Assembly: GCA_032622095.1 (NCBI GenBank) | Contig: CP136067.1 | Coordinates: 201,174,681-201,238,680, forward strand | DNA length: 64,000 bases | Source: Siphonodentalium dalli | Lineage: Eukaryota > Mollusca > Scaphopoda > Gadilida > Siphonodentaliidae | Direction of reading: 5' to 3' | Shown: positions 1 to 64,000 of the stretch, one piece after another | Position numbering within the stretch: the first letter of the stretch is position 1 | How the letters are laid out: each line of letters starts with the position of its first letter | Translations under genes and position numbers: made by a program | The notes under the pieces: generated by a model | What the model saw: only the letters and a program-made list of their open reading frames with translations | What the model was told of the DNA's origin: nothing | The model's database searches: none

Positions 1-149
1 AACGAAATCGGTTCGCAATCACCATGATACGTGTGTGTATTGCACAAACAATTCTTGGTGCTTTGATTTTCACATTTGAATCCATCGACACTCTGCAGGT
101 CGCATTCTTGGAGAAATCTTCTTACAATTTACTGTTATGTTCAGGTTCA

Positions 150-255
150 GGTTTGGATGGACGATATCGAATTTGAACGAGTTTTGAACAAAACATGGTT
201 GCCGGCAGCGATCTTGGTTTGTACTCTTTACACTACGCCAGTAGCCAAATCTTAA
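150..255 (-). repeat. Diverged copy of dispersed GCCGCCAGCAGCCAT-type repeat
   Basis: This stretch carries AACATGGTTGCCGGCAGC followed by ATCTTGG and TACTCTTTACA. The same words appear at 1.25-1.6, 20.4-21.1, 40.0-40.2 and 51.95-52.05 kb. It is a short diverged member of that family. Nothing in it looks coding. Confidence 0.5.
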
Positions 256-264
256 AAGTCGCAA

Positions 265-1240
265 AGCATCATAGCAACCACCAAGGGTGCTTTTTACCTA
301 AATGCAGGTGAATTATTACGTCATATAATTTTTCTATATTTCTATACCACGAAGGAAAACACCGGGTACGTTTTTTTGTGAAATTCACACGTGACTTCCG
401 GTCGGTCACTGCGCAGAATCCAACAGAAACTACATGGTGCTCCGATATAACGGAGGAATATTCAGACAACAACAACAACTGATCCAATTAATTCCCAGAT
501 TCTAGATACTCTGTTCTTACCGAGGATTAATTACAGCCTTGTCATCTGATCAAAATCATTGGTATGTTATTAGCATAATAATTGATTATACCCCGTCTAG
601 CGTCCGCCCCGTCATCCGGCTTACGGCAGTTACTTGATCCAGAAATTACTTCCATGTATCCAATAGACCGATAAGGCCTTCACCTTCGCACCATTGCAAA
701 CAATTTTCACAATGACAGCTCGAGAGTACGCAGATTAATTAATCGCTTGATTTCGTGAACAATTACGTTTTCTCTACTTCAACACAATCGACAGTTACTG
801 AGTTAGGCTACACTGTAAACTGTTGCAGACAACATAGTTCAGCGGCCAAATCTAAAAAGAGCTCTAGTTTTCGAGATACGCCTACCCACGATAGAACAAG
901 TTAAAACTAACTTTTTTTAAAGGAGAAATATATACTCTTTACGAAAATGATAGTGAAAAATAACGGAATTGGTGGTGGCTATTCTCAAATTGACGATGAA
1001 CGATACCCACGAGTGACTTTTCCCAGAAATTAACGATTTTGGTAAAGTGAGCCCTGCGGCTATGTCCTAAGTTATTTGCCCACATTGTTCGTGTTAAAAT
1101 GACTACAGCATACCATATTTGTACATGATATGCAAGAAGTGTTGGTTAATTTGGATTTTCGTGCCATTTGGAGCCGAAACATTTATTTTTTGTTGAAAAA
1201 TCGCTGTTTTTCAAAAAATTTTAATTTTCGAACATTATCA
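265..1240. other. Intergenic stretch, no recognised feature
   Basis: I see no coding exon, terminal inverted repeat or tandem array here. The short ORFs have no recognisable domains and look like chance reading frames. Confidence 0.5.
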
Positions 1241-1249
1241 CTCAGTCGT

Positions 1250-1610
1250 ATATTTTACTCTTTGCATGAATAAATCATTTGGCGCGGGCTACAGGTCGTA
1301 GCGTTGGTCAGATCTTCATGAAATTTGTCATGGATGTTAACAATGACATCTTGGATTTCAAAATTCAATCCATTAGCACGGGCAACAGATCGTATCTTTT
1401 GTCGGATCATCATTAAATTTGTCATGGATGTTAAATTTGACATATAGATGGGAAACGAGTAATTTTGGGGTCTTTCGGCCAGAAAACATGGCCGCCAGCA
1501 GCCATCTTGTATTTTACTCTTTACATGACTAAATCCTTTGACACAGGCTACAGGTCGTATCTTTTGTCGGATCATTATGAAATTTTTGGAGTCATTTGGG
1601 TTGTAATCTT
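1250..1610. repeat. Tandem/dispersed repeat, about two units
   Basis: The words TTTGTCATGGATGTTAA, ATGGCCGCCAGCAGCCAT, TACTCTTTGCATGA and GGCTACAGGTCGTA recur twice here and again at 20.4-21.1, 40.0-40.2 and 51.95-52.05 kb. The GGCTGC(C)AGCAGCC core is itself near-palindromic. This is a noncoding repeat family with internal tandem duplication. Confidence 0.75.
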
Positions 1611-1689
1611 TGCATAGCTAGGTCTTTCAACTTTCATTATTCCTAATCGCCCCATTGACTGTAACACATGAAATTATTCCCTTTCCAAG

Positions 1690-2250
1690 TTGAGCTTCAG
1701 TGTCATTGACACTTTCATAATTACATTATTACATCAATTCACATGTTCAGCTGCATATACATGTAAACCAATTTCATCATTGTTTTCTTCATTAAAGGAA
1801 ATTGCAAATTCATCATTGATTCCATCATCTCAACATTTCATTAAAGTGAAACTTTATGTTCACATACATCGATTCATTCAGGCAACATTTTCCATTTCTA
1901 CACTGCTCATTGCATTGATCGTCTTCAATGAGGATAATCTATAATTCTACATGTATACCATCGTTAACTATTAAAGTGACATTTCGTTTCCACCCAATCG
2001 ATATTTAATTAAAGTGATGATTCATATTCATTACACTTCATTCAACAATTTCCGTTTTTACATCTCTTATTGCATTGATTGCCTTCAGCTAAGGTAATGT
2101 ATGTCCGACTCAAATATTAAAGTGACGCATCATATTCACTACACTTCATTCAATAATTTCCTTTTCTACATCACTTATTGCATTGATTGCCTTCAGCTAA
2201 GGTAATCTATGTTCGACTCAAATATTAAAGTGATATTCCATTTCCATCCG
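1690..2250. repeat. Diverged tandem repeat with ATTAAAGTGA boxes
   Basis: Units share TTGCATTGAT, CTTCAGCTAAGGTAAT and ATTAAAGTGA. The last two units lie 108 bp apart and earlier ones are longer and more diverged. The TTAAAGTGAC box also occurs in the subterminal regions of the palindromic element at 22.3-29.3 kb. Confidence 0.7.
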
Positions 2251-2277
2251 TTAATTCTAAGGAAACTTCTGCTGTGA

Positions 2278-2301
2278 TATATATATATATATATATATAT
2301 G
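2278..2301. repeat. (TA)n microsatellite
   Basis: An uninterrupted alternating TA tract about 24 bases long, followed by GTGTGTAC. Confidence 0.95.
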
Positions 2302-2304
2302 TGT

Positions 2305-3265
2305 GTACATACGGTACCTACTACTGCATTCATGAAAAACTAATCCATTAAAAATTTAAACCTGTACTTGTGGTAATGTGATTGCAGTCATCGAGGACCT
2401 GTTGGCCTGGTTGAATTCGCTGTGGGATGATGGTTCACTTCCATCCTCAAGCTACTTATGCCATTTAATGGCATAATTTTGTTCTGACGTGCAGGGGTAG
2501 ATAGGATTGAGACCCCACCACAGTTCAATTCACACAAGGTTCTCAGCTATTATTATCTGATGTTCGAACTTAAGTCATATGTTTGGACTGATCATAACCA
2601 TGATTTTAATGCTGGGTTTGAACAGTTCACTAGATGGGCAATGTCAGGTACTACGGAAGTAATCCGGCTATTGGTGACTATATACGATTACGAATATATC
2701 AATCTAACATGGTATTTTAGTGTGATGACACAGACATTTCTCCGAGTGGTGTAGCACATGTAGTACCCTGTACGGAACATCCTATAATTATTGTAATATT
2801 GAACTTAATGATCAACTTGGTGGTTGCTCCATTACGTGTCACGTGGGATCATATTAATCTCTCAATCCGTGGTGACATTGACCACTTTATATTCGTAATA
2901 ATACACACTGCCTGATAGCCGTGTTGCCAAACGTACTCCACTGTCTTTTTGTGGCATTCCATGGTTTGCTTGGGTATTTGAATGAGACAATGAAAAACAT
3001 AAAAAAATGAGGTTGTTCAAAGTTATTTGCCAGCCGGGTTTTGTAAATGGTCGGACAAAGTTCAATATATCCCATATTTCAATTAAACGTCTACAAATGA
3101 TAAAAGTATAAGGGGAAATTGTAGACATAGATTAAATGTATGTTGACCTGACCTCGATCAATCTCATCCCATCCGGGTAACCACCTCCAACAATGTTCAG
3201 ATTGAGGTCACTCGACCAGTATGCCAAGTTTCATGTTTTGGATACTATAGTCATGATTCATGCGA
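2305..3265. other. Intergenic stretch, no recognised feature
   Basis: No supported gene. The short frames, for example near 2.86-3.13 kb, show no domain and no clear splice context. Confidence 0.45.
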
Positions 3266-3272
3266 TTCTTAA

Positions 3273-3528
3273 CCCTTTACCCAACAAAACGGCCAAAACC
3301 GGCTCCTTGACCACATTGTGATAGTTACAGTTATGCCCTGTGCCAATGCATTCTCTGATATATGCGAGTCGACCATAGGTCGCCTCGCATATATAAGAGA
3401 ATGCATTGGCCTAAAATTTTTTTTAATGTGTTAAGCCAATGCATTTTCTTATATATGCCAGGCGACCTATTGTCGACCGCATATATAAGAGAATGCATTG
3501 GCACAGGGCCGTTCTGTTGGGTAAAGGG
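3273..3528. mobile_element. piggyBac-type MITE, copy A (256 bp)
   Basis: The ends are CCCTTTACCCAACA and TGTTGGGTAAAGGG, flanked on both sides by TTAA (3269-3272 and 3529-3532). TTAA duplication with CCC...GGG ends is the piggyBac signature. Inside are two hairpins built from GCCAATGCATTCTC...GAGAATGCATTGGC with a GTCGACC/GGTCGCC centre. This copy is about 127 bp shorter than copies B and C because it lacks the central stretch that follows GGCCAAAACCGGC. There is no transposase, so it is nonautonomous. Confidence 0.88.
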
Positions 3529-3534
3529 TTAAGG

Positions 3535-4265
3535 GACCCCGCTTTGTATAAAATTAGGAATGTGAATTTATCCCAGTTAGACGAGATTACAGGGTTAAAG
3601 ATGCATGATAATTCCTCTCTGTAATATTGGAGCTGCGTGGTCGTGTTATAAAATATATCCTAATTTTGTCCCAGAAACCATTTTCCCCATTAGTAACCTT
3701 GACACATGTGGAATATAATAGGCGTAGCCCGTGTTTCCATAAGGCGGGTTCGTCGTGTAATCGCAACGGCATAATTTATGCGGAGATCCGCAATGGATGG
3801 GACAATATTAGCCCAGCTTGACCTGATGACGGAATCATCGCAACACGTTCATACTTTTTGATGACGAACATTATGAATCAGTAACTTCATTTCCCTTCCA
3901 TGAACTACAATCGAACCACTGCACGGGTGGTTTGTGTACGACATATGTATATACTATTCAAGTATTGTCTAATTGGATGAACGCCAATAGTTCAGCAATC
4001 GCGAACGGTTCTGGGCTCTTGCCGATTCTTCAGTTCGCGAACCAAATATCGCGACTCCCAACTGAGCATCAGCATCACAAGAAAAGACTCCAACTGTTCT
4101 AACTTGGATATTTCTTCCCAATAATTCCGTACGAAAGGTTCTGGTCCCCTGTCGATTCTTCAGCCCGATTCCCTACTGGGCGTAAGCGTCCTAAGAGAAG
4201 ACTCAAACTGCTTCGAACTTGAATCGGATAATGTTTTTGTCTCTTCTGTAAATCGAAAATATGTC
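3535..4265. other. Intergenic stretch, no recognised feature
   Basis: No coding support, terminal repeats or arrays. The frames near 3.59-3.82 kb on both strands overlap one another and have no domain. Confidence 0.45.
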
Positions 4266-4345
4266 ACGTGGAGCACGGTGGTCCAGTGCTCAGCGTGTCT
4301 TCGCTGTCAACACAGAAAAATGAGTTCGCAGCCCGCCGGTATTTT
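4266..4345 (+). mobile_element. tRNA-like SINE head (candidate)
   Basis: GAGCACGGTGGTCCAGTGCTC resembles an RNA polymerase III A box in a tRNA-like start, and AGTTCGCAGCCC about 45 bp downstream resembles a B box. The spacing suits a tRNA-derived SINE. I cannot see a defined 3' tail or flanking duplications, so this stays a candidate. Confidence 0.4.
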
Positions 4346-4349
4346 ATTG

Positions 4350-5735
4350 TGAATTCACACAACATTGCCTTGGACGTTTTGGGCGACGTGCAAGGTCGTT
4401 CGCACAGTGTCGACTTCACACCATTCGTGCGTTAACCGAGTACCAGTACCAGTCAGCTAGTGATACTGGTGAGTAGCAGATCTCCTTCTGATCAAACTAT
4501 AGTAAAACATGTAAACAATATCATGGCTGCAGCCATTTCATTGGTTGGCTTGTACAAATGACTGGGCTAATAGTGTCATAACTAAAAGCGTCTTAGAACA
4601 ATATTACTGAGCGCGATATAAAACCGCCATTATTATTTGATACATGTTTCGAATGTGGCCCAAATAAATTTAATGTTGGTAACCCACAATGTCATTCATG
4701 TTGAGATAACGTGCATAGTATAGACAGTGCGTGATCGCACAATAGAGCAGTGTTCTTCACATAGCGGGTTCGTCCGAAACCACAGAACCCTAACTAGTTA
4801 CCCCCACTTGAAATATATTGATTGGCTGAACAAATTCGGCACTAATATGCAGATTTGCGATGGTGGAAAGGTATTGTGGGACATATAGTTTAAATCACAT
4901 TATTTAGCCAAAAAAGCAGCAGTTATTTGATCATTATGGCATTGTTCACCCAATATGTGAAGTTTCATGCTTGGGAATAAACATGCAAATACAGTCATAA
5001 AATCGTGTTTATCTGTGTCTGATGGTCTCTAATGTGTAATGCATCGTGACTTAATTACTGCCTCAGATACTATACAAATGAAAACTTGATTAAATATAAA
5101 TGCTGTGACATGTTGACTGTGATCGTCTTGTATCAAGTATGTCATATCAAATTGAACGTGGTGATGGTTTTCAAGTGTTTGTGTATTATGCATGGGATTG
5201 CTTTTATGACTAACACGTGTGCTATGCGTAGCGAAATATGAGAAATATATAAAAATATATATACAATTATCTTTTTTCCAATAACCTTGACCTTAGCAAT
5301 AGTGGCCTTTTTCAACTTTTTCTCCAAATACATGATGCCGTTACCATGGAAAACTGATTTCATCCCCTCTAAAAAGTTTTTCCTATGAATAAGCAACATA
5401 TCTTGAGTTTAAGTTTGATGCTTTAGTCACTAACGTCACGATTAAAACCCTAAGGGACTCCTATATATCCAGGAATCGTCGATCATCAGTGCATCATTGT
5501 GGAACGCGAACAGTCTGATTTAAGTGGACACCTCGGTTTGGGACACCGACACAATCGCAAAATCTCAACAGCCGTTCTTGAAATTGGTGTTTTAATATAT
5601 GCTGGCGTCATATTCACGTTTATTCGCGTTTTCACTCTGGCGACTGGGAGCTTCACCTCTTCGTTGGAGTAATTTGTAAATATTTTTTCGACGTGGATAA
5701 ATTGTGCTATTCCAGACTAATGCCATTGTACCTTT
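4350..5735. other. Intergenic stretch, no recognised feature
   Basis: No supported exon or repeat boundary. The 85-residue minus-strand frame at 5.14-5.40 kb is lysine/isoleucine-rich because of local composition and has no domain. Confidence 0.45.
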
Positions 5736-5738
5736 CAG

Positions 5739-6210
5739 AAATGCGGAATCTACACTGAGTTATACAAGGAGTTCAGTAGTGGAAATTGGGATGTTAACAA
5801 TAACTTAGTACCATTCTGTGCAATAGGGGGTGACCAATATCTCGAACATCTCAACAGGTTTGTTAAAGTGACTGGCGGAATAACTGGCATAAGTATCAAT
5901 GAGCTCGCAACCGATTCTGTTTTGTAGCCGCGCGACTTCTCTTGTCACAGAGGAGGCTTACATATTGACTCGCATATCAAAGTCGACCGAAAGTTACCAG
6001 CATTCACTAGGCAACTTGGCTATGGAGCGACAAGACAAGAGTATGGCTATACTTGTCCAATCGTTCCAGGAGTTCATATATCTATTTCAATATGAAGGTT
6101 GTGATCTTGTGAATATTGTAACATGGGCCATAATGTCTCAGGATTTAACAGATGACGTCACAAACTTGCATTTGAAGGACCAGGAGATTTATGAAAACAT
6201 TGTCAACTAG
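5739..6210 (+). pseudogene. Decayed fragment of an unnamed invertebrate multicopy (TE-like) protein family
   Basis: Two overlapping frames together resemble one protein segment. The first (5739-5926) reads NWDVNNNLVPFCAIGGDQ then EHLNRFVKVTGGITGI and ends at TAG. The second (open from 5899 to 6210) continues with TSLVTEEAYILT, HSLGNLAMERQDKSM and LVNIVTWAIM. From memory, many invertebrate genomes carry multicopy uncharacterised proteins with the pattern 'xVNKxxxPFxAIGxDQxxEHxNxxxKxxGGxVGIT' followed by 'HxxSPSxxxRQ' and 'DLxNLVTKxxM'. The match is by eye and unverified. A frameshift near 5910-5925 breaks it. TTTCAG just before 5739 could be an old splice acceptor. The rest of the protein is absent nearby, although 10.3-10.7 kb may be another piece of the same family. 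It is not functional as it stands. Confidence 0.6.
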
Positions 6211-6214
6211 AGGT

Positions 6215-6830
6215 CAGATTCCATGGAATCAGATATACTTCCATGGTATCCCATTCCATGTGTGTGTTATGCGTATATGTGTGTTCCTCTTCACGCGAAT
6301 GCATATTGGTGTTTTGTGATCCGATGGTGGACTTGCGTTGATATTTCGAAATAAGATATATATTCCAAAGGTTTATGTCATTTTGTTCGACCCACCGTGG
6401 ATGCTTAATGACAGTCTATTGCATCATAGTCGTGACCAACTGAGCCACCTTTCACCACAGCCAATCAGTTCCTTTTTATTCGGATATATTTTAGAGCTAA
6501 TTATAACCCCTCCCCAAGACGCCCATATCAATTTCAACGGTCACGACATTTAGCATGTCTGATTATATCGTAATAGACATGTAGATAAAAAGGGTGTAAA
6601 GCATATTAATGTACCATAACTCTGTTATTTAACATTTATTGGATAGTTCTTTCAGTTTCGGTTTGAGAATTGTTTAGTTTTAATGGCGGAGGAAAGACCG
6701 CTTGGTTAATTAATTAATTAGTATTTCAGTGCGTCATCGCTGCACTATTCCTGTAGTCATTAACGTTTTTGTAATAGAGTTAACTGTAATCGAGTGATAA
6801 CTATATCAAAATCGATAATGTAGCTGAGTG
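6215..6830. other. Intergenic stretch, no recognised feature
   Basis: Apart from a short TTAATTAATTAATTA run near 6705-6720 I see nothing that can be named. Confidence 0.45.
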
Positions 6831-6834
6831 CTTA

Positions 6835-7800
6835 CCCGTCCGCTCTGAAACTAATGTGGTCCTTATATACTACCAAACACATGCAGTGTTCAACATATAA
6901 AACACTTGATTCGCGATTTGTAATTTTTCCCGTTTACGAGTTTCGGTGGTATTTGCCAAAAAGCTTCGACCCTCACCGGGGCATATGCCACCTCTCCGTT
7001 GAACAGGTTACTTTTATAGTAGAGCGGACATACCTATAGTATATCGGTGAACATATTCATGCATTTGCCTTGCTCCTTGATAAGTCCGTTTGAATTTGTG
7101 TCATAAAGAGTGGCTTTGAATTTGAGTAATATATATCACCCGTTAACAACGTTACAGGCTACCAGGGTTAAACCGTCCACTCTGAAACTTTGAAAACCGT
7201 ACTACTAATCACATCCACTCGTCGAAAAGTTTTTATCTCAATATCTGATTTTCGGAGTAATTTTCCCCATTTGATTTTCGGTGGAATTTGCCAAATGTGA
7301 TCCCACCCCGACACAAACACTCCGTTGAGCAGGTTGCGTTTATAGTAGAGAGGTCAATTTTGTTAGGCGTACCTACAGTATACCGACTTACATGCTACTG
7401 CATTAAACTCGCTCCTTCATTAGCCCGTTTGGATTTGGGGCTAAAAATAGGTTAGTGATTGACTACTTAAGTATACATATTTATCTTATATAGCGTTGTC
7501 ACGAGTAAACCGTTCCATCTGAAAATTAGAAAATCGCACTGTAGATGCGCGTGAACACTACCCATCATATGTACCCGTAAAAAAAAATTATCTCGAAGTT
7601 TGAATTTCCCCCCCTTTGCAATTTCGTGGAATTTTCCTAAAGTCTCAACCCACCCCGACTGGCATTCTCCGTTGGGCAGGTTACTGTTTAAGTATAGCGG
7701 TTAAACTTTTGGGAAGTACATACAGTATGTCAACGTACCTGCTACGACATTATCTTGCTCTATAATTAGCCGGTTTAGATTTGGCGGGGAAAATAGGTGC
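6835..7800. repeat. Diverged tandem repeat, about 330-bp units x3
   Basis: Three units share, in order, an ACCGTCC/TCTGAAA start, TTTTCGGTGGAATTTGCC, a CACCCCGAC box, TCTCCGTTGAGCAGGTT, TTTATAGTAGAG and CTCCTT(C/G)ATTAGCCCGTTT. They start near 6835, 7165 and 7505. No open frame is conserved among the units, so they are most likely noncoding satellite-like repeats. Confidence 0.75.
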
Positions 7801-7944
7801 AGTATTTCCGTATACCCCGTAACGCGGAAAGTCCTGGGAAAAAAACATTTTTAAGCGGAAAATTCGGGTCCGGATCACTCGTCCAATTCGGAATATGCAA
7901 TAAAACATTTAGAGTTTATTCATCTTAGTGCTTAGTGTGTCCCT

Positions 7945-8460
7945 ATTTCTGGGCGGTAACTCCTCAGGGAAAGCGCGGACACAAGTTGTGATGCCCGTGG
8001 GCAGTAGGGCATATCGAGGTGTGCATACGGTCCAATTTTCGATGCTCTGCTCCTTATAATTTCAGAGATAATAAAATGACATTTTTTCATATAAAGGGAG
8101 ATAACTCCGCGGGGTAAACGCGGACAATATGCGTTGTATACCGATGGGTTAGAACTCATTGACCCAACATACGTACAAACTTTCAGTTCGATACTCCCCG
8201 TACTTTCATATATTAAGGCGTTGCAAAAGTGTCGAGTATAATAACAAATAATAATGAAAAATAATCGTAAAAGGGCCATAACTCCGTCTAGAAACCGTGG
8301 ACCGGCATGCGGACACCTTTAATTTGAGTAGACCTTAGATGCCTACAATCGCGAGAGATTTCACGTTCTTACTGCCATTAGTTTCTGAGTATTTTCAAAT
8401 AAACGGAAAACGGCACCAGTACAACAATATACTTCCTTGGTTACACCATGGAAGTATACT
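7945..8460. repeat. Long direct repeat, copy 1
   Basis: About 515 bp, nearly identical to 9770-10285. It contains GGGCGGTAACTCCTCAGG, GGGAGATAACTCCGCGGG and GGCCATAACTCCGTCTAG in succession. The ends of the pair lack TG...CA, so I do not call them LTRs. Confidence 0.85.
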
Positions 8461-8639
8461 AATAGGGACAATCATGAGCTGAAACAATCGCAGTTTTGGG
8501 ACGTGATATATGAAGTATGGTGATTATATGTTGTCCTTAACATGTGTGTGTTGATCTCAAGTATTTGGAAGTGACCACACCCCTGCCTCGAAATTGGGTG
8601 ACGGGAATGGTAAATTGTCAACCCCGGCCCAAAATGCGA

Positions 8640-9500
8640 TGTTTGAGGGCCCGTAACTCAGTTGTTTTCCAATGGATTTTAAAATTTTCAGTATTGTGAT
8701 CAGCTCCTCAAATAGATTGTTTGCTATAAATATTGTCTGATTCGGAGACGGATAACATTTTGGTTATTGGAAAGAATACGGGTCCAGATTCAAATTTTGA
8801 GGGCCCAAATCTCGGCCATTTTTTAACGGATTTACGATCTGTTTTCAGTTTTGTTATCAGCGTGTATGATTGATGTTATATTCCAAGTTTCATATAATTC
8901 GCAGACAAAATAAATTTTTGTACCTCGGACTACCCCTCCCTGACCCCCAACACTGAACCGACACTGGCAAAATGTGGCACACCGCGTGCTCTCTTCAGCC
9001 CGCACGCACTGGGATATCAGATGATATCCTAAGTTCGACATCTTCGGAGGAGATGTGTACACAAGCACATGGGCCCAAATTTGTATAGTTTGAAGGCCGC
9101 AACTCCGCCATTTTTCAATGGATTTTCGAAATTCTTTCCGTTTCTATATCGATTGGTGGTGTAGATGTTATATTCCAAGATTCATCTGATTCGGAGAAGA
9201 ATAAATAATTGGTATCCCGGATAGCACCTCCCCTGATCCACAACACTTAACCGACACTGCCAAAATGTGGCACACCGCGTGTTCTCTTCAGACCGTCCGC
9301 ACTGGGATATCAGATGACATCCTAAGTTCGACATCTTCGGATGAGATGTGTTCACAAGCACATGGGCCCAAATTTGCATAGTTTGAAGGCCCGCAACTCA
9401 GCCATTTTTCAATGGATTTTCGAAATTCTTTCAGTTTCTAGATTGTGTTCACAAGCACATGGGTCCAAATTGCAAATTTTGAGCGCCCGTAACTTTTGCA
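8640..9500. repeat. Tandem repeat, about 297-bp units
   Basis: Two full units (about 8790-9085 and 9085-9380) and a partial third share TTTTCAATGGATTTTCGAA, CAAAATGTGGCACACCGCG, ATCCTAAGTTCGACATCTTC and GAGATGTGT(A/T)CACAAGCAC. Each opens with a GGGCCCxxAACTC-type box. The tandem sits between the two copies of the 515-bp direct repeat. Confidence 0.85.
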
Positions 9501-9769
9501 TTTCTTCTCAGATTTGAAAAATCCTTCCTGTGATGGGTTTGTTTTCGTTCAGGGAATCCACATACTTAAATAGATGAATGTCAATCAAAACTTTTCTTTT
9601 TTTTTCGAAAATTTGGCCCCCAGCCCAGCGTCAAAATATATGCCCGACCCTGTCCAATTTTCTTTCTCAAACTAAACTGACAACGTACAACACGACTATG
9701 AAATCCAAATGCAGTTATCTGGAATGATACGAGAGGACAGCATATTAAATCAAATAGAGGTTTGCCTAT

Positions 9770-10285
9770 CTATGGGCGGTAACTCCTCAGGAAAAGCGCG
9801 GACACAAGTATTGATAGCCGTGGGCAGTAGGGCATATCGAGGTGTCCATACGGTCCAATTTTCGATGCTCTGCTCCTTATAATTTCAGAGATAATAAAAT
9901 GACATTTTTTCATATAAAGGGAGATAACTCCGCGGGGTAAACGCGGACAATATTCTTTGTATGCTGGTGGGTTAGAACTCATTGACCCCAACATACGTAC
10001 AAACTTTCAGTTCGATACTCCCCATACTTTCATATATTAAGGCGTTGCAAAAGTGTCGAGTATAATAACAAATAATAATGAAAAATAATCGTAAAAGGGT
10101 CATAACTCCGTCTAGAAACCGTGTACAGATATGCGGATACCTTTAATTTTAGTAGACCTCAGATGCCTACAATCGCTAGAGATTTCACGTTCCTACTGCC
10201 ATTAGTTTCCGCGTATTTTCAAATAAACGGAAAACGGCACCAGTATAACAACAATATACTTCCTTGGTTACACCATGGAAGTATA
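9770..10285. repeat. Long direct repeat, copy 2
   Basis: Near-identical partner of 7945-8460 in the same orientation, 1.83 kb downstream. The two diverge immediately after the shared ACCATGGAAGTATA. Confidence 0.85.
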
Positions 10286-10316
10286 ATTATCGTATTGAGA
10301 TGATGTGTAGTAGTAA

Positions 10317-10687
10317 TTGGATCAAATTAAGAAAGCCAAGCGTATTACTTGCAAGGGCAACTCTAAAAAGTTTAATATTACATCTACCGGTACAACGTTT
10401 GAGCTAAAAGAGGACCGTGCACTGTTCGCGCGCATGCTTGTTGCGCGATCTCGACCGGAAATCAACCTAGAGCAGTGTGTTGGGAAGTATGAGTTGCCCC
10501 ACGGTCATTGTTTTCGTCTGATGGTATGCTCTTACCCTGTACTAATAAACGTGACCTTATGATAATTGTGGAGGATTCGCCCAAAAATGTGTCCGATTTG
10601 GTATCTACTGACTTCACCGACATAGCTAACGGATGCCACCCCTGTAACCGATATCGAAAGAGACAAGGTTGCAGTTGTCCACGCTGA
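10317..10687 (+). pseudogene. Frameshifted fragment of an unnamed invertebrate multicopy family
   Basis: The frame from 10317 reads TFELKEDRALFARMLVARSRPEINLEQCVGKYEL, given here only as the key pieces ELKEDRALFARM, SRPEINLEQ and VGKYEL. It then leaves the pattern. A second frame from 10502 continues with RSLFSSDGMLLPCTNKRDLM and runs to a stop at 10687, ending in a Cys-rich piece (CHPCNRYRKRQGCSC). From memory, uncharacterised multicopy proteins in molluscs, corals and other invertebrates show 'LxEDRxLFARxLVxxxSRPxIxLxEaxGxYEFxxVPRSLFxxDGxLLPCTDKSxLM'. The family resemblance is good by eye but unverified. A small deletion between the two frames removes a few residues, so this is a broken remnant. 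Confidence 0.6.
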
Positions 10688-10689
10688 AG

Positions 10690-10945
10690 TGTAAGCGCCC
10701 CACCAGCCTACATCCGTCACTACAAGTGAGGCCTAAATAAATCACAAGCATGTAACCGTCACTACGTGTGAGTACTTAGATCAACACCTCTTTGACAACA
10801 TGGACAGGGCGTATTTTGGGAAGTTTTGGGAGTGTCATGTGATATTCGATCGGTATGATGGTGAAAGATCCATGACGACGGCAACGAGAATACGGAGACT
10901 TGGAGTAATCGAAGTGCGAGCTATAATAGCTATTATTAATTAGCT
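10690..10945. other. Short intergenic stretch
   Basis: CCGTCACTACAAGTGAG and CCGTCACTACGTGTGAG form a short direct repeat at about 10714-10770. Nothing else is recognised. Confidence 0.4.
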
Positions 10946-10949
10946 ACGC

Positions 10950-11085
10950 GTTATCGGCCGCAATAAGTATAACGCTGCCCGCGTCATAAGTAACACAAAG
11001 TCGGCCAATAAGTAGAAAACGCGGCCAATAAGTAACAAAAAGTCGGCCAATAAGTAGAAAACGCGGCCAATAAGTCAAGGTAACG
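10950..11085. repeat. Short tandem repeat of CGGCCAATAAGTA boxes
   Basis: (G/T)CGGCCAATAAGTA alternates with ACAAAAAG and GAAAACGC spacers five times. This is a minisatellite with units of about 27-30 bp. Confidence 0.85.
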
Positions 11086-11213
11086 TAAATGACGTCATAC
11101 GCGATTGCAACGTTAACAGGTGAAACTCTCCGGTAATAATTGGCATCCCGTACTAGCTTTGATCATGTCGAACCTCGTACAACACAATTCGTCATCGCTA
11201 ATTAATAAAATAC

Positions 11214-11350
11214 TTATTAATTGGTTGTTTCCATATTGACCGAGTTATGAGGCCTCGGTCTGTCGTATTGGCCTTCGGCCTGCGGCCTCAGGCCAATACG
11301 ACAGACCTCGGCCTCATAACACGGCCAATATGGAAACAACCAATTAATAA
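11214..11350. repeat. Perfect-class hairpin, about 60-bp arms
   Basis: The left arm starts TTATTAATTGGTTGTTTCC and the right arm ends GGAAACAACCAATTAATAA. The arms run through GACCGAG, ATGAGGCCT and GTCTGTCGTATTGGCC to a loop of about 14 bp. A few mismatches (GACCGAG against CGGCCA) show it is old enough to have drifted slightly. It may be a foldback MITE, since no target duplication is clear. Confidence 0.85.
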
Positions 11351-11354
11351 AATA

Positions 11355-12245
11355 TACTAATCTACAACCGATATTGCTCAAAACTGATATGGGATATGTA
11401 CAATAAACAATTTTATATGACTTTGAAGGGTGTTTTAGTCTGTTATGGGCATTACTAAAACGTTAGTATGGACCAACAGCTCTAGCTCTAGTCAAGGATC
11501 GTCAGATGATGGGGTTTCCATTGTATAATGACCGGGCTTTAGTTTGTTGCATCATGGCCAACAACCTGGGCCGATATGATATTCTAGTGGTAAGTGATGA
11601 GTGATTCAGATCTTCAGTAGATAATTGTTATTGTGATGTGGCAATATCAAGCATCGATGGTGACAGCAACAATGGTACATAAATAAATATATGGGCGTAA
11701 GTAAATAAAGTTGAGTACTCTGTCAATAAGTAAATCGCATGGTGAAGATCCATGTAAAACTCCCAAGAGCGATTCCTAACTGCCGATCTCGTTCTCAGAA
11801 ATCCCCCACGTTTATATCTCCACCCATGGCTCGCTGACCGCCATGCACCCAGGCCAGGTCAGAGTCGTGTCCATATAGACAAAGAAAGGTCAGAGGAAGG
11901 TTACACACCAGCGATGGACAAAGGAGAGGTCAGAAGCAGGCTAATTAATGTTACGTAATGAGGCAATCCAACTGACCAAATATATGTTAGGTTAAAAGTG
12001 CATGGAATGTAATTACTAAGTCTAAGGAATGCCGAAGGAAAGTTCCGTGCCATCAGGGATGTTACCTGTACATGTAGTTGGTGTATATTATGTATCAAGT
12101 TGCTATTCTAGATACCATGTCCACTTTGACACCATTAAATCACCATTTAAATTTCAACGTTTTCAATAGCAGAACATAATTATATCGTATCGATGACCCA
12201 ATTAATAAGATGGCCAGACATCGACATTCGAAAGAAGAAAGTTAA
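11355..12245. other. Intergenic stretch, no recognised feature
   Basis: No supported exon. The 65-residue minus-strand frame at 11.9-12.1 kb has no domain. Confidence 0.4.
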
Positions 12246-12249
12246 ACAT

Positions 12250-12431
12250 GTTTGAACTTAGTAACCACCATTTTATGGTTCAAGAGCAGAAATCATTACC
12301 TACCAGTTGAATCGGGATCCTCGGTAGGTTCAGATTACTCGGCCAGAAAGTGCAATCTATGTAATTTAGAACTCGGAGATGAATTCCACGTAATTCTGAA
12401 ATGCCATCTACTTCAAAATATACGATGGTGA
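12250..12431 (+). pseudogene. Non-LTR retrotransposon ORF2 C-terminal fragment (zinc knuckle)
   Basis: The frame 12309-12431 gives ARKCNLCNLELGDEFHVILKC, that is Cys-x2-Cys, then DEFH and a final Cys. This is the C-terminal Cys/His motif that follows the reverse transcriptase in CR1/Jockey-type elements. A second frame just upstream gives SNHHFMVQEQ, like the usual NHxLxIExGR lead-in, so at least one frameshift is present. The catalytic domain is absent, so this is a dead 3' fragment. A second, better preserved example lies at 58.1-58.8 kb. Confidence 0.7.
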
Positions 12432-12439
12432 TCGATAAA

Positions 12440-12780
12440 GCCTTACTTCTACTGAGAACCGAGTATTATTAGACTGAACGAATTACATTATGTAACCCAG
12501 GGATGGGGAGAGAACACAAATTGTGTAATATTTATTAAAAGAGTTATGCCATTCTTCATGCTCCCCTTAGGCATTCTATGAACACCCACGTTAAGGCACC
12601 AAAATGGGTTGTTGAATTAAAAATAATGTAATAATTTAAAAACAAATGATTGGATAACACATGTCATTTCACGGACGGACTTGCCCGCTGTTCGACTATC
12701 CTCCAGTGTTGTTGGTGGAAAGATCACAGTCCAGACTCGTACTGTTCGGCCACTCTCCACACACTTTGTGGACGGGTCAC
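12440..12780. other. Intergenic, with partial duplication of the neighbouring exon end
   Basis: On the minus strand, at about 12725-12760, GGCCGAACAGTACGAGTC then TGGACTGTGA repeats the last 30 or so bases of the WSC exon and its donor (12785-12815). This is a small tandem duplication across the exon/intron boundary. Confidence 0.6.
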
Positions 12781-12788
12781 ATACTCAC

Positions 12789-12951
12789 AGTCCAGTCTCG
12801 TACACACTGTTCGCCCACGACCCGCCACACATGATGGTGGAATCACCACGACAAGGGTGATCACAGCTTGACTCAGGTAACTCTCCGTACCGTCCATATG
12901 ACTGTCCACAGAAACATGCAAAATAGTACTGAACGCCGGCATAACAGAAAC
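12789..12951 (-). CDS. Exon encoding the C-terminal half of a WSC domain
   Basis: The translated exon reads GFCYAGVQYYFACFCGQSYG followed by ESSCDHPCRGDSTIMCGGSW and ANSVY. This is the second half of a WSC domain, with its CxCG, CxxPCxGD and MCGGSWxNSVY signatures. WSC is a cysteine-rich extracellular carbohydrate-binding module. It is bounded by an acceptor, TATTTCAG/GT (12952-12953), and a donor, CT/GTGAGT (12788-12787), giving a 163-bp internal exon entered in phase 1. The N-terminal half of the domain must lie on an upstream exon, at higher coordinates, that I did not find. It may belong to the same gene as the secreted-protein first exon at 46.0 kb, which is also on the minus strand and exits in phase 1. 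At least one exon would have to lie between them, so that link is inference only. Confidence 0.8.
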
Positions 12952-13039
12952 CTGAAATACAAATGTATGCTTTTTTTGGGTCCAGTGCGAAACGTAAGAA
13001 CAGCATAGCACGATCACTGAAGTCATAATGTATCATCCA

Positions 13040-13590
13040 GAAAACATAAAATGTGTTATTTTCGACGAGTTTGAACTTTAATTGTCACAATTTGCTGATG
13101 TGGTAAACGTAAATATCAGCTGTACCACGCTTGTATGGACATTTGAAAAGTTGATACATTACTATGAATGCTGTAAATCTTTCTGGAGGTTACATCTATG
13201 AAGTCTGTATCAGTATTCCCTGTGCTGTTCGATCTTTTTGTTTATCGCCGGACAGTAAGTTGTGTGATACATTACATGTACATTGAGGCCTGACGATTTA
13301 CATGAGTGTTTTTAACTATTTCGATGTTAATCGTAAATGTATTCCGTTTCAATACATGCTAGCGCACTATGGTTCCCGTCCCCATATACATATATATAAC
13401 TGTTGATAATATTGTGAAATTTGAACGCCAAAATCGTCCCAAAACACAGGTGTTCGATATCCGGTGATTTGTAATCCTGAACTTAGGTGTTGGGACAGTT
13501 TATTAGTATAGGATTGATATGACCTGGGTACTTAATCCACCTGTTAGCCAACATTTTCCATTTACAGGGCAAAATAGTGTTTGGATTGCC
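13040..13590. other. Intergenic or intronic stretch, no recognised feature
   Basis: If the WSC exon belongs to a minus-strand gene this is intron. I see only a short TATATACATATATATA run near 13385. Confidence 0.4.
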
Positions 13591-14059
13591 ATTAAAGGCA
13601 CGGGAGGCCTTAGTTGTCGAAACTATTCATATTTGTTCCAATCATCGTAAACAGAAAACCATTAAAACGCATAAAGTTTCGTTCATATATACCATGACCA
13701 TCGCGTAAACCGCATGCTATCACACAGACCTATTATATTTTACCTAAGCAAGAGTCTGATTGTGTTACAGAAGACAGCACTGTGCTATTGGCTGAACACA
13801 CATCAATTATATAAACGCTCTTTATTAATTCCATATAAGGAATGCAGCAACAAAGAACGCTCTTTATGGTTACCATCATAATATAAACAAACACCAGGAA
13901 AGTAACTTTTTATGCTTTTGATTACACAACAATGGTAAAACATGTGGCAATAACATACTGTCTATCTACATTTTGATATTTTTTCTGTTTGTGACGGTTT
14001 TTGACGGGTGAAAATATTTTCACAGGATACCCACCGCCAAGGCCTCCCGTACATTTAAT
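13591..14059. mobile_element. Candidate MITE with ATTAAA...CGGGAGGCCTT termini
   Basis: The left end ATTAAAGGCACGGGAGGCCTT (13591 onward) is mirrored by AAGGCCTCCCGTACATTTAAT (ending 14059). The interior is AT-rich and noncoding. The right half resembles 63765-63940 (CTTTTGATTACA...CAACA, ATCCTTTCTGTTTATGG, AAGGCC(A/T)CCCGT). No clear target duplication was found, so the class is unknown. Confidence 0.5.
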
Positions 14060-14064
14060 CATTC

Positions 14065-15285
14065 ATACATACATGTTGCTCCTATGAGATTCGACTGGAC
14101 ATCTGTATCAGAATTGCATGTGTGGATTGTATAGAGAAACATGATATCATTCCAACCAGCGTTAATTAACTTTAGGGACACTGCATATTATAAGGCAGTG
14201 GTATGTATGCATGCTTAAGTGGATTGCCAGAATGAGGTCAGTGTCGCCTTTATATTTAACGCTAGATGTTATCACTGTTTGAATAGTTTGGTATTTGTTT
14301 GAGCTTCACTTTGGCCCATTAGATACAACTCTAATGTATGTATATGCCGACAGGAGATAATGTGGATCAACCCAGCATGCATCCACGATACAGCACTTTG
14401 CATGGCGAGTACCGATATTATATATATAATGTATCATCATCATTATCATCTTATTTATACATGCATGTATTAATTCACTCAACTATGTAGGCATGCATTG
14501 TACACTATGGTTCCGATGTATGTCATAATAATTACATGGAATATTCAAAATTTGGCATTCACTTCAAGTGTTTTGGTTTATAATGCTCAACAGTTTGTTG
14601 ATTCCGTTCAATAACAATTAAATATTGGCAATATCTGACCGTGCAAAAGCATACATCACATATTATATAGAGGAACGTGGCAACATGGGGTGTCTCACCC
14701 ACCCCAAATTTGGTAACTTTTTTCAACAGTTGGAAATTTGAATAACAGTGCAAACATACACATTTACCCACATACTGCGTACATAATTTGAAATAGTTCT
14801 CTTTGTTTGAGTATTTAGTGCGAATATGTTGCTTTTAGACCAACAACACATGTTTTTAGTTTGACATTAGTCTGGAAATTATAACACTTTCACAGTTCGA
14901 AAAGTATTTCGCGAACATGGGAGTTGGGTCTGGTCCAATGTCGCCAAGTGGTGTTCAGCTTAGCAATTTGGGTAAGTCAGGTAACTTCCGGTATAATAGC
15001 CCTGGTCAAACTTAATAGTATATATAGCCCCTTCGTCAGTGAAATCATGGCTGCATCCCTGTTCCGAGTTATAACCCACTCACCTACAACGGATCTCCTC
15101 TAGTCACGTTCCCGATGGTGTGGAAATATACATGTATGTTAGACGTTGAATAACAATGATTGGACATAATTATTACGATATGAAAAAAGTATTTCTGAGC
15201 ATTTGTTCAGTAAGAAGTGCCCCGTGTGTGTGAGCAGCACCTTAACATGTTGCCAAGTAACATTAAAAAAGGTCTGTTGTAGTTA
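14065..15285. other. Intergenic stretch, no recognised feature
   Basis: It contains short ATCATCATCATTATCATC and TATATATAATG runs near 14420-14450. No coding support. Confidence 0.4.
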
Positions 15286-15289
15286 CATA

Positions 15290-15529
15290 TCCACACCAAA
15301 AAAATTGAAATTGTTGATTCAGAAAACTATTCGTTATCATCTTAATTACTCTTCCCACAGTTTTAGAAGAAGGGGAACAGCAACAGCCTTTAGGTGTGGT
15401 GTTCCTTACGATTTGATAGAATTGCACGGAGCTTGGAGATTCGATGCGTACAAAGCCTATTTGGAAATAGATTTGGAAGATAAGATAAAAATGCTTCAAG
15501 CCTTAAGTACATATACCAGAAACATGTAG
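15290..15529 (+). pseudogene. Tyrosine recombinase C-terminus (DIRS/Ngaro/Crypton-like)
   Basis: The frame gives SSHSFRRRGTATAFRCGVPY then DLIELHGAWRFDAYKAYLEI. This contains the HxxR box (HSFR) of tyrosine recombinases, the G-x-W box (GAW), where cellular enzymes often have H or W, and a candidate nucleophile in the DAYKAYLEI segment. In eukaryotes, recombinases with exactly this 'SHSFRRGGATxAFxxGVPxDLIxxxGxWxSxAYxxYL' look belong to DIRS-type retrotransposons (including Ngaro) and Cryptons. The N-terminal part with the first catalytic Arg is missing upstream, so only the end survives. The SGNH-hydrolase remnant immediately downstream, in the same orientation, favours a Ngaro-like retrotransposon. 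Confidence 0.75.
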
Positions 15530-15549
15530 TATGTTAGGATTAACATCAA

Positions 15550-15995
15550 AATTGTTGTTATAGGTTCCAATTCAGTTATACTCATGTCGAGCCGCATTCT
15601 AGGACCAAAATTCAGACATTGACCAGAATCGTTCTCTCAAATAAAGGGAGTATCAGTTCCAAATATAATTATCTGTTAATTCATGTTGGAACAAATAATA
15701 TACATATTCATTCAGTAATTGCCTTGTTCATTGATTTGATAACAGTATAGAATGGTCATTTCAACAGTATTGACAAGGCCAAAAGATTACAAATATACTG
15801 AAGACAAAATCATTGATGTAAATAAGCAGTTGTCCTCTTTATATTCCGATAGGCAGGTTAGTTTGTCAGAACATTCAAATTTGTTGTTAACAAATGTACT
15901 CATATTCCTCTGAGGCCACTTTTCGCTGCCAATGATGAAGGCCTCCATTTAAACTATGCAAACACCAGGGTGTTGAAATATTTTTTCATTCAAGT
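15550..15995 (+). pseudogene. SGNH-hydrolase-like remnant downstream of the recombinase
   Basis: Three short pieces in different frames line up with an SGNH hydrolase. They are LIHVGTNNIHIHS (block III, GxNN), TRPKDYKYTEDKI with DVNKQLSSLYSDRQ, and NDEGLHLNYANTRVLKYFF (the block V Asp-x-x-His region). SGNH domains of this form accompany some Ngaro-type elements, to my recollection. At least two frameshifts or stops separate the pieces, so it is a pseudogene. With the preceding recombinase it marks the 3' portion of one decayed element. Confidence 0.65.
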
Positions 15996-15999
15996 TGAA

Positions 16000-16555
16000 A
16001 TTTTTGCCAAAATGATCATGGATTATAGTCATAATTGTACACTTATATTATTATTCATGTCAGATTATTACATTGATTATTACGTTAACATATTTACCAT
16101 TAATGATAATGTCCATGTGTATTGCTCGATTATAAAGTTAACAAATTTGCTATGAATTATAGTGATAAGCGGGTTATGGTAATGAATGCTAATATTCATG
16201 AGTATTGCATTGGTTATGCAGTTACCACAATTGCCACTAATTCTACTGATAATTTAAATTATTATGTAAAGAGTGACAGTAGCCATGACTACCTTGTATG
16301 TGCATTATAATTGATATTGATTATCAAATAACTTAATAATGCATTGTGGATACATGTAAGCATATTTGATTGAGTGCTGTGATTTTTTCTTTGTTTGTAT
16401 TTAAATTCACTTTATACTGCATGATGTCTTCTCCATACTTCCCTTTCAGGAGATAGCTTTAACAGCATCTTCACGCCAGTGAATTGATAGTCCAGATGAA
16501 TCAACCAGCATTTTGCTTCCCCGGAAGACATCAGTGTTAATTTATGGTGGCCTGT
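16000..16555. other. AT-rich stretch after the recombinase/SGNH remnant
   Basis: Probably the 3' noncoding part of the same element. The short frames are AT-driven and show no domain. Confidence 0.35.
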
Positions 16556-16705
16556 GCCTTATGGCAGAAAAGCTAAATTTTCTGGGTATTATTGGTAGGT
16601 TGAGTGGATGTGAGAAAGAAAGTTGTTTCATTAATGTATCTGTGTATTCAGTTGGTTATGGCTTATCGAATAAACAACTTTTGGTGCCAAAAGCATGTCC
16701 TCATA
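16556..16705. repeat. Direct repeat, copy 1
   Basis: It shares ATGGCAGAAAA, TTGGTAGGTTGAGTGGATG, TTGTTTCATTAATGTATCT, TTCAGTTGGTTAT and TATCGAATAAA with 17062-17210. The pair may be the split repeats of a DIRS/Ngaro-type element ending after the SGNH remnant. Confidence 0.75.
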
Positions 16706-17061
16706 ATAAATGACTCAGGGTGTGGTAATCGGACTATTTTGGCATAAAAATGCTTAATTATGCACCCGACAGTATCACCTTATTCGGTTGAGCTCTGACC
16801 TACGAACTCGACCCGAACATATCTCATTAGAATGGCTTTCCCTTTATCGGGAACTGAATTATAATAAATTCCCGCCCAAATATTTGTCATTGTTCGCGAA
16901 AGCACCATTCACTACACTTCGATTTTCCCACCCTCCCACCCTAACTAAAGTTTATGTCAATGTTCTAATAGGTTATACACTATTAATTTGACTAATTATT
17001 TTACTGGCTAAATCTCGATATCATATTCTATGAATAGCTGAATGAGTGTTTCGTTTTGGAT

Positions 17062-17210
17062 GGCAGAAAAACATCATTTCCTGGGTATAATTGGTAGGTT
17101 GAGTGGATGTCAGAAAGATGTGTCAAAGTTGTTTCATTAATGTATCTATTTATTCAGTTGGTTATTGTTTATCGAATAAATAACTTTTGATGCCAAACAT
17201 ATTACTTGTT
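17062..17210. repeat. Direct repeat, copy 2
   Basis: Diverged partner of 16556-16705, 0.5 kb downstream in the same orientation. Confidence 0.75.
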
Positions 17211-17388
17211 ATTAAATGACATAGGGTTTGGTAATTCAATTAAGGTCTGTCATGTCTCATTTGAAGTGCATCATTCAAATGCACCAATTTACAATGATTG
17301 ACACAACACTGCAGCAGGCCAACTGTCACACTGTTTTGGTCAGTGACCGCAAGTTATTCTTATAACAAATACACCGTGCTAACATACC

Positions 17389-17485
17389 AGGGTTGGTGTA
17401 ATCGTAATCAGTAATCGTAATCAGATTAATCAATTACAAAATTTGGAGTAATCGCCTGTAATCAGTTAGTACAATTTGTTCATGC
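17389..17485 (+). mobile_element. hAT-like terminus (candidate)
   Basis: CAGGGTTGGTGTAATCG is followed by repeated TAATCGTAATCAG and GTAATC words. CAGGGTTGG-type starts and subterminal TAATC repeats are typical of some hAT elements. The matching opposite end (CCAACCCTG) was not found within the next kilobase, so the element is truncated or I am wrong. Confidence 0.35.
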
Positions 17486-17499
17486 GCTTTGTTAGTGGT

Positions 17500-18585
17500 A
17501 CACTGTGTACACTATGGCAGTGGGCACAGATCACAACACACAATTGCTGAGTTGTTGAATACAGCATGAATGGCAATACACTCGTGATACAGACAATGAA
17601 ATGTTCTAATATGAATGAATAGGCAGCCAACATCAATCGGATTCAATATTATTGGGACTGCTGCAGACAATGGCTGCAGAGTCAGACTGGTACAATGGGG
17701 CTAATTAACTTAAACCTACTACTACATCATGACATTGTTTTCTGTTTATGTGAATGCTCTGAGGAAATAATGTTGTATAATTTCGATTTTGGAAGCCGTG
17801 TTGTTAGACTGGTGTCTTTGAATCGGCAGGGTATTATTATTACGATCAAGTTACAATACCATGCTATGATTTTAAAACCGAGAATCTTAGAAAAATGTGC
17901 AGATATTCTTTCTTCCATGAGCTACACTGAGCTTGCACAGGTTAGCATCGACCGAGTATCTGCACAAATGTTGGACACAATATATACGGATGGCACAATC
18001 TACTCAAGTCGTTGTGTAGTAACCGAACTACTAGTACCAGTACTAGAGTGGGTTGGTTCAGTGAAATGTGGTATATACAAGTATATAAACATAGTCTGGT
18101 CAATTGTGGACTGTTCCGGTCTTACTGGTGTCAACTGTGCCATAAATCGACAATGTTCAACAGGAACTGGCACATAAATGCACTGTGAATTTAATGTTAC
18201 TATAATTGTGGAAATTAAGTGACACATGATACAGTTCAAAGACAACTAGCTTTTCCTAAAAGCATGTCAACTGTGATGCTCTGTTTTATACATAAAGTTG
18301 ACAGTTGCAGGTGATGTTTAATTTAGTTGTTCAATGATATTGCGGATGTTCTTTCAAATGAACTGAATTGTTCGTGAAGTAATACTATTTCCAATACATT
18401 AGCTAATCAGCCGGACTATGTACCGTTATGGAGAATTCAAGTACATGGATAAAGGTGGACGCTAACTGTTGTGTCATTAATTCATTAGTTTATCAGTTTC
18501 ATTAAATGTTATTTATCTACATAATATTTACATTTTACTGATGCGAAAGGTATTGTCTTTGTGTGTTTTTTAAGAGTGATCTGTT
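17500..18585. other. Stretch without a recognised gene
   Basis: It includes a 160-codon plus-strand frame (17695-18177) with no domain I can name, no clear splice sites and no polyadenylation context. I leave it unannotated as a gene. Confidence 0.35.
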
Positions 18586-18589
18586 CTGT

Positions 18590-18815
18590 AAACGCGCTAA
18601 CCAATATATGATAAATGTCTGTGCGTTAAACGCACTAACCTATATATGATAAATATATGTGCGTTAAACGCGCTAACCTATATATGATAAATGTCTGTGC
18701 GTTAAATGCGCTAACCGATATATGACAACTGTCTGTGCGATAAGAGCGCTAACCTGTAATAACCGGCTGTGTGTTCAACGCGCTAACCGATATGTGATAA
18801 CCGTATCTGCGTTTT
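18590..18815. repeat. Minisatellite, about 38-bp units x6
   Basis: Units read GCGTTAAACGCGCTAACC plus TATATATGATAAAT plus GTCTGT. The last units are more diverged (TGCGATAAGAGCGCTAACC, GTGTTCAACGCGCTAACC). Confidence 0.9.
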
Positions 18816-18819
18816 ATTT

Positions 18820-19548
18820 AATAGTTTCCATTGACACTCCTCTATATTTGCTTTCTTAAACTATACATATTTTATCAATGGTATATGACTGCACGGAATA
18901 AACATATTGGCAGTTAAACTAAATGTGCGCAGTTATCTCGTAAGTTAGCTCGTTTCCAGGTTAGATAACTCTTGAAATACATACGAAGACCACACTTTCA
19001 GCTTTACTAAGGTTGGTTGAAACCACACCAGTTGCCCATTTCACACAATAAATGTATCTGTCCGGAATTGAATTTACCATATTGTAAAATATATTTGAAC
19101 TTATTAGGGGTTGTTTTTCAATATGCAATTATCAGGCATATATTAACCGTGGCAATACATTGTTTTGCTGCAAACTGGTTACGGTATAGCCGTTCAAATC
19201 CATGGTTCAATAGTAAAGTTAAGAACGTAAATACCGTGAACAATTGGCCGTCAATTTGTTAACGATGGGACCGTGAACAATTCAAGATTTAACTAGTCCC
19301 CAAAATGCCGGTAAATTTCCGTGAAAATTCACGGTTCTGTTTTAAAAGTGTACATACCAAGTGATATGCAATGATCTATACATAGCATCGGCGTCATTGC
19401 ATCCGAATCCCATTGGTCGCTTGTCAAATCTCTTGGCGCATTATCTGTATAACAGCCGACGTAACGACCCCTCACATGACCTGTATGGAAGCAACATATA
19501 TTTTAGTTTGTTTAGCAATATATTTTACATAACCTTCATAATTTAAAT

Positions 19549-19597
<49 letters not shown>

Positions 19598-20395
19598 TTG
19601 AGCACACCTGTGAAATAGCGTTCAGATTTAATCAAATAAAAACACGTGTATTCTTGCCAAAAATAAATTCAAACATGAGATATTCTTGGAATATAAATTG
19701 TTAAATTGTAATGAAAAATCAGCTTGAGTTAGTGGGCTTACGCTGGATACAATAATGCAACAATTATTGGCTATAGAACAACCGATAAGACCTCCTTTCC
19801 AAAATAATAAACCATAGTGATGATTCAATGTCTGATCATGTTTATGTTTAAATCATTGCGTTACAATATATGACTACATGTGGATGCAGCGATGTGGCGA
19901 TCGGGGCGGTTGTAAATAATCACAAAGTTGACAAACCCAACTTTGGTCAAGCTTTTCATCTCTAATGGTTGTTAATGTCAAGCACCATTATAATACGACA
20001 CTATATGCGCGCGTAGTGTGATACATGTTCACCAGTACTCAGTTAGATAATGCGAAGTTCCTGCAACACTCCAATGCTGTTTCTATAAATAGTCAACGAG
20101 ACATGACATAGTCTACCGCTAGTCTAGTTCATTGCGGCGCATAACTATTTATGTGGCACAATATAAATACTTGAACGATATGATTTATCGTACTATCTTT
20201 ACCAATTTGCCACACTTATTTTTCCGGAAAAAAAACTCATGCACACATTTATTTAACATAAGAATGGAAACTTAACACGATGATGCGTGGAAGTCAAGAA
20301 AAAATTATGATCCAGTTCTCTCATTTGTCAATAGAATACACGTAGAGTTATGTATGATTTCCCAATTGTTATACATAGTAAAGATTGGCTATTTG
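18820..20395. other. Intergenic stretch with a (TA)n tract
   Basis: The alternating TA run at about 19550-19595 is the only nameable feature. No exon is supported. Confidence 0.45.
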
Positions 20396-20399
20396 AACT

Positions 20400-21110
20400 T
20401 TAGAGAGCTTATTGTGACATTTGTCATGGCTGTTAACATTGACATTTAGATGGGAATGAGTCATTTTGGGGTCATTCGGCAAAAACAATATGGCCGCCAG
20501 CAACCATCTTGAGTTTCAAAATGCAATCGATTAGCATGGGCTACATGCCTGCATGTTCGTCTAATCATCATGGAATATATCATGGGCGTTACTATTGACA
20601 TGGGAGCGAGTCATTTTGAGGTTATTCGTCCATAAAACATGGCAGCCGGCAGCCATTTTCGATTTTACTCTTTGCATGACTAAATCCTTTGGCACGGGCT
20701 ATCTGTCGTACCTTTGTTTCTGATCATTATGAAATTGTTATGGCTGTTGAAATTTACATGTGTATGGGAACGAGTCATTATTGGTCATTCTGAAAAAAAG
20801 CGGCCACCTTGGATTTAAAAATTATATCCATTAGCACGGGCCAGCCTGTTCGTCTGAACATAATGAATTTTGTCATGGATGTTAATATTGACATGTATGT
20901 GGGGAAATAGTAACATTGTGGATATTCGGCCATAAAACATGGCTGTCGGCCGCCATCTTGGATTTTACTCTTTGCATGACTAAATCCACGGGCTACATGT
21001 CATACCTTTACTTGGATCATTATGAAATATTTCACGGCTGTTGAAATTAACATGTAGATAGAAACGAGTCATTTTGGGTCAATCGGCAAAACAAGAACTT
21101 GTGGCATTGG
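20400..21110. repeat. Largest array of the CATGGC(C/T)GCC...CAGCCAT repeat family
   Basis: About three units in tandem share GTCATGG(A/C)TGTTAA, GGGAACGAGTCATTTTGG, AACATGG(C)AGCCGGCAGCCAT, TTTACTCTTTGCATGACTAA and GGCTACxTGTC. The same family occurs at 1.25, 40.0 and 51.95 kb. Confidence 0.8.
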
Positions 21111-21449
21111 AATCCTTGTAGGTGACCTGGACAACTCAGAACTATATGTGTTGACTTATATAAACGTCCAGATTTAATTAACTGTAAATATTTGTTATAA
21201 CCAAGTATGTACATGAAAGTTGCTAGCTGGTATTCCTATTACACCCACATATGTCACCCTTTCATTGCTCATTCTCAATTTGGATGGACTTTTAGTTGTA
21301 CCCGCTCCCACTCTTGGCTAGAAATTGTGGCCCTGATGAGTGAACACTTCGGTTTGCCCCCTCTCATAATTGTGTTTTTTTTGCTTCAAATCACAACCCA
21401 AATCATTAAAATTTAAGTAAGGAAGAACATTAAATTTCCAAATTGTTTT

Positions 21450-22344
21450 TTACAACTGAATGGAGCTAGATTTATACTAGCATATGAGTAAATTTGATTC
21501 CATCCACCGGAGCCGCTAGGAAACAGATTCTGGATAATATATGAGATATTTTCAAAATAAATAATCTGACCTGCGGTGGATTATTTATCTCATGACTTGG
21601 ATAATATGCATTTTTTCACTTGCCAATCGTTCGACCATTTACAAACGTTGTCGACGGATGCTTGTAAATCAATTTTATCGTGCGAACCATGTATTTTCGT
21701 GTCGTCGGCAAAAATTTACAGTCACATTCAAGGTTGTCTGGTAGATCATTGATATACTAGTATAGGAGAAAAAGGTATTGGTCCGAGCACACTCCCTTGA
21801 GGAACACCACTTTTAACCTCTTAGTAGGACGAAGCTTTACCCTGAACAAGCACGCGTTGATAACGCTCTACTAAGAAGTTGTGGATCCATTTTAGAAGTC
21901 CAGCAGAAATTCCTTAGCATCGAAGTTTATGTTCCAACCGGACGTGAGGCACCGAATCGAACGCTTTACAACAGTCCAAGTAAATTGAATCAACGGGTTC
22001 GTTATAGTCCCGATTTCGAGTGACATCTTCAAGATATTCTAACATTTGCGTATGACAGTTCATTTTGGATCGGAAACCGTGCTGTTGCTCGCTCAATAGA
22101 TTGTAGTCATCCATGTGTTTAACTATTGCGTCTCTTATAAAAGACTCGAGAATTTTACACAGAACCGAAGTTAAACTGATAGGTCTGTAATTTCCAGGGT
22201 TTGTTGTGTTTCCTTTCTCGAATAACGGTGTTATATTTGCGGTTTTCCAAATTTTAGGAAGTGTTCCTTCAGATATAGACATGTTGAATAAATTGCAGAG
22301 AGGGATGGCAAGTTCGTGGGAACATTCTTTCAGTATTCTATTGT
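21450..22344 (-). pseudogene. CR1/Jockey-like non-LTR reverse transcriptase, 3' half of the interrupted copy
   Basis: Read on the minus strand from 22344 downward, the frame gives RILKECSHELAIPLCNLFNM, KTANITPLF, NPGNYRPISLTSVLCKILE, QQHGFR, YLDCCKAFDSVPH and, after frameshifts, SGVPQGSVLGPI, INDLPDNL and FADDTKI (about 21,693-21,715). These are the finger and palm motifs of a CR1/Jockey-type reverse transcriptase, with FADD as the catalytic box. Frameshifts near 21,770 and 21,910 make it nonfunctional. It stops abruptly at 22344, where the palindromic element begins. Its upstream half continues at 29,288 on the far side of that element, in the same orientation. The frame that runs on into the element (to 22507) is a chance fusion. 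Confidence 0.9.
22339..22344. other. 6-bp target-site duplication, left (TATTGT)
   Basis: TATTGT directly abuts the left terminus TGATGATAAGG. The same six bases abut the right terminus at 29,288-29,293. Confidence 0.9.
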
Positions 22345-22589
22345 TGATGATAAGGCCCCTGTTTGGGGGTATTTCGGGAACGATAACTCTATTCTCTGCA
22401 GTACTACCGTTGGAGTTTGACCTATATTCTCCGCCCACGCGTCGGTCTACTTGTACCGGTTGGACATGTCCGGACATGACCCGCTGGTTATATCCAGACT
22501 TTTCCATATGAATGGTATAGTATCTACATGTATATCACGTGATGATCTCGGTGGGGTAGCTTCAGTCTTTAATTTTAAAGGGACACTAG

Positions 22590-22690
22590 GCTCTCACGGG
22601 GGATGATTATTAAAGTGACACTCACTATGGATGAATGTTAAAGTAACGCATGGCGCACACTGTGGGATAATGTTAAAGTGACACTCGCAT
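22590..22690. repeat. Subterminal TTAAAGTGAC boxes, left arm
   Basis: TTAAAGTGACACTC, TTAAAGTAACGC and TTAAAGTGACACTC follow TTAAAGGGACACTAGG at intervals of about 27-35 bp. They are mirrored in the right arm at about 28,942-29,060. Repeated subterminal boxes can be binding sites for an element protein, but that is speculation. Confidence 0.65.
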
Positions 22691-22925
22691 TGAAAAGTTC
22701 AAAAAGTTCAAAAAGTTCAAAAAGTTCAAAAAGTTCAAAAAGTTCAAAAAGTTCAAAAAGTTCAAAAAGTTCAAAAATTTCAAAAACTTCAAAAATTTCA
22801 AAAAGGTCAAAAAGTTCAAAAATTTCAAAAACTTACAAAAGTTCAAAAATTTCGAAAAACTTCAAAAACTTCACAAATTTCACAAATTTCACAAATTTCA
22901 CAAATTTCACAAATTTCAAAAAACT
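22690..22925. repeat. (TTCAAAAAG)n minisatellite, left arm
   Basis: A 9-bp unit TTCAAAAAG is repeated about ten times and then degenerates into TTCAAAAATTTCAAAAAC and (TTCACAAAT)5. The left arm has one unit more than the right arm and a G/C difference at the first unit. Confidence 0.95.
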
Positions 22926-23008
22926 TTAAAAATTAAACAAAATTCAGGATTTAGTCATAAATGTGACCCGCTATATCAAATCCAGTCGAAAGTCGGGATT
23001 TTTTTTAT

Positions 23009-23075
23009 CCTGTGCCAATGCATTCTCTTATATATGCGAGTCGACCAGCCACCGCCGCCGGCGGCGGCGGCGGCA
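23009..23075. repeat. MITE half-hairpin module plus CCG/GGC tract, left arm
   Basis: CCTGTGCCAATGCATTCTC plus TTATATATGCGAGTCGACC is identical to the hairpin module of the piggyBac-type MITEs at 3.3, 54.0 and 57.4 kb. It runs into GCCACCGCCGCCGGCGGCGG. The same block is mirrored at about 28,566-28,632. Confidence 0.85.
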
Positions 23076-23279
23076 ACTACATAATCCTATGGCATGCAAA
23101 GAAATTGGCGCCGGCGCTGCCGCCGGCGGTTCAGGATTTAGTCAAAAATATGGCTTGTTTCCATTCATCGGAAAGCTATGGGGGTACGGTGGTGAGCGCC
23201 ACTGAAAAAAGCAAGTGAGCGAGGGAAAAAAGAGAAAAATAACATGACAAGTAGTACATAGTACAATTTATTATATTAA

Positions 23280-25004
23280 CTATTCACAGTCACTTTCGTC
23301 CGAATTGTCATCACTTTCGTCAGATGTGTCATTTGTTTCGTCCATGAACTTTTCTAGCAATGGTCTGTACTTTAATATTGACATTTTCACTGCATCACGA
23401 TCTTCAAAACCATTCTTCATATATTTCTCCACTTTATCCATGACACTGTTGTGCAGCGTACCATTGCGCAGCCACATATTCTTTATTATTGTCCAAGCAT
23501 AAACATTCATAAATAGCCTCATGCCTTCAGTTTTAAGATCTGTACTTTTAAGGTCCTTGTCAGCTTGTACTTTTGCCTCTTTTTCTGTCGAGCCATTTTC
23601 CATATACGTTTCCACGTTATCACTCCATGCTTCTTGTGCTTTATCTCTACTCTCATCACACAAACTTTTGAAGTATTCATCTTCATTCGATTTAATTTTC
23701 TTATTCTGACTATCATCCGTGTCCTCAGTTAATTTTCGTTTTAACTTATTTTCTTGACACCAGTTTTTTACGTGTCTCTGGACATCATGCTGATCTTCGA
23801 ACAAAAGCCCACAGTCATTGCAAGGGTACGACATGTCTTCTCGAATGCCTATGTTTTTATGGTTTTCTTTATTAATTTCATTGATCTCACCAGGTGTCCT
23901 TATGTCCTTAGTATAGCCATTATGTTGACCCTGGGGCACACTATAATTATATGTCATGCACTCCCGTTGACCAGGGAGATCTCTGTCATCATATTTCATC
24001 TCATTCCGTTGATCCGGGCTATTGTTGTCATCACATTTCACCACATTCTGTTCATCTGGGTGCTCGCTGTCCTTATGGAGATTATATTTCATGCCATTCC
24101 ATTCACCCATATGTTGGTTCGTGTCCTCTTTTAGCACATTCTGTCGCAGCCGTAATGTGTCCGGGGTTGCGGCTTTTAAATCCACCAGTAGGTAACCGTA
24201 CGGTTCACTCGTCGCTTCCGAAAACTCTCGCATCATACGTTGAGGGCATTCAGGATACATCTGTCTTGATAATGTTGAAATTAAACCCTTGTCAATTGGA
24301 TTATTGAACAATACCAAATATTGACAATTTCGTCGTTGCGTCGGATCCTTGTTGTAGTAGAAATTCTGGTTCAAACTTATCAAAGATAAGTTCAAATGGT
24401 GACTTCCTTCGGAATGTAAATCATTAACTCTCTGGTCTTTTGATGAAGTTTGCATCAAGTCATCGAGTACAACTAGATTTTTATACTGGGGGTTGATAAG
24501 AGAATCCAAGTTTGCTGGTATTCCCCGTATAAAGTTGACCTGAGGGGTGACGGTATACTTTATGTCATCATATAGGGGCTGCCAATATTTATAAAACCAT
24601 ATTATTCTGTCAGGTGCGGGTGATATTTTTGAGGCAGACTTTTGTAGCAAGGTTTTCACGAAGTACGTCTTCCCACTAGATGTTGGTCCACTTACACATG
24701 CCGTGAATGGATGCTTGAAAATAAAATCTTCTTGGACATTGGCCATTGAATCATCAAAGCAGGATGTTATGTCGCTTTGTTGCTGTTTCCCCTGCTGGTG
24801 TTGTAGTATCTGGTGTTGCTGTAATGGCGGTTGTTGTGGCTGATGATGCTGCTGCCTGTTGCTGCTGCTGCTGTTTATTGCTGCTGCTTGGTGGTGCTGC
24901 TGTGGGTGTCGGTTAACAAACTCAGTGTGCTTAGATTGTACATGTCTTATCAAATCATGGTTCCGCACATACTCACTAGAGCAAATTGAACACTGGTGCT
25001 TCAT
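23280..25004 (-). CDS. Zinc-finger/P-loop ATPase protein, left-arm copy (574 aa)
   Basis: This encodes the same 574-aa protein as the right-arm copy at 26,637-28,361, and the encoded proteins are identical. A TATA box (TATAAAG on the minus strand, 25,050-25,044) lies 40 bp upstream of the ATG. AATAAA follows the stop (23,272-23,267). An intact, undegraded frame of this length in an otherwise decayed region implies recent insertion, or continued homogenisation between the arms. Transcription runs outward, toward the left terminus. The domain description is given with the right-arm copy. Confidence 0.93.
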   Translation of the reverse strand: MKHQCSICSSEYVRNHDLIRHVQSKHTEFVNRHPQQHHQAAAINSSSSNRQQHHQPQQPPLQQHQILQHQQGKQQQSDITSCFDDSMANVQEDFIFKHPFTACVSGPTSSGKTYFVKTLLQKSASKISPAPDRIIWFYKYWQPLYDDIKYTVTPQVNFIRGIPANLDSLINPQYKNLVVLDDLMQTSSKDQRVNDLHSEGSHHLNLSLISLNQNFYYNKDPTQRRNCQYLVLFNNPIDKGLISTLSRQMYPECPQRMMREFSEATSEPYGYLLVDLKAATPDTLRLRQNVLKEDTNQHMGEWNGMKYNLHKDSEHPDEQNVVKCDDNNSPDQRNEMKYDDRDLPGQRECMTYNYSVPQGQHNGYTKDIRTPGEINEINKENHKNIGIREDMSYPCNDCGLLFEDQHDVQRHVKNWCQENKLKRKLTEDTDDSQNKKIKSNEDEYFKSLCDESRDKAQEAWSDNVETYMENGSTEKEAKVQADKDLKSTDLKTEGMRLFMNVYAWTIIKNMWLRNGTLHNSVMDKVEKYMKNGFEDRDAVKMSILKYRPLLEKFMDETNDTSDESDDNSDESDCE

Positions 25005-25068
25005 TTATACTTGACTAAAATATCTCGGGGGTATATGGCTTTCCTTTATACAAATGTTCCTTATAACC

Positions 25069-25164
25069 TCAAATCTGTCCTGTATTAACGGCGGCGGCGT
25101 TTGCCGACGGCGTTTTTTCCACCGGCCTTTCAATAGCCTTCGAAAATTTAGGTAAATTACTCAT
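25069..25164 (-). CDS. 31-aa ORF coupled by ATGA, left-arm copy
   Basis: Mirror of 26,477-26,572. Its start codon overlaps the stop codon of the 73-aa basic protein in an ATGA quadruplet. The peptide begins MSNLPKFSKAIERP and is alanine/proline-rich. Whether it is translated is unknown. Confidence 0.4.
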   Translation of the reverse strand: MSNLPKFSKAIERPVEKTPSANAAAVNTGQI

Positions 25165-25382
25165 TTTAGTTCAGTGAATATGTCGTTTGGAGTTTTCTTT
25201 TTAACTTTTCCAATGTTTGTCTTCTTCGCTCTTCCTCCTTTTATCTCTTTAACTTTTATCTTCTTAGATCCGGGTTTCCTTATAAGTTTTTCAGGTTTCA
25301 CTTCAGTCTTGGGTAGGTACTTCGAGTCATCGTAGGGTACATATTTTTTAAGATCAAAGTCATAATAGTGCGGAGTCCCCAT
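25161..25382 (-). CDS. 73-aa lysine-rich basic protein, left-arm copy
   Basis: Identical in sequence to the right-arm copy at 26,259-26,480. It is preceded by a TATA box (TATATAAAA on the minus strand, about 25,427-25,419). See the right-arm entry for the description. Confidence 0.8.
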   Translation of the reverse strand: MGTPHYYDFDLKKYVPYDDSKYLPKTEVKPEKLIRKPGSKKIKVKEIKGGRAKKTNIGKVKKKTPNDIFTELK

Positions 25383-25528
25383 TCCGGCTAAAGTTCAAAG
25401 TGTACTCTGAAGTAGTAATTTTTATATACGCCAAAATACCATCCAAGACGTATACCCTTATAAACTACGGGTCAGTCCTAGTAACGCGCACGTCAACGCC
25501 GCCGGCGGCGGCGGCGGCGGCGGCGTAT

Positions 25529-25564
<36 letters not shown>
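25529..25564. repeat. (GGC)12 tract, left arm
   Basis: A pure GGC run of 36 bases. The mirrored tract in the right arm is 83 bases, so the arms are not simple copies of one another in the assembly. Confidence 0.95.
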
Positions 25565-25588
25565 TCTGTTGTTGTTGTAGTTGTTGTT

Positions 25589-26004
25589 GTTCACATGTTC
25601 AAACTTCCTGCATTATATACAAGGACGACAGGGACGTGGCGACAGGGGGCTGGGATGTCTGCCCCCACCCTCAACTTTGATAGCAATAAGTTGAAAATGT
25701 CATGCCCGACACATTAGTTGGAATTTTACACCACATGTAGGTTGAACTTGTTTCATTGTCTGATTTTCCAACATGTTATTAGTGTGAAATTTGTAGTTTT
25801 TAGACCAATAATAGTCTGAAATGATGTCCATCCGTCTGTTGGAAATTTAGATTAGACATTTCAAACTGTTCGAACGTTTGAGGTACCAACTTTCCAACCT
25901 AAGGGAGGAGGTGCAAATATGGTATTTGGTATCGGAGTTTGGTCTGGTTGAAGGAGGGGGTGGTGCAATTGGAAATCACTCATAATTGCAATGACATTTG
26001 TATC
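25589..26004. other. Unique central loop of the palindrome
   Basis: About 416 bp with no inverted counterpart, lying between the TTGTTGTTGTAG/CTACAACAACAA edges of the arms. I find no supported gene in it. If the element arose by copy-back synthesis, this is the turnaround segment of the parental genome. Confidence 0.85.
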
Positions 26005-26028
26005 AACAACAACTACAACAACAACAGA

Positions 26029-26029
<1 letters not shown>

Positions 26030-26112
<83 letters not shown>
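26030..26112. repeat. (GCC)n tract, right arm, about 28 units
   Basis: An 83-base pure GCC run, followed by GCATACGCCGCCGCC and an inverted GGCGGCGCC patch that the left arm lacks. Confidence 0.95.
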
Positions 26113-26213
26113 ATACGCCGCCGCCGGCGGCGCCGCCGGCGGCGTTGACGTGCGCGTTACTAGGACTGACCCGTAGTTTATAAGGGTATACGTCTTGGAT
26201 GGTATTTTGGCGT

Positions 26214-26222
26214 ATATAAAAA
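26214..26222 (+). promoter_or_regulatory. TATA box of the basic-protein gene (right arm)
   Basis: TATATAAAA lies 37 bp upstream of the ATG at 26,259. The left arm carries the mirror image. The spacing implies a very short 5' leader. Confidence 0.6.
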
Positions 26223-26258
26223 TTACTACTTCAGAGTACACTTTGAACTTTAGCCGGA

Positions 26259-26480
26259 ATGGGGACTCCGCACTATTATGACTTTGATCTTAAAAAATAT
26301 GTACCCTACGATGACTCGAAGTACCTACCCAAGACTGAAGTGAAACCTGAAAAACTTATAAGGAAACCCGGATCTAAGAAGATAAAAGTTAAAGAGATAA
26401 AAGGAGGAAGAGCGAAGAAGACAAACATTGGAAAAGTTAAAAAGAAAACTCCAAACGACATATTCACTGAACTAAAATGA
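26259..26480 (+). CDS. 73-aa lysine-rich basic protein, right-arm copy
   Basis: The protein starts MGTPHYYDFDLKKYVPYDDS and then becomes strongly basic (RKPGSKKIKVKEIKGG and KKTNIGKVKKK). It has no signal peptide, membrane segment or cysteine. Such small Lys-rich proteins in DNA viruses and virus-like elements are often DNA-condensing core or histone-like proteins. Here that is an analogy, not a homology I can show. The first 29 residues, Tyr/Asp-rich, are distinct from the basic tail, as in a two-part DNA-binding or capsid-attachment protein. It is first in an outward-reading trio, with a TATA box 37 bp upstream, and its TGA overlaps the start of a 31-aa ORF. Identical copies lie in both arms. 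I do not recognise the family. Confidence 0.8.
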   Translation: MGTPHYYDFDLKKYVPYDDSKYLPKTEVKPEKLIRKPGSKKIKVKEIKGGRAKKTNIGKVKKKTPNDIFTELK

Positions 26481-26572
26481 GTAATTTACCTAAATTTTCG
26501 AAGGCTATTGAAAGGCCGGTGGAAAAAACGCCGTCGGCAAACGCCGCCGCCGTTAATACAGGACAGATTTGA
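26477..26572 (+). CDS. 31-aa ORF coupled by ATGA, right-arm copy
   Basis: The ATG lies inside the ATGA that also supplies the TGA stop of the basic protein (26,477-26,480). The peptide (MSNLPKFSKAIERP..., ending VNTGQI) matches no family I know. ATGA or TAATG overlaps permit termination-reinitiation in some viral and retrotransposon mRNAs. The overlap is what is seen; translation is inference. Confidence 0.4.
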   Translation: MSNLPKFSKAIERPVEKTPSANAAAVNTGQI

Positions 26573-26590
26573 GGTTATAAGGAACATTTG

Positions 26591-26597
26591 TATAAAG
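26591..26597 (+). promoter_or_regulatory. TATA box of the 574-aa gene (right arm)
   Basis: TATAAAG lies 40 bp upstream of the ATG at 26,637. It is mirrored at 25,044-25,050. A separate promoter for the second gene means the trio need not be one transcript. Confidence 0.6.
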
Positions 26598-26636
26598 GAA
26601 AGCCATATACCCCCGAGATATTTTAGTCAAGTATAA

Positions 26637-28361
26637 ATGAAGCACCAGTGTTCAATTTGCTCTAGTGAGTATGTGCGGAACCATGATTTGATAAGACATG
26701 TACAATCTAAGCACACTGAGTTTGTTAACCGACACCCACAGCAGCACCACCAAGCAGCAGCAATAAACAGCAGCAGCAGCAACAGGCAGCAGCATCATCA
26801 GCCACAACAACCGCCATTACAGCAACACCAGATACTACAACACCAGCAGGGGAAACAGCAACAAAGCGACATAACATCCTGCTTTGATGATTCAATGGCC
26901 AATGTCCAAGAAGATTTTATTTTCAAGCATCCATTCACGGCATGTGTAAGTGGACCAACATCTAGTGGGAAGACGTACTTCGTGAAAACCTTGCTACAAA
27001 AGTCTGCCTCAAAAATATCACCCGCACCTGACAGAATAATATGGTTTTATAAATATTGGCAGCCCCTATATGATGACATAAAGTATACCGTCACCCCTCA
27101 GGTCAACTTTATACGGGGAATACCAGCAAACTTGGATTCTCTTATCAACCCCCAGTATAAAAATCTAGTTGTACTCGATGACTTGATGCAAACTTCATCA
27201 AAAGACCAGAGAGTTAATGATTTACATTCCGAAGGAAGTCACCATTTGAACTTATCTTTGATAAGTTTGAACCAGAATTTCTACTACAACAAGGATCCGA
27301 CGCAACGACGAAATTGTCAATATTTGGTATTGTTCAATAATCCAATTGACAAGGGTTTAATTTCAACATTATCAAGACAGATGTATCCTGAATGCCCTCA
27401 ACGTATGATGCGAGAGTTTTCGGAAGCGACGAGTGAACCGTACGGTTACCTACTGGTGGATTTAAAAGCCGCAACCCCGGACACATTACGGCTGCGACAG
27501 AATGTGCTAAAAGAGGACACGAACCAACATATGGGTGAATGGAATGGCATGAAATATAATCTCCATAAGGACAGCGAGCACCCAGATGAACAGAATGTGG
27601 TGAAATGTGATGACAACAATAGCCCGGATCAACGGAATGAGATGAAATATGATGACAGAGATCTCCCTGGTCAACGGGAGTGCATGACATATAATTATAG
27701 TGTGCCCCAGGGTCAACATAATGGCTATACTAAGGACATAAGGACACCTGGTGAGATCAATGAAATTAATAAAGAAAACCATAAAAACATAGGCATTCGA
27801 GAAGACATGTCGTACCCTTGCAATGACTGTGGGCTTTTGTTCGAAGATCAGCATGATGTCCAGAGACACGTAAAAAACTGGTGTCAAGAAAATAAGTTAA
27901 AACGAAAATTAACTGAGGACACGGATGATAGTCAGAATAAGAAAATTAAATCGAATGAAGATGAATACTTCAAAAGTTTGTGTGATGAGAGTAGAGATAA
28001 AGCACAAGAAGCATGGAGTGATAACGTGGAAACGTATATGGAAAATGGCTCGACAGAAAAAGAGGCAAAAGTACAAGCTGACAAGGACCTTAAAAGTACA
28101 GATCTTAAAACTGAAGGCATGAGGCTATTTATGAATGTTTATGCTTGGACAATAATAAAGAATATGTGGCTGCGCAATGGTACGCTGCACAACAGTGTCA
28201 TGGATAAAGTGGAGAAATATATGAAGAATGGTTTTGAAGATCGTGATGCAGTGAAAATGTCAATATTAAAGTACAGACCATTGCTAGAAAAGTTCATGGA
28301 CGAAACAAATGACACATCTGACGAAAGTGATGACAATTCGGACGAAAGTGACTGTGAATAG
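26637..28361 (+). CDS. Zinc-finger/P-loop ATPase protein, right-arm copy (574 aa)
   Basis: Residues 5-26 form a classical C2H2 finger (C5, C8, H21, H26). Residues 34-77 are a Gln/His-rich linker. A P-loop NTPase core follows: FKHPFTACVSGPTSSGKTYF with Walker A GPTSSGKT at 106-113, Walker B NLVVLDD at 176-182, and a sensor-like SLISLNQN at 207-214. The core ends near residue 290. Residues 297-372 hold about five degenerate 15-residue repeats (NEMKYDD...PGQR). A second finger of C2HC type spans 395-416 and a basic KRKL...KKIK patch 422-438. A helical region (440-555) and a Ser/Asp/Glu tail complete it. The core resembles virus-type packaging ATPases (A32/FtsK-HerA), although a different P-loop class is possible. 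From memory, uncharacterised proteins with this 'HPFTxxVSGPTxxGKTxFVxxLL' start are frequent in invertebrate genomes. AATAAA sits at 28,369-28,374. Confidence 0.93.
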   Translation: MKHQCSICSSEYVRNHDLIRHVQSKHTEFVNRHPQQHHQAAAINSSSSNRQQHHQPQQPPLQQHQILQHQQGKQQQSDITSCFDDSMANVQEDFIFKHPFTACVSGPTSSGKTYFVKTLLQKSASKISPAPDRIIWFYKYWQPLYDDIKYTVTPQVNFIRGIPANLDSLINPQYKNLVVLDDLMQTSSKDQRVNDLHSEGSHHLNLSLISLNQNFYYNKDPTQRRNCQYLVLFNNPIDKGLISTLSRQMYPECPQRMMREFSEATSEPYGYLLVDLKAATPDTLRLRQNVLKEDTNQHMGEWNGMKYNLHKDSEHPDEQNVVKCDDNNSPDQRNEMKYDDRDLPGQRECMTYNYSVPQGQHNGYTKDIRTPGEINEINKENHKNIGIREDMSYPCNDCGLLFEDQHDVQRHVKNWCQENKLKRKLTEDTDDSQNKKIKSNEDEYFKSLCDESRDKAQEAWSDNVETYMENGSTEKEAKVQADKDLKSTDLKTEGMRLFMNVYAWTIIKNMWLRNGTLHNSVMDKVEKYMKNGFEDRDAVKMSILKYRPLLEKFMDETNDTSDESDDNSDESDCE

Positions 28362-28368
28362 TTAATAT

Positions 28369-28374
28369 AATAAA
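28369..28374 (+). terminator. Polyadenylation signal of the 574-aa gene (right arm)
   Basis: AATAAA lies 8 bases after the TAG stop. The mirror-image TTTATT is at 23,267-23,272. Confidence 0.7.
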
Positions 28375-28565
28375 TTGTACTATGTACTACTTGTCATGTT
28401 ATTTTTCTCTTTTTTCCCTCGCTCACTTGCTTTTTTCAGTGGCGCTCACCACCGTACCCCCATAGCTTTCCGATGAATGGAAACAAGCCATATTTTTGAC
28501 TAAATCCTGAACCGCCGGCGGCAGCGCCGGCGCCAATTTCTTTGCATGCCATAGGATTATGTAGT

Positions 28566-28632
28566 TGCCGCCGCCGCCGCCGGCGGCGGTGGCTGGTCGA
28601 CTCGCATATATAAGAGAATGCATTGGCACAGG
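28566..28632. repeat. MITE half-hairpin module plus CCG/GGC tract, right arm
   Basis: Mirror copy of 23,009-23,075. Confidence 0.85.
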
Positions 28633-28715
28633 ATAAAAAAAATCCCGACTTTCGACTGGATTTGATATAGCGGGTCACATTTATGACTAAATCCTGAATT
28701 TTGTTTAATTTTTAA

Positions 28716-28940
28716 AGTTTTTTGAAATTTGTGAAATTTGTGAAATTTGTGAAATTTGTGAAATTTGTGAAGTTTTTGAAGTTTTTCGAAATTTTTGAAC
28801 TTTTGTAAGTTTTTGAAATTTTTGAACTTTTTGACCTTTTTGAAATTTTTGAAGTTTTTGAAATTTTTGAACTTTTTGAACTTTTTGAACTTTTTGAACT
28901 TTTTGAACTTTTTGAACTTTTTGAACTTTTTGAAGTTTTC
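28716..28940. repeat. (CTTTTTGAA)n minisatellite, right arm
   Basis: Mirror of the left-arm array, one 9-bp unit shorter, with a single-base difference at the outermost unit. Confidence 0.95.
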
Positions 28941-29287
28941 AATGCGAGTGTCACTTTAACATTATCCCACAGTGTGCGCCATGCGTTACTTTAACATTCA
29001 TCCATAGTGAGTGTCACTTTAATAATCATCCCCCGTGAGAGCCTAGTGTCCCTTTAAAATTAAAGACTGAAGCTACCCCACCGAGATCATCACGTGATAT
29101 ACATGTAGATACTATACCATTCATATGGAAAAGTCTGGATATAACCAGCGGGTCATGTCCGGACATGTCCAACCGGTACAAGTAGACCGACGCGTGGGCG
29201 GAGAATATAGGTCAAACTCCAACGGTAGTACTGCAGAGAATAGAGTTATCGTTCCTGAAATACCCCCAAACAGGGGCCTTATCATCA

Positions 29288-29293
29288 TATTGT
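29288..29293. other. 6-bp target-site duplication, right (TATTGT)
   Basis: Exact partner of 22,339-22,344. Only one copy is needed to make the two retrotransposon halves contiguous. Confidence 0.9.
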
Positions 29294-29580
29294 GGATTCC
29301 ATTCGAATATTTGATAAATCCTCTTCTGTAAACACACTGCTGAAAAATTTCAGGATGGATATAGCTTTCGACTTGTTATCGGTTGTAGTTTTTGCGAGGA
29401 ACTATCTATGAGATCTGGAATTTTGTGTTTTATTGTAGTTTTACTCTGAACATAGTTCCAAAACGCTTTTGGATTTTGTTTAATTTCTGTTAATAATTTT
29501 CGTTCGAATTGTTTTTTGGCACCCCGTGTTCTGTCAGTAACTTTGTTCCTCATTATTCTATATTCGAGGGTCAACACCGG
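29288..29580 (-). pseudogene. CR1/Jockey-like retrotransposon, 5' half of the interrupted copy
   Basis: On the minus strand, LEYRIMRNKVTDRTRGAKKQ then FERKLLTEIKQNPKAFWNYV is the segment that precedes the reverse transcriptase in CR1/Jockey ORF2 ('RNKVTxxIRxAKxxFExxLxxExKxNPKAFWxYV'). After a frameshift near 29,350 it continues FFSSVFTEEDLSNI, also conserved, and reaches the junction at 29,288. With one TSD copy retained, one open frame passes from this flank into 22,344 at the point expected for the family. A segment of roughly 60 residues normally found before this point seems deleted. Similarity fades above about 29,580. Confidence 0.85.
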
Positions 29581-29629
29581 CGGTCGCCCATATGAACGTG
29601 GCGTTTGCCATATACAAGACATTTAGTAG

Positions 29630-29935
29630 TTCGAAAGTCCTGGCAACACACAAAACAATACACACCGGCGCTCCCCATGCGATTGTGATGTGTGTCGGAA
29701 AGCGATTAATCGGTCGATGAGAATAAGGTATAAGGTATACATTTATCTTATTAGAGGCGCCAAAATTCGCACAACAGCTACGCCCAGATTACTCCCTGTT
29801 GAAGGTATTCGATCCGATTAAACACCGATAAATTACAATATCTTTGGCGAAATTTGGGAAATGTGGGAAATTTGAAACCATATTTTAAAAAGGCAAGTGA
29901 TGGACAGTAGGGATGTTGCACTCTAGCAAAAACAA
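29630..29935. other. Intergenic stretch, no recognised feature
   Basis: No domain, repeat boundary or splice context was found. Confidence 0.4.
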
Positions 29936-29939
29936 TCCC

Positions 29940-30150
29940 AAATGTGGGAAGCCAAATTGACATTTAATAAATAATTAAGCGCAATAAGGATTCTCTAACT
30001 GCGCTTAAGCGCAATAAGGGAAGATCTAATTGCACTTAAGCACAATAAGGAAATGTCTAATTGCGCTTAAGCACAATAGGGTAAATGCGCAATAAGGAAT
30101 ATTCTTATTGCGCTTAAACGCAATTAGATCCTAAGCGCAATAAGCCACAT
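29940..30150. repeat. Tandem and inverted GCGCAATAAGG repeats
   Basis: Units of about 43 bp read GCGCTTAAGCGCAATAAGG plus a (A/G)(A/G)(A/T)TCTAATT spacer. The last units are inverted (CTTATTGCGCTTAAACGC), so the array can fold on itself. Confidence 0.85.
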
Positions 30151-30154
30151 TACA

Positions 30155-30385
30155 TAAACTCCGTTATCCAAATGAGCGCGATGGGTGGAGTTTATTGGTG
30201 TGGTGACCTGTGACTGTCCACATGTAGGCCTATTCGGATTATACTATTATATTATTTAATGCCAAGGCAACTATATAAACTTATTATAGGAAGAGCTAGA
30301 CCACCTTTAATTTGTCATAAGAAAACATTGCTCTGTTTAAACCGTGTTCAGACAATAAGCGCTTACGCCGAAATAACTCGCACAA
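30155..30385. other. Intergenic stretch, no recognised feature
   Basis: Nothing nameable. Confidence 0.35.
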
Positions 30386-30388
30386 CAC

Positions 30389-30590
30389 TGTAGCGGTTTT
30401 AGGTCCCGAAGATTACCGGTTATCCGGTCCGAGTGCACCCGAGGATGTGATGTCACTACCAGCTACCAAGAATGGAAGAACAGAACTGACCGCGAACGAG
30501 ACAACACCTATTTCGGCTGACATCTTGAATAACCATGAATTGTGACATTAATGTATAGAATAAACTATGTTAAACCTGAATACAATGTCC
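30389..30590 (+). pseudogene. Isolated duplicate of the 3' end of the 33-36.8 kb coding region
   Basis: Nearly identical to 36,602-36,800. It covers the last codons (VLGPE.YRLSGPSAPXDV, NGRTELTANETTPISA, NNHEL), the stop, AATAAACTATGT and part of the 3' flank. One base is lost in CCCGAAGATTACC against CCCGAAGAGTACC, which breaks the frame. No upstream part of the gene accompanies it. It begins with TG but has no CA end, so an LTR interpretation is not supported. Confidence 0.75.
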
Positions 30591-30599
30591 TGTTTTGCT

Positions 30600-33040
30600 T
30601 TATTGGCGACGAAGCAACCACAGATCCACGCGGAGAAGTGTATTATGATGTGAAAAATTTCGTAAAAAATGACTTGTGAATTTCCGACCATTTTCGTCAC
30701 ATTTGCCGACGCTGAAGATTGTACTTTCAGTGTTCGACGGTGTATAATGTTGCTAAATCTATGCAATTAATATTGTGATCGATGAATTCTACTGACAATA
30801 TGTTTATCTGTGTGAATTCACCATTTGTTCGGCCGTTTGCTTCAAAATCCAGCTCGGTGGTCTAAAAATAGACCACACGTAAAATAGTTTCCGGACATCA
30901 ATTCTTCACCACAGCTAGCTGGCCAATTTTTTGAAGACAGGTGAGAGAGGAGAGTGTAATCGACAACTTCGCTGCCCAGTGTCAACAGAATTACGGTCAG
31001 ATAAACTTATCTATTTTTCACACAAAATGTCAATCACAATGTAGTTCAATCTGCCAACTGATTTGAACATGCCACAACTCATCAATAATCGACATGAATA
31101 CAAGTCACAACCAACTAAATGATTAGTTCTGTTCCACCCATCAAACCAATTTAGATGTCATACCAGTGAAATACCAGTGTTGAAAATATAAATTTGGCAG
31201 TTCCCAACAAATTGGACAATTTTCAATCAGCTCAACCACGATTCAACTGAAATAAAATTCTTGACAAACTTTGAAAGCAGCCTGAAATTTCTTGTTCAAC
31301 TTGATGTCAGATATCTGAGTTTAATTTGGACATCAGCATTTCTCAATGTTGACTCAACATGATTTTCATGCTCTTGACTTTTAATAGATTAACGCGAGCC
31401 ACTCGTTTAATTTGAATATGGATAACCAAGCTGCCTGAAAATTACATGTTCATCCTTATACAGATATCAACATATCCAGAGTTAAAATTGGACAGTAATT
31501 TGATCAACTTCAAAAGCTCATATACTAAATTGAACAGCTTCCAGTATATATATTAATTAAACCAGCTCAACCAGTATTCAACTGAAAGGAAATTCTTGTA
31601 AGATCAGTATGAATCTACTTGTTCTGTCTGATGTCAAATATTAGAGTTTGTATGGACAGTCCACATGTATAAGACATAGCTCAACATGCGTTCCACATCT
31701 TTTGACATTTGAGTCAGATCTTTTGATAAATTAAGGCGAGTTTTTCTCGTTTAATTCAAATTTGGGTAATTGTAGTTTCGTATTTATTTATATATTTTCA
31801 TGTCATTGTGATTAGTTTCTCTTTATGAGTATATGTACTTTTGAGACACTGATTTATTATATTTCTAATGTCAATGTGATCAGTTTCTCTGCATAAGTTT
31901 ATTAACTTATGAGACCCTGATTTATATTTCAATAAATTATATACACATCTATGATATATGCATATTTTTTCATTAATATTTTGTATGTGGTTATTTTTGA
32001 TGAATTAATTATTTGTGTGTAGCCTATCAGATAAAGTTATATTTTTGTAGTATTTTGAGTAGGCATTTTCCATATATTTCTGAATTGGTTCATGGTTCCC
32101 ATATATACAACTTCTTCTGTTAAGTTCTATATTTCCTTAACTCGCTGACTGAATACATATTTCATTGTGTTAACAGAATATATATTTATTGTTCATTCAA
32201 TGATCAACTTCCAATTTAGAAATTGATGCGGGCGTAACCGTTCAATACCTTAATTTCTTGCATAAGCCAGCCTATATCTTGTAGTTAAATTGATACACAT
32301 TGATTCACTTTATCTACCAGTAGTTTTGCAATCAGCTTGCCAATATAAGTTATGTTTACTTTCAGAGCTGATTAACCTAAATGTAATTGGGTTTTGTTTC
32401 ACATATTTTTGTCACTGGGATCAGGTTCTCAAAACAAGTTATTCGTACTTGGGAGACACTGATGATATGTATTAATTTTTGTGAATTTCTGATACACATT
32501 TGCACAGTATTAAATTAATTGCTTGGTATTAAATAGTATAAGTTATGTATTCTCTGTGCAGTAATTGTCATGTTTAGTGTGTCAGAATAGGTATATTTAT
32601 TTCCATTATTTTTTGTTCTCTTATGAATATTGCTTAAGTTTTCTGAGCCCTGTTGTGTATTTTCCTGATGCAGATTTGCTGGGAATGATTTTTTGGAACC
32701 TCGGTTTGTGTTCAATCATTCCTGTTGAAATTGCATTATATATTATTTATTCATAAGATAGCCGCTCAGATTGCTTGTTGGAATATTCAATTGTTTTTTT
32801 TCCTTTGTGTATTGATTTAAATTGACATAAATTAATTATAAGTACCTACAAAGTTTTCAGAAGTTTAGAGGGAAAATCACTTGTAGTATTGCACTAAAGC
32901 TAGTGCACTAATCAATTGATTCACCAATCATACTCTGAAACGCTTGAAATTGGGTATTTGCATACCGTGACGATGATTGATCGGATTGGAATAAATTATT
33001 TGATAAGCCTGGTACGCCTGATTTATTTAGGTGCGGTTCA
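30600..33040. repeat. Long AT-rich upstream region with diverged tandem repeats
   Basis: Two diverged units of about 330 bp (about 31,240-31,440 and 31,575-31,775) share TCAACTGAAA, AAATTCTTG, CTTGTTC...TGATGTCA, CTCAACATG and CGAG...CTCGTTTAATT. A shorter pair (31,805-31,930) shares GTGATxAGTTTCTCT and GAGAC(A/C)CTGATTTAT, echoed again near 32,410-32,465. No coding exon is supported. Confidence 0.6.
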
Positions 33041-33046
33041 ATTAAG

Positions 33047-36000
33047 ATGTCCAGTGCTAATCAAGGTCACAACCTACTCCTCGATTCCCATGATGAATTT
33101 TTAGAAATTGGGAAATTGAAACTAGAAAGGTTGGACGAAATAATCAACATCCTGTATGGACATGAGAGCAAACGGTTTCGAGAAGAGCAAAAAGAGTCAG
33201 ACAGTCTTGCGATCAAAAAGCTGAGGTTAATTGACGACTATGTGGCTAGGGGCTTGTGTGGAAGTAACGTAACATCCATATTTATCAAACTACAGCGGGA
33301 GAGGGGGAACGTTGAAGAGGAATGGAACAAATCCAACAAGAAGTTGGAAAGCTGTTACATTGATATTAGATACAATTTTATGCGTTACCAGGTGGTCAGG
33401 AACTTAAGTAACTATATCAGACTCGGGCTTCAATTCAGGAATAAGAAAGAACAAAAGTGGAGGGACATACATTCCAAAATACTGTTGTTTTACAAACAGA
33501 TTTCCAGTTTGGAAAATCATTACCCCTTAGTTGGGTATTGTGATAATTCCATCGAATCGCCCACATTGAAAACCACTTGCCATGAAACCCCGGTTAAAGG
33601 TATCCGCCTCTCATCCGAAAGTGATTCTCCACAGAAGATGGCAACCAAAACGGTCGCTATGGACACCCAATCGTGGACGATAACCACTGACTCGACACAT
33701 GGGCATGTGAGAGCGAGGGGAATTGATGTAGATAGGAAAGAGGTGGCTGACAACAGTAAAGCCTCACAAACTTCTTCGGCGCAGAGAGATCCTCCCCGTC
33801 TTGATTCCCGAGACCTTGAGGTTCCAGTATCGCCCTCAGAAGAAATGTCTCCCAAGTCTTCGATACAGAGAAATCATCCCCGTCTCGATTTCCGAGATTA
33901 TGATGTTCCAGTATCGCCCTCAGAAGAAATGTCGTCCAAGTCTTCAATGCAGATAGATCCTCCCCGTCTTGACTACCCAGATCTTGAGGTTAAAGAGTCA
34001 TTATCGTCTTTAGCTCAAATGGTAAGCGACGAAGAGTTACATTCTGATGAAGAAGCAGATGTGATTATCCCTGCGAATATCCTGGGTGTTCACATGGTGC
34101 GAGCCAGAGGTGAGAAAACGAAGAGGGCATCCAGAATGGCCGCACATGACCAACCATTATTGATGAGTTTTTTAGAGACCGACATGGTCCCTGCACATCA
34201 ACAATCATGTCAAGCGGCCAACACAACAACAGAAGACACTATGGCAGTGCAAGTGGCCTACAACCAGCCAGCATCCAAACAATCTGGCTTACTTGTCAAA
34301 AAGTTGCCACGATGCAAATTATCAGAAAAGATGGCACCCAAAACGGCAGTCCTGGACAATCAGCCGTCAACAATAGCCATCAAGTAGGCACAGGGATATA
34401 AGAGAGCAGATGCCAGCCCAGTTGAATTAGTTGGGAAAGAAGTAGCTGACCACAATACAGTCACACAGCTCCATGTCGACAGAGATTCCCGACAAACTTC
34501 TTCAATGCAGAAAGATCCTCCCCGTCTTGATTTCCGAGATTTTGAGGTTCGATTATCATCTTTAGAAGAATCGTTTCGCAAGATTTCTGTGGTGCAGAAA
34601 GATACCCCCGTCTCGATTTCCGAGATTTTGAGGTCCCAATAACACCATTGCCCGAAACGTTTACATCCAGATCCGAGTCTCTTGGTCCAACAACTTTGAT
34701 GTTTCCCAGCTCCGACTTGAAACCTGAAGCTCCACCAACCACGGGTCTTCATATTATGCCGATACCCGCTTTAGCATTAGAGGTAAATGATTCTGCTTCT
34801 GGGCCATTTACCAACAGTGAACAACCAGGGACACTGGAGCAGGAACTGACAACCTTGTCTGGCAAACTGCTGAATTTACAGTCGGAAATAGAAACCATGC
34901 AACTCCTGACACCAGATGAGTATGCATTCTATTCAAGAAATGCAGTTCAGCATAAACAACTATCGCCGAATGAGACATATATCAACCACGATGCCAACAC
35001 AGGCTACATACAAGACGAAAAGTCGCCGATCTGTGAATGGGACGATAGCGTTTCTCTGGATCGGAGCACAATAGATTATTCAGAGTCTGAAGAAGGTGCA
35101 GTTCTGCTTCAGCAGCAAGGATGGCCAGAGTAGACAGAGGCGATATGAGAGACGCCCATATCCCTCTTCTCACACATATTAACTCTTTGACATCCGAGGA
35201 GGTACAGTCTCAGGTTCTTATTGGCGATACCTCCATCCTTGAATCATCGGGCTTCTATGATGCTGATTCGGTAATCCTGGAATCATCCACGTGCATCTCA
35301 GACGCTGTTTCAACAGTTCTGGAGTCGCCCGCGAATGTCTTAGATGCTGCGTCAACAGTTCTAAGCCATGTTCACTTTGACTCTTGTGATGAAACTGCGG
35401 GTCAAATGAACAAGCCACCTTTCTTTGACGAGGAACTGCCAGAACAACACCCAATGTACCTGAAGCCTCCTGACATCGTGAACGATGGGTTGTCACCAAT
35501 AATACAGGCATATGACCAATCGAACCAGCAATTGGATAATGACCTATTGGCAATGGAGGGCAGTTCGGGAAGCGGGTCTGCCTGTGTCTCCAGACCGGGT
35601 TCGGGTTTTATACCCATGGCAGACCAAACATACAGGGAGAACACGAGCCAGAATCCAATGAAGCATACCTGGCTCCGAAATAAATCAGGTTCTCCAGATC
35701 AATGGTCTTGGGATCCTGGTGGCAAGTGAGTCCGAATCAGACGTGGATCGCAATTACTAACTACAACGAAGAGATCCACAGCCATGGTCAGAGTATCATC
35801 AGACCCCATGGCAGACTATTAAGACCATTACTTGTCGCCAGAATGATGCGGGTTCCAGTATGGAAATGTACCTCCATGACTCACTGAATATAATCATATG
35901 CTTGTTCGCAACGTTTAAATGATGTTCACAGTTAATGCAGCAATGAGTGAATCCAACATTGGGGTTGCGTTGTCGGTAATGAATATCGGGTTCACCGACG

Positions 36001-36758
36001 TTGAACCACCATTTGTATGTTGTACTGAGAATGCCGGGCCCCGGTTTCGCTTTCACTCTGCATTGATGTACATATTCCACGAAGCATAACACGCAGAACC
36101 CAGTCAATGGTTATCGGTCGAGTGGACCAAGAAGTGAATGTCAGCAGCTATTCACCATGGCCACCTCTACAATGTATATGCCTCTACAGAAGGAACTTAC
36201 GCTAACTACAACAGGCGTTCCGGATCAAAAACTTAACTGGTCACCCAATGGAGCCAAGACATTGGGCGGTGTAAACAAGCTGGCCAGACAATCATTTGAC
36301 CGATACAATGGCGAAGACATTACCAGATATGACAAAAATGGTAGTTGGATGATACGAGATGCTGAGAAATTCCACTCTGCCAGCCATCCATATGATGGTG
36401 CCTTCCTCGACCAAGTTACAAGTGTTCGTCAGTCATCCGATGTTCAGGATCCAATGCGTCGACTACAAGACTCTGCAACCGAGCCCACGGAGGCCTATGA
36501 CGTAACATAAGTCTTGTTGGAACGTGGACTGACTAATGACGATGGATGGACGAATTCTTCAACCCCCTCCAACAGGGCTTTCTTTTCAAAGCTTGGGGGA
36601 ATGTAGCGGTTTTAGGTCCCGAAGAGTACCGGTTATCCGGTCCGAGTGCACCCGATGATGTGACGTCACTACCAGCTACCAAGAATGGAAGAACAGAACT
36701 GACCGCGAACGAGACAACACCTATTTCGGCTAACATCTTGAATAACCATGAATTGTGA
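33047..36758 (+). pseudogene. Intronless coding region of unknown function with several frame breaks
   Basis: A 446-codon frame opens at 33,047 (MSSANQGHNLLLDSHDEF). Its first 150 or so residues are charged and helical. It then carries repeats of the form QRDPPRLDSRDLEVPVSPSEE at about residues 245-310. TAG at 34,385-34,387 interrupts, but the same frame continues with the same repeat (QKDPPRLDFRDFEV). A shift within the C-run near 34,607 moves the repeat into the frame that includes 34,648-35,133. Another shift near 35,121-35,133 leads to 35,121-35,729, which holds ILESSxxxxDAxSxVLESP repeats. Further frames at 36,157-36,510 and 36,546-36,758 end in NNHEL and a stop, with AATAAA at 36,772. 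I recognise no domain. It may be a decayed gene, a retrocopy, or a real gene with assembly indels. The duplicated 3' end at 30.4 kb shows that the sequence is multicopy. Confidence 0.65.
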
Positions 36759-36771
36759 CATTAATGTATAG

Positions 36772-36777
36772 AATAAA
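36772..36777 (+). terminator. Polyadenylation signal
   Basis: AATAAA lies 14 bases after the last stop of the 33.0-36.8 kb coding region. It is conserved in the 30.4 kb duplicate. Confidence 0.6.
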
Positions 36778-36799
36778 CTATGTCTAAATAAGAATGTAT

Positions 36800-37390
36800 A
36801 GTCCTGTTTTGGTTTCAACACTATTATACATCAAAATTCAAATACTTACTGGTATTTTTAAAATTTGTTGGGATTGTGCTATTCAAATTTATTATACATA
36901 TTTTTTACCTATACTTTTTACCTATAAATTGAATTATTGTTTGGAAGTTGGCGGGACAAACGCCATGCTATAGAAGTGAATCTGTCTTGTGAATACATAA
37001 CCGCACTTTGCCATCACTGAGCCACATTGTCATTATATTATCTATTGACTGGTGATTCTTTGCTTGACTGTGTGATGTAGCTACGCCATTTGAGGCCCTC
37101 TTCATTGAAACTTATATTTGCACGGGACCACTGGATCACGTGGTAGCCTCGTTTGTGAGATTACAACCTCCCCATACATCATAGATATATATATATATCT
37201 TTATTTGCACAATAACATACAATATGTTAACAAAATATTAAACAAAAGTATACTATTGCACAGGAGTAGCATGACCTAGCTGGCCGTCTGCCGTCTATTT
37301 TGGCCTTTTCAGCGTAAATGATGGAACTGTATAAGCACCTCCAGAAAGTAAATAAGTCCCCCTCATAAACAGCTAAACAAATTAAGTGGC
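36800..37390. other. Intergenic stretch, no recognised feature
   Basis: A short ATATATATATAT run near 37,186-37,198 only. Confidence 0.4.
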
Positions 37391-37392
37391 CA

Positions 37393-37828
37393 GATTCGTC
37401 ATCTCCGGTTTAAACCTGGTCTACGTAAACCTCTAGGTTTAAACCGCCGTGAGTCAGCAAAATCCGTGCTTTAAACCCGCGAACGCAGGTTTAAGTGACG
37501 CATTCGTCATCTTTGGTTTAAACCTGGTCCAGCCAGACCGTTGGTTTAGCAGTAGTGTCTCCGTATCGTCGAGATAATTAATCGTACTTTCCTAATGCGG
37601 ACCGCCTCGTTTTATTGATTGCAAAAATCAATAATTACGACAGCGACCATATTTTGATTGGAAGTTTATAAGCGACAAGCACTCACACCTATACAGCGTG
37701 CGGGGATAAGTTTTTGTCAATTTCGATAATTTGTCTGCGTTTTATAAGCTTAACCCAGCAACTAAATCATCTAATTCGACGGTCCAGCTAAACCAGCTTT
37801 ACCGAGGCTAAACTTGAGATGACGAATC
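37393..37828. mobile_element. Candidate MITE with GATTCGTCATCT termini
   Basis: The left end GATTCGTCATCTCCGGTTTA is mirrored by AGATGACGAATC at 37,817-37,828. Internal GGTTTAAACC boxes recur, and CATTCGTCATCTTTGGTTTA repeats the left end internally. A truncated relative in the opposite orientation lies at 44,870-44,950. Confidence 0.6.
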
Positions 37829-37834
37829 CGTCTT

Positions 37835-39750
37835 TTCTTCATCGCGGTTTAGAATTGTCAAACAATCAATTAAAGGATGGAGCTGTAAATTATCTCGAGT
37901 GAGGGCGTGTCTACGTGGCGACTGCCGACTGGTGTTATCATGTCACAGTTGATTCATTCGCACGTGAGCGTTGCTCAGATGTGGACAAGTTCCTTCAATA
38001 TAATGTTTACAACTATATTGTGGCAATCACAAATACAGGTGTTTTCTACGAATTCATTTGAATGGTTGAACGTTTTAATTATGACACCAAACGGTGCTAC
38101 TACATGACCATATATGCATTACACAAAGTTCAACCCGTGTACCTGATATCACCAACCCGGAAGATATCACGAAACCGGACCATGCGGTTTTTTATAAATG
38201 AACATATCCTCCCTCAGATGAATGTATTTATCGCCCGGTTGATGTTGCTATCCACTATTTAAAACATAAATTCGTAAAGCGTAATGTTCCCTCATTATGA
38301 TAGCTTGCTGTCGCCCCGCTACATTTAATGGACATTCCGGCTCATATCCGTTTTTATCATAAATCCTAGACACCTTTTGACGTTAGATAGTTCGTTTGAG
38401 GTATCATTAGCCACCGCTAACGGTGGGAAATGCGTGTATCAATATACAAATATATGTTCGAGTAACCATAAGTTGTTCCACCCTACAGTGCGATTCGCAA
38501 AGAAAAAAAATCACTAACCGCGATCAAGTGTAGGTACCCACCATAATTATTGGGGGTCAAAGCCGCGGATCGACACTGCAATAAGATGTCGCCAACCCGG
38601 AGTTGGGATGTCAACGATGCGGATTCTATATTTCGCATTTTGTTTTTGTCGGTGAATTAGTATTGATAATCACTCAATGTCAGTCACGCATTCTAATGAA
38701 TCGATTTTCAACTATTATAATAATTATGTAATATATATTAAGTCATACTTCATTATAAAAGCTATAAATTTTGTCAGTTATTCACTTATGAATAGTTGAC
38801 GGCGGTGTGGTCCATATAGGATGCAGACCGCCTAACATTTCCTTAAGTCATTGGTGAAGCTGGTTCCGCCAGTTCGGATTCGCGTGCACGAAAGAAAATC
38901 CGTAGAATGGCACGTACTGTAGGACTTGAGCTGAGCTAGTAAAATATCCCCATTATATGGAATATACCATTATCTTTCGGACAGGTCTGCACATGGCAGA
39001 TGTTTCTTTGTCGTTGTGTGTGTTGGTGGGCGGGGGTGGGGTGTGTGCACATGGGTGGGCGTATTCGTATATTTGTTTGTGTTTTAATTTCATGCTAACA
39101 CATGCCTTGTATATAATAGGATATTTTCAATAATATAGGCCCGGAACTGTACATGTACATGGTAGGGGACAATTAAACAGTGTAAATCTTTGATGGATAG
39201 GGACGTGGCTATATAGGGTCTCAGTCGGTGTGTCCACCTAAGGTTTTCTTAATGCGCATGCACCCCCGGATCGAGTAGTTCCATTTGCACCCTATGTTAT
39301 AGTCCAGTCAAAATACGACATATATCGGTTGAAAATGTTTACAGAATTTATGTTATTCTTAATGTATGCAGGGGCTTCTTCCTGACAACATATAAAACAT
39401 TCACTGCGAGATCGCATTTCTTTAAGGGTAGTTAGATTGAAATGGACCCAACGAGAAGTGCATTTAAATACATGTAGTGGGGACGTGTTATATACCAAAC
39501 GAAATGGCGTGCATTTCTCTATACAACGGGGGTGTATGTGGTAGTGAATATCTGATCAAGGTCAACCAGGTCAAAAGGTCACAGAGTACAAACTTAAAAG
39601 CCGGATTCTGTTTTCCGGATGCTAAATAGAACAAGTGACCTTTCAGACTCCAGAAAAAATGGCGTCTTTCATGGCGGCCGTTTTGAATGATATGCACCAG
39701 ACTATAGTATAGTATAGAATGTACTATACAATCCATGACAAATAGTATGC
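37835..39750. other. Intergenic stretch, no recognised feature
   Basis: A piece at about 38,128-38,190 (TGTACCTGATATCACCAACC, CGGAAGATATCACGAAACCG) has an inverted relative at about 43,735-43,810. Otherwise nothing nameable. Confidence 0.45.
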
Positions 39751-39754
39751 TCAA

Positions 39755-39993
39755 AAATTCATATACAGCTGTTTACAGTGAATTCCCCCCGCAAGTCGGG
39801 GGGGGGTCGGAAACAAATTTGCAGGCTCATTTTTGACTTTCGACCCCTGTTGTGACCCACCCACCCGCGCGTCCAAATTTTTTTCCGTTTTCGGCTGTTT
39901 TTTCCGACAATTTTTGGACACCCACCCCCTTTTAACACTAAAACAGAGATTTGCGGGGGAAAATTCACTGTAAACAGCTGTATATGAATTTCA
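39755..39993. mobile_element. MITE with AAATTCATATACAGCTG termini
   Basis: About 239 bp with 32-bp terminal inverted repeats: AAATTCATATACAGCTGTTT at the left and AAACAGCTGTATATGAATTT at the right. The interior has G/C runs and CCGTTTTCGGC. Relatives occur at about 40,195-40,345 (inverted), 51,720-51,945 and 52,190-52,275. Each adjoins or is near a copy of the CATGGCTGCCAGC repeat, so the two sequences may move or duplicate together. Confidence 0.75.
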
Positions 39994-40004
39994 GTGCGGA
40001 CTAT

Positions 40005-40180
40005 TAGTCATGGATGTTAACATTGACATGTAAATAGGAACGAGTCATTTTGGGGTCATTCGGTCAAAAAAGACATGGCTGCCAGCAGCCATCTTGGATT
40101 TCAAAATTCAATCCATTAGCATGGGCTACATGCTATACTGTTTGTCTGATCATCATGAAAATTGTCATTTATGTTAATGT
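40005..40180. repeat. Copy of the CATGGCTGCCAGCAGCCAT repeat family
   Basis: GTCATGGATGTTAACATTGA, GGAACGAGTCATTTTGGGG, ACATGGCTGCCAGCAGCCAT and TCCATTAGCATGGGCTACA are shared with 1.25 and 20.4 kb. Confidence 0.8.
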
Positions 40181-40194
40181 TGACATATATATGT

Positions 40195-40345
40195 GTTTTA
40201 AGTTAAAATGGGGTGGGTGTCCAAAAATGGTCGGAAAAAACTGCCGAAAACGGAAAAAAAATTTGGACGATGGGGATGGTGGGTCCCAACAAGGATCGAA
40301 ATTAATAAATCAACATACGTGCCTGAACATTTTTTCCGACACCCC
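40195..40345. repeat. Inverted, truncated relative of the 39.8 kb MITE
   Basis: GGGGTGGGTGTCCAAAAATG, GGTCGGAAAAAACTGCCGAA and AACGGAAAAAAAATTTGGAC are the reverse complement of the 39,840-39,920 interior. Confidence 0.7.
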
Positions 40346-40468
40346 CCGGACGCATAATTATTTATCTTTTGTTGCGAAGTTTTGTGTCATATTTACCATT
40401 GCTTTGTTCACTTAATTGATCCAACACTCTAATATCTACATTGGTCTCCTTGTTGAACGGTTTGATCG

Positions 40469-41112
40469 AGGTTGGGCGAGATATCACCCCAGTAAAAAAT
40501 AAAAAACACTAACCCTGTCTCTCAGGACAAAATTTAATGCTTGGCAAGTAACATGAAGTGGCTTTATTATATATCGCAGGATAACCTCCTTAATACATGG
40601 TATTAACTGTGTCCACAACATGACCGTCTTATATTACCATAGTCGTATTGTATTGTTTCGCCATGTGGGGTCTTAATACAAACCCGATTCGGATACGACT
40701 AAACTGTTATCCGAAACGACAGCATGCATGTTCGTGTGAACATGGACTTATGTATACGTCATTTTCATTCGCCTTTTTGAATGAGCAAATTTGACTGCTG
40801 AGATGACTGTTCAATTAATTTAATTAATCCACCCATAATATATGTGTATACATGATTCGAAAATGGTACGGTCTCATATTCAGATGAGATAAGTAGTCTA
40901 ACTCATCAGATACATACGAAACACGCGAAAACTCACCAGAACTCTATAAGTACTATGGATATTTACTGCACAGAAGATCCGGTGTCACTGACATCTTGAC
41001 CCGCCCCTTGACATCTATCGGATCGAAAGTGGTCCCACCATATTGAGAATGACATATGCTTTTTTTAAATATGTTCAATCCTATGCTTCTTTGACACAAT
41101 CAATTATTTACC
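40469..41112. repeat. Segmental direct duplication, copy 1
   Basis: It shares GAGGTTGGGCGAGA, CAAATTTGACTGCTG, ACATGATTCGAAAATGGTA, TATTTACTGCACAGAAGAT and GTGGTCCCACCATATTGAGA, in order, with 42,969-43,526. No gene is evident. Confidence 0.8.
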
Positions 41113-41114
41113 AT

Positions 41115-42960
41115 CCACTGCAGCAACTCGTGGGTAGATTTGTATGTCAATAGCATGATTTTGCGATGTGTGTGATTTAGAATGGGGATAAACATGTTGT
41201 CTGTCTTATTTGGGACGTTTTTCGGTAGGTTTTCCGATGCAAAATATCCGTTTTACCGGATACACGCGGCGCCGGTATTTAAAACTGTATTTTCCATCTC
41301 AAAACTCCACCGATAATCGTCCCAAATCACACCAGAAAAACATGTTTATCCTCTACATATCTGACGCTCTTTGTATTACCATATCAGGAATAGACTAACT
41401 TGAACGCTCCTTAGTATTCTTTGCTCTGAGAACAATCAGTACCCAACTTATCTATGACTTGACCAACATCTATACATCGATATTAGTGCGGACCCCTATT
41501 GAGATAATGGCTCCCGGAGCATCAGTAATGATCTCCAGTCTGACTTTGCTCAACTATAGTTTTCGTGTTCAATCCTGAAAAACTAATGAGAACATTTACC
41601 GAACATTGTGACTTTTCGATGCTGAACATTTGAGAAATGTTCTCAGAGTGTTTAGATGCCGATGCACATTACATGGCCATGGCTCGTTCATACTTCCATA
41701 TATTTGGAAGAAGGTAAAGATGTGTCGCTAAATACACGAATTGCTGATCGAAAAAACAACATTTGTATACCCTGAAAAATCTTTCCAAAGTAATATCATT
41801 TTGCCAGCTGCTTCCAATCGTTGACATATAAAATAAACGCTCTTTATTTGCCAAATCAGGAATAGATCCCCCAATCACACAGCCGCAAAATTATTATATT
41901 GTTATGACATTAATTGTTATTAATTTTGGAGAACCCTCTTTATTCTTCTATTCTGCTCTGAAGAAAAATCGGCTCAAACTAATCGGTGACTTGAGTATGT
42001 CTTTCTGTGAGTCCGTCTGTCCAAGTTTCCTTCGACGTGAACCAGCTAGTGTAATATGTTGGGATAATGCTGGTTTTACGTCGAAGTCTCGAAATCAGAC
42101 TTTACGCCCATATCCAGTCACTTTAGTCGATTTTTAATATTGGTGATTAAATACACAAAATGCTGACAATCTTAGTATAATCTGAAATGTCTTGCAAAAA
42201 GTGGTCGCAAATTTGAAGTTCTTTTCAATGTTTGATATATAACATACGCACTCTTTATTTTTTCATATCGTCTGAAGAAAATCGGAACAGAACTCGGTAT
42301 GACTTTCTGAAACACATGAAGTCCGTATACAATTAAATGACCAATATCTGGTGAAGTTGAACATCGATTCCATGGTATTAGTGCGGACCCCTATTGAGAT
42401 AATGATTCCATGAGCACCGTTAAAGATGTCCTACCTTACTTGACTCTGCTATATAGTTTTCGTTTGTCGATGTTGAAAGCTAATGATTACATTTTAATGA
42501 GATATTTACGACGCAAATTATCGACATTTGTGACTCTTCGATGCTGAAAATAATGGGAAATGTCCGTGATATGTTTAGAGCGTGTACGCCCTCCGTTACA
42601 AACTATCTACACACATTAAACGGGAATGGCTCACATGAACCTCCAAATGTATCGACGAGCAATAGACAGAGAGCCCAGAGAGTTTCAATTGCACTATCGC
42701 ATACGAAATGTTTGATGCCTTCGATTTGGTGTCACGTTTGGACCACCGCAGGAACCCCATTCCTGAATTGTAACAATCCTGGCCTGATATGCACCATACT
42801 ATAGTATATACATGTAGTACAGAATGTTTCATATAGGCGGTCATGCTTTCCACGCGATTCGCAAGAGTTATACACTAGATATAGAATTGAGTCAAAAACA
42901 AGACTAAGAGAACATTGACTTCGGGTGTAGCCCGAAAAATGCATGGATATATAGATTTGT
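41115..42960. repeat. Stretch with an internal diverged duplication, no gene
   Basis: ATTAGTGCGGACCCCTATTG with AGATAATGG/TTCC recurs at about 41,484 and 42,379, with related flanks (ATGCTGAA...GAAATGT at 41,620 and 42,541). The region between the two 0.6 kb duplicates therefore also arose by duplication. No frame here has a recognisable domain. Confidence 0.6.
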
Positions 42961-42968
42961 CTCCCTGA

Positions 42969-43526
42969 TGAGGTTGGGCGAGACACCCCAGTTAAAAAAA
43001 CAGAAACACTGTCTCTGGTGACAAAATGCATGGCAAGTAAGATGAAGTAGCTTGAATCTATATGGGCTTTTTCGCCATATTGGGCCTCAATACGCACCTG
43101 ATTATGATACGACTAAACTGATATCCGAACCGAAATTATGCATGTTCTTTTGATCAGGGCCTTATATGTACGTAATCTTTCATTCGACTATTTGTTTGAG
43201 CAAATTTGACTGCTGCGATAGATGTTCATTTAATTTAATTAATCGATCCATAATAGATGTGTATACATGATTCGAAAATGGTATTCATATTTAGATGAGA
43301 TACGTCCAACTCATTAGTCTCCGATACACACGAAAACACGCGAAAACTCACCAAAACTCTATCAGTACTATTGATATTTACTGCACAGAAGATTCTGTGG
43401 TATCGTCATCTTGATTCGTGACTTTGACATCTATCTGGATCGATAGTGGTCCCACCATATTGAGAATGACACGTGCTTTTAAAAATATGTTCAATTCTAT
43501 GCCTCTTTGACAACGTCAATTATATA
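42969..43526. repeat. Segmental direct duplication, copy 2
   Basis: Diverged partner of 40,469-41,112, 2.5 kb downstream in the same orientation. Confidence 0.8.
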
Positions 43527-43529
43527 CGG

Positions 43530-44095
43530 ACATATTGGCGGCAGTGTGGAAGGCCGCTAATTATGTTAGTGAATAGATTTTCTTGAAAATTTGAGAGAGC
43601 AAAACAGAAAAGACTATTGAAATAATTCGCTAAAAATTGGTAAATGGTTAGATCTGGGAAAACTGACTGACATCGGGTGGGTAAATATTCCTTCTTCGTA
43701 TGTTGTACATTGAGAAACACAATATTCGCAAATTATATGCGTGAAAATTCTTTCCCATTCGGTCCGGTTTGGTGATACCTTCCGGGTCGGTGATACCAGG
43801 TACACGGGGTGTAATTTGCAATCCTAAAATTATATTTCATTATGGGTCAAATTTGATAACTCATTTTGGTGTAGATCATACCGAAAAGCTCTACTGAATG
43901 TGGTTACGCCCATACATTCACATAATATTCCACTTCTTCATTTAAAGCCTGGGAAGTTTTTTTATTTTATGCATGACGAGAAATTTATAAAAGCAACGCA
44001 TGTAATATATTTCTTTATTAAAACCTGTCAACAGTTCAGATGCCACTTTTGGTGTATACTCATGAGCAAATTGCCTTCACTTGACTGACCTCTTG
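43530..44095. other. Intergenic stretch, no recognised feature
   Basis: Nothing nameable apart from the inverted relative of 38.13 kb noted above. Confidence 0.4.
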
Positions 44096-44600
44096 GTGCA
44101 GGATTGACTAGATTATGGAGCCTTTATTCAGCGTCAGAGGCGCCTGCGGCCCCTTTGTGCGCTAGGAGCATGCGACACATTTGCGCACACTTTTATCATT
44201 TGAACATTTTAATTAAAAAAAACAACATTAAATTAAATTTAAAACAAACACAAATTAATTTACATTTTGTTTCTTCTTAGATTCAACTCCTTTCTCAATT
44301 TAACAACACTATATTTTCTTCTTTTTTTTGATTACCTTTTTCTTATTTTTAAAATAAAATTTTGAAAACCTGACGCTGTTATACCATCCTCCTAGTTACC
44401 CCGAGTCACCACACATAATTTGATTGAAATCGGTCCAGGGTCTGGGAGAAAAGTTGCGAACAGACAAATGGACAGACAGATAGATAGACATATCGTATAC
44501 TCTTTTGTATAAACATATATACATGTAAATAAACAGCATTTTGTCTTTTCGTGTAAACCATCTTGCAGAAAATCAATCACAAACAAAGTGATCAACAGCA
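44095..44600. mobile_element. Unclassified transposon end (candidate)
   Basis: TTTGATTGAAATCGGTCCAG, GGTCTGGGAGAAAAGTTGCG and ACAGACAAATGGACAGACAG form a sequence type that I recall at the ends of many invertebrate repeats. The other boundary is not visible, so class and length are open. Confidence 0.4.
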
Positions 44601-45865
44601 CGCGAATCTCGTGTTGAGAGACATGCCATTTGCAAGATTGATTTAAACCCAGAATGATATCGGATTAGTGGTTCATAAGCGATACCTGTTTCTCATTGAA
44701 ATAAATCCCATGAGCGTGCACGCATTCGCGATAATTAATGGCGTGTCAATAAGCGTAATATCGGCATGCCTTCTGGTCCGATTGGTAACAGGGTAGTTTT
44801 ACTGCATGCTCATATCACCGAATAAAGTTGTCAATTAGCTGGCCACTGAACGACAAAAACGCCCCATTAGACCCGGTTTGGCTGGACCACCAATGTAGGT
44901 TTAAACCAGGTTTAAACTCGGAGGTTTAAACCGGAGATGACGAATCCGGCCAGTAAGTACCCCCTCATGTTATACCTTGTATAACCCCTAGAAAAGTGGT
45001 CCTGCTAATGTGATATTATGCGGCTGTGTCCTGCTGAATTGCTATGCTGTTGCTAGGACAAACCGATGTTGTTCACGTAGAGTACCGTTGGTCTTTATCG
45101 CCGCGTTCCGATAATCTGAATATATCCAGGAAAATCCATTATGAGTATAACAAATTCACAATCATATTTAATGCGTAATATTTTTAATACTGGTTGTACT
45201 AGTTATTAAAATCGACTATAATCAAGGTGGTTATTCACGTCGTTTTAGAATCGCCAGAGCAGACATGATTCTATTTTTTTTTCAAAAATATAAGTTTTCA
45301 TACAAACACTGGTGTTTTCACAAATCGCTCGGATTACCCAAAGGCCGCGAAAATGACAACGGTACTTTTTCGTAGCGGTATCTGTTTGGCCTACCAGCAT
45401 CATAGCATATCAGCACGACCACGTAACCAGGTTTCATATGTTATTCTCTCGATTGCAAAAGATATTTTGAACTTGTTGAGAACATGCTAAATGCAGCACA
45501 TTGTGTGGGTTAATTATTATTAATTATTATTTGTATCCCTTATTCTTTGTACATCGATGTTTTGTACAGCGATAAAATACCATGATTTGATGTACGATTG
45601 ATTATTGCCATATATCATAAGCATAAATGAAGGAAAATGACATATGTTCAAAATGAATTACACATGTAGTACACGATGGGGGTGCGTATGCTGTATGTGA
45701 TTTGTTTCTCATATCACAACAAACTGGATCCCTGAGGCGAAATGCTAGAAAAATTTCCATTGTGTGAACATATACAGAATACAATAAACCATACACAGAA
45801 TTCTGCCTTGAGCCAGTGCTTATTTTCATTCCAATCCCATACGGGCATAGATATGTATGGGTACT
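44600..45865. other. Intergenic or intronic stretch
   Basis: It contains the truncated, inverted relative of the 37.4 kb MITE (GGTTTAAACCGGAGATGACG at about 44,923-44,946). If the 46.0 kb exon belongs to a longer minus-strand gene, this is its first intron. Confidence 0.45.
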
Positions 45866-45868
45866 CAC

Positions 45869-46169
45869 CGTCATGCGCAGCTAAATATGCCACGCTCCCT
45901 CCAGGAAACGTTATCCCCACTGTGGATGACGTCAGTGGCCAGTCATAAAGATAGCATGTCTCATTTACGACGTGGTTGACGAACGTCACACACACATTGT
46001 CTACGCACAGTCCAGCGCATATGATATCGCTGTAGATTCCGGATCGAGAATTAAACGCACCCGGTACATGTACCCCGTCCAATGCAAGGATCCGTTTGAA
46101 TCTTTGTCCCATCGATTCCACCGTTCCGAGAAGATGGAGCATGGTGAAGACCAGTGTAAATATGTCCAT
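45869..46169 (-). CDS. First coding exon of a secreted protein (signal peptide plus Cys-rich, PAN/apple-like module)
   Basis: The ATG at 46,169 sits in a good context (GAAACATGG) and starts MDIFTLVFTMLHLLGTVES, a typical signal peptide. The mature part reads RFKRILALDGVHVPGAFNSR, then DIICAGLCVDNVCVTFVNHV and NETCYLYDW. The spacing C-x3-C-x4-C-x-F...C-x-L resembles a PAN/apple module, although this assignment is tentative. The exon ends at a strong donor, GACG/GTGAGT (GT at 45,868-45,867), after 301 coding bases (phase 1). The frame also extends upstream to 46,256, but the signal peptide argues for the 46,169 start. The remaining exons were not identified. A WSC exon entered in phase 1 lies 33 kb downstream on the same strand and could belong to the same gene. 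Confidence 0.65.
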
Positions 46170-46174
46170 GTTTC

Positions 46175-46700
46175 TTGGTTGACTCGATCCCTTATATTTG
46201 CACTGTAATATTTGGAAATCAACTGTCAAATATTTAGACCAAACCTCCGGTAACAAGCACTATGTACACACATGTATAGGTATGTTGTGTGCACATGTTA
46301 GAAGCTAGCAAACAACGCAAAACCAAATATTCGACTGCTATATAATTACAGACAGTCCAGGATGTATACTGCCAAGTATGATGAACCAGCAACCTTATAT
46401 ATCACCGTCATGTGGGATGTCTGCTATAGTTATACCCTTAGTGTTCGTCAGTTGGTTTTAACATATGGAGGAAACAGGGCGTGTATGTTAAACTCTGATT
46501 GGTATTGCTCACTATGGCTCAGAATCGTCAATCTGCACCTCAGCGTGCATGCTAATCGTCCATACGAAACAATATGTAGTCACACTGGACCAAGGCTAAA
46601 CTAGGCACGAATTGACTGTTAAAGGAAGCTGTGTTCCCATTACTTGGGACTACAAAATTAAGCATTTGCATTCGGTTCCAAAATCCATCGCTGTCCTAAT
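46175..46700. other. Region upstream of the secreted-protein exon
   Basis: No TATA box or other element can be singled out. The plus-strand frames at 46.36-46.82 kb have no domain. Confidence 0.4.
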
Positions 46701-46704
46701 CAAT

Positions 46705-47385
46705 TTATCAAACAACACACATTATATTATGAAATGTAACACAGATACGACGTGGATACATTGTGCTATTCATTTCCAATACGGTAATCTCAAGAGACGA
46801 TTTATCAAACAACCCACATAATATTATGAAATGTAACACAGATACGATGTGTATACATTGTGCGATTCATTTCCAATACGCGTATCTCAAGAGACAATTT
46901 ATCAAACAACCCACATTATATTATAAAATGTAACACCGATATGATGTGGATACATTGTGCGATTCATTTCCAATACGGGTATCTCAAGAGACAATTTACC
47001 AAACAACCCACATTATATTATAACATGTAACAGATACGATACATTGGGCGATTCATTTCCAATACGGGTGTCTCATGAGACAATTTATCAAACAACCCAC
47101 ATTATATTATAAAATATAACACCGATACGATGTGGATACATTGTACAATTCATTTCCAATACGGGTATCTCAAGAGACGACTTAACAAACAACCCACCAT
47201 ATATTATAAAAGGTAACACAGATACGATGTGGATAAATTGTACAATTCATTTCCAATACGGGTATCTCAAGAGACGATTTAACAAACAACCCACCATATA
47301 TTATAAAATGTAACACAGATACGATGTGGATACAATGTGTGATTCATTTCCAATACGAGTATCTCATGAGACGATTTATCACGAT
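46705..47385. repeat. 97-bp satellite array, 7 units
   Basis: ATTCATTTCCAATACG recurs at 46,768, 46,865, 46,962, 47,051, 47,148, 47,245 and 47,342. The spacing is 97 bp, with one 89-bp unit. Each unit also holds ATCTCAAGAGAC, AACAACCCAC(A/C)ATATATTAT and GATACGATGTGGATACATTG. Confidence 0.95.
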
Positions 47386-47389
47386 CTCG

Positions 47390-48480
47390 ACAGTTAGCAG
47401 GGTCAGCTAAATTACTCATTTTGCTTTCACGTTTATGACCGGGACTTAAGTTTCCACTGCGTAACTTGAAGTGGAGCGCAGCGGGAGGTTGAAGATCCCA
47501 TATATTATAAGAACAACAATAATAAAATATTGGTAACTATGCATGGATGGCGTTTTCGAAATTTTGTATTTATATTGATTTCGCAATGATTACGATTTGT
47601 GAAGTGTTTTTAAGAAATAACTCTTGTTTATATTAAGGTAATACAGTTATAACCGACAAGTTTGAATTTATCTTCAAACTTTTCGATTATATCTCATAAC
47701 ATTACGAAACAAGAGTTATTTCTTATAATTGAATCCGTCATTTCACAGGAGAACCACCAAAAAGTTGAAGTTGGAAGTATAACAAGCTTAAAACATTCAA
47801 ACTATTTCCGACGAAAAAGACACGTTAAGTCGAAAGAGACGCCTGTCAATCAAAACTGGTGCTCACCGAGTGATGAAATCGCGTCGGCTTTTCAGCGTTT
47901 TTGATTGGCTATTCGCAACTTCTGATGCGGCTGGGAGCTGTATAGTTGCACGTGGGGTTGATTTATTCGACTGCGGTGACACAAACCCGCGTTGGTTTTA
48001 ATTTCAGTGTTTACATCTTTGCAATGTTAACAATCGTTTCGATTTGTCTTGTACGTTTGCACTATTTCTGTAGCGCGGGGAAAGTAATCTAGAAATTTAG
48101 GTAATCCAGAAATGACCATAACAGCTAAATGTTTTACAGTATTATGTGGATTGATAGCATATCATTAAATTATTCGTGTATAATTGGTAATCGAAAATAA
48201 TATGGTTCAATTATTGTTGTCAAATACTAAAAAATGAGGAAATAATTACTATCTTGCAAAGTAAACTTAATTGTTTGTGAAACTCTGGTTAACATTTCGT
48301 ACAATCACATATATTTGAAGGGATCCGTAATATCCACTTTGCAGTTGTTTTATTTTTGAACAATGTTATGATTTTATCGTGCAAACTTACAGATTTCCCT
48401 CTCATTTCATCATTTCAGATCAATATCTTACATTAACCACCAATACTGTGCGATCGGGTGATATTGATAATGATTTATAA
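47390..48480. other. Intergenic stretch, no recognised feature
   Basis: A short inverted pair (AAATAACTCTTGTTTAT near 47,617 and AAACAAGAGTTATTTCTTAT near 47,706) can form a hairpin with a loop of about 75 bp. No gene is supported. Confidence 0.45.
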
Positions 48481-49112
48481 TCTATTATATATATTGGGAA
48501 ATCTGTGTGTGTGTCTGTCTGTCTGTCTGTCTGTGTGTTCGCGATGGACTTGGTATGTGGTATGAAACTTGGTATGTGGGGGTACTTTCGGTCGGGGAGT
48601 GGCAGAGGCCTATTAATTTGCCCGTGCGACGTGACATTGACATTGAAATCGGGTCATGTCAAGGTCAAACGCCCGAATATCACGGGATTTCGATGAAAAT
48701 TAGTGTCTAGGGATACTTTCGTATGGGAAGTCTCATAAGCCTATACATTTGCCCGTGGGACGTGACCTTGACCTTGAAATCGGGTCAATTCAAGGTCAAA
48801 TCGCGAATGGGATTTCCACGAAATTTGATACATAGGGTTACTTTGTCCACTGAGTGTTTTGGACGGGTCAAATCGTATCACCGACCTGACCTTGACCTTC
48901 GAAATGATCAATTCAAGGTCAAATCGGGTAAAACCGGATGGATTTCGACGGGTACTTTTGTCAGGTACTTTTGTCCGGGCAGTGTTTTGGACGGGTCAAA
49001 TCGTGACCCCACCTGACCTTGACCTACAAAATGAACAATTCAAGGTCAAATCGCGCAATTCGCCGAAAAGCAAAGGGGAAACAGCCCGGACGAAGTCGGG
49101 TCCACCTGCTAG
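48481..49112 (+). mobile_element. Nonautonomous Helitron (632 bp)
   Basis: It starts TCTATTATATATATTGGG directly after an A and ends ACCTGCTAG directly before a T, the Helitron A/T target context. A hairpin CCCGGACgaaGTCGGG lies 8 bp before the terminal CTAG, as the 3' end requires. There are no terminal inverted repeats and no target duplication, and no Rep/helicase is encoded. The interior has (TGTC)n and four diverged units containing TGACCTTGACCT and TTCAAGGTCAAATCG. Confidence 0.8.
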
Positions 49113-49114
49113 TA

Positions 49115-50100
49115 TGAAATATGCTAGCGTAATTAACCAAAACAAAACCATCACATGATGGTAGCTGCTGTTGTGGCCTTTTTTTTTCTTTTTTTTATTA
49201 AAATCCGTTTATAGATTCCCTGGTATTCCCTCCAAATGGGATTCACATACGCCTATATTTTGTCGGTTGATTATCAGTAATTGCACTCCCTACACAACGG
49301 TTCGTCGAAATAATGGACCCAGTCGTAATCTCGTGTATAAATAAGGCCAATCGTACTTTCGGGTAGTCTTGATTGACAGCTAGACTATACATGGTATAAA
49401 CTACCAAAATCATTTCTTGTATTATCTTGTAAAATCGACGAGCAACGTCATCGTGTAACTTTCCCCATTGATCGAGTTCGCCTGAACTTGCACGAATGTA
49501 TCTTCTGCTTTGTTCACAGTTATGGGTTTCCTTTGGATTCCAGAAGATAGTATGATATTTATGGATTACCACATGCATGTATGTATGTATGTACTATGTA
49601 GTCTTATGATCAAATTAATTCCATATGTTATTTCGTTTCGCAGAGTACCAAGTGCTGTACATTAAAGGCCTACCAATCATGTTATATCACATCAGGAATT
49701 TCGATCACTTTTCACTCGCCCTGATGGGTGTAGACTGTAGTTACTATAATGTCGTTATTTATGGTGTCTTGTTTTCTCAGTAAAATCTAAACTACCGCTA
49801 CGAATGAACTTACATTGCAATTCAATATTCATAATTCTCATTTCAAATACCAGTAATCGAAAGACACAATAACAAGCTTTTCCGATTACGACGATTGCGT
49901 TAAGCCCACCGATCTACTGTGCGACAAAAGTGCTCGCACAAATTCAAAACAGCAGCGTCGTATTAGATAATAATTGGTGACCTCACAAAATCAGACATAG
50001 TCTATATAGCGTCTGGCTTTGGTTCGTTATTACATGGAATAAGCTGATTTTAAGAACGCATAGCATTAAAATATATTAAGTTTATCGTAAAGGGCAGCAC
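49115..50100. other. Intergenic stretch, no recognised feature
   Basis: A 111-codon minus-strand frame (49,243-49,578) has no domain and no supporting signals. An (ATGT)n run lies near 49,573-49,592. Confidence 0.45.
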
Positions 50101-50109
50101 GTAGATGTG

Positions 50110-50345
50110 GTTATAAGTGTATCCGCAAAGGTTTTAATTTGCATATATAACTAGCCGTAAATTGCACGTATATTTTAAATATAATGCATCCATTGGTGTG
50201 TTATTTGCGCGTATATTTGAAATATAACGCATCCATAAATGAGTTATTTCGAAAATAAATAAACCCATAAATTGCGCGTATTTAAAAAATAGAATGTGCA
50301 CGTATTTTCCACTTAAATGTGGAAGAATAAGTGCCTGTAAATCCA
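50110..50345. repeat. Short diverged repeats with GCGCGTAT(A)TTT and ATAACGCATCCAT
   Basis: GTATATTTTAAATATAATGC with ATCCAT, GTATATTTGAAATATAACGC with ATCCAT, and CCCATAAATTGCGCGTATTT follow each other at about 60-70 bp. Confidence 0.65.
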
Positions 50346-50504
50346 TGTATATGCCACGTATATGTCACATATATGGAAATTTACGTGACCCGTATATACC
50401 GTAAATGTAGAATACTCATGAGAATTACGGGTTGTTTAAAGTAATTAAATTACAAACTTGGTGCAGTGTCTGTCTGCGTTCTATAAAACATTCACGGGGA
50501 ACCA

Positions 50505-50695
50505 TCTAAATTGGTTTAGCATCTAGATGGGTTTAACGTCTAGATTGCTTTAACATCTAGGTTGATTTAACATCTAGATTGGTTTAACTTCTATATTGGT
50601 TTAACATCTAGGTTGATTTAACATATATATTGGTTTAACATCTAGGTTGATTTAACATCTAGATTGGTTTAACATCTAGATGGGTTTAACATGAA
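50505..50695. repeat. Minisatellite of TTGGTTTAACATCTAGA units
   Basis: About nine units of 20-21 bp, TTGGTTTAACATCTAGA or GTTGATTTAACATCTAG, in alternating subtypes. Confidence 0.93.
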
Positions 50696-50699
50696 TAAC

Positions 50700-51715
50700 G
50701 TTTTCCAGGAAAATAATAGTGCAGGTTAAAATAGTCTTGTGATGCTGTTCGTTTTATGCACGCATAAATGGTGAGAGTTTTGATCACACGTGTAATATTT
50801 AGTGCACTTAAAGCGACTTGGTACTTTCTCGATGATCTGAGGATTAAACATTTTACAGGCGTAGACAATCAACAGATAAAATGAAAAAATAGACATATTT
50901 TGTTCTTATATTCATTGCCCCAATTTAGAGATTTTGGCGATTCTAGTCATTATTTATAGACATACCCTGGATTTTATTGAAATTGGATGCCATTTACTCA
51001 CAAACAATCATTAAAAATGTCAGCATCAGATTATATTGAATGATACAAATAATCAATCAAAGAACAAGGTATATGCTTATATCATCATGTTCTTTCCATG
51101 TATAAGTGCAAATTTTAATCCTCAGACGCGAATTGAGGCCTCAAGTTGATTTTGTGATTGAACAAAACTCAAACTCAAACATTTTTTATGGTATTTGTAA
51201 TACAATTATCAGATAAACAGGCGGACTACATTGAACGTTGTATACAGTATTACCGCGTGTATGTGCCGTTCTCTTTGTTCATTTCTATCTCATGAAATCT
51301 GCAAATGAATTTGACCAGAAATTTGAAAATCAGCAACTCCAATAACATCGATGGGTTGTGGAAGCTGATTGTAATACAGTTGCTCGAAGAAATGCATGCG
51401 GGAAATGGATTATTAATATAATATTATTTAAGAACCGATTACTGTTATAATAACTTCAACAAACCGGGAAATAGAACATAATTATATATCCAACTTGGAC
51501 TCTCAAAAACACCTGATCAAACAGAAACACAAGGACATTTGAACTGGTAATCACAATAGACAATGGGATCGGGACAAGCTTATTAACTTGGACTCGAAGC
51601 CCAGTTATATTAACGAAAATGTGGTTCGACATCGGCAACAGTATAATACTTCCTGTAACATTGGGCTCATGTATGCCAAACTCGGTAAAGCATTGGAAAT
51701 AAATGACTCTAACAA
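50700..51715. other. Intergenic stretch, no recognised feature
   Basis: No supported exon or repeat boundary. Confidence 0.4.
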
Positions 51716-51719
51716 ATGC

Positions 51720-51945
51720 AATTATATCGGGGGGGGGGGGGTCGGAAAAAAATTCAGGCACGTATGGCATTTTTTCCCTTTCGATCATTTTTTGCACCCA
51801 CCCCCACCGCCAAATTGTTTTCCGTTTTCGGCAGTTTTTTCCGACCATTTTTTGACACCCACCCCCCCCTTTTAACACTAAAACAGAGATTTGCGGGGGA
51901 AATTCACTGTAAACAGCTGTATATGAATTTCTGTGCATACTATTT
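51720..51945. mobile_element. 5'-truncated relative of the 39.8 kb MITE
   Basis: The right end AAATTCACTGTAAACAGCTG then TATATGAATTT matches the 39.8 kb copy. The left end is replaced by a 13-base G run after ATATC. It is followed at once by the CATGGCTGCCAGCG repeat, as at 40.0 kb. Confidence 0.7.
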
Positions 51946-52055
51946 ATCATGGATGTTAACATGGACATGTAAATAGGAATGAGTCATTTTGAGGTCATTC
52001 GGCCAAAAAAACATGGCTGCCAGCGTCCATCTTGGATTTAAAAATTTGCAACAAA
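51946..52055. repeat. Copy of the CATGGCTGCCAGC repeat family
   Basis: ATCATGGATGTTAACATGGA, GGAATGAGTCATTTTGAGG and AACATGGCTGCCAGCGTCCA continue directly from the MITE relative. Confidence 0.75.
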
Positions 52056-52059
52056 ATAC

Positions 52060-53980
52060 AACACGATAACTGCCTGCAGACAGTTTACAGTTAGAATTAC
52101 ATTATTTCTCTCATTCAAAGTGGTTTTGAAGCCCAACTCATTGCCAAAACACTAAAAAACAAGCAGGAAATTTTGTTTTTAGTTGCGGAAAAAATTGCTT
52201 GTTGGTGGCTTTGACCACCCACCCACCCCGGCATACGTGCCGGAAAGTTTTTTTTCACCCCCCCCCCCTGATTATATACGCAATTTTGTGACTCACAAGG
52301 CGAATTATGTTCTAGAACATCAAACTTAAAATCACAGCAAAGATATGAAACTTTCACTTAGAGACGACCGTCAATAACGCGTTCGTTTCATTTGTGACCA
52401 AAACTCATAGTTGAACAAAACTATTACCGCAAAACAAACATTATACCAAACACTTACAACTATTTTCTGAAAATTGTTTCATAAAATTGTCTGTCCACCA
52501 CGTAGCATCACTAACACGCACGTTGAACCAACACGTAACTGGTTCGTTTCTTGAAATCAGTACATGTTTCACTTATAAATGCGAAAATAACTAAACTAAA
52601 CTTCAATGAAACTGGCGCCTTTTAATACTTAAAGTCAGACTTCTTCACCTGCAAAACTGCGTATTCAACGGTCCGACAAAACTCAATGCGCAAACTAGGA
52701 AAACTGCGCTGAAGATTTCCGTGATTTTGAATGTTTTCTGATTATGGGCGACTATACATTGTCCGCCACCTGGACGCACAGGTGAATTGGTTCTATTTGT
52801 GTTTTGTGGATGACTTTGCATGCACAGCTTTAATGCCATTGACACGTGTTAATATGTGTTATGTGGCACGCATATGAGTCCGACCACGACATTGAATGTT
52901 TAACACTAGTCAGTAAATATCGCGTCTAATGTCTTACATAGAAATTTGGATATCGCGTTGCCATCCCTATACCAGCGGTATGTCGGATACACATAGCATT
53001 ATTCGCATTATTTTGACAGATGCTCTATATTATCAACTTCCTTTTGAAAAAAGATATGTTTGCTTTTGGTAGCGAACTTCTTGAAAACGTGAGGTGCCAG
53101 TTAGAAAATTCAAACACAATGGGGTCAAATTTCCCAGAGTTAGAACATTTTTTAAATGGAAATTATTCGGTGGGGAACCACCCCCTCCCGGACAAAAATC
53201 ACCCACGTTCCATTATTTTTAAATATAGTTTCTGATAACGTTTCTGCCGTAAATGTAACAAAACTAAATCACATTAAAAGTAAAAATTGGAATGTGAATG
53301 TGGGTGATATCAAGGATGTGAAGATGGACGTTTGGATGACCCATCAACCCATTATACTATAGCTAAATATACATTATTTATATATCAGAAAAGCTTGGAT
53401 AAAACCATATGTGCTTTAATGTCGATCGTATCTCGATAATATCACAACGAGCCATCGATAGCTTGCATTCATGTCAGTGCAAGGATGTTGTATCTCCAGT
53501 ACCACACCTACTAAGATGCTACATATCTCATAACGTGCGTTTAAACAAGCATATTTAGTTGACTATACATTTGCGAAGACAACGTAGCAAACTACTAATT
53601 AATAAGTGTGAGAATATACTGAAACAATGTTATTTTCTTGCGATACCATTTCTTCCAAATTTCAGAATCCGCAATTCGTCAAAGCTTTTCCACGTGACGA
53701 TTCTGTGTGATGCAATTGGTCAAGGAGATGCGACAGAGAGAAATTTTGCCCAAATGGGCATACAACAAAATTGCACAGCATTTATCGTGTGGACTGTGGG
53801 TCGAATGCACGGTTCATAGGTATCAAACGAACGAAACTTTCGCGGCGATTTCAACGATACAATATCTCATTTTCCCGCCAAAATGGACTTACGACATTAT
53901 AGTTCTCAGGCAACGATTTGTCAACCTATCTTTACATCCCTCCAAATATCGCACCATAAAGCTCGAATGGGCCATGTTGT
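52060..53980. other. Intergenic stretch with one further MITE fragment
   Basis: A diverged piece of the 39.8 kb MITE family, with a 13-base C run, lies at about 52,190-52,275. No gene is supported. The frames at 53.0-54.1 kb lack domains. Confidence 0.45.
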
Positions 53981-53984
53981 TTAA

Positions 53985-54367
53985 CCCTTTACCCAACAAA
54001 CCGGCCAAAACCGGCCAAATAAAGCCTACAATATCTTCGGTCTGTCTCAATAGAACCATACAAATATGGATATCATTGGAACCGGCTCCTTGACCACATT
54101 GTGATAGTTACAGTTATGCCATGTGCCAATGCATTCTCTTATATATGCTAGTCGACCATAGGTCGCCTCGCATATATAAGAGAATGCATTGGCCTAAAAA
54201 AAATCTTTTTTTAACACTTTTTACCATTTTTTCTTATATTCTTTAACAATTATATAATTTTTAATGTTTTAAGCCAATGCATTCTCTTATATATGCGAGG
54301 CGACCTATGGTCGACTCGCATATATAAGAGAATGCATTGGCACAGGGCCCTTCTGTTGGGTAAAGGG
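53985..54367. mobile_element. piggyBac-type MITE, copy B (383 bp)
   Basis: CCCTTTACCCAACA...TGTTGGGTAAAGGG, flanked by TTAA at 53,981-53,984 and 54,368-54,371. Both internal hairpins (GCCAATGCATTCTC...GAGAATGCATTGGC) are complete. It is the same length as copy C. Confidence 0.9.
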
Positions 54368-54371
54368 TTAA

Positions 54372-55100
54372 GTCACCTGTCTCGGATTACGGAGTAAATA
54401 TGCATCGTTATTCGTTATTCATTTGCATTGGTTCCCAATTAAGATTAGAGAAGGAAATCTTGTGTTAAGTTTTTTTCGAGAAGTGACGCAACTGTTGAAC
54501 CGATTCTACACCTTCATGTTGTAAGGACTACTAAACTATATTTGACATCAATCCACTAAGACAAACTTTATCAAACTGCACACTCGCAAACATGTCGAAC
54601 TGCGATTTTTATTGTCAAACGGCATGTTAGCTAGATCATTATTTTATCATCAAATATTGTAACTGTTGTATGCACTGGACTACACAGGCGAGGCTTGACA
54701 TGGCATCATATAGTATGTGCATGCGAGTGGCAAAAGTATTGCTGAAAATGTCATATTGTTTTGGAGAAAAAAATGAGATAAAATTTTAAAAGTAACTATT
54801 CTATTTATTTAATTCCGTGTGTAAATGTACATGTGCTGAGCTAACACTTTTCTCTATTTATAAAAGCTTCCGAGAATATTTATCACTTAAGAAATCAGTC
54901 TAACTAATAATGTTGCAACATTCTAGCTTTGATTAATTAGTCTTATCTCTGCATGTGTGTTCTCACGTTCACGCGATCGTTTAGGAATCTTTCAACATAA
55001 GAGAAGAAATAACTTCTGTGGAAACAATTAGTTGTGTAGCTGAAATAAAATCTATGTATTTTTTCTCTGTAATCTAGACGAAATATATTGGGTAGTATTT
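54372..55100. other. Intergenic stretch, no recognised feature
   Basis: Nothing nameable. Confidence 0.4.
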
Positions 55101-55104
55101 TTTT

Positions 55105-55210
55105 ACCCTGTGCCAATGCATTCTCTTATATATGCGAGTCGACCATAATTTTTTTACAATTTTAATAATTTTTTCTTGTATTCTTCAATTTTATAATTTC
55201 ACCCATACAG
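55105..55210. repeat. Orphan MITE hairpin module
   Basis: CCCTGTGCCAATGCATTCTC plus TTATATATGCGAGTCGACCA, followed by an AT-rich tail like the MITE interior. There are no TTAA-flanked termini. Confidence 0.75.
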
Positions 55211-55214
55211 AGCC

Positions 55215-55730
55215 CCATACAAACATGAGCAGACGACACTCTTCTATATGCTTCTAGATATGTGTGGGGCTCCCTGCAGGGTAATAGAACTTCTCTATTT
55301 GAGTGATTTACTCTAATTGAGGAAGTATGTTAGCAGGGCTCCGTGGTGGGTCTAAACACATATCCATAAACACAGAATGTTTATGCGTAGACACTTTAAA
55401 ACGGGGCAAAATAAAACTGTGGTAACTAAAATAAAACAATTACCCACTAAAGTTTAATATGATTGTTGCTGTGCATGCTATATTCCGACAGTTCTTTGTT
55501 CTGAACAAAAAACATTGGGACACCTCGTCACAAGTAGTAATAAACTTCCCAACAAGTTTTAAAGTATAAAAAATAGGTCTGATATGTTTTTGCATGTAAT
55601 TCGCTATTTTATAAATGCAACATCCAAAAATATAAAGTAAATTCTCCTCTAATCATTGGGTGTTCCACAAACAGTGTATGCAATCCTAACTTATTACGCA
55701 ATAAAGAAATGTCATCGGAAGTGGATACCT
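55215..55730. other. Intergenic stretch, no recognised feature
   Basis: Nothing nameable. Confidence 0.4.
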
Positions 55731-55734
55731 GATG

Positions 55735-55880
55735 GGTGGTAGACCTGCTTTTGGAATAAAGAATTATTGGAATAAAGATCCCCTTTACACAATGTACTTT
55801 CAGAATAAAGAACCTTCGAAATAAAGAACATTTATAACAAAGAATCTGCCGGATAAAGAACCTTAGTAATAAAGAACGCT
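55735..55880. repeat. Cluster of AATAAAGAAC-type repeats
   Basis: GGAATAAAGAATTA, GGAATAAAGATCCC, AGAATAAAGAACCTT, AAATAAAGAACATT, ATAACAAAGAATCT, GGATAAAGAACCTT and TAATAAAGAACGCT follow at about 20-bp intervals. The result is a dense run of AATAAA words on the plus strand. Confidence 0.85.
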
Positions 55881-55884
55881 GCAC

Positions 55885-56785
55885 GGGGCTAATGACTGAG
55901 TTGATGGTTAAACAACCCCACACAACGGCATTCACATTCGTAAATTCCTATCAACCAAATGTACCGGAAGAGCATTGCAACAGTGTCGTCACTTACCGGT
56001 CTACTCAGCAACTACTTCAGGAACTGAACTTATATGGACGCTTGCCAAACTACACAAATCTGAATAATGTGATCAAGGAGTATATCAAATCCTTTTAATG
56101 TCCAATGGGAATACAACTAAATTTTGTAATAGCTACCGTCAGCTATTAGAAGCAGAAGAATAGTTTAGTAAACACTACCTGGTTGCTAAACATGTGACCA
56201 TATTCTACAATTGCCATTGGTGCTTCTCCCAAGCTACGTATGTGGACAATTTGAACTAATTACACCTCCATGCAGAGATCGATATATGCTTCGTTTACTG
56301 TTTCACCGGAACTGCTATAAGTATTTTCTCAAGTTGAAGCTCACACTTCCAGGCATCACTAAGATGATGCTTCGTCTTTGTTTCGTTCTAAACCCGGACA
56401 GTGTCGTTTGTTGTTGATGAATAACTAATGATACACGCGGGTGAAGGATCCCCTGCCTCGGTGGATTGTATGTCGATGAGTGAGAAGAGAACGACGTACA
56501 TAATACAATGCGCTGTTCAATATTGTGTTCGTTACCCGAACAAGATAGTAGTGTGATGTGTTTTCTTCCTGAAGGGCCCAGATGACAAGCCCGCCCAAGA
56601 TTATTTCGCATTGAGCGGTGTCAGACATTTAATGTCCTATTTGCATCGTCCATGCACCACAGCAGCGCATTGACGTCACTCGCTAGCAGCAGCGAGTTGA
56701 ATGGACCACCAAAGCACACATAGCAACATATCCTCATACAAATAGATTCATATTGAACTTACACTCTTAAAAATGTTGATTTCAT
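55885..56785. other. Intergenic stretch, no recognised feature
   Basis: The plus-strand frame at 55,892-56,098 and minus-strand frames near 56.3-56.6 kb have no domain or splice support. Confidence 0.4.
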
Positions 56786-56789
56786 ATGA

Positions 56790-57020
56790 TACCAAAATGG
56801 GTTTTTGGTTTTAATCATTTTGGTTTTGTTAGATTGGTTTTGATCAAAACCAGATCTGGTTTTGAGTAAAACCAATCATGATTTGGTTTTGATGAAAACC
56901 AAATGGGTTCCATATCTGTAACAATACTCAAACCCATAATTGGTTTTGATGATTTGGTTTCGATCAAAACAATGGGTTCCATATCTGTGACAAAATTCTC
57001 CAAAACCAAAATTGGTTTTG
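56790..57020. repeat. Inverted/tandem TTGGTTTTGATCAAAACCA repeats
   Basis: TTGGTTTTGATCAAAACCA is a perfect palindrome apart from its edge. Variants (TGGTTTTGAGTAAAACCA, TTGGTTTTGATGAAAACCAA) recur, with a direct repeat ATGGGTTCCATATCTGTxAC at about 56,905 and 56,975. Confidence 0.85.
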
Positions 57021-57024
57021 ATCA

Positions 57025-57380
57025 CTTTTTGTCGTTATTGCTTAAGCGATATTCCCTGTGTAATGTTCAGTCCAGTATATTCGTATCAAAGCTACTGCTA
57101 TCGGAATGAACAATAATAAGTGAATATATATATTTAAATGTTATTTGTAACAGAAATTCAACAAGGAAAAGAAAGCATTAGACGTATTCTAACAGTATAA
57201 ATCTCAATCCATAAAATTCGAATGCTTATATATAGATGTCCATTTTAATTTACTGTGTAGAGCAGTTCCAGTAATTGCCATATCTGGTGAATATCGTACT
57301 ATTTCTTCTTGTATATGTGTATAATTGTCAAATCCGAAAAATATGTGGTGTCCTAAAAATAAACATCGAACATACTAGTT
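57025..57380. other. Intergenic stretch, no recognised feature
   Basis: Nothing nameable. Confidence 0.4.
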
Positions 57381-57382
57381 AA

Positions 57383-57765
57383 CCCTTTACCCAACAAACC
57401 GGCCAAAAACGGCCAAATAAAGCTGCAACAGCCTAAATTATCTTGGGTCTGTCTCAATAAAACCATACAAATATGGATATCATTGGAACCGGCTCAATGA
57501 CCACATTGTGATGGTTACAGTTATGTCCTGTGCCAATGCATTCTCTTATATATACACGAGTCGACCATATGTCGCCTCGCATATATAAGAGAATGCATTG
57601 GCCTAAAAAAATCTTTTTTTACCATTTTTTCTTACATTCTTTAACAACTTTATAATTTTTAATGTTTTAAGCCAATGCATTCTCTTATATATGCGAGGCG
57701 ACCTACGGTCGACTCGCATATATAAGAGAATGCATTGGCACAGGGCCGTTCTGTTGGGTAAAGGG
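57383..57765. mobile_element. piggyBac-type MITE, copy C (383 bp)
   Basis: CCCTTTACCCAACA...TGTTGGGTAAAGGG, flanked by TTAA at 57,379-57,382 and 57,766-57,769. It is close to copy B throughout. The left hairpin has a small change (TATATACACGAGTCGACC). Confidence 0.9.
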
Positions 57766-57769
57766 TTAA

Positions 57770-58085
57770 ACATTGCTAAATATCGTTGTCTGTTTGCTTC
57801 TTATAACATACCATGTTTGATCTCAGCGTCATCCTTGCATTTGGCACCCCGTTCGTCTTCTGTAGCTTTTAACATACATAATTAATAAACATGTACTAAT
57901 AGATGCGTGGCAACACGAACTGGGCGTCGCTTTGTTTCTTCGGTTAAATGTTCCCATTTCCAACCGAACGGCTCCGTGTATCTGACGGATTATGCTATAC
58001 ACATGCACGAAGGCAATATATATCCGCAAATCCGTCGGGTTGTCAAATTCGTAGATCATGGCATCTCATTGAGAGCATCTCTGGT
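57770..58085. other. Intergenic stretch, no recognised feature
   Basis: The frames crossing from the MITE into this region are chance extensions. Confidence 0.35.
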
Positions 58086-58089
58086 CCAT

Positions 58090-58955
58090 GCAAGCATCTG
58101 AAAAGGATGATAATACAAGTTCTGATAAAATTGATTTCATTCAATATACATTCGGACTGCGAACTTCTACGAAATGCAGTTTTAAAAAAATGGAGGGTAT
58201 TATCTACAAAATCAATTTTCAAATCAGTCGAATCTCTAGGGTTAACCTTACCAGAGACAGGTCACGCTACTGACATGGTAACGAAAAATTTCCGAAAATC
58301 TCTACAAAATAGCTATAACGAGTACTTCCAAGCTAGCCTGAGTGACAACTGCTCACAATCAGGCAGCAACAAACTCAGAACATATCGTATTTACAAGAAA
58401 GAGTATAGGCTTGAGCCCTATCTTATCAACACGAAATCATTGGAAGACAGAATAGCTTTCACCAGATTCAGAATCACCAACCATGTACTTGCTATAGAGA
58501 AATGGCGTCATTTACAGCCCCCAGTAAAATTAGAAAATAGAAAGTGTGAATTTTACTGTAATGATGTTGTAGAAGATGAAATACATTTCCTTATGGAATG
58601 CACTGCATATTCACAACTACGAAGATAACTTTTCGAATCAATGATTAACCATAATCCGAATTGTCCACGCATTAACGCCTACGATCAATTTATTACTATG
58701 TTGACAAATGACTGTCCCACTCTAACCCGAATAATATGTAAACTGATCCGTCGCTTCTTCGATGCTCGTGCTGATCAAACAGTTAGGTAACCATAAATAT
58801 GATACACGATCCCGAGACTCCTTGTACTTCTTAGCATATTATGTAAATTTTATTATCACAAGTTTTTGTATATACTATTATCCATTGTATTAGCAAACTG
58901 TCCTCGTGTGGATGTTTTTTGCCAATAAATCATTATCTATCTATCTAAGATCGAG
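58090..58955 (+). pseudogene. 3' end of a non-LTR retrotransposon (ORF2 C-terminus, 3' UTR and ATCT tail)
   Basis: The frame 57,948-58,628, meaningful from about 58,100, gives KLRTYRIYKKEYRLEPYL, RIAFTRFRITNHVLAIEKWR and RKCEFYCNDVVEDEIHFLME plus C. This is the region after the reverse transcriptase in Jockey/CR1-type ORF2, ending in the Cys/His knuckle. TAA at 58,626-58,628 interrupts the frame, but the same frame runs on (INAYDQFITMLTND, IICKLIRRFFDAR) to TAA at 58,788-58,790. The 3' UTR ends in AATAAATCATT and CTATCTATCTA, a short tetranucleotide tail typical of these elements. The reverse transcriptase itself is missing, as expected for 5' truncation. The internal stop makes it dead. Confidence 0.8.
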
Positions 58956-58962
58956 AGTTATA

Positions 58963-60337
58963 AATTGGTTTCGATAATTACGTGACATAATTCACGAGGG
59001 GAGCCGGGCCTGATAAACCCCGAGTGAGCGAAAACACGAGGGTTTGACAATAGGACCGGCTACCCGAGTGAATGATGTCACGTAATCATCGAAACCAATT
59101 GATTATTCTGTTTATTACACACTTTCAACCACAACAAATTTCTAATTCTAAAGATTAGATGTGACTCACTAAGCCCAGATCAGCTGATTCTCCCATTTTG
59201 AACCCCAACGTACAGTTGCGCGTGCTGTTGCGCGGATGGACACTAATTTAAATAATTGTGACGTAACGATACCTATGCATTATTTTGATACACTTTGGTG
59301 CAATCCATTTTTTTAAATTTCGAAAATTACAGGATATTTTCTGTTAAAATTGTTTTTATTCTGACTGAACAAACATGGCACTTGGAACGGGATAATATAA
59401 TCATCGACGTTAACAAATACTCGAATAGCAACACGTGGAAATTCAGTTCGGAACTGGATAAATTTATTGTTCACATGGAATTTTTCACAGTTCATTTGAC
59501 TGGAATATGACATCGTCCGGAACATCGGAGTCGATAATCGGTAAGATTATTCTTCATTTTACCGGTTTATTAACTGCATCATCGTTGTCAGTTCGTTTAT
59601 GTTCAACTACAAACCTGTTTGAGCAATAGAAAGTGAAAATATTTCGGCTTAGGGTGGAACTGTCAAAAATCGCGTGCTCTCACAAGTGACATAATTCACA
59701 TCATGTGTGACATTATCACTTTTAATTCACCAAGAAATCTTTATAAATCACGGCTAAGTGTGTAGTGAATTCATCAATAATAAACTTATCCAGTTCCGAG
59801 ATCAATTTCCACGTGTTGCTCTGCGAGTGTTCGTTTACGTTGATGATTAAAATATCGTCACTTCGAAACTTATTTTTCTACTTTTAGCACGATTTCCAAA
59901 CATTTCCTGTATGACATTATCTACACAAACCATCAGAATCTTCACGATATCCCGTTCCAAGTGCCATGATTGTTCGGTCAAAATAAACACAATTTTGACA
60001 GAAAATATCCTATAATTTTCGAAACTTTAAAAAATGAATCGCACCAAAGTGAATGAAAATAATAAGATCAATCGGTATATGTTACGTCACACTTATTCAA
60101 TTATGTGTCCATTCGCTTAACTGCAAGCGCAACTGTACGTTTTTGTTCAAAATGGGAGAATCAGCTGATCTGGACTAATGTTTTCAAGTGGTTGAAAGTA
60201 TGTATTAAACGGAATAATCAATTGGTTTCGATGGTTACGTGACATATTAATTCACTCGGGGAGCCGCTCCACTCACTCGGGTTTTATCAGGCCCGGCTCC
60301 CCTCGTGAATTATGGCACGTAATAATCGAAACCAATT
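58963..60337. mobile_element. Foldback element, 1.37 kb, with nested palindromic ends
   Basis: The left arm (58,963 to about 59,472) is mirrored by about 59,772-60,337. Examples are CAAACATGGCACTTGGAACG against CGTTCCAAGTGCCATGATTG, and AGATCAGCTGATTCTCCCAT against ATGGGAGAATCAGCTGATCT. Each end is itself a palindrome of about 130 bp, from AATTGGTTTCGATAATTACG to ATCGAAACCAATT. The spacer of about 300 bp is noncoding. It begins within 10 bp of the retrotransposon tail. No target duplication is clear. Confidence 0.85.
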
Positions 60338-60339
60338 GA

Positions 60340-60945
60340 TTGCTCTCTATATAATACATCAGGTTCGCAATGCGTGTATTTATAGTATGCATTTTAGAAG
60401 TAATTGTTTTAACTGGCCTTGTTGTTTTTGGGTTCATTTCAAAGAAAATTTCCGATAAAGGTTTTTCGTACACATACATGTAAAGTCATCGGGATATGAG
60501 TGTTCAAGCCCTTCGTATAAAATGCGCATGTAATAAATGTGGAATTAAGCAACTTAATTTGAAGATGGCAAATTATATGGCGCTTTAAATATGATGGTAG
60601 ACTGTGAATATCACAAAGAATTGACTTATAAAAAAATAATCTTTCCAAACACCTGAATCCGACAGTCCGCGATTATGCCAAACTTCAAATGAGCCACTTG
60701 TGGGTTATCTGACCGTCGCAAAGAAACCTTAGCGATAACGCAACAGTGTACACAATTAAGAAAGAAAGCGTTTGGCAGGTTGTTACGTAACGGAGCAGAT
60801 ATTCGGGGAATTGCTTCACTCTGGTTCTATACAATTAATTGGATGATAACAGATAACGATACTGTTGAACATCTGCTGACGTCCCAAATGATTTCTCCAA
60901 AACAAGAAGGGTATGTCCAAACGCAAATAGTTGGATTAGTTAAGC
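60340..60945. other. Intergenic stretch, no recognised feature
   Basis: The frames here have no domain. The plus-strand frame at 60,780-60,989 runs into the tandem array. Confidence 0.4.
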
Positions 60946-60949
60946 AGAT

Positions 60950-61355
60950 AGGAACATCCGTCTGTCAAATGTCTAGTTTGATTAATTAAACAAACAGGAA
61001 CATCGGTATGTTAAATGTCTAGTTTGATTATTTAATCAGACATGAACATCGGTCTGTTAAATGTCTAGTTTGATTATTTAATCAGACATGAACATCGGTC
61101 TCTTAAATGTCTCGTCTGATTAGCTAATCGGACAGGAACATCTGTCTGTTAAATGCCTAGTCTGATTAGTTAATCAGACATGAACTTCGGTCTGTTAAAT
61201 GTCTAGTCTGATTAGTCAATCGGACAGGAACATCGGTCGGTTAATGTCTAGTCTGATTAGTTAATCGGACATGAACATCTCTCTGTTAGATGTCCAGTTT
61301 GATTATTTATTCAGACATGAACATCGGTCTGTTAAATGTTTAGTTTCATTAGTTG
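60950..61355. repeat. 46-bp tandem array, 9 units
   Basis: GTCTAGT(T/C)TGATTA starts near 60,971, 61,017, 61,063, 61,109, 61,155, 61,201, 61,246, 61,292 and 61,338. Each unit includes the palindrome TCTGATTAGTTAATCAGA or a variant, plus GAACATCGGTCTGTTAAAT. Confidence 0.95.
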
Positions 61356-61359
61356 CGTG

Positions 61360-61720
61360 TCTGATGTACAAGAAAAGAATCCACCGGCAGAGAAACACTG
61401 ACAGAAGCATGTACCGGACTGCAAGTTAACATATGTATACTTGTTTATATTTTACCTAAACAAAATAATGCAATATATATATATTGTCACTGGTTCACAT
61501 GTGATTAAGTGCCTCATAATCAGGTATCGAAATAATCACTTGACGAAACGTTCGTTCGTGCACCAACAGCTCCAGAATCAAAAAACTTTTAAACTGGAAT
61601 ATCGTTGAGTTTCCAGATAATGCACATTATTAGTATTTTGGCGATCGGAACTTCGGACATTCTAAAAGAAGAATGCATTGCATTTTACTAAGTAGTGATA
61701 ATATTTATACTTTAATTATT
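61360..61720. other. Intergenic stretch, no recognised feature
   Basis: A short TATATATATA run near 61,470-61,480 only. Confidence 0.4.
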
Positions 61721-61724
61721 CGTC

Positions 61725-62480
61725 AACAGCTACTTTCAAGACATATTGTGGACTTGATCAGGTGCGTGAAACTGATAAATTAGTGTTCAGGGCTATGCTA
61801 ATTAGAGGAATGTAACATTCTACTAACATCGCCGCAACTCTCAAGAAAATCTACCATAGCACGCCATAGAAAACATCGTCTGAACTACGCTCAATTGTAA
61901 ATATTTACATCTCGAATCGGCACGCAACTGTCGTCGATAATCTATGGAAAATGATTTCGCCATCGAAAGTCACGGAATTTAATGAATATATATAAGAATG
62001 ACGGCGTGTGTTGTTAATTTTTATGCGGAATTTAATGAATATATAAGAATAACAGCGTGTGTTAATTTTTATACGGAATTTAATGAATATATAAGAATGA
62101 CGGCGAGTGTTGTTAATTTGTATACTGAATTTAATAAATATATAAGAATGACGGCGTATGTGGTTAATTTTTATAAACTATTTGTAAAAAATAACTCCTT
62201 TGAGCAAGATTATACTCCATCTCTATTTGGTCACCTTATCGGAGTGTTTCACATTACTTTAAGATTATTCTCCATCTCTATTTGATCACCCTATCGGAGT
62301 GTTTCACATCAGTTTAATTAAACTGAAATCGATTGACAATGTATTAACACAAACTGCAAACCGTTGTCGGTAAACATCATAGTTATCCTGCAATCTCATT
62401 GTGATGTGACTGTCGCCGACATACTGCTATCAGTTTGTTGTTGCTTCTATTATTATTAATTAGCTTCCTGCGCTGCGCAT
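61725..62480. repeat. Segmental tandem duplication, unit 1 (contains a 51-bp array)
   Basis: TTATTCGTCAACAG, CGGGTGCGTGAAACT-like, AACATCGCCG, ACGCCATAGAAAACATCGTC, TTTTTGTAAAAATAACTC-like, GATCACCCTA and GTGTCGCCGACATACTGCTA-like blocks occur in order and repeat in 62,498-62,905. Inside, at 61,995-62,175, AGAATGACGGCGTGTG recurs every 48-51 bp four times. Confidence 0.85.
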
Positions 62481-62497
62481 AATATGCTATTAATATT

Positions 62498-62905
62498 ATT
62501 CGTCAACAGTTACTTTACAGACATATTATATACTTGTTCGGGTGCGTGAAACTAATACATTATTATTCAGGACTATCTAACTATAGCATTTAACATTCTA
62601 TTAACATCGCCGAAAATCTCAAGAAAATCGATCATACCACGCCATAGAAAACATCGTCGTGTTGTTAAATTGTATATACTTTTTGTAAAAATAACTCATT
62701 TGAGCAGGTTTATACTCCATTTCTATTTGATCACCCTACATGAGTGTTTCACATCACTTTAATAAAATTGAAATCGATTGACAACGTATTAACACAAACT
62801 GCGAACGGTCACCGTGCATCTCGTTGTGTTGTGAGTGTCGCCGACATACTGCTATCAGTGTGTTGTTGCTTCAATGATTATTGATCAGCGCCCTGCGCTG
62901 TGCAT
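62498..62905. repeat. Segmental tandem duplication, unit 2
   Basis: Diverged repeat of 61,725-62,480 that lacks the 51-bp array, which therefore expanded in, or was inserted into, unit 1 only. Confidence 0.85.
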
Positions 62906-62909
62906 AACA

Positions 62910-64000
62910 TGATATTCATCACACTCAGTGCATAATACCATCAACTATAACGAATAGCGCTACCGTTTAGTCTCATATTGAAATTAAAACTACAGTAAGT
63001 TGCACCCTGTCTCGGGTGAGAGTATCAACAAACAGATCCTACCTGACCTACCCGTAGTATTGGAAGTACAGGTAGCGGTTCTAAAATAAATAGCTGTATA
63101 TTCATCAAAATAGCGTTCAAGAAATAGTAAAATAATTGATAAATGGAGGTTATTTGTAAAGTTTTATTTATGAAATATTTATATATTGCATATGAATCTG
63201 TATAACACCTATATATATACGAATTTGCGATTACGATTGAATGTGCACATATTGCAAATATATTTGTGATTGTTTCGCTACATTTAGTGGCTTTGGAATA
63301 AACTTTCATTCAATCATACATATTTTACATTATACGGGTTACAAATGTGGTAAAATTGGGTCTAACATACATGAAACAACATCCATATGAGACTATCAAA
63401 ATGAGAATGATGGATTTCAGATACTACCACCGTGTCAACTAATTGTATTTTGATAATTCGATTACTTAATAGCACCATATTATCTGTGTCGATATGTTAG
63501 CAAGTGCATATTCGTTCTTGTTCTCAGAATTCATCAGACCTCTATTCGCTATTTTGATGTGATTTATTTCAGATCGCCGTTTGCATGATGTCATCAAATT
63601 AACAAGATTCGGTTGTATTAAAGTCACATATGCCCTTTGCCATGGGTATGATGTTAAAATAGCCACACCCATAAATAGAAAGAATATTAAAATATAGACA
63701 TGTTTTGTTCTTATACCGATCATAAATATCGCGTGCATAGTGCGTTATTTTCAAGTTAATATGTTGTGTTATGTAAACAAAAGCCAGGTTATGTAACGTT
63801 TTTGGCTTTTGATTACATAACAAAGCGCACAAACATGTGTCTATATTTTAATATCCTTTCTGTTTATGGCAATTTTAAGGGATGTGACTATTTTAACAGA
63901 AATACCCATCGCGAAGGCCATCCGTGTCTTTAATCCACCGGGATAATGTTCCAATGCGATATTATATATATAAGGCATGGCTTGAAGTGGACTATGCTAA
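62910..64000. other. Intergenic stretch with one repeat relative
   Basis: 63,765-63,940 resembles the right half of the 13.6-14.06 kb candidate MITE. No other feature is supported up to the window end. Confidence 0.45.

Follow-up and report, generated by a model that had tools for sequence, protein, structure and literature searches.

Results

A palindrome with a packaging ATPase gene in each arm

In the window, the whole 64,000-nt stretch of Siphonodentalium dalli DNA that was analysed, positions 22345-29287 are occupied by a 6943-bp element with the termini TGATGATAAGGCCCC...GGGGCCTTATCATCA. The initial annotation had described a palindrome with two arms, a loop, paired ends and an exact 6-bp target duplication, with the same gene trio in each arm. 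Inverted-repeat mapping bore out this structure, and a 574-aa ATPase, a 31-aa ORF and a 73-aa basic ORF were found in both arms. The arms measure 3.2-3.3 kb and enclose a central loop of ~414 nt, bounded by 25589 and 26004. Their perfect part (22702-25564 and 26077-28939) extends over 2863 nt at 100% identity, and the outer inverted repeat (22345-22932 and 28700-29287) is 95% identical, the AAAAGTTC tracts being of different length. The exact target duplication TATTGT lies at 22339-22344 and 29288-29293. The palindrome is real and not a product of chance. It is inserted in a LINE-like reverse-transcriptase remnant (RVT_1, E 1.4e-11 with Pfam for a 197-aa RT ORF); the start of this remnant ORF falls within the element. 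The features are as follows.

22339..22344, plus strand: left target-site duplication TATTGT
22345..22690, plus strand: left terminus, TGATGATA and a terminal mosaic region that differs among copies
22697..22940, plus strand: left subterminal AAAAGTTC-type repeat tract (from the sequence and shifted inverted repeats)
23280..25004, minus strand: left-arm 574-aa C2H2/A32-type packaging ATPase, intact
25069..25164, minus strand: left-arm 31-aa ORF, mirror image of the right-arm one and overlapping the stop of the basic protein
25161..25382, minus strand: left-arm 73-aa basic protein
25590..26003, no strand: central unique loop
26259..26480, plus strand: right-arm 73-aa basic protein
26477..26572, plus strand: right-arm 31-aa ORF, ATGA overlap with the preceding stop (read from the sequence)
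26637..28361, plus strand: right-arm 574-aa ATPase, same sequence as the left-arm copy
28700..28940, minus strand: right subterminal repeat tract
28942..29287, minus strand: right terminus; its first 60 nt show 1 difference to those of the left terminus
29288..29293, plus strand: right target-site duplication TATTGT

The 574-aa ORF contains C2H2 fingers and the P-loop GPTSSGKT, and its match to Pox_A32 (26.5 bits, Pfam cut-off 22.8) identifies it as a packaging ATPase. Its sequence matches in the PDB are mostly zinc fingers; the predicted fold was poor (mean pLDDT 66.5, pTM 0.42), and a fold search gave nothing at E <=0.001, the best match being at 0.012. Named relatives are bivalve, and some Mya gene models fuse a related ATPase to an integrase or a chromodomain. 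No relatives were found among viral contigs or phage records, and a homologue search with the 73-aa basic protein found nothing. One contig from the bacterial-genome set, taken as mussel DNA in a symbiont record, carries the ATPase in divergent orientation to a PolB-like fragment (22.1 bits, below the Pfam cut-off of 25.8); we counted this neighbourhood in favour of the Maverick-like reading preferred below. Within 22345-29287 no ORF was found for a protein-primed DNA polymerase B or a retroviral-type integrase, there was no candidate for a double jelly-roll capsid or an adenain protease, and nothing besides the ATPase was of transposase size. The Pfam scan covered the ATPase, the 73-aa ORF and the 197-aa RT ORF, and the other ORFs were judged by length and sequence.

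Of 46 full-length ATPase copies, 37 are intact. Close pairs with at least 97% identity were divergently oriented in 28/28 cases among the best 76 of 5397 candidates of the protein search, as were 32/33 close pairs among the listed ATPase motif matches on contig C1. Purifying selection was not seen among the copies: unique codon changes numbered 3 synonymous, 5 nonsynonymous and 0 stop when present in more than one copy, 4/10/0 in both arms of one copy and 12/25/4 in one arm, near the random expectation of 26/70/4.5%. These near-neutral proportions were counted against our preferred reading.

The palindrome is the repeated unit of a multicopy family

A total of 26 loci were compared, namely the window and 25 genomic loci chosen among the best 40 of 4978 candidates of a DNA search. 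The family is spread over all nine contigs. Both ends are present in 24/26 loci, and all 24 have an exact 6-bp duplication, with 23 different sequences among them. These duplications were recognised by comparing the flanks by eye, independently of a separate script that admitted exact duplications only. Both ends of the 24 copies carry TGATGATA, except for the right end of L015, which reads TGATGACA. Two long arms were found in 21/26 loci and the same loop in 21/26, at 97.9-100% identity over 409-431 bp. Some copies have mutations in one arm only. Locus L030 is interrupted by an assembly gap.

Palindromes are a known artefact of long-read data, so that missed hairpin adapters or collapsed arms might have produced such a structure during assembly. 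The 24 copies with both ends, however, each sit between flanks of their own with an exact target duplication, and arm-specific mutations are resolved. Given 21/26 two-armed loci, exact duplications in 24/26, nine contigs and one-arm mutations, an assembly artefact is very unlikely.

Several loci depart from the common form. Six of 12 further single ATPase matches were read: L035, L036 and L040 are palindromes with the common loop, L037 is a palindrome with a different centre, L038 has a single arm and L039 has one arm plus a 90-bp inverted piece of the second. The single-arm loci L025 and L038, and also L039, were considered and rejected as parents of the palindrome, their shared interior amounting to a 39-bp arm piece and some repeat matches of 70-80% (L025/L039). 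L029 and L033, each with one short arm, were likewise rejected as ancestral single-ATPase forms; L029 retains the inner end of the second arm and is therefore a deletion derivative of the palindrome.

The element had been proposed to be a copy-back genome, a snapback product of protein-primed replication. The virus-like ATPase, the 6-bp duplication, the short tandem end repeat expected under protein priming and the apparent copying of one arm from the other speak for such an origin, whereas a sporadic defective genome is not supported. The repeated unit is the palindrome itself, with its common loop in 21/26 loci, and not a lone defective genome. The snapback reading is thus partly supported, in the form of a stable, multiplying palindromic lineage.

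A foldback transposon of the Galileo kind, moved by cut and paste with an ordinary transposase and carrying the ATPase as a captured passenger, would share long arms and subterminal tandem repeats, and PMC3573991 describes both for Galileo, along with extension of TIRs and exchange between copies. We consider it rather improbable, since each arm holds a viral-type packaging ATPase that is intact in 37 of 46 full-length copies, the duplications are of 6 bp in 24/24 copies and not 7, and the ATPase is the sole ORF of transposase size.

The two arms agree within copies

Between copies, the terminal ~290-340 bp differ strongly (mean 3.7%) in a shuffled mosaic, in which 268/496 biallelic site pairs fail the four-gamete test. 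Within copies, the outer 290 bp of the two arms showed 0 substitutions in 19/22 copies and 1 in the other 3, and 15/22 outer pairs were exactly identical versus at most 6 in 10,000 shuffles. At sites with two alleles, each in at least 2 copies, the arms agreed in 187/189 inner, 495/496 outer and 1406/1408 terminal element-cells. Twenty-three inner changes are private to one copy yet present in both its arms, and L019 has a 1-nt insertion and the same first stop in both. Since copies differ at their ends, whereas within a copy the ends are almost always the same and the arms agree, one arm has apparently been re-copied from the other in the moving form, which is the outcome expected of hairpin or snapback replication.

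Other observations were counted against our preferred reading. In the terminal 345 nt, 9/24 copies show 1-17 differing alignment columns between their ends, gaps included. In a 6.8-kb palindrome at C1:90442914-90449721, the cassettes at the two ends are clearly different. The inner arm signal is weak when taken alone: in 3/21 copies (L011, L015 and L024) one arm resembles the inner piece of another copy more than that of the partner arm.

Arm agreement could also arise if host gene conversion or recombination after insertion kept the arms alike, as happens in long palindromes elsewhere in genomes, in which case it would be uninformative on how the element replicates. Conversion would likewise yield the 23 copy-private changes found in both arms, and for Galileo, in which the TIR pair of each copy is 98-100% identical, recombination and conversion among copies have been invoked (PMC3573991). 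Counts of inner changes (one arm/both arms) are nevertheless 4/0 in L015, 3/0 in L011 and 5/1 in L024; over the first 60 nt the two ends match fully in L011 and L024 and show 2 differences in L015. With one-arm inner changes in several copies and none or few in both arms, conversion is not fast on inserted copies, and one-arm stops or frameshifts persist in L017, L022, L024, L026, L027 and L034. Conversion as the main cause is unlikely. The concordance strongly fits a second arm made by copy-back, but the signal would in part also be expected from host gene conversion.

Longer elements share the terminus

The terminus pattern had 486+475 matches in the whole genome versus 0+0 for the control. 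Among the 100 places listed, all on C1, 38 paired termini were found, 15 spanning 14-15 kb and 9 spanning 6.2-7.2 kb. Paired ends of 1.6-10.2 kb also occur, and size variants are common. Identical 14-mers are lacking in 5/38 pairs: 27894264/27896587 is a nested mis-pairing, 90442914 is the clearly discordant palindrome, and 109981301, 244114011 and 246297976 have a 1-nt difference each. Among these listed termini the ends also match in 14/15 of the 14-15 kb class, so end matching is not specific to palindromes.

The C1 ATPase list reaches ~229.9 Mb and so covers 12/15 of the 14-15 kb and 7/9 of the 6.2-7.2 kb elements. The ATPase motif was found in 0/12 checkable 14-15 kb elements, where a changed or intron-split motif would escape; of the 7 checkable elements of 6.2-7.2 kb, 6 had two motifs and C1:26577002 had none. 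Longer elements with the same terminus thus exist as the initial annotation had predicted, and the missing motif was counted against their being copy-back parents. The outcome that would have spoken against that annotation, all relatives being the same palindrome with no longer parent, was half realised: no element continuing past the loop was found among the 26 loci and the 6/12 further single ATPase matches, yet longer same-end elements are present.

These data bear on whether the palindrome arose by internal deletion from a longer element whose 3.2-kb terminal repeats already contained the ATPase. The longer same-end elements and the frequent size variants of 1.6-10.2 kb would suit such an origin, but the contrast between 0/12 and 6/7 elements with the motif and the recurrence of the same loop in 21/26 loci make it improbable.

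PolB families are present elsewhere in the genome (among the best 69 of 1596 candidates of a family search). By eye, those of these best matches that are on C1 all fall outside the listed terminus pairs of 14-15 kb. PolB-952, an abundant family, was considered as a helper and rejected, the flanks of one copy (L041, L042) being without the terminus or a significant arm match. No gene for a polymerase, integrase or capsid was read in any element having these ends, which was counted against our preferred interpretation. The 14-15 kb elements may be helpers of the palindrome. A doubtful extension is a two-part Maverick-like viral system of the animal germline, with 14-15 kb elements without the ATPase and a hairpin-replicated palindromic segment, permanent rather than a by-product, that draw on a common pool of shuffled ends. 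Each part would then need the other, the larger being without the packaging ATPase and the smaller having two copies.

Discussion

We favour, with a probability of about 0.6, the view that the element is a copy of a multicopy, non-autonomous, virus-like palindromic mobile element whose ATPase is related to genes lying next to Maverick/Polinton-type genes and which is copied through a hairpin with helper enzymes. Its stable form is the palindrome, two divergent ATPase cassettes around the ~414-bp loop, and a helper element would provide a protein-primed polymerase and an integrase. Priming at TGATGATA, presumably by a protein, would displace a strand, and pairing between its two arms could then fold it into a hairpin. 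If this were copied from its one open end, round the loop and back, the full palindrome would be restored, so that both arms and both ends would derive from one strand. The integrase would then insert the rebuilt palindrome, producing a 6-bp duplication. Terminal cassettes may be shuffled among elements when the template is switched close to an end, and at the following round of hairpin copying a new end would appear on both sides.

According to PMC8097293, protein priming of the adenovirus kind is the replication mode expected for Mavericks, and their particles had not been observed. In this family the full-length inverted repeat makes copying visible: comparison among copies suggests mutual copying of the two halves as the element multiplies. 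Matched arms, matched shuffled ends and one-arm mutations make replication, recombination and insertion age readable from the genome alone, and insertions could be dated from their two arms in the manner of LTRs. Should the 14-15 kb elements be helpers without the ATPase, the system would be an endogenous animal virus whose packaging motor resides on a palindromic unit of its own.

Comparison with known systems

Mavericks/Polintons and adintoviruses share with the element the 6-bp duplication, inverted ends that open with a short tandem repeat and an A32-type packaging ATPase. In length, the 14-15 kb class fits intact Mavericks of vertebrates, for which PMC8097293 gives 12.7-24.6 kb. Unlike a Maverick, the 6.9-kb element is palindromic over its whole length and has no PolB, integrase, protease or capsid ORF. 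Its arms of 3.2-3.3 kb around a centre of 414 bp contrast with Maverick TIRs of 46-1447 bp with unique genes between them, and its end (TGA)2TA with (AGT)2, (AG)3 and (AC)3A (PMC8097293). TGATGA is nevertheless a tandem repeat of 3 nt, and in this it resembles the terminal motifs of Mavericks, which the same source says permit jumping back. According to PMC3573991, inverted-repeat expansion is on record for Polintons too. Foldback/Galileo elements resemble it in long inverted repeats, a short centre, subterminal repeats, exchange among copies and high within-copy TIR identity (PMC3573991), and differ in that Galileo has 7-bp duplications, a P-type transposase and no viral ATPase. Neither "palindrom" nor "hairpin" occurs in the available text of PMC8097293 or PMC4642659. 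No report of a palindromic Maverick was found among the papers searched, mainly by titles and abstract openings.

Defective palindromic adenovirus genomes derive from protein-primed linear DNA with repeated ends able to snap back; to our knowledge they arise in virus stocks and not as chromosomal families. AAV snapback subgenomes, as described in PMC8235507, are self-complementary molecules of one genome end with an unpaired loop or none and depend on a helper for replication. The element resembles them in this organisation, and the 3' snapback form also has head-to-head promoters at its centre (PMC8235507). Whereas those molecules occur in parvovirus particles, the palindrome described here belongs to a chromosomal multicopy lineage with a common loop.

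The window element is a nearly perfect palindrome

The element is 6943 bp long, starts with TGATGATA and ends with TATCATCA. Inverted-repeat comparison showed 100% identity between the core arms across 2863 nt and 95% in the alignment of the arms' outermost 588 nt. The inverted repeat described in the initial annotation is real, and the 6-bp duplication TATTGT is indeed seen on both flanks. Both arms also carry the same trio reported there: an outward-reading 574-aa ORF (the ATPase), a 73-aa basic ORF and a 31-aa ORF, read from sequence, whose ATG start shares bases with the stop codon of the 73-aa ORF. The features in window coordinates are:

21914–22345, left side of the insertion site, a LINE-like remnant with reverse-transcriptase sequence
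22345–29287, palindromic element
22702–25564, left core arm
26077–28939, right core arm
26477–26480, ATGA overlap of the 73-aa ORF stop and 31-aa ORF start, which could allow coupled translation
29350–29622, ORF that looks like a continuation of the LINE-like remnant

The palindrome is a multicopy family

The genome assembly (G000; 2.23 Gb, 9 contigs) was searched with one arm as the DNA query, giving 54 matches with the best 40 of 4978 candidates scored, and 25 loci were fetched, making 26 with the window element. Both termini were present in 24 of the 26 loci, and each of the 24 is flanked by an exact 6-bp duplication, with 23 distinct sequences among them; L025 has one arm only and L030 is interrupted by an assembly gap. 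Copy length was 6706–7110 bp in 21 of the 24 two-ended copies, the shortened ones being L029 (4404 bp), L032 (6053 bp) and L033 (3881 bp). A common loop (97.9–100% over 409–431 bp) was found in 21/26 loci, partially in L010 and L032, and by its edge alone in L033. The element is thus a member of a family and not the lone defective copy-back genome first proposed. In the 24 target sites, including window 22339–22344, A is rare at position 3 (1/24) and T at position 4 (1/24), a symmetric preference as would be expected from a symmetric integrase complex.

Querying the genome with the ATPase protein gave 76 matches of at least 97% identity among those scored, comprising 28 pairs, all divergent, and 20 that were partnerless among the matches listed. 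Twelve of these 20 were new to the analysis and six of the 12 were fetched: L035, L036 and L040 proved to be palindromes that keep the loop (91–98%), L038 has one arm only, L039 has an arm and, after it, a 90-bp inverted piece of a second arm, and L037 (G000:C1:59891000–59895400) is a palindrome with a deletion and a different short centre at 740–1040. By eye, the arms of L037 include sequence that the window element has only once, in its loop, which is what another turn-round event would produce.

Relatives of the ATPase adjoin Maverick-type genes

The 574-aa protein matched Pox_A32 in Pfam (26.5 bits, cut-off 22.8), with C2H2 finger and Adeno_IVa2 matches under their own cut-offs. The search found 185 homologues with E ≤ 1e-3. 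Among the 120 listed, the named organisms were bivalves (Mizuhopecten, Pecten, Pinctada, Mytilus, Mya, Mercenaria, Ruditapes, Solemya) and otherwise bacterial records, which we take to be bivalve symbionts containing host DNA. These homologues suggest that the searched genome belongs to a mollusc. Integrase-type sequence is joined to a related ATPase in some Mya gene models, one Mytilus model has the C5-protease domain PF00770, and one contig of a Bathymodiolus symbiont record has the ATPase and a DNA_pol_B_2 fragment (E 8e-5, 22.1 bits, below the cut-off of 25.8) in divergent orientation, so relatives of this ATPase adjoin Maverick-type genes. Sequence search made no homologue of the 73-aa basic protein visible. 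The ATPase is intact in 37/46 full-length copies in the fetched loci; since changes among copies are in near neutral proportions, this may reflect recent spread. Residues invariant across 19 sequences from several species indicate longer-term constraint.

Longer elements share the terminus

A degenerate terminus pattern had 486 forward and 475 reverse matches genome-wide (reversed control, 0), and an ATPase motif pattern had 461 and 485 (control, none). Pairing neighbouring +/- terminus matches less than 20 kb apart among 100 places listed, all on contig C1, gave 38 pairs: 15 at 13.95–15.06 kb, 9 at 6.2–7.2 kb and 14 from 1.6 to 10.2 kb. In the C1 list, the ATPase motif occurred twice in 6/7 checkable 6.2–7.2 kb elements. 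Longer elements with the same terminus exist, as anticipated, but among the 14–15 kb elements the motif was present in 0/12 of those within the stretch of C1 that the motif list spans.

Close ATPase motif pairs in the C1 list were divergent in 32/33 cases and convergent in one. Seven, spaced 2.33–2.43 kb, lie inside paired termini, 25 at 0.79–1.95 kb lie outside them, and one is at 3.26 kb. Four of the 25 short-spaced pairs have the motif in another DNA version. The 25 may represent further palindromic subfamilies, differing in turn-round distance or in their ends, or copies that have undergone deletion; one of them, L037, has a terminus match at the left only.

Two PolB families were noted. 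One, abundant and distinct from the element, has open frames of ~952 aa (803–1178) in about 58 of 69 scored places, for example G000:C2:222986964–222989051; the other has frames of 1312–1330 aa in 10 of the 69 and 1098 in one. At L041, an opposite-strand open frame downstream of one 952-aa copy runs for 201 codons to the end of the fetched sequence. Within G000:C1:147782600–147794004, a PolB-952 match lies ~6–8 kb from the sole convergent ATPase motif pair of the C1 list, which may be coincidence.

The two arms of a copy nearly always agree

Between copies, the outer 290 bp differ by a mean of 3.7% (maximum 8.5%), whereas between the arms of one copy there were 0 substitutions in 19/22 and one in 3/22. 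Exact outer-arm matches (15/22) exceeded the maximum of 6 in 10,000 shuffles pairing arms randomly among copies. The inner 2281 bp differ by 0.07% between arms versus 0.29% between copies, without any substitution in 11/21 copies; this piece alone has little resolution because 3/21 copies have an arm nearer another copy than its partner. At sites with two alleles, each in at least 2 copies, the arms agreed in 187/189 inner, 495/496 outer and 1406/1408 terminal element-cells (one site in one copy). Inner changes confined to one copy were in both arms in 23 cases and in a single arm in 32, and in each of its arms L019 carries a 1-nt insertion and reaches the same first stop. Within a copy, the arms were apparently copied from each other. 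Host gene conversion would also keep arms alike, an explanation weakened by the one-arm mutations present in copies; that these persist while ends still match, as in L011 and L024, argues that arms are homogenised in the moving form rather than afterwards in the chromosome.

The termini seem shuffled among copies and mostly match within them

After TGATGATA, the terminal sequence is made up of short cassettes that come in alternative versions. Of the biallelic site pairs in the terminal 345 nt, 268/496 fail the four-gamete test, and distances between copies in the outer piece showed no significant correlation with those in the inner piece (Mantel r 0.12, p 0.20), so the ends seem to recombine among copies, the recombinant end then being on both sides. 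The two ends of a copy are identical over 60 nt in 21/24, the exceptions being the window element (1 difference), L015 (2 differences) and L032 (an indel); over 345 aligned nt, 15/24 have no differing column and 9/24 have 1–17, gaps counted. The 14-mer after TGATGATA is the same at both ends in 33/38 listed terminus pairs (shuffles gave no more than 12), including 14/15 of the 14–15 kb class. In the 6.8-kb palindrome C1:90442914 the two ends differ clearly, and this speaks against strict copying in every cycle.

Proposed replication model and known systems

The data are best explained by a palindromic lineage that depends on a putative helper and replicates via a hairpin. The moving form would replicate with helper functions, its arms being re-copied from each other, and a recombinant terminus gained from other copies would then be set on both sides. 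AAV snapback genomes show that molecules of this kind replicate with helper functions, and their head-to-head promoters are said to increase expression of the gene that is retained (PMC8235507). The tandem TGATGA of the palindrome family fits the jumping-back rule for Maverick end motifs (PMC8097293). A foldback transposon of the Galileo kind would have in common with the family TIRs that are mosaic and matched, but is without the viral gene that the palindromes carry (PMC3573991).
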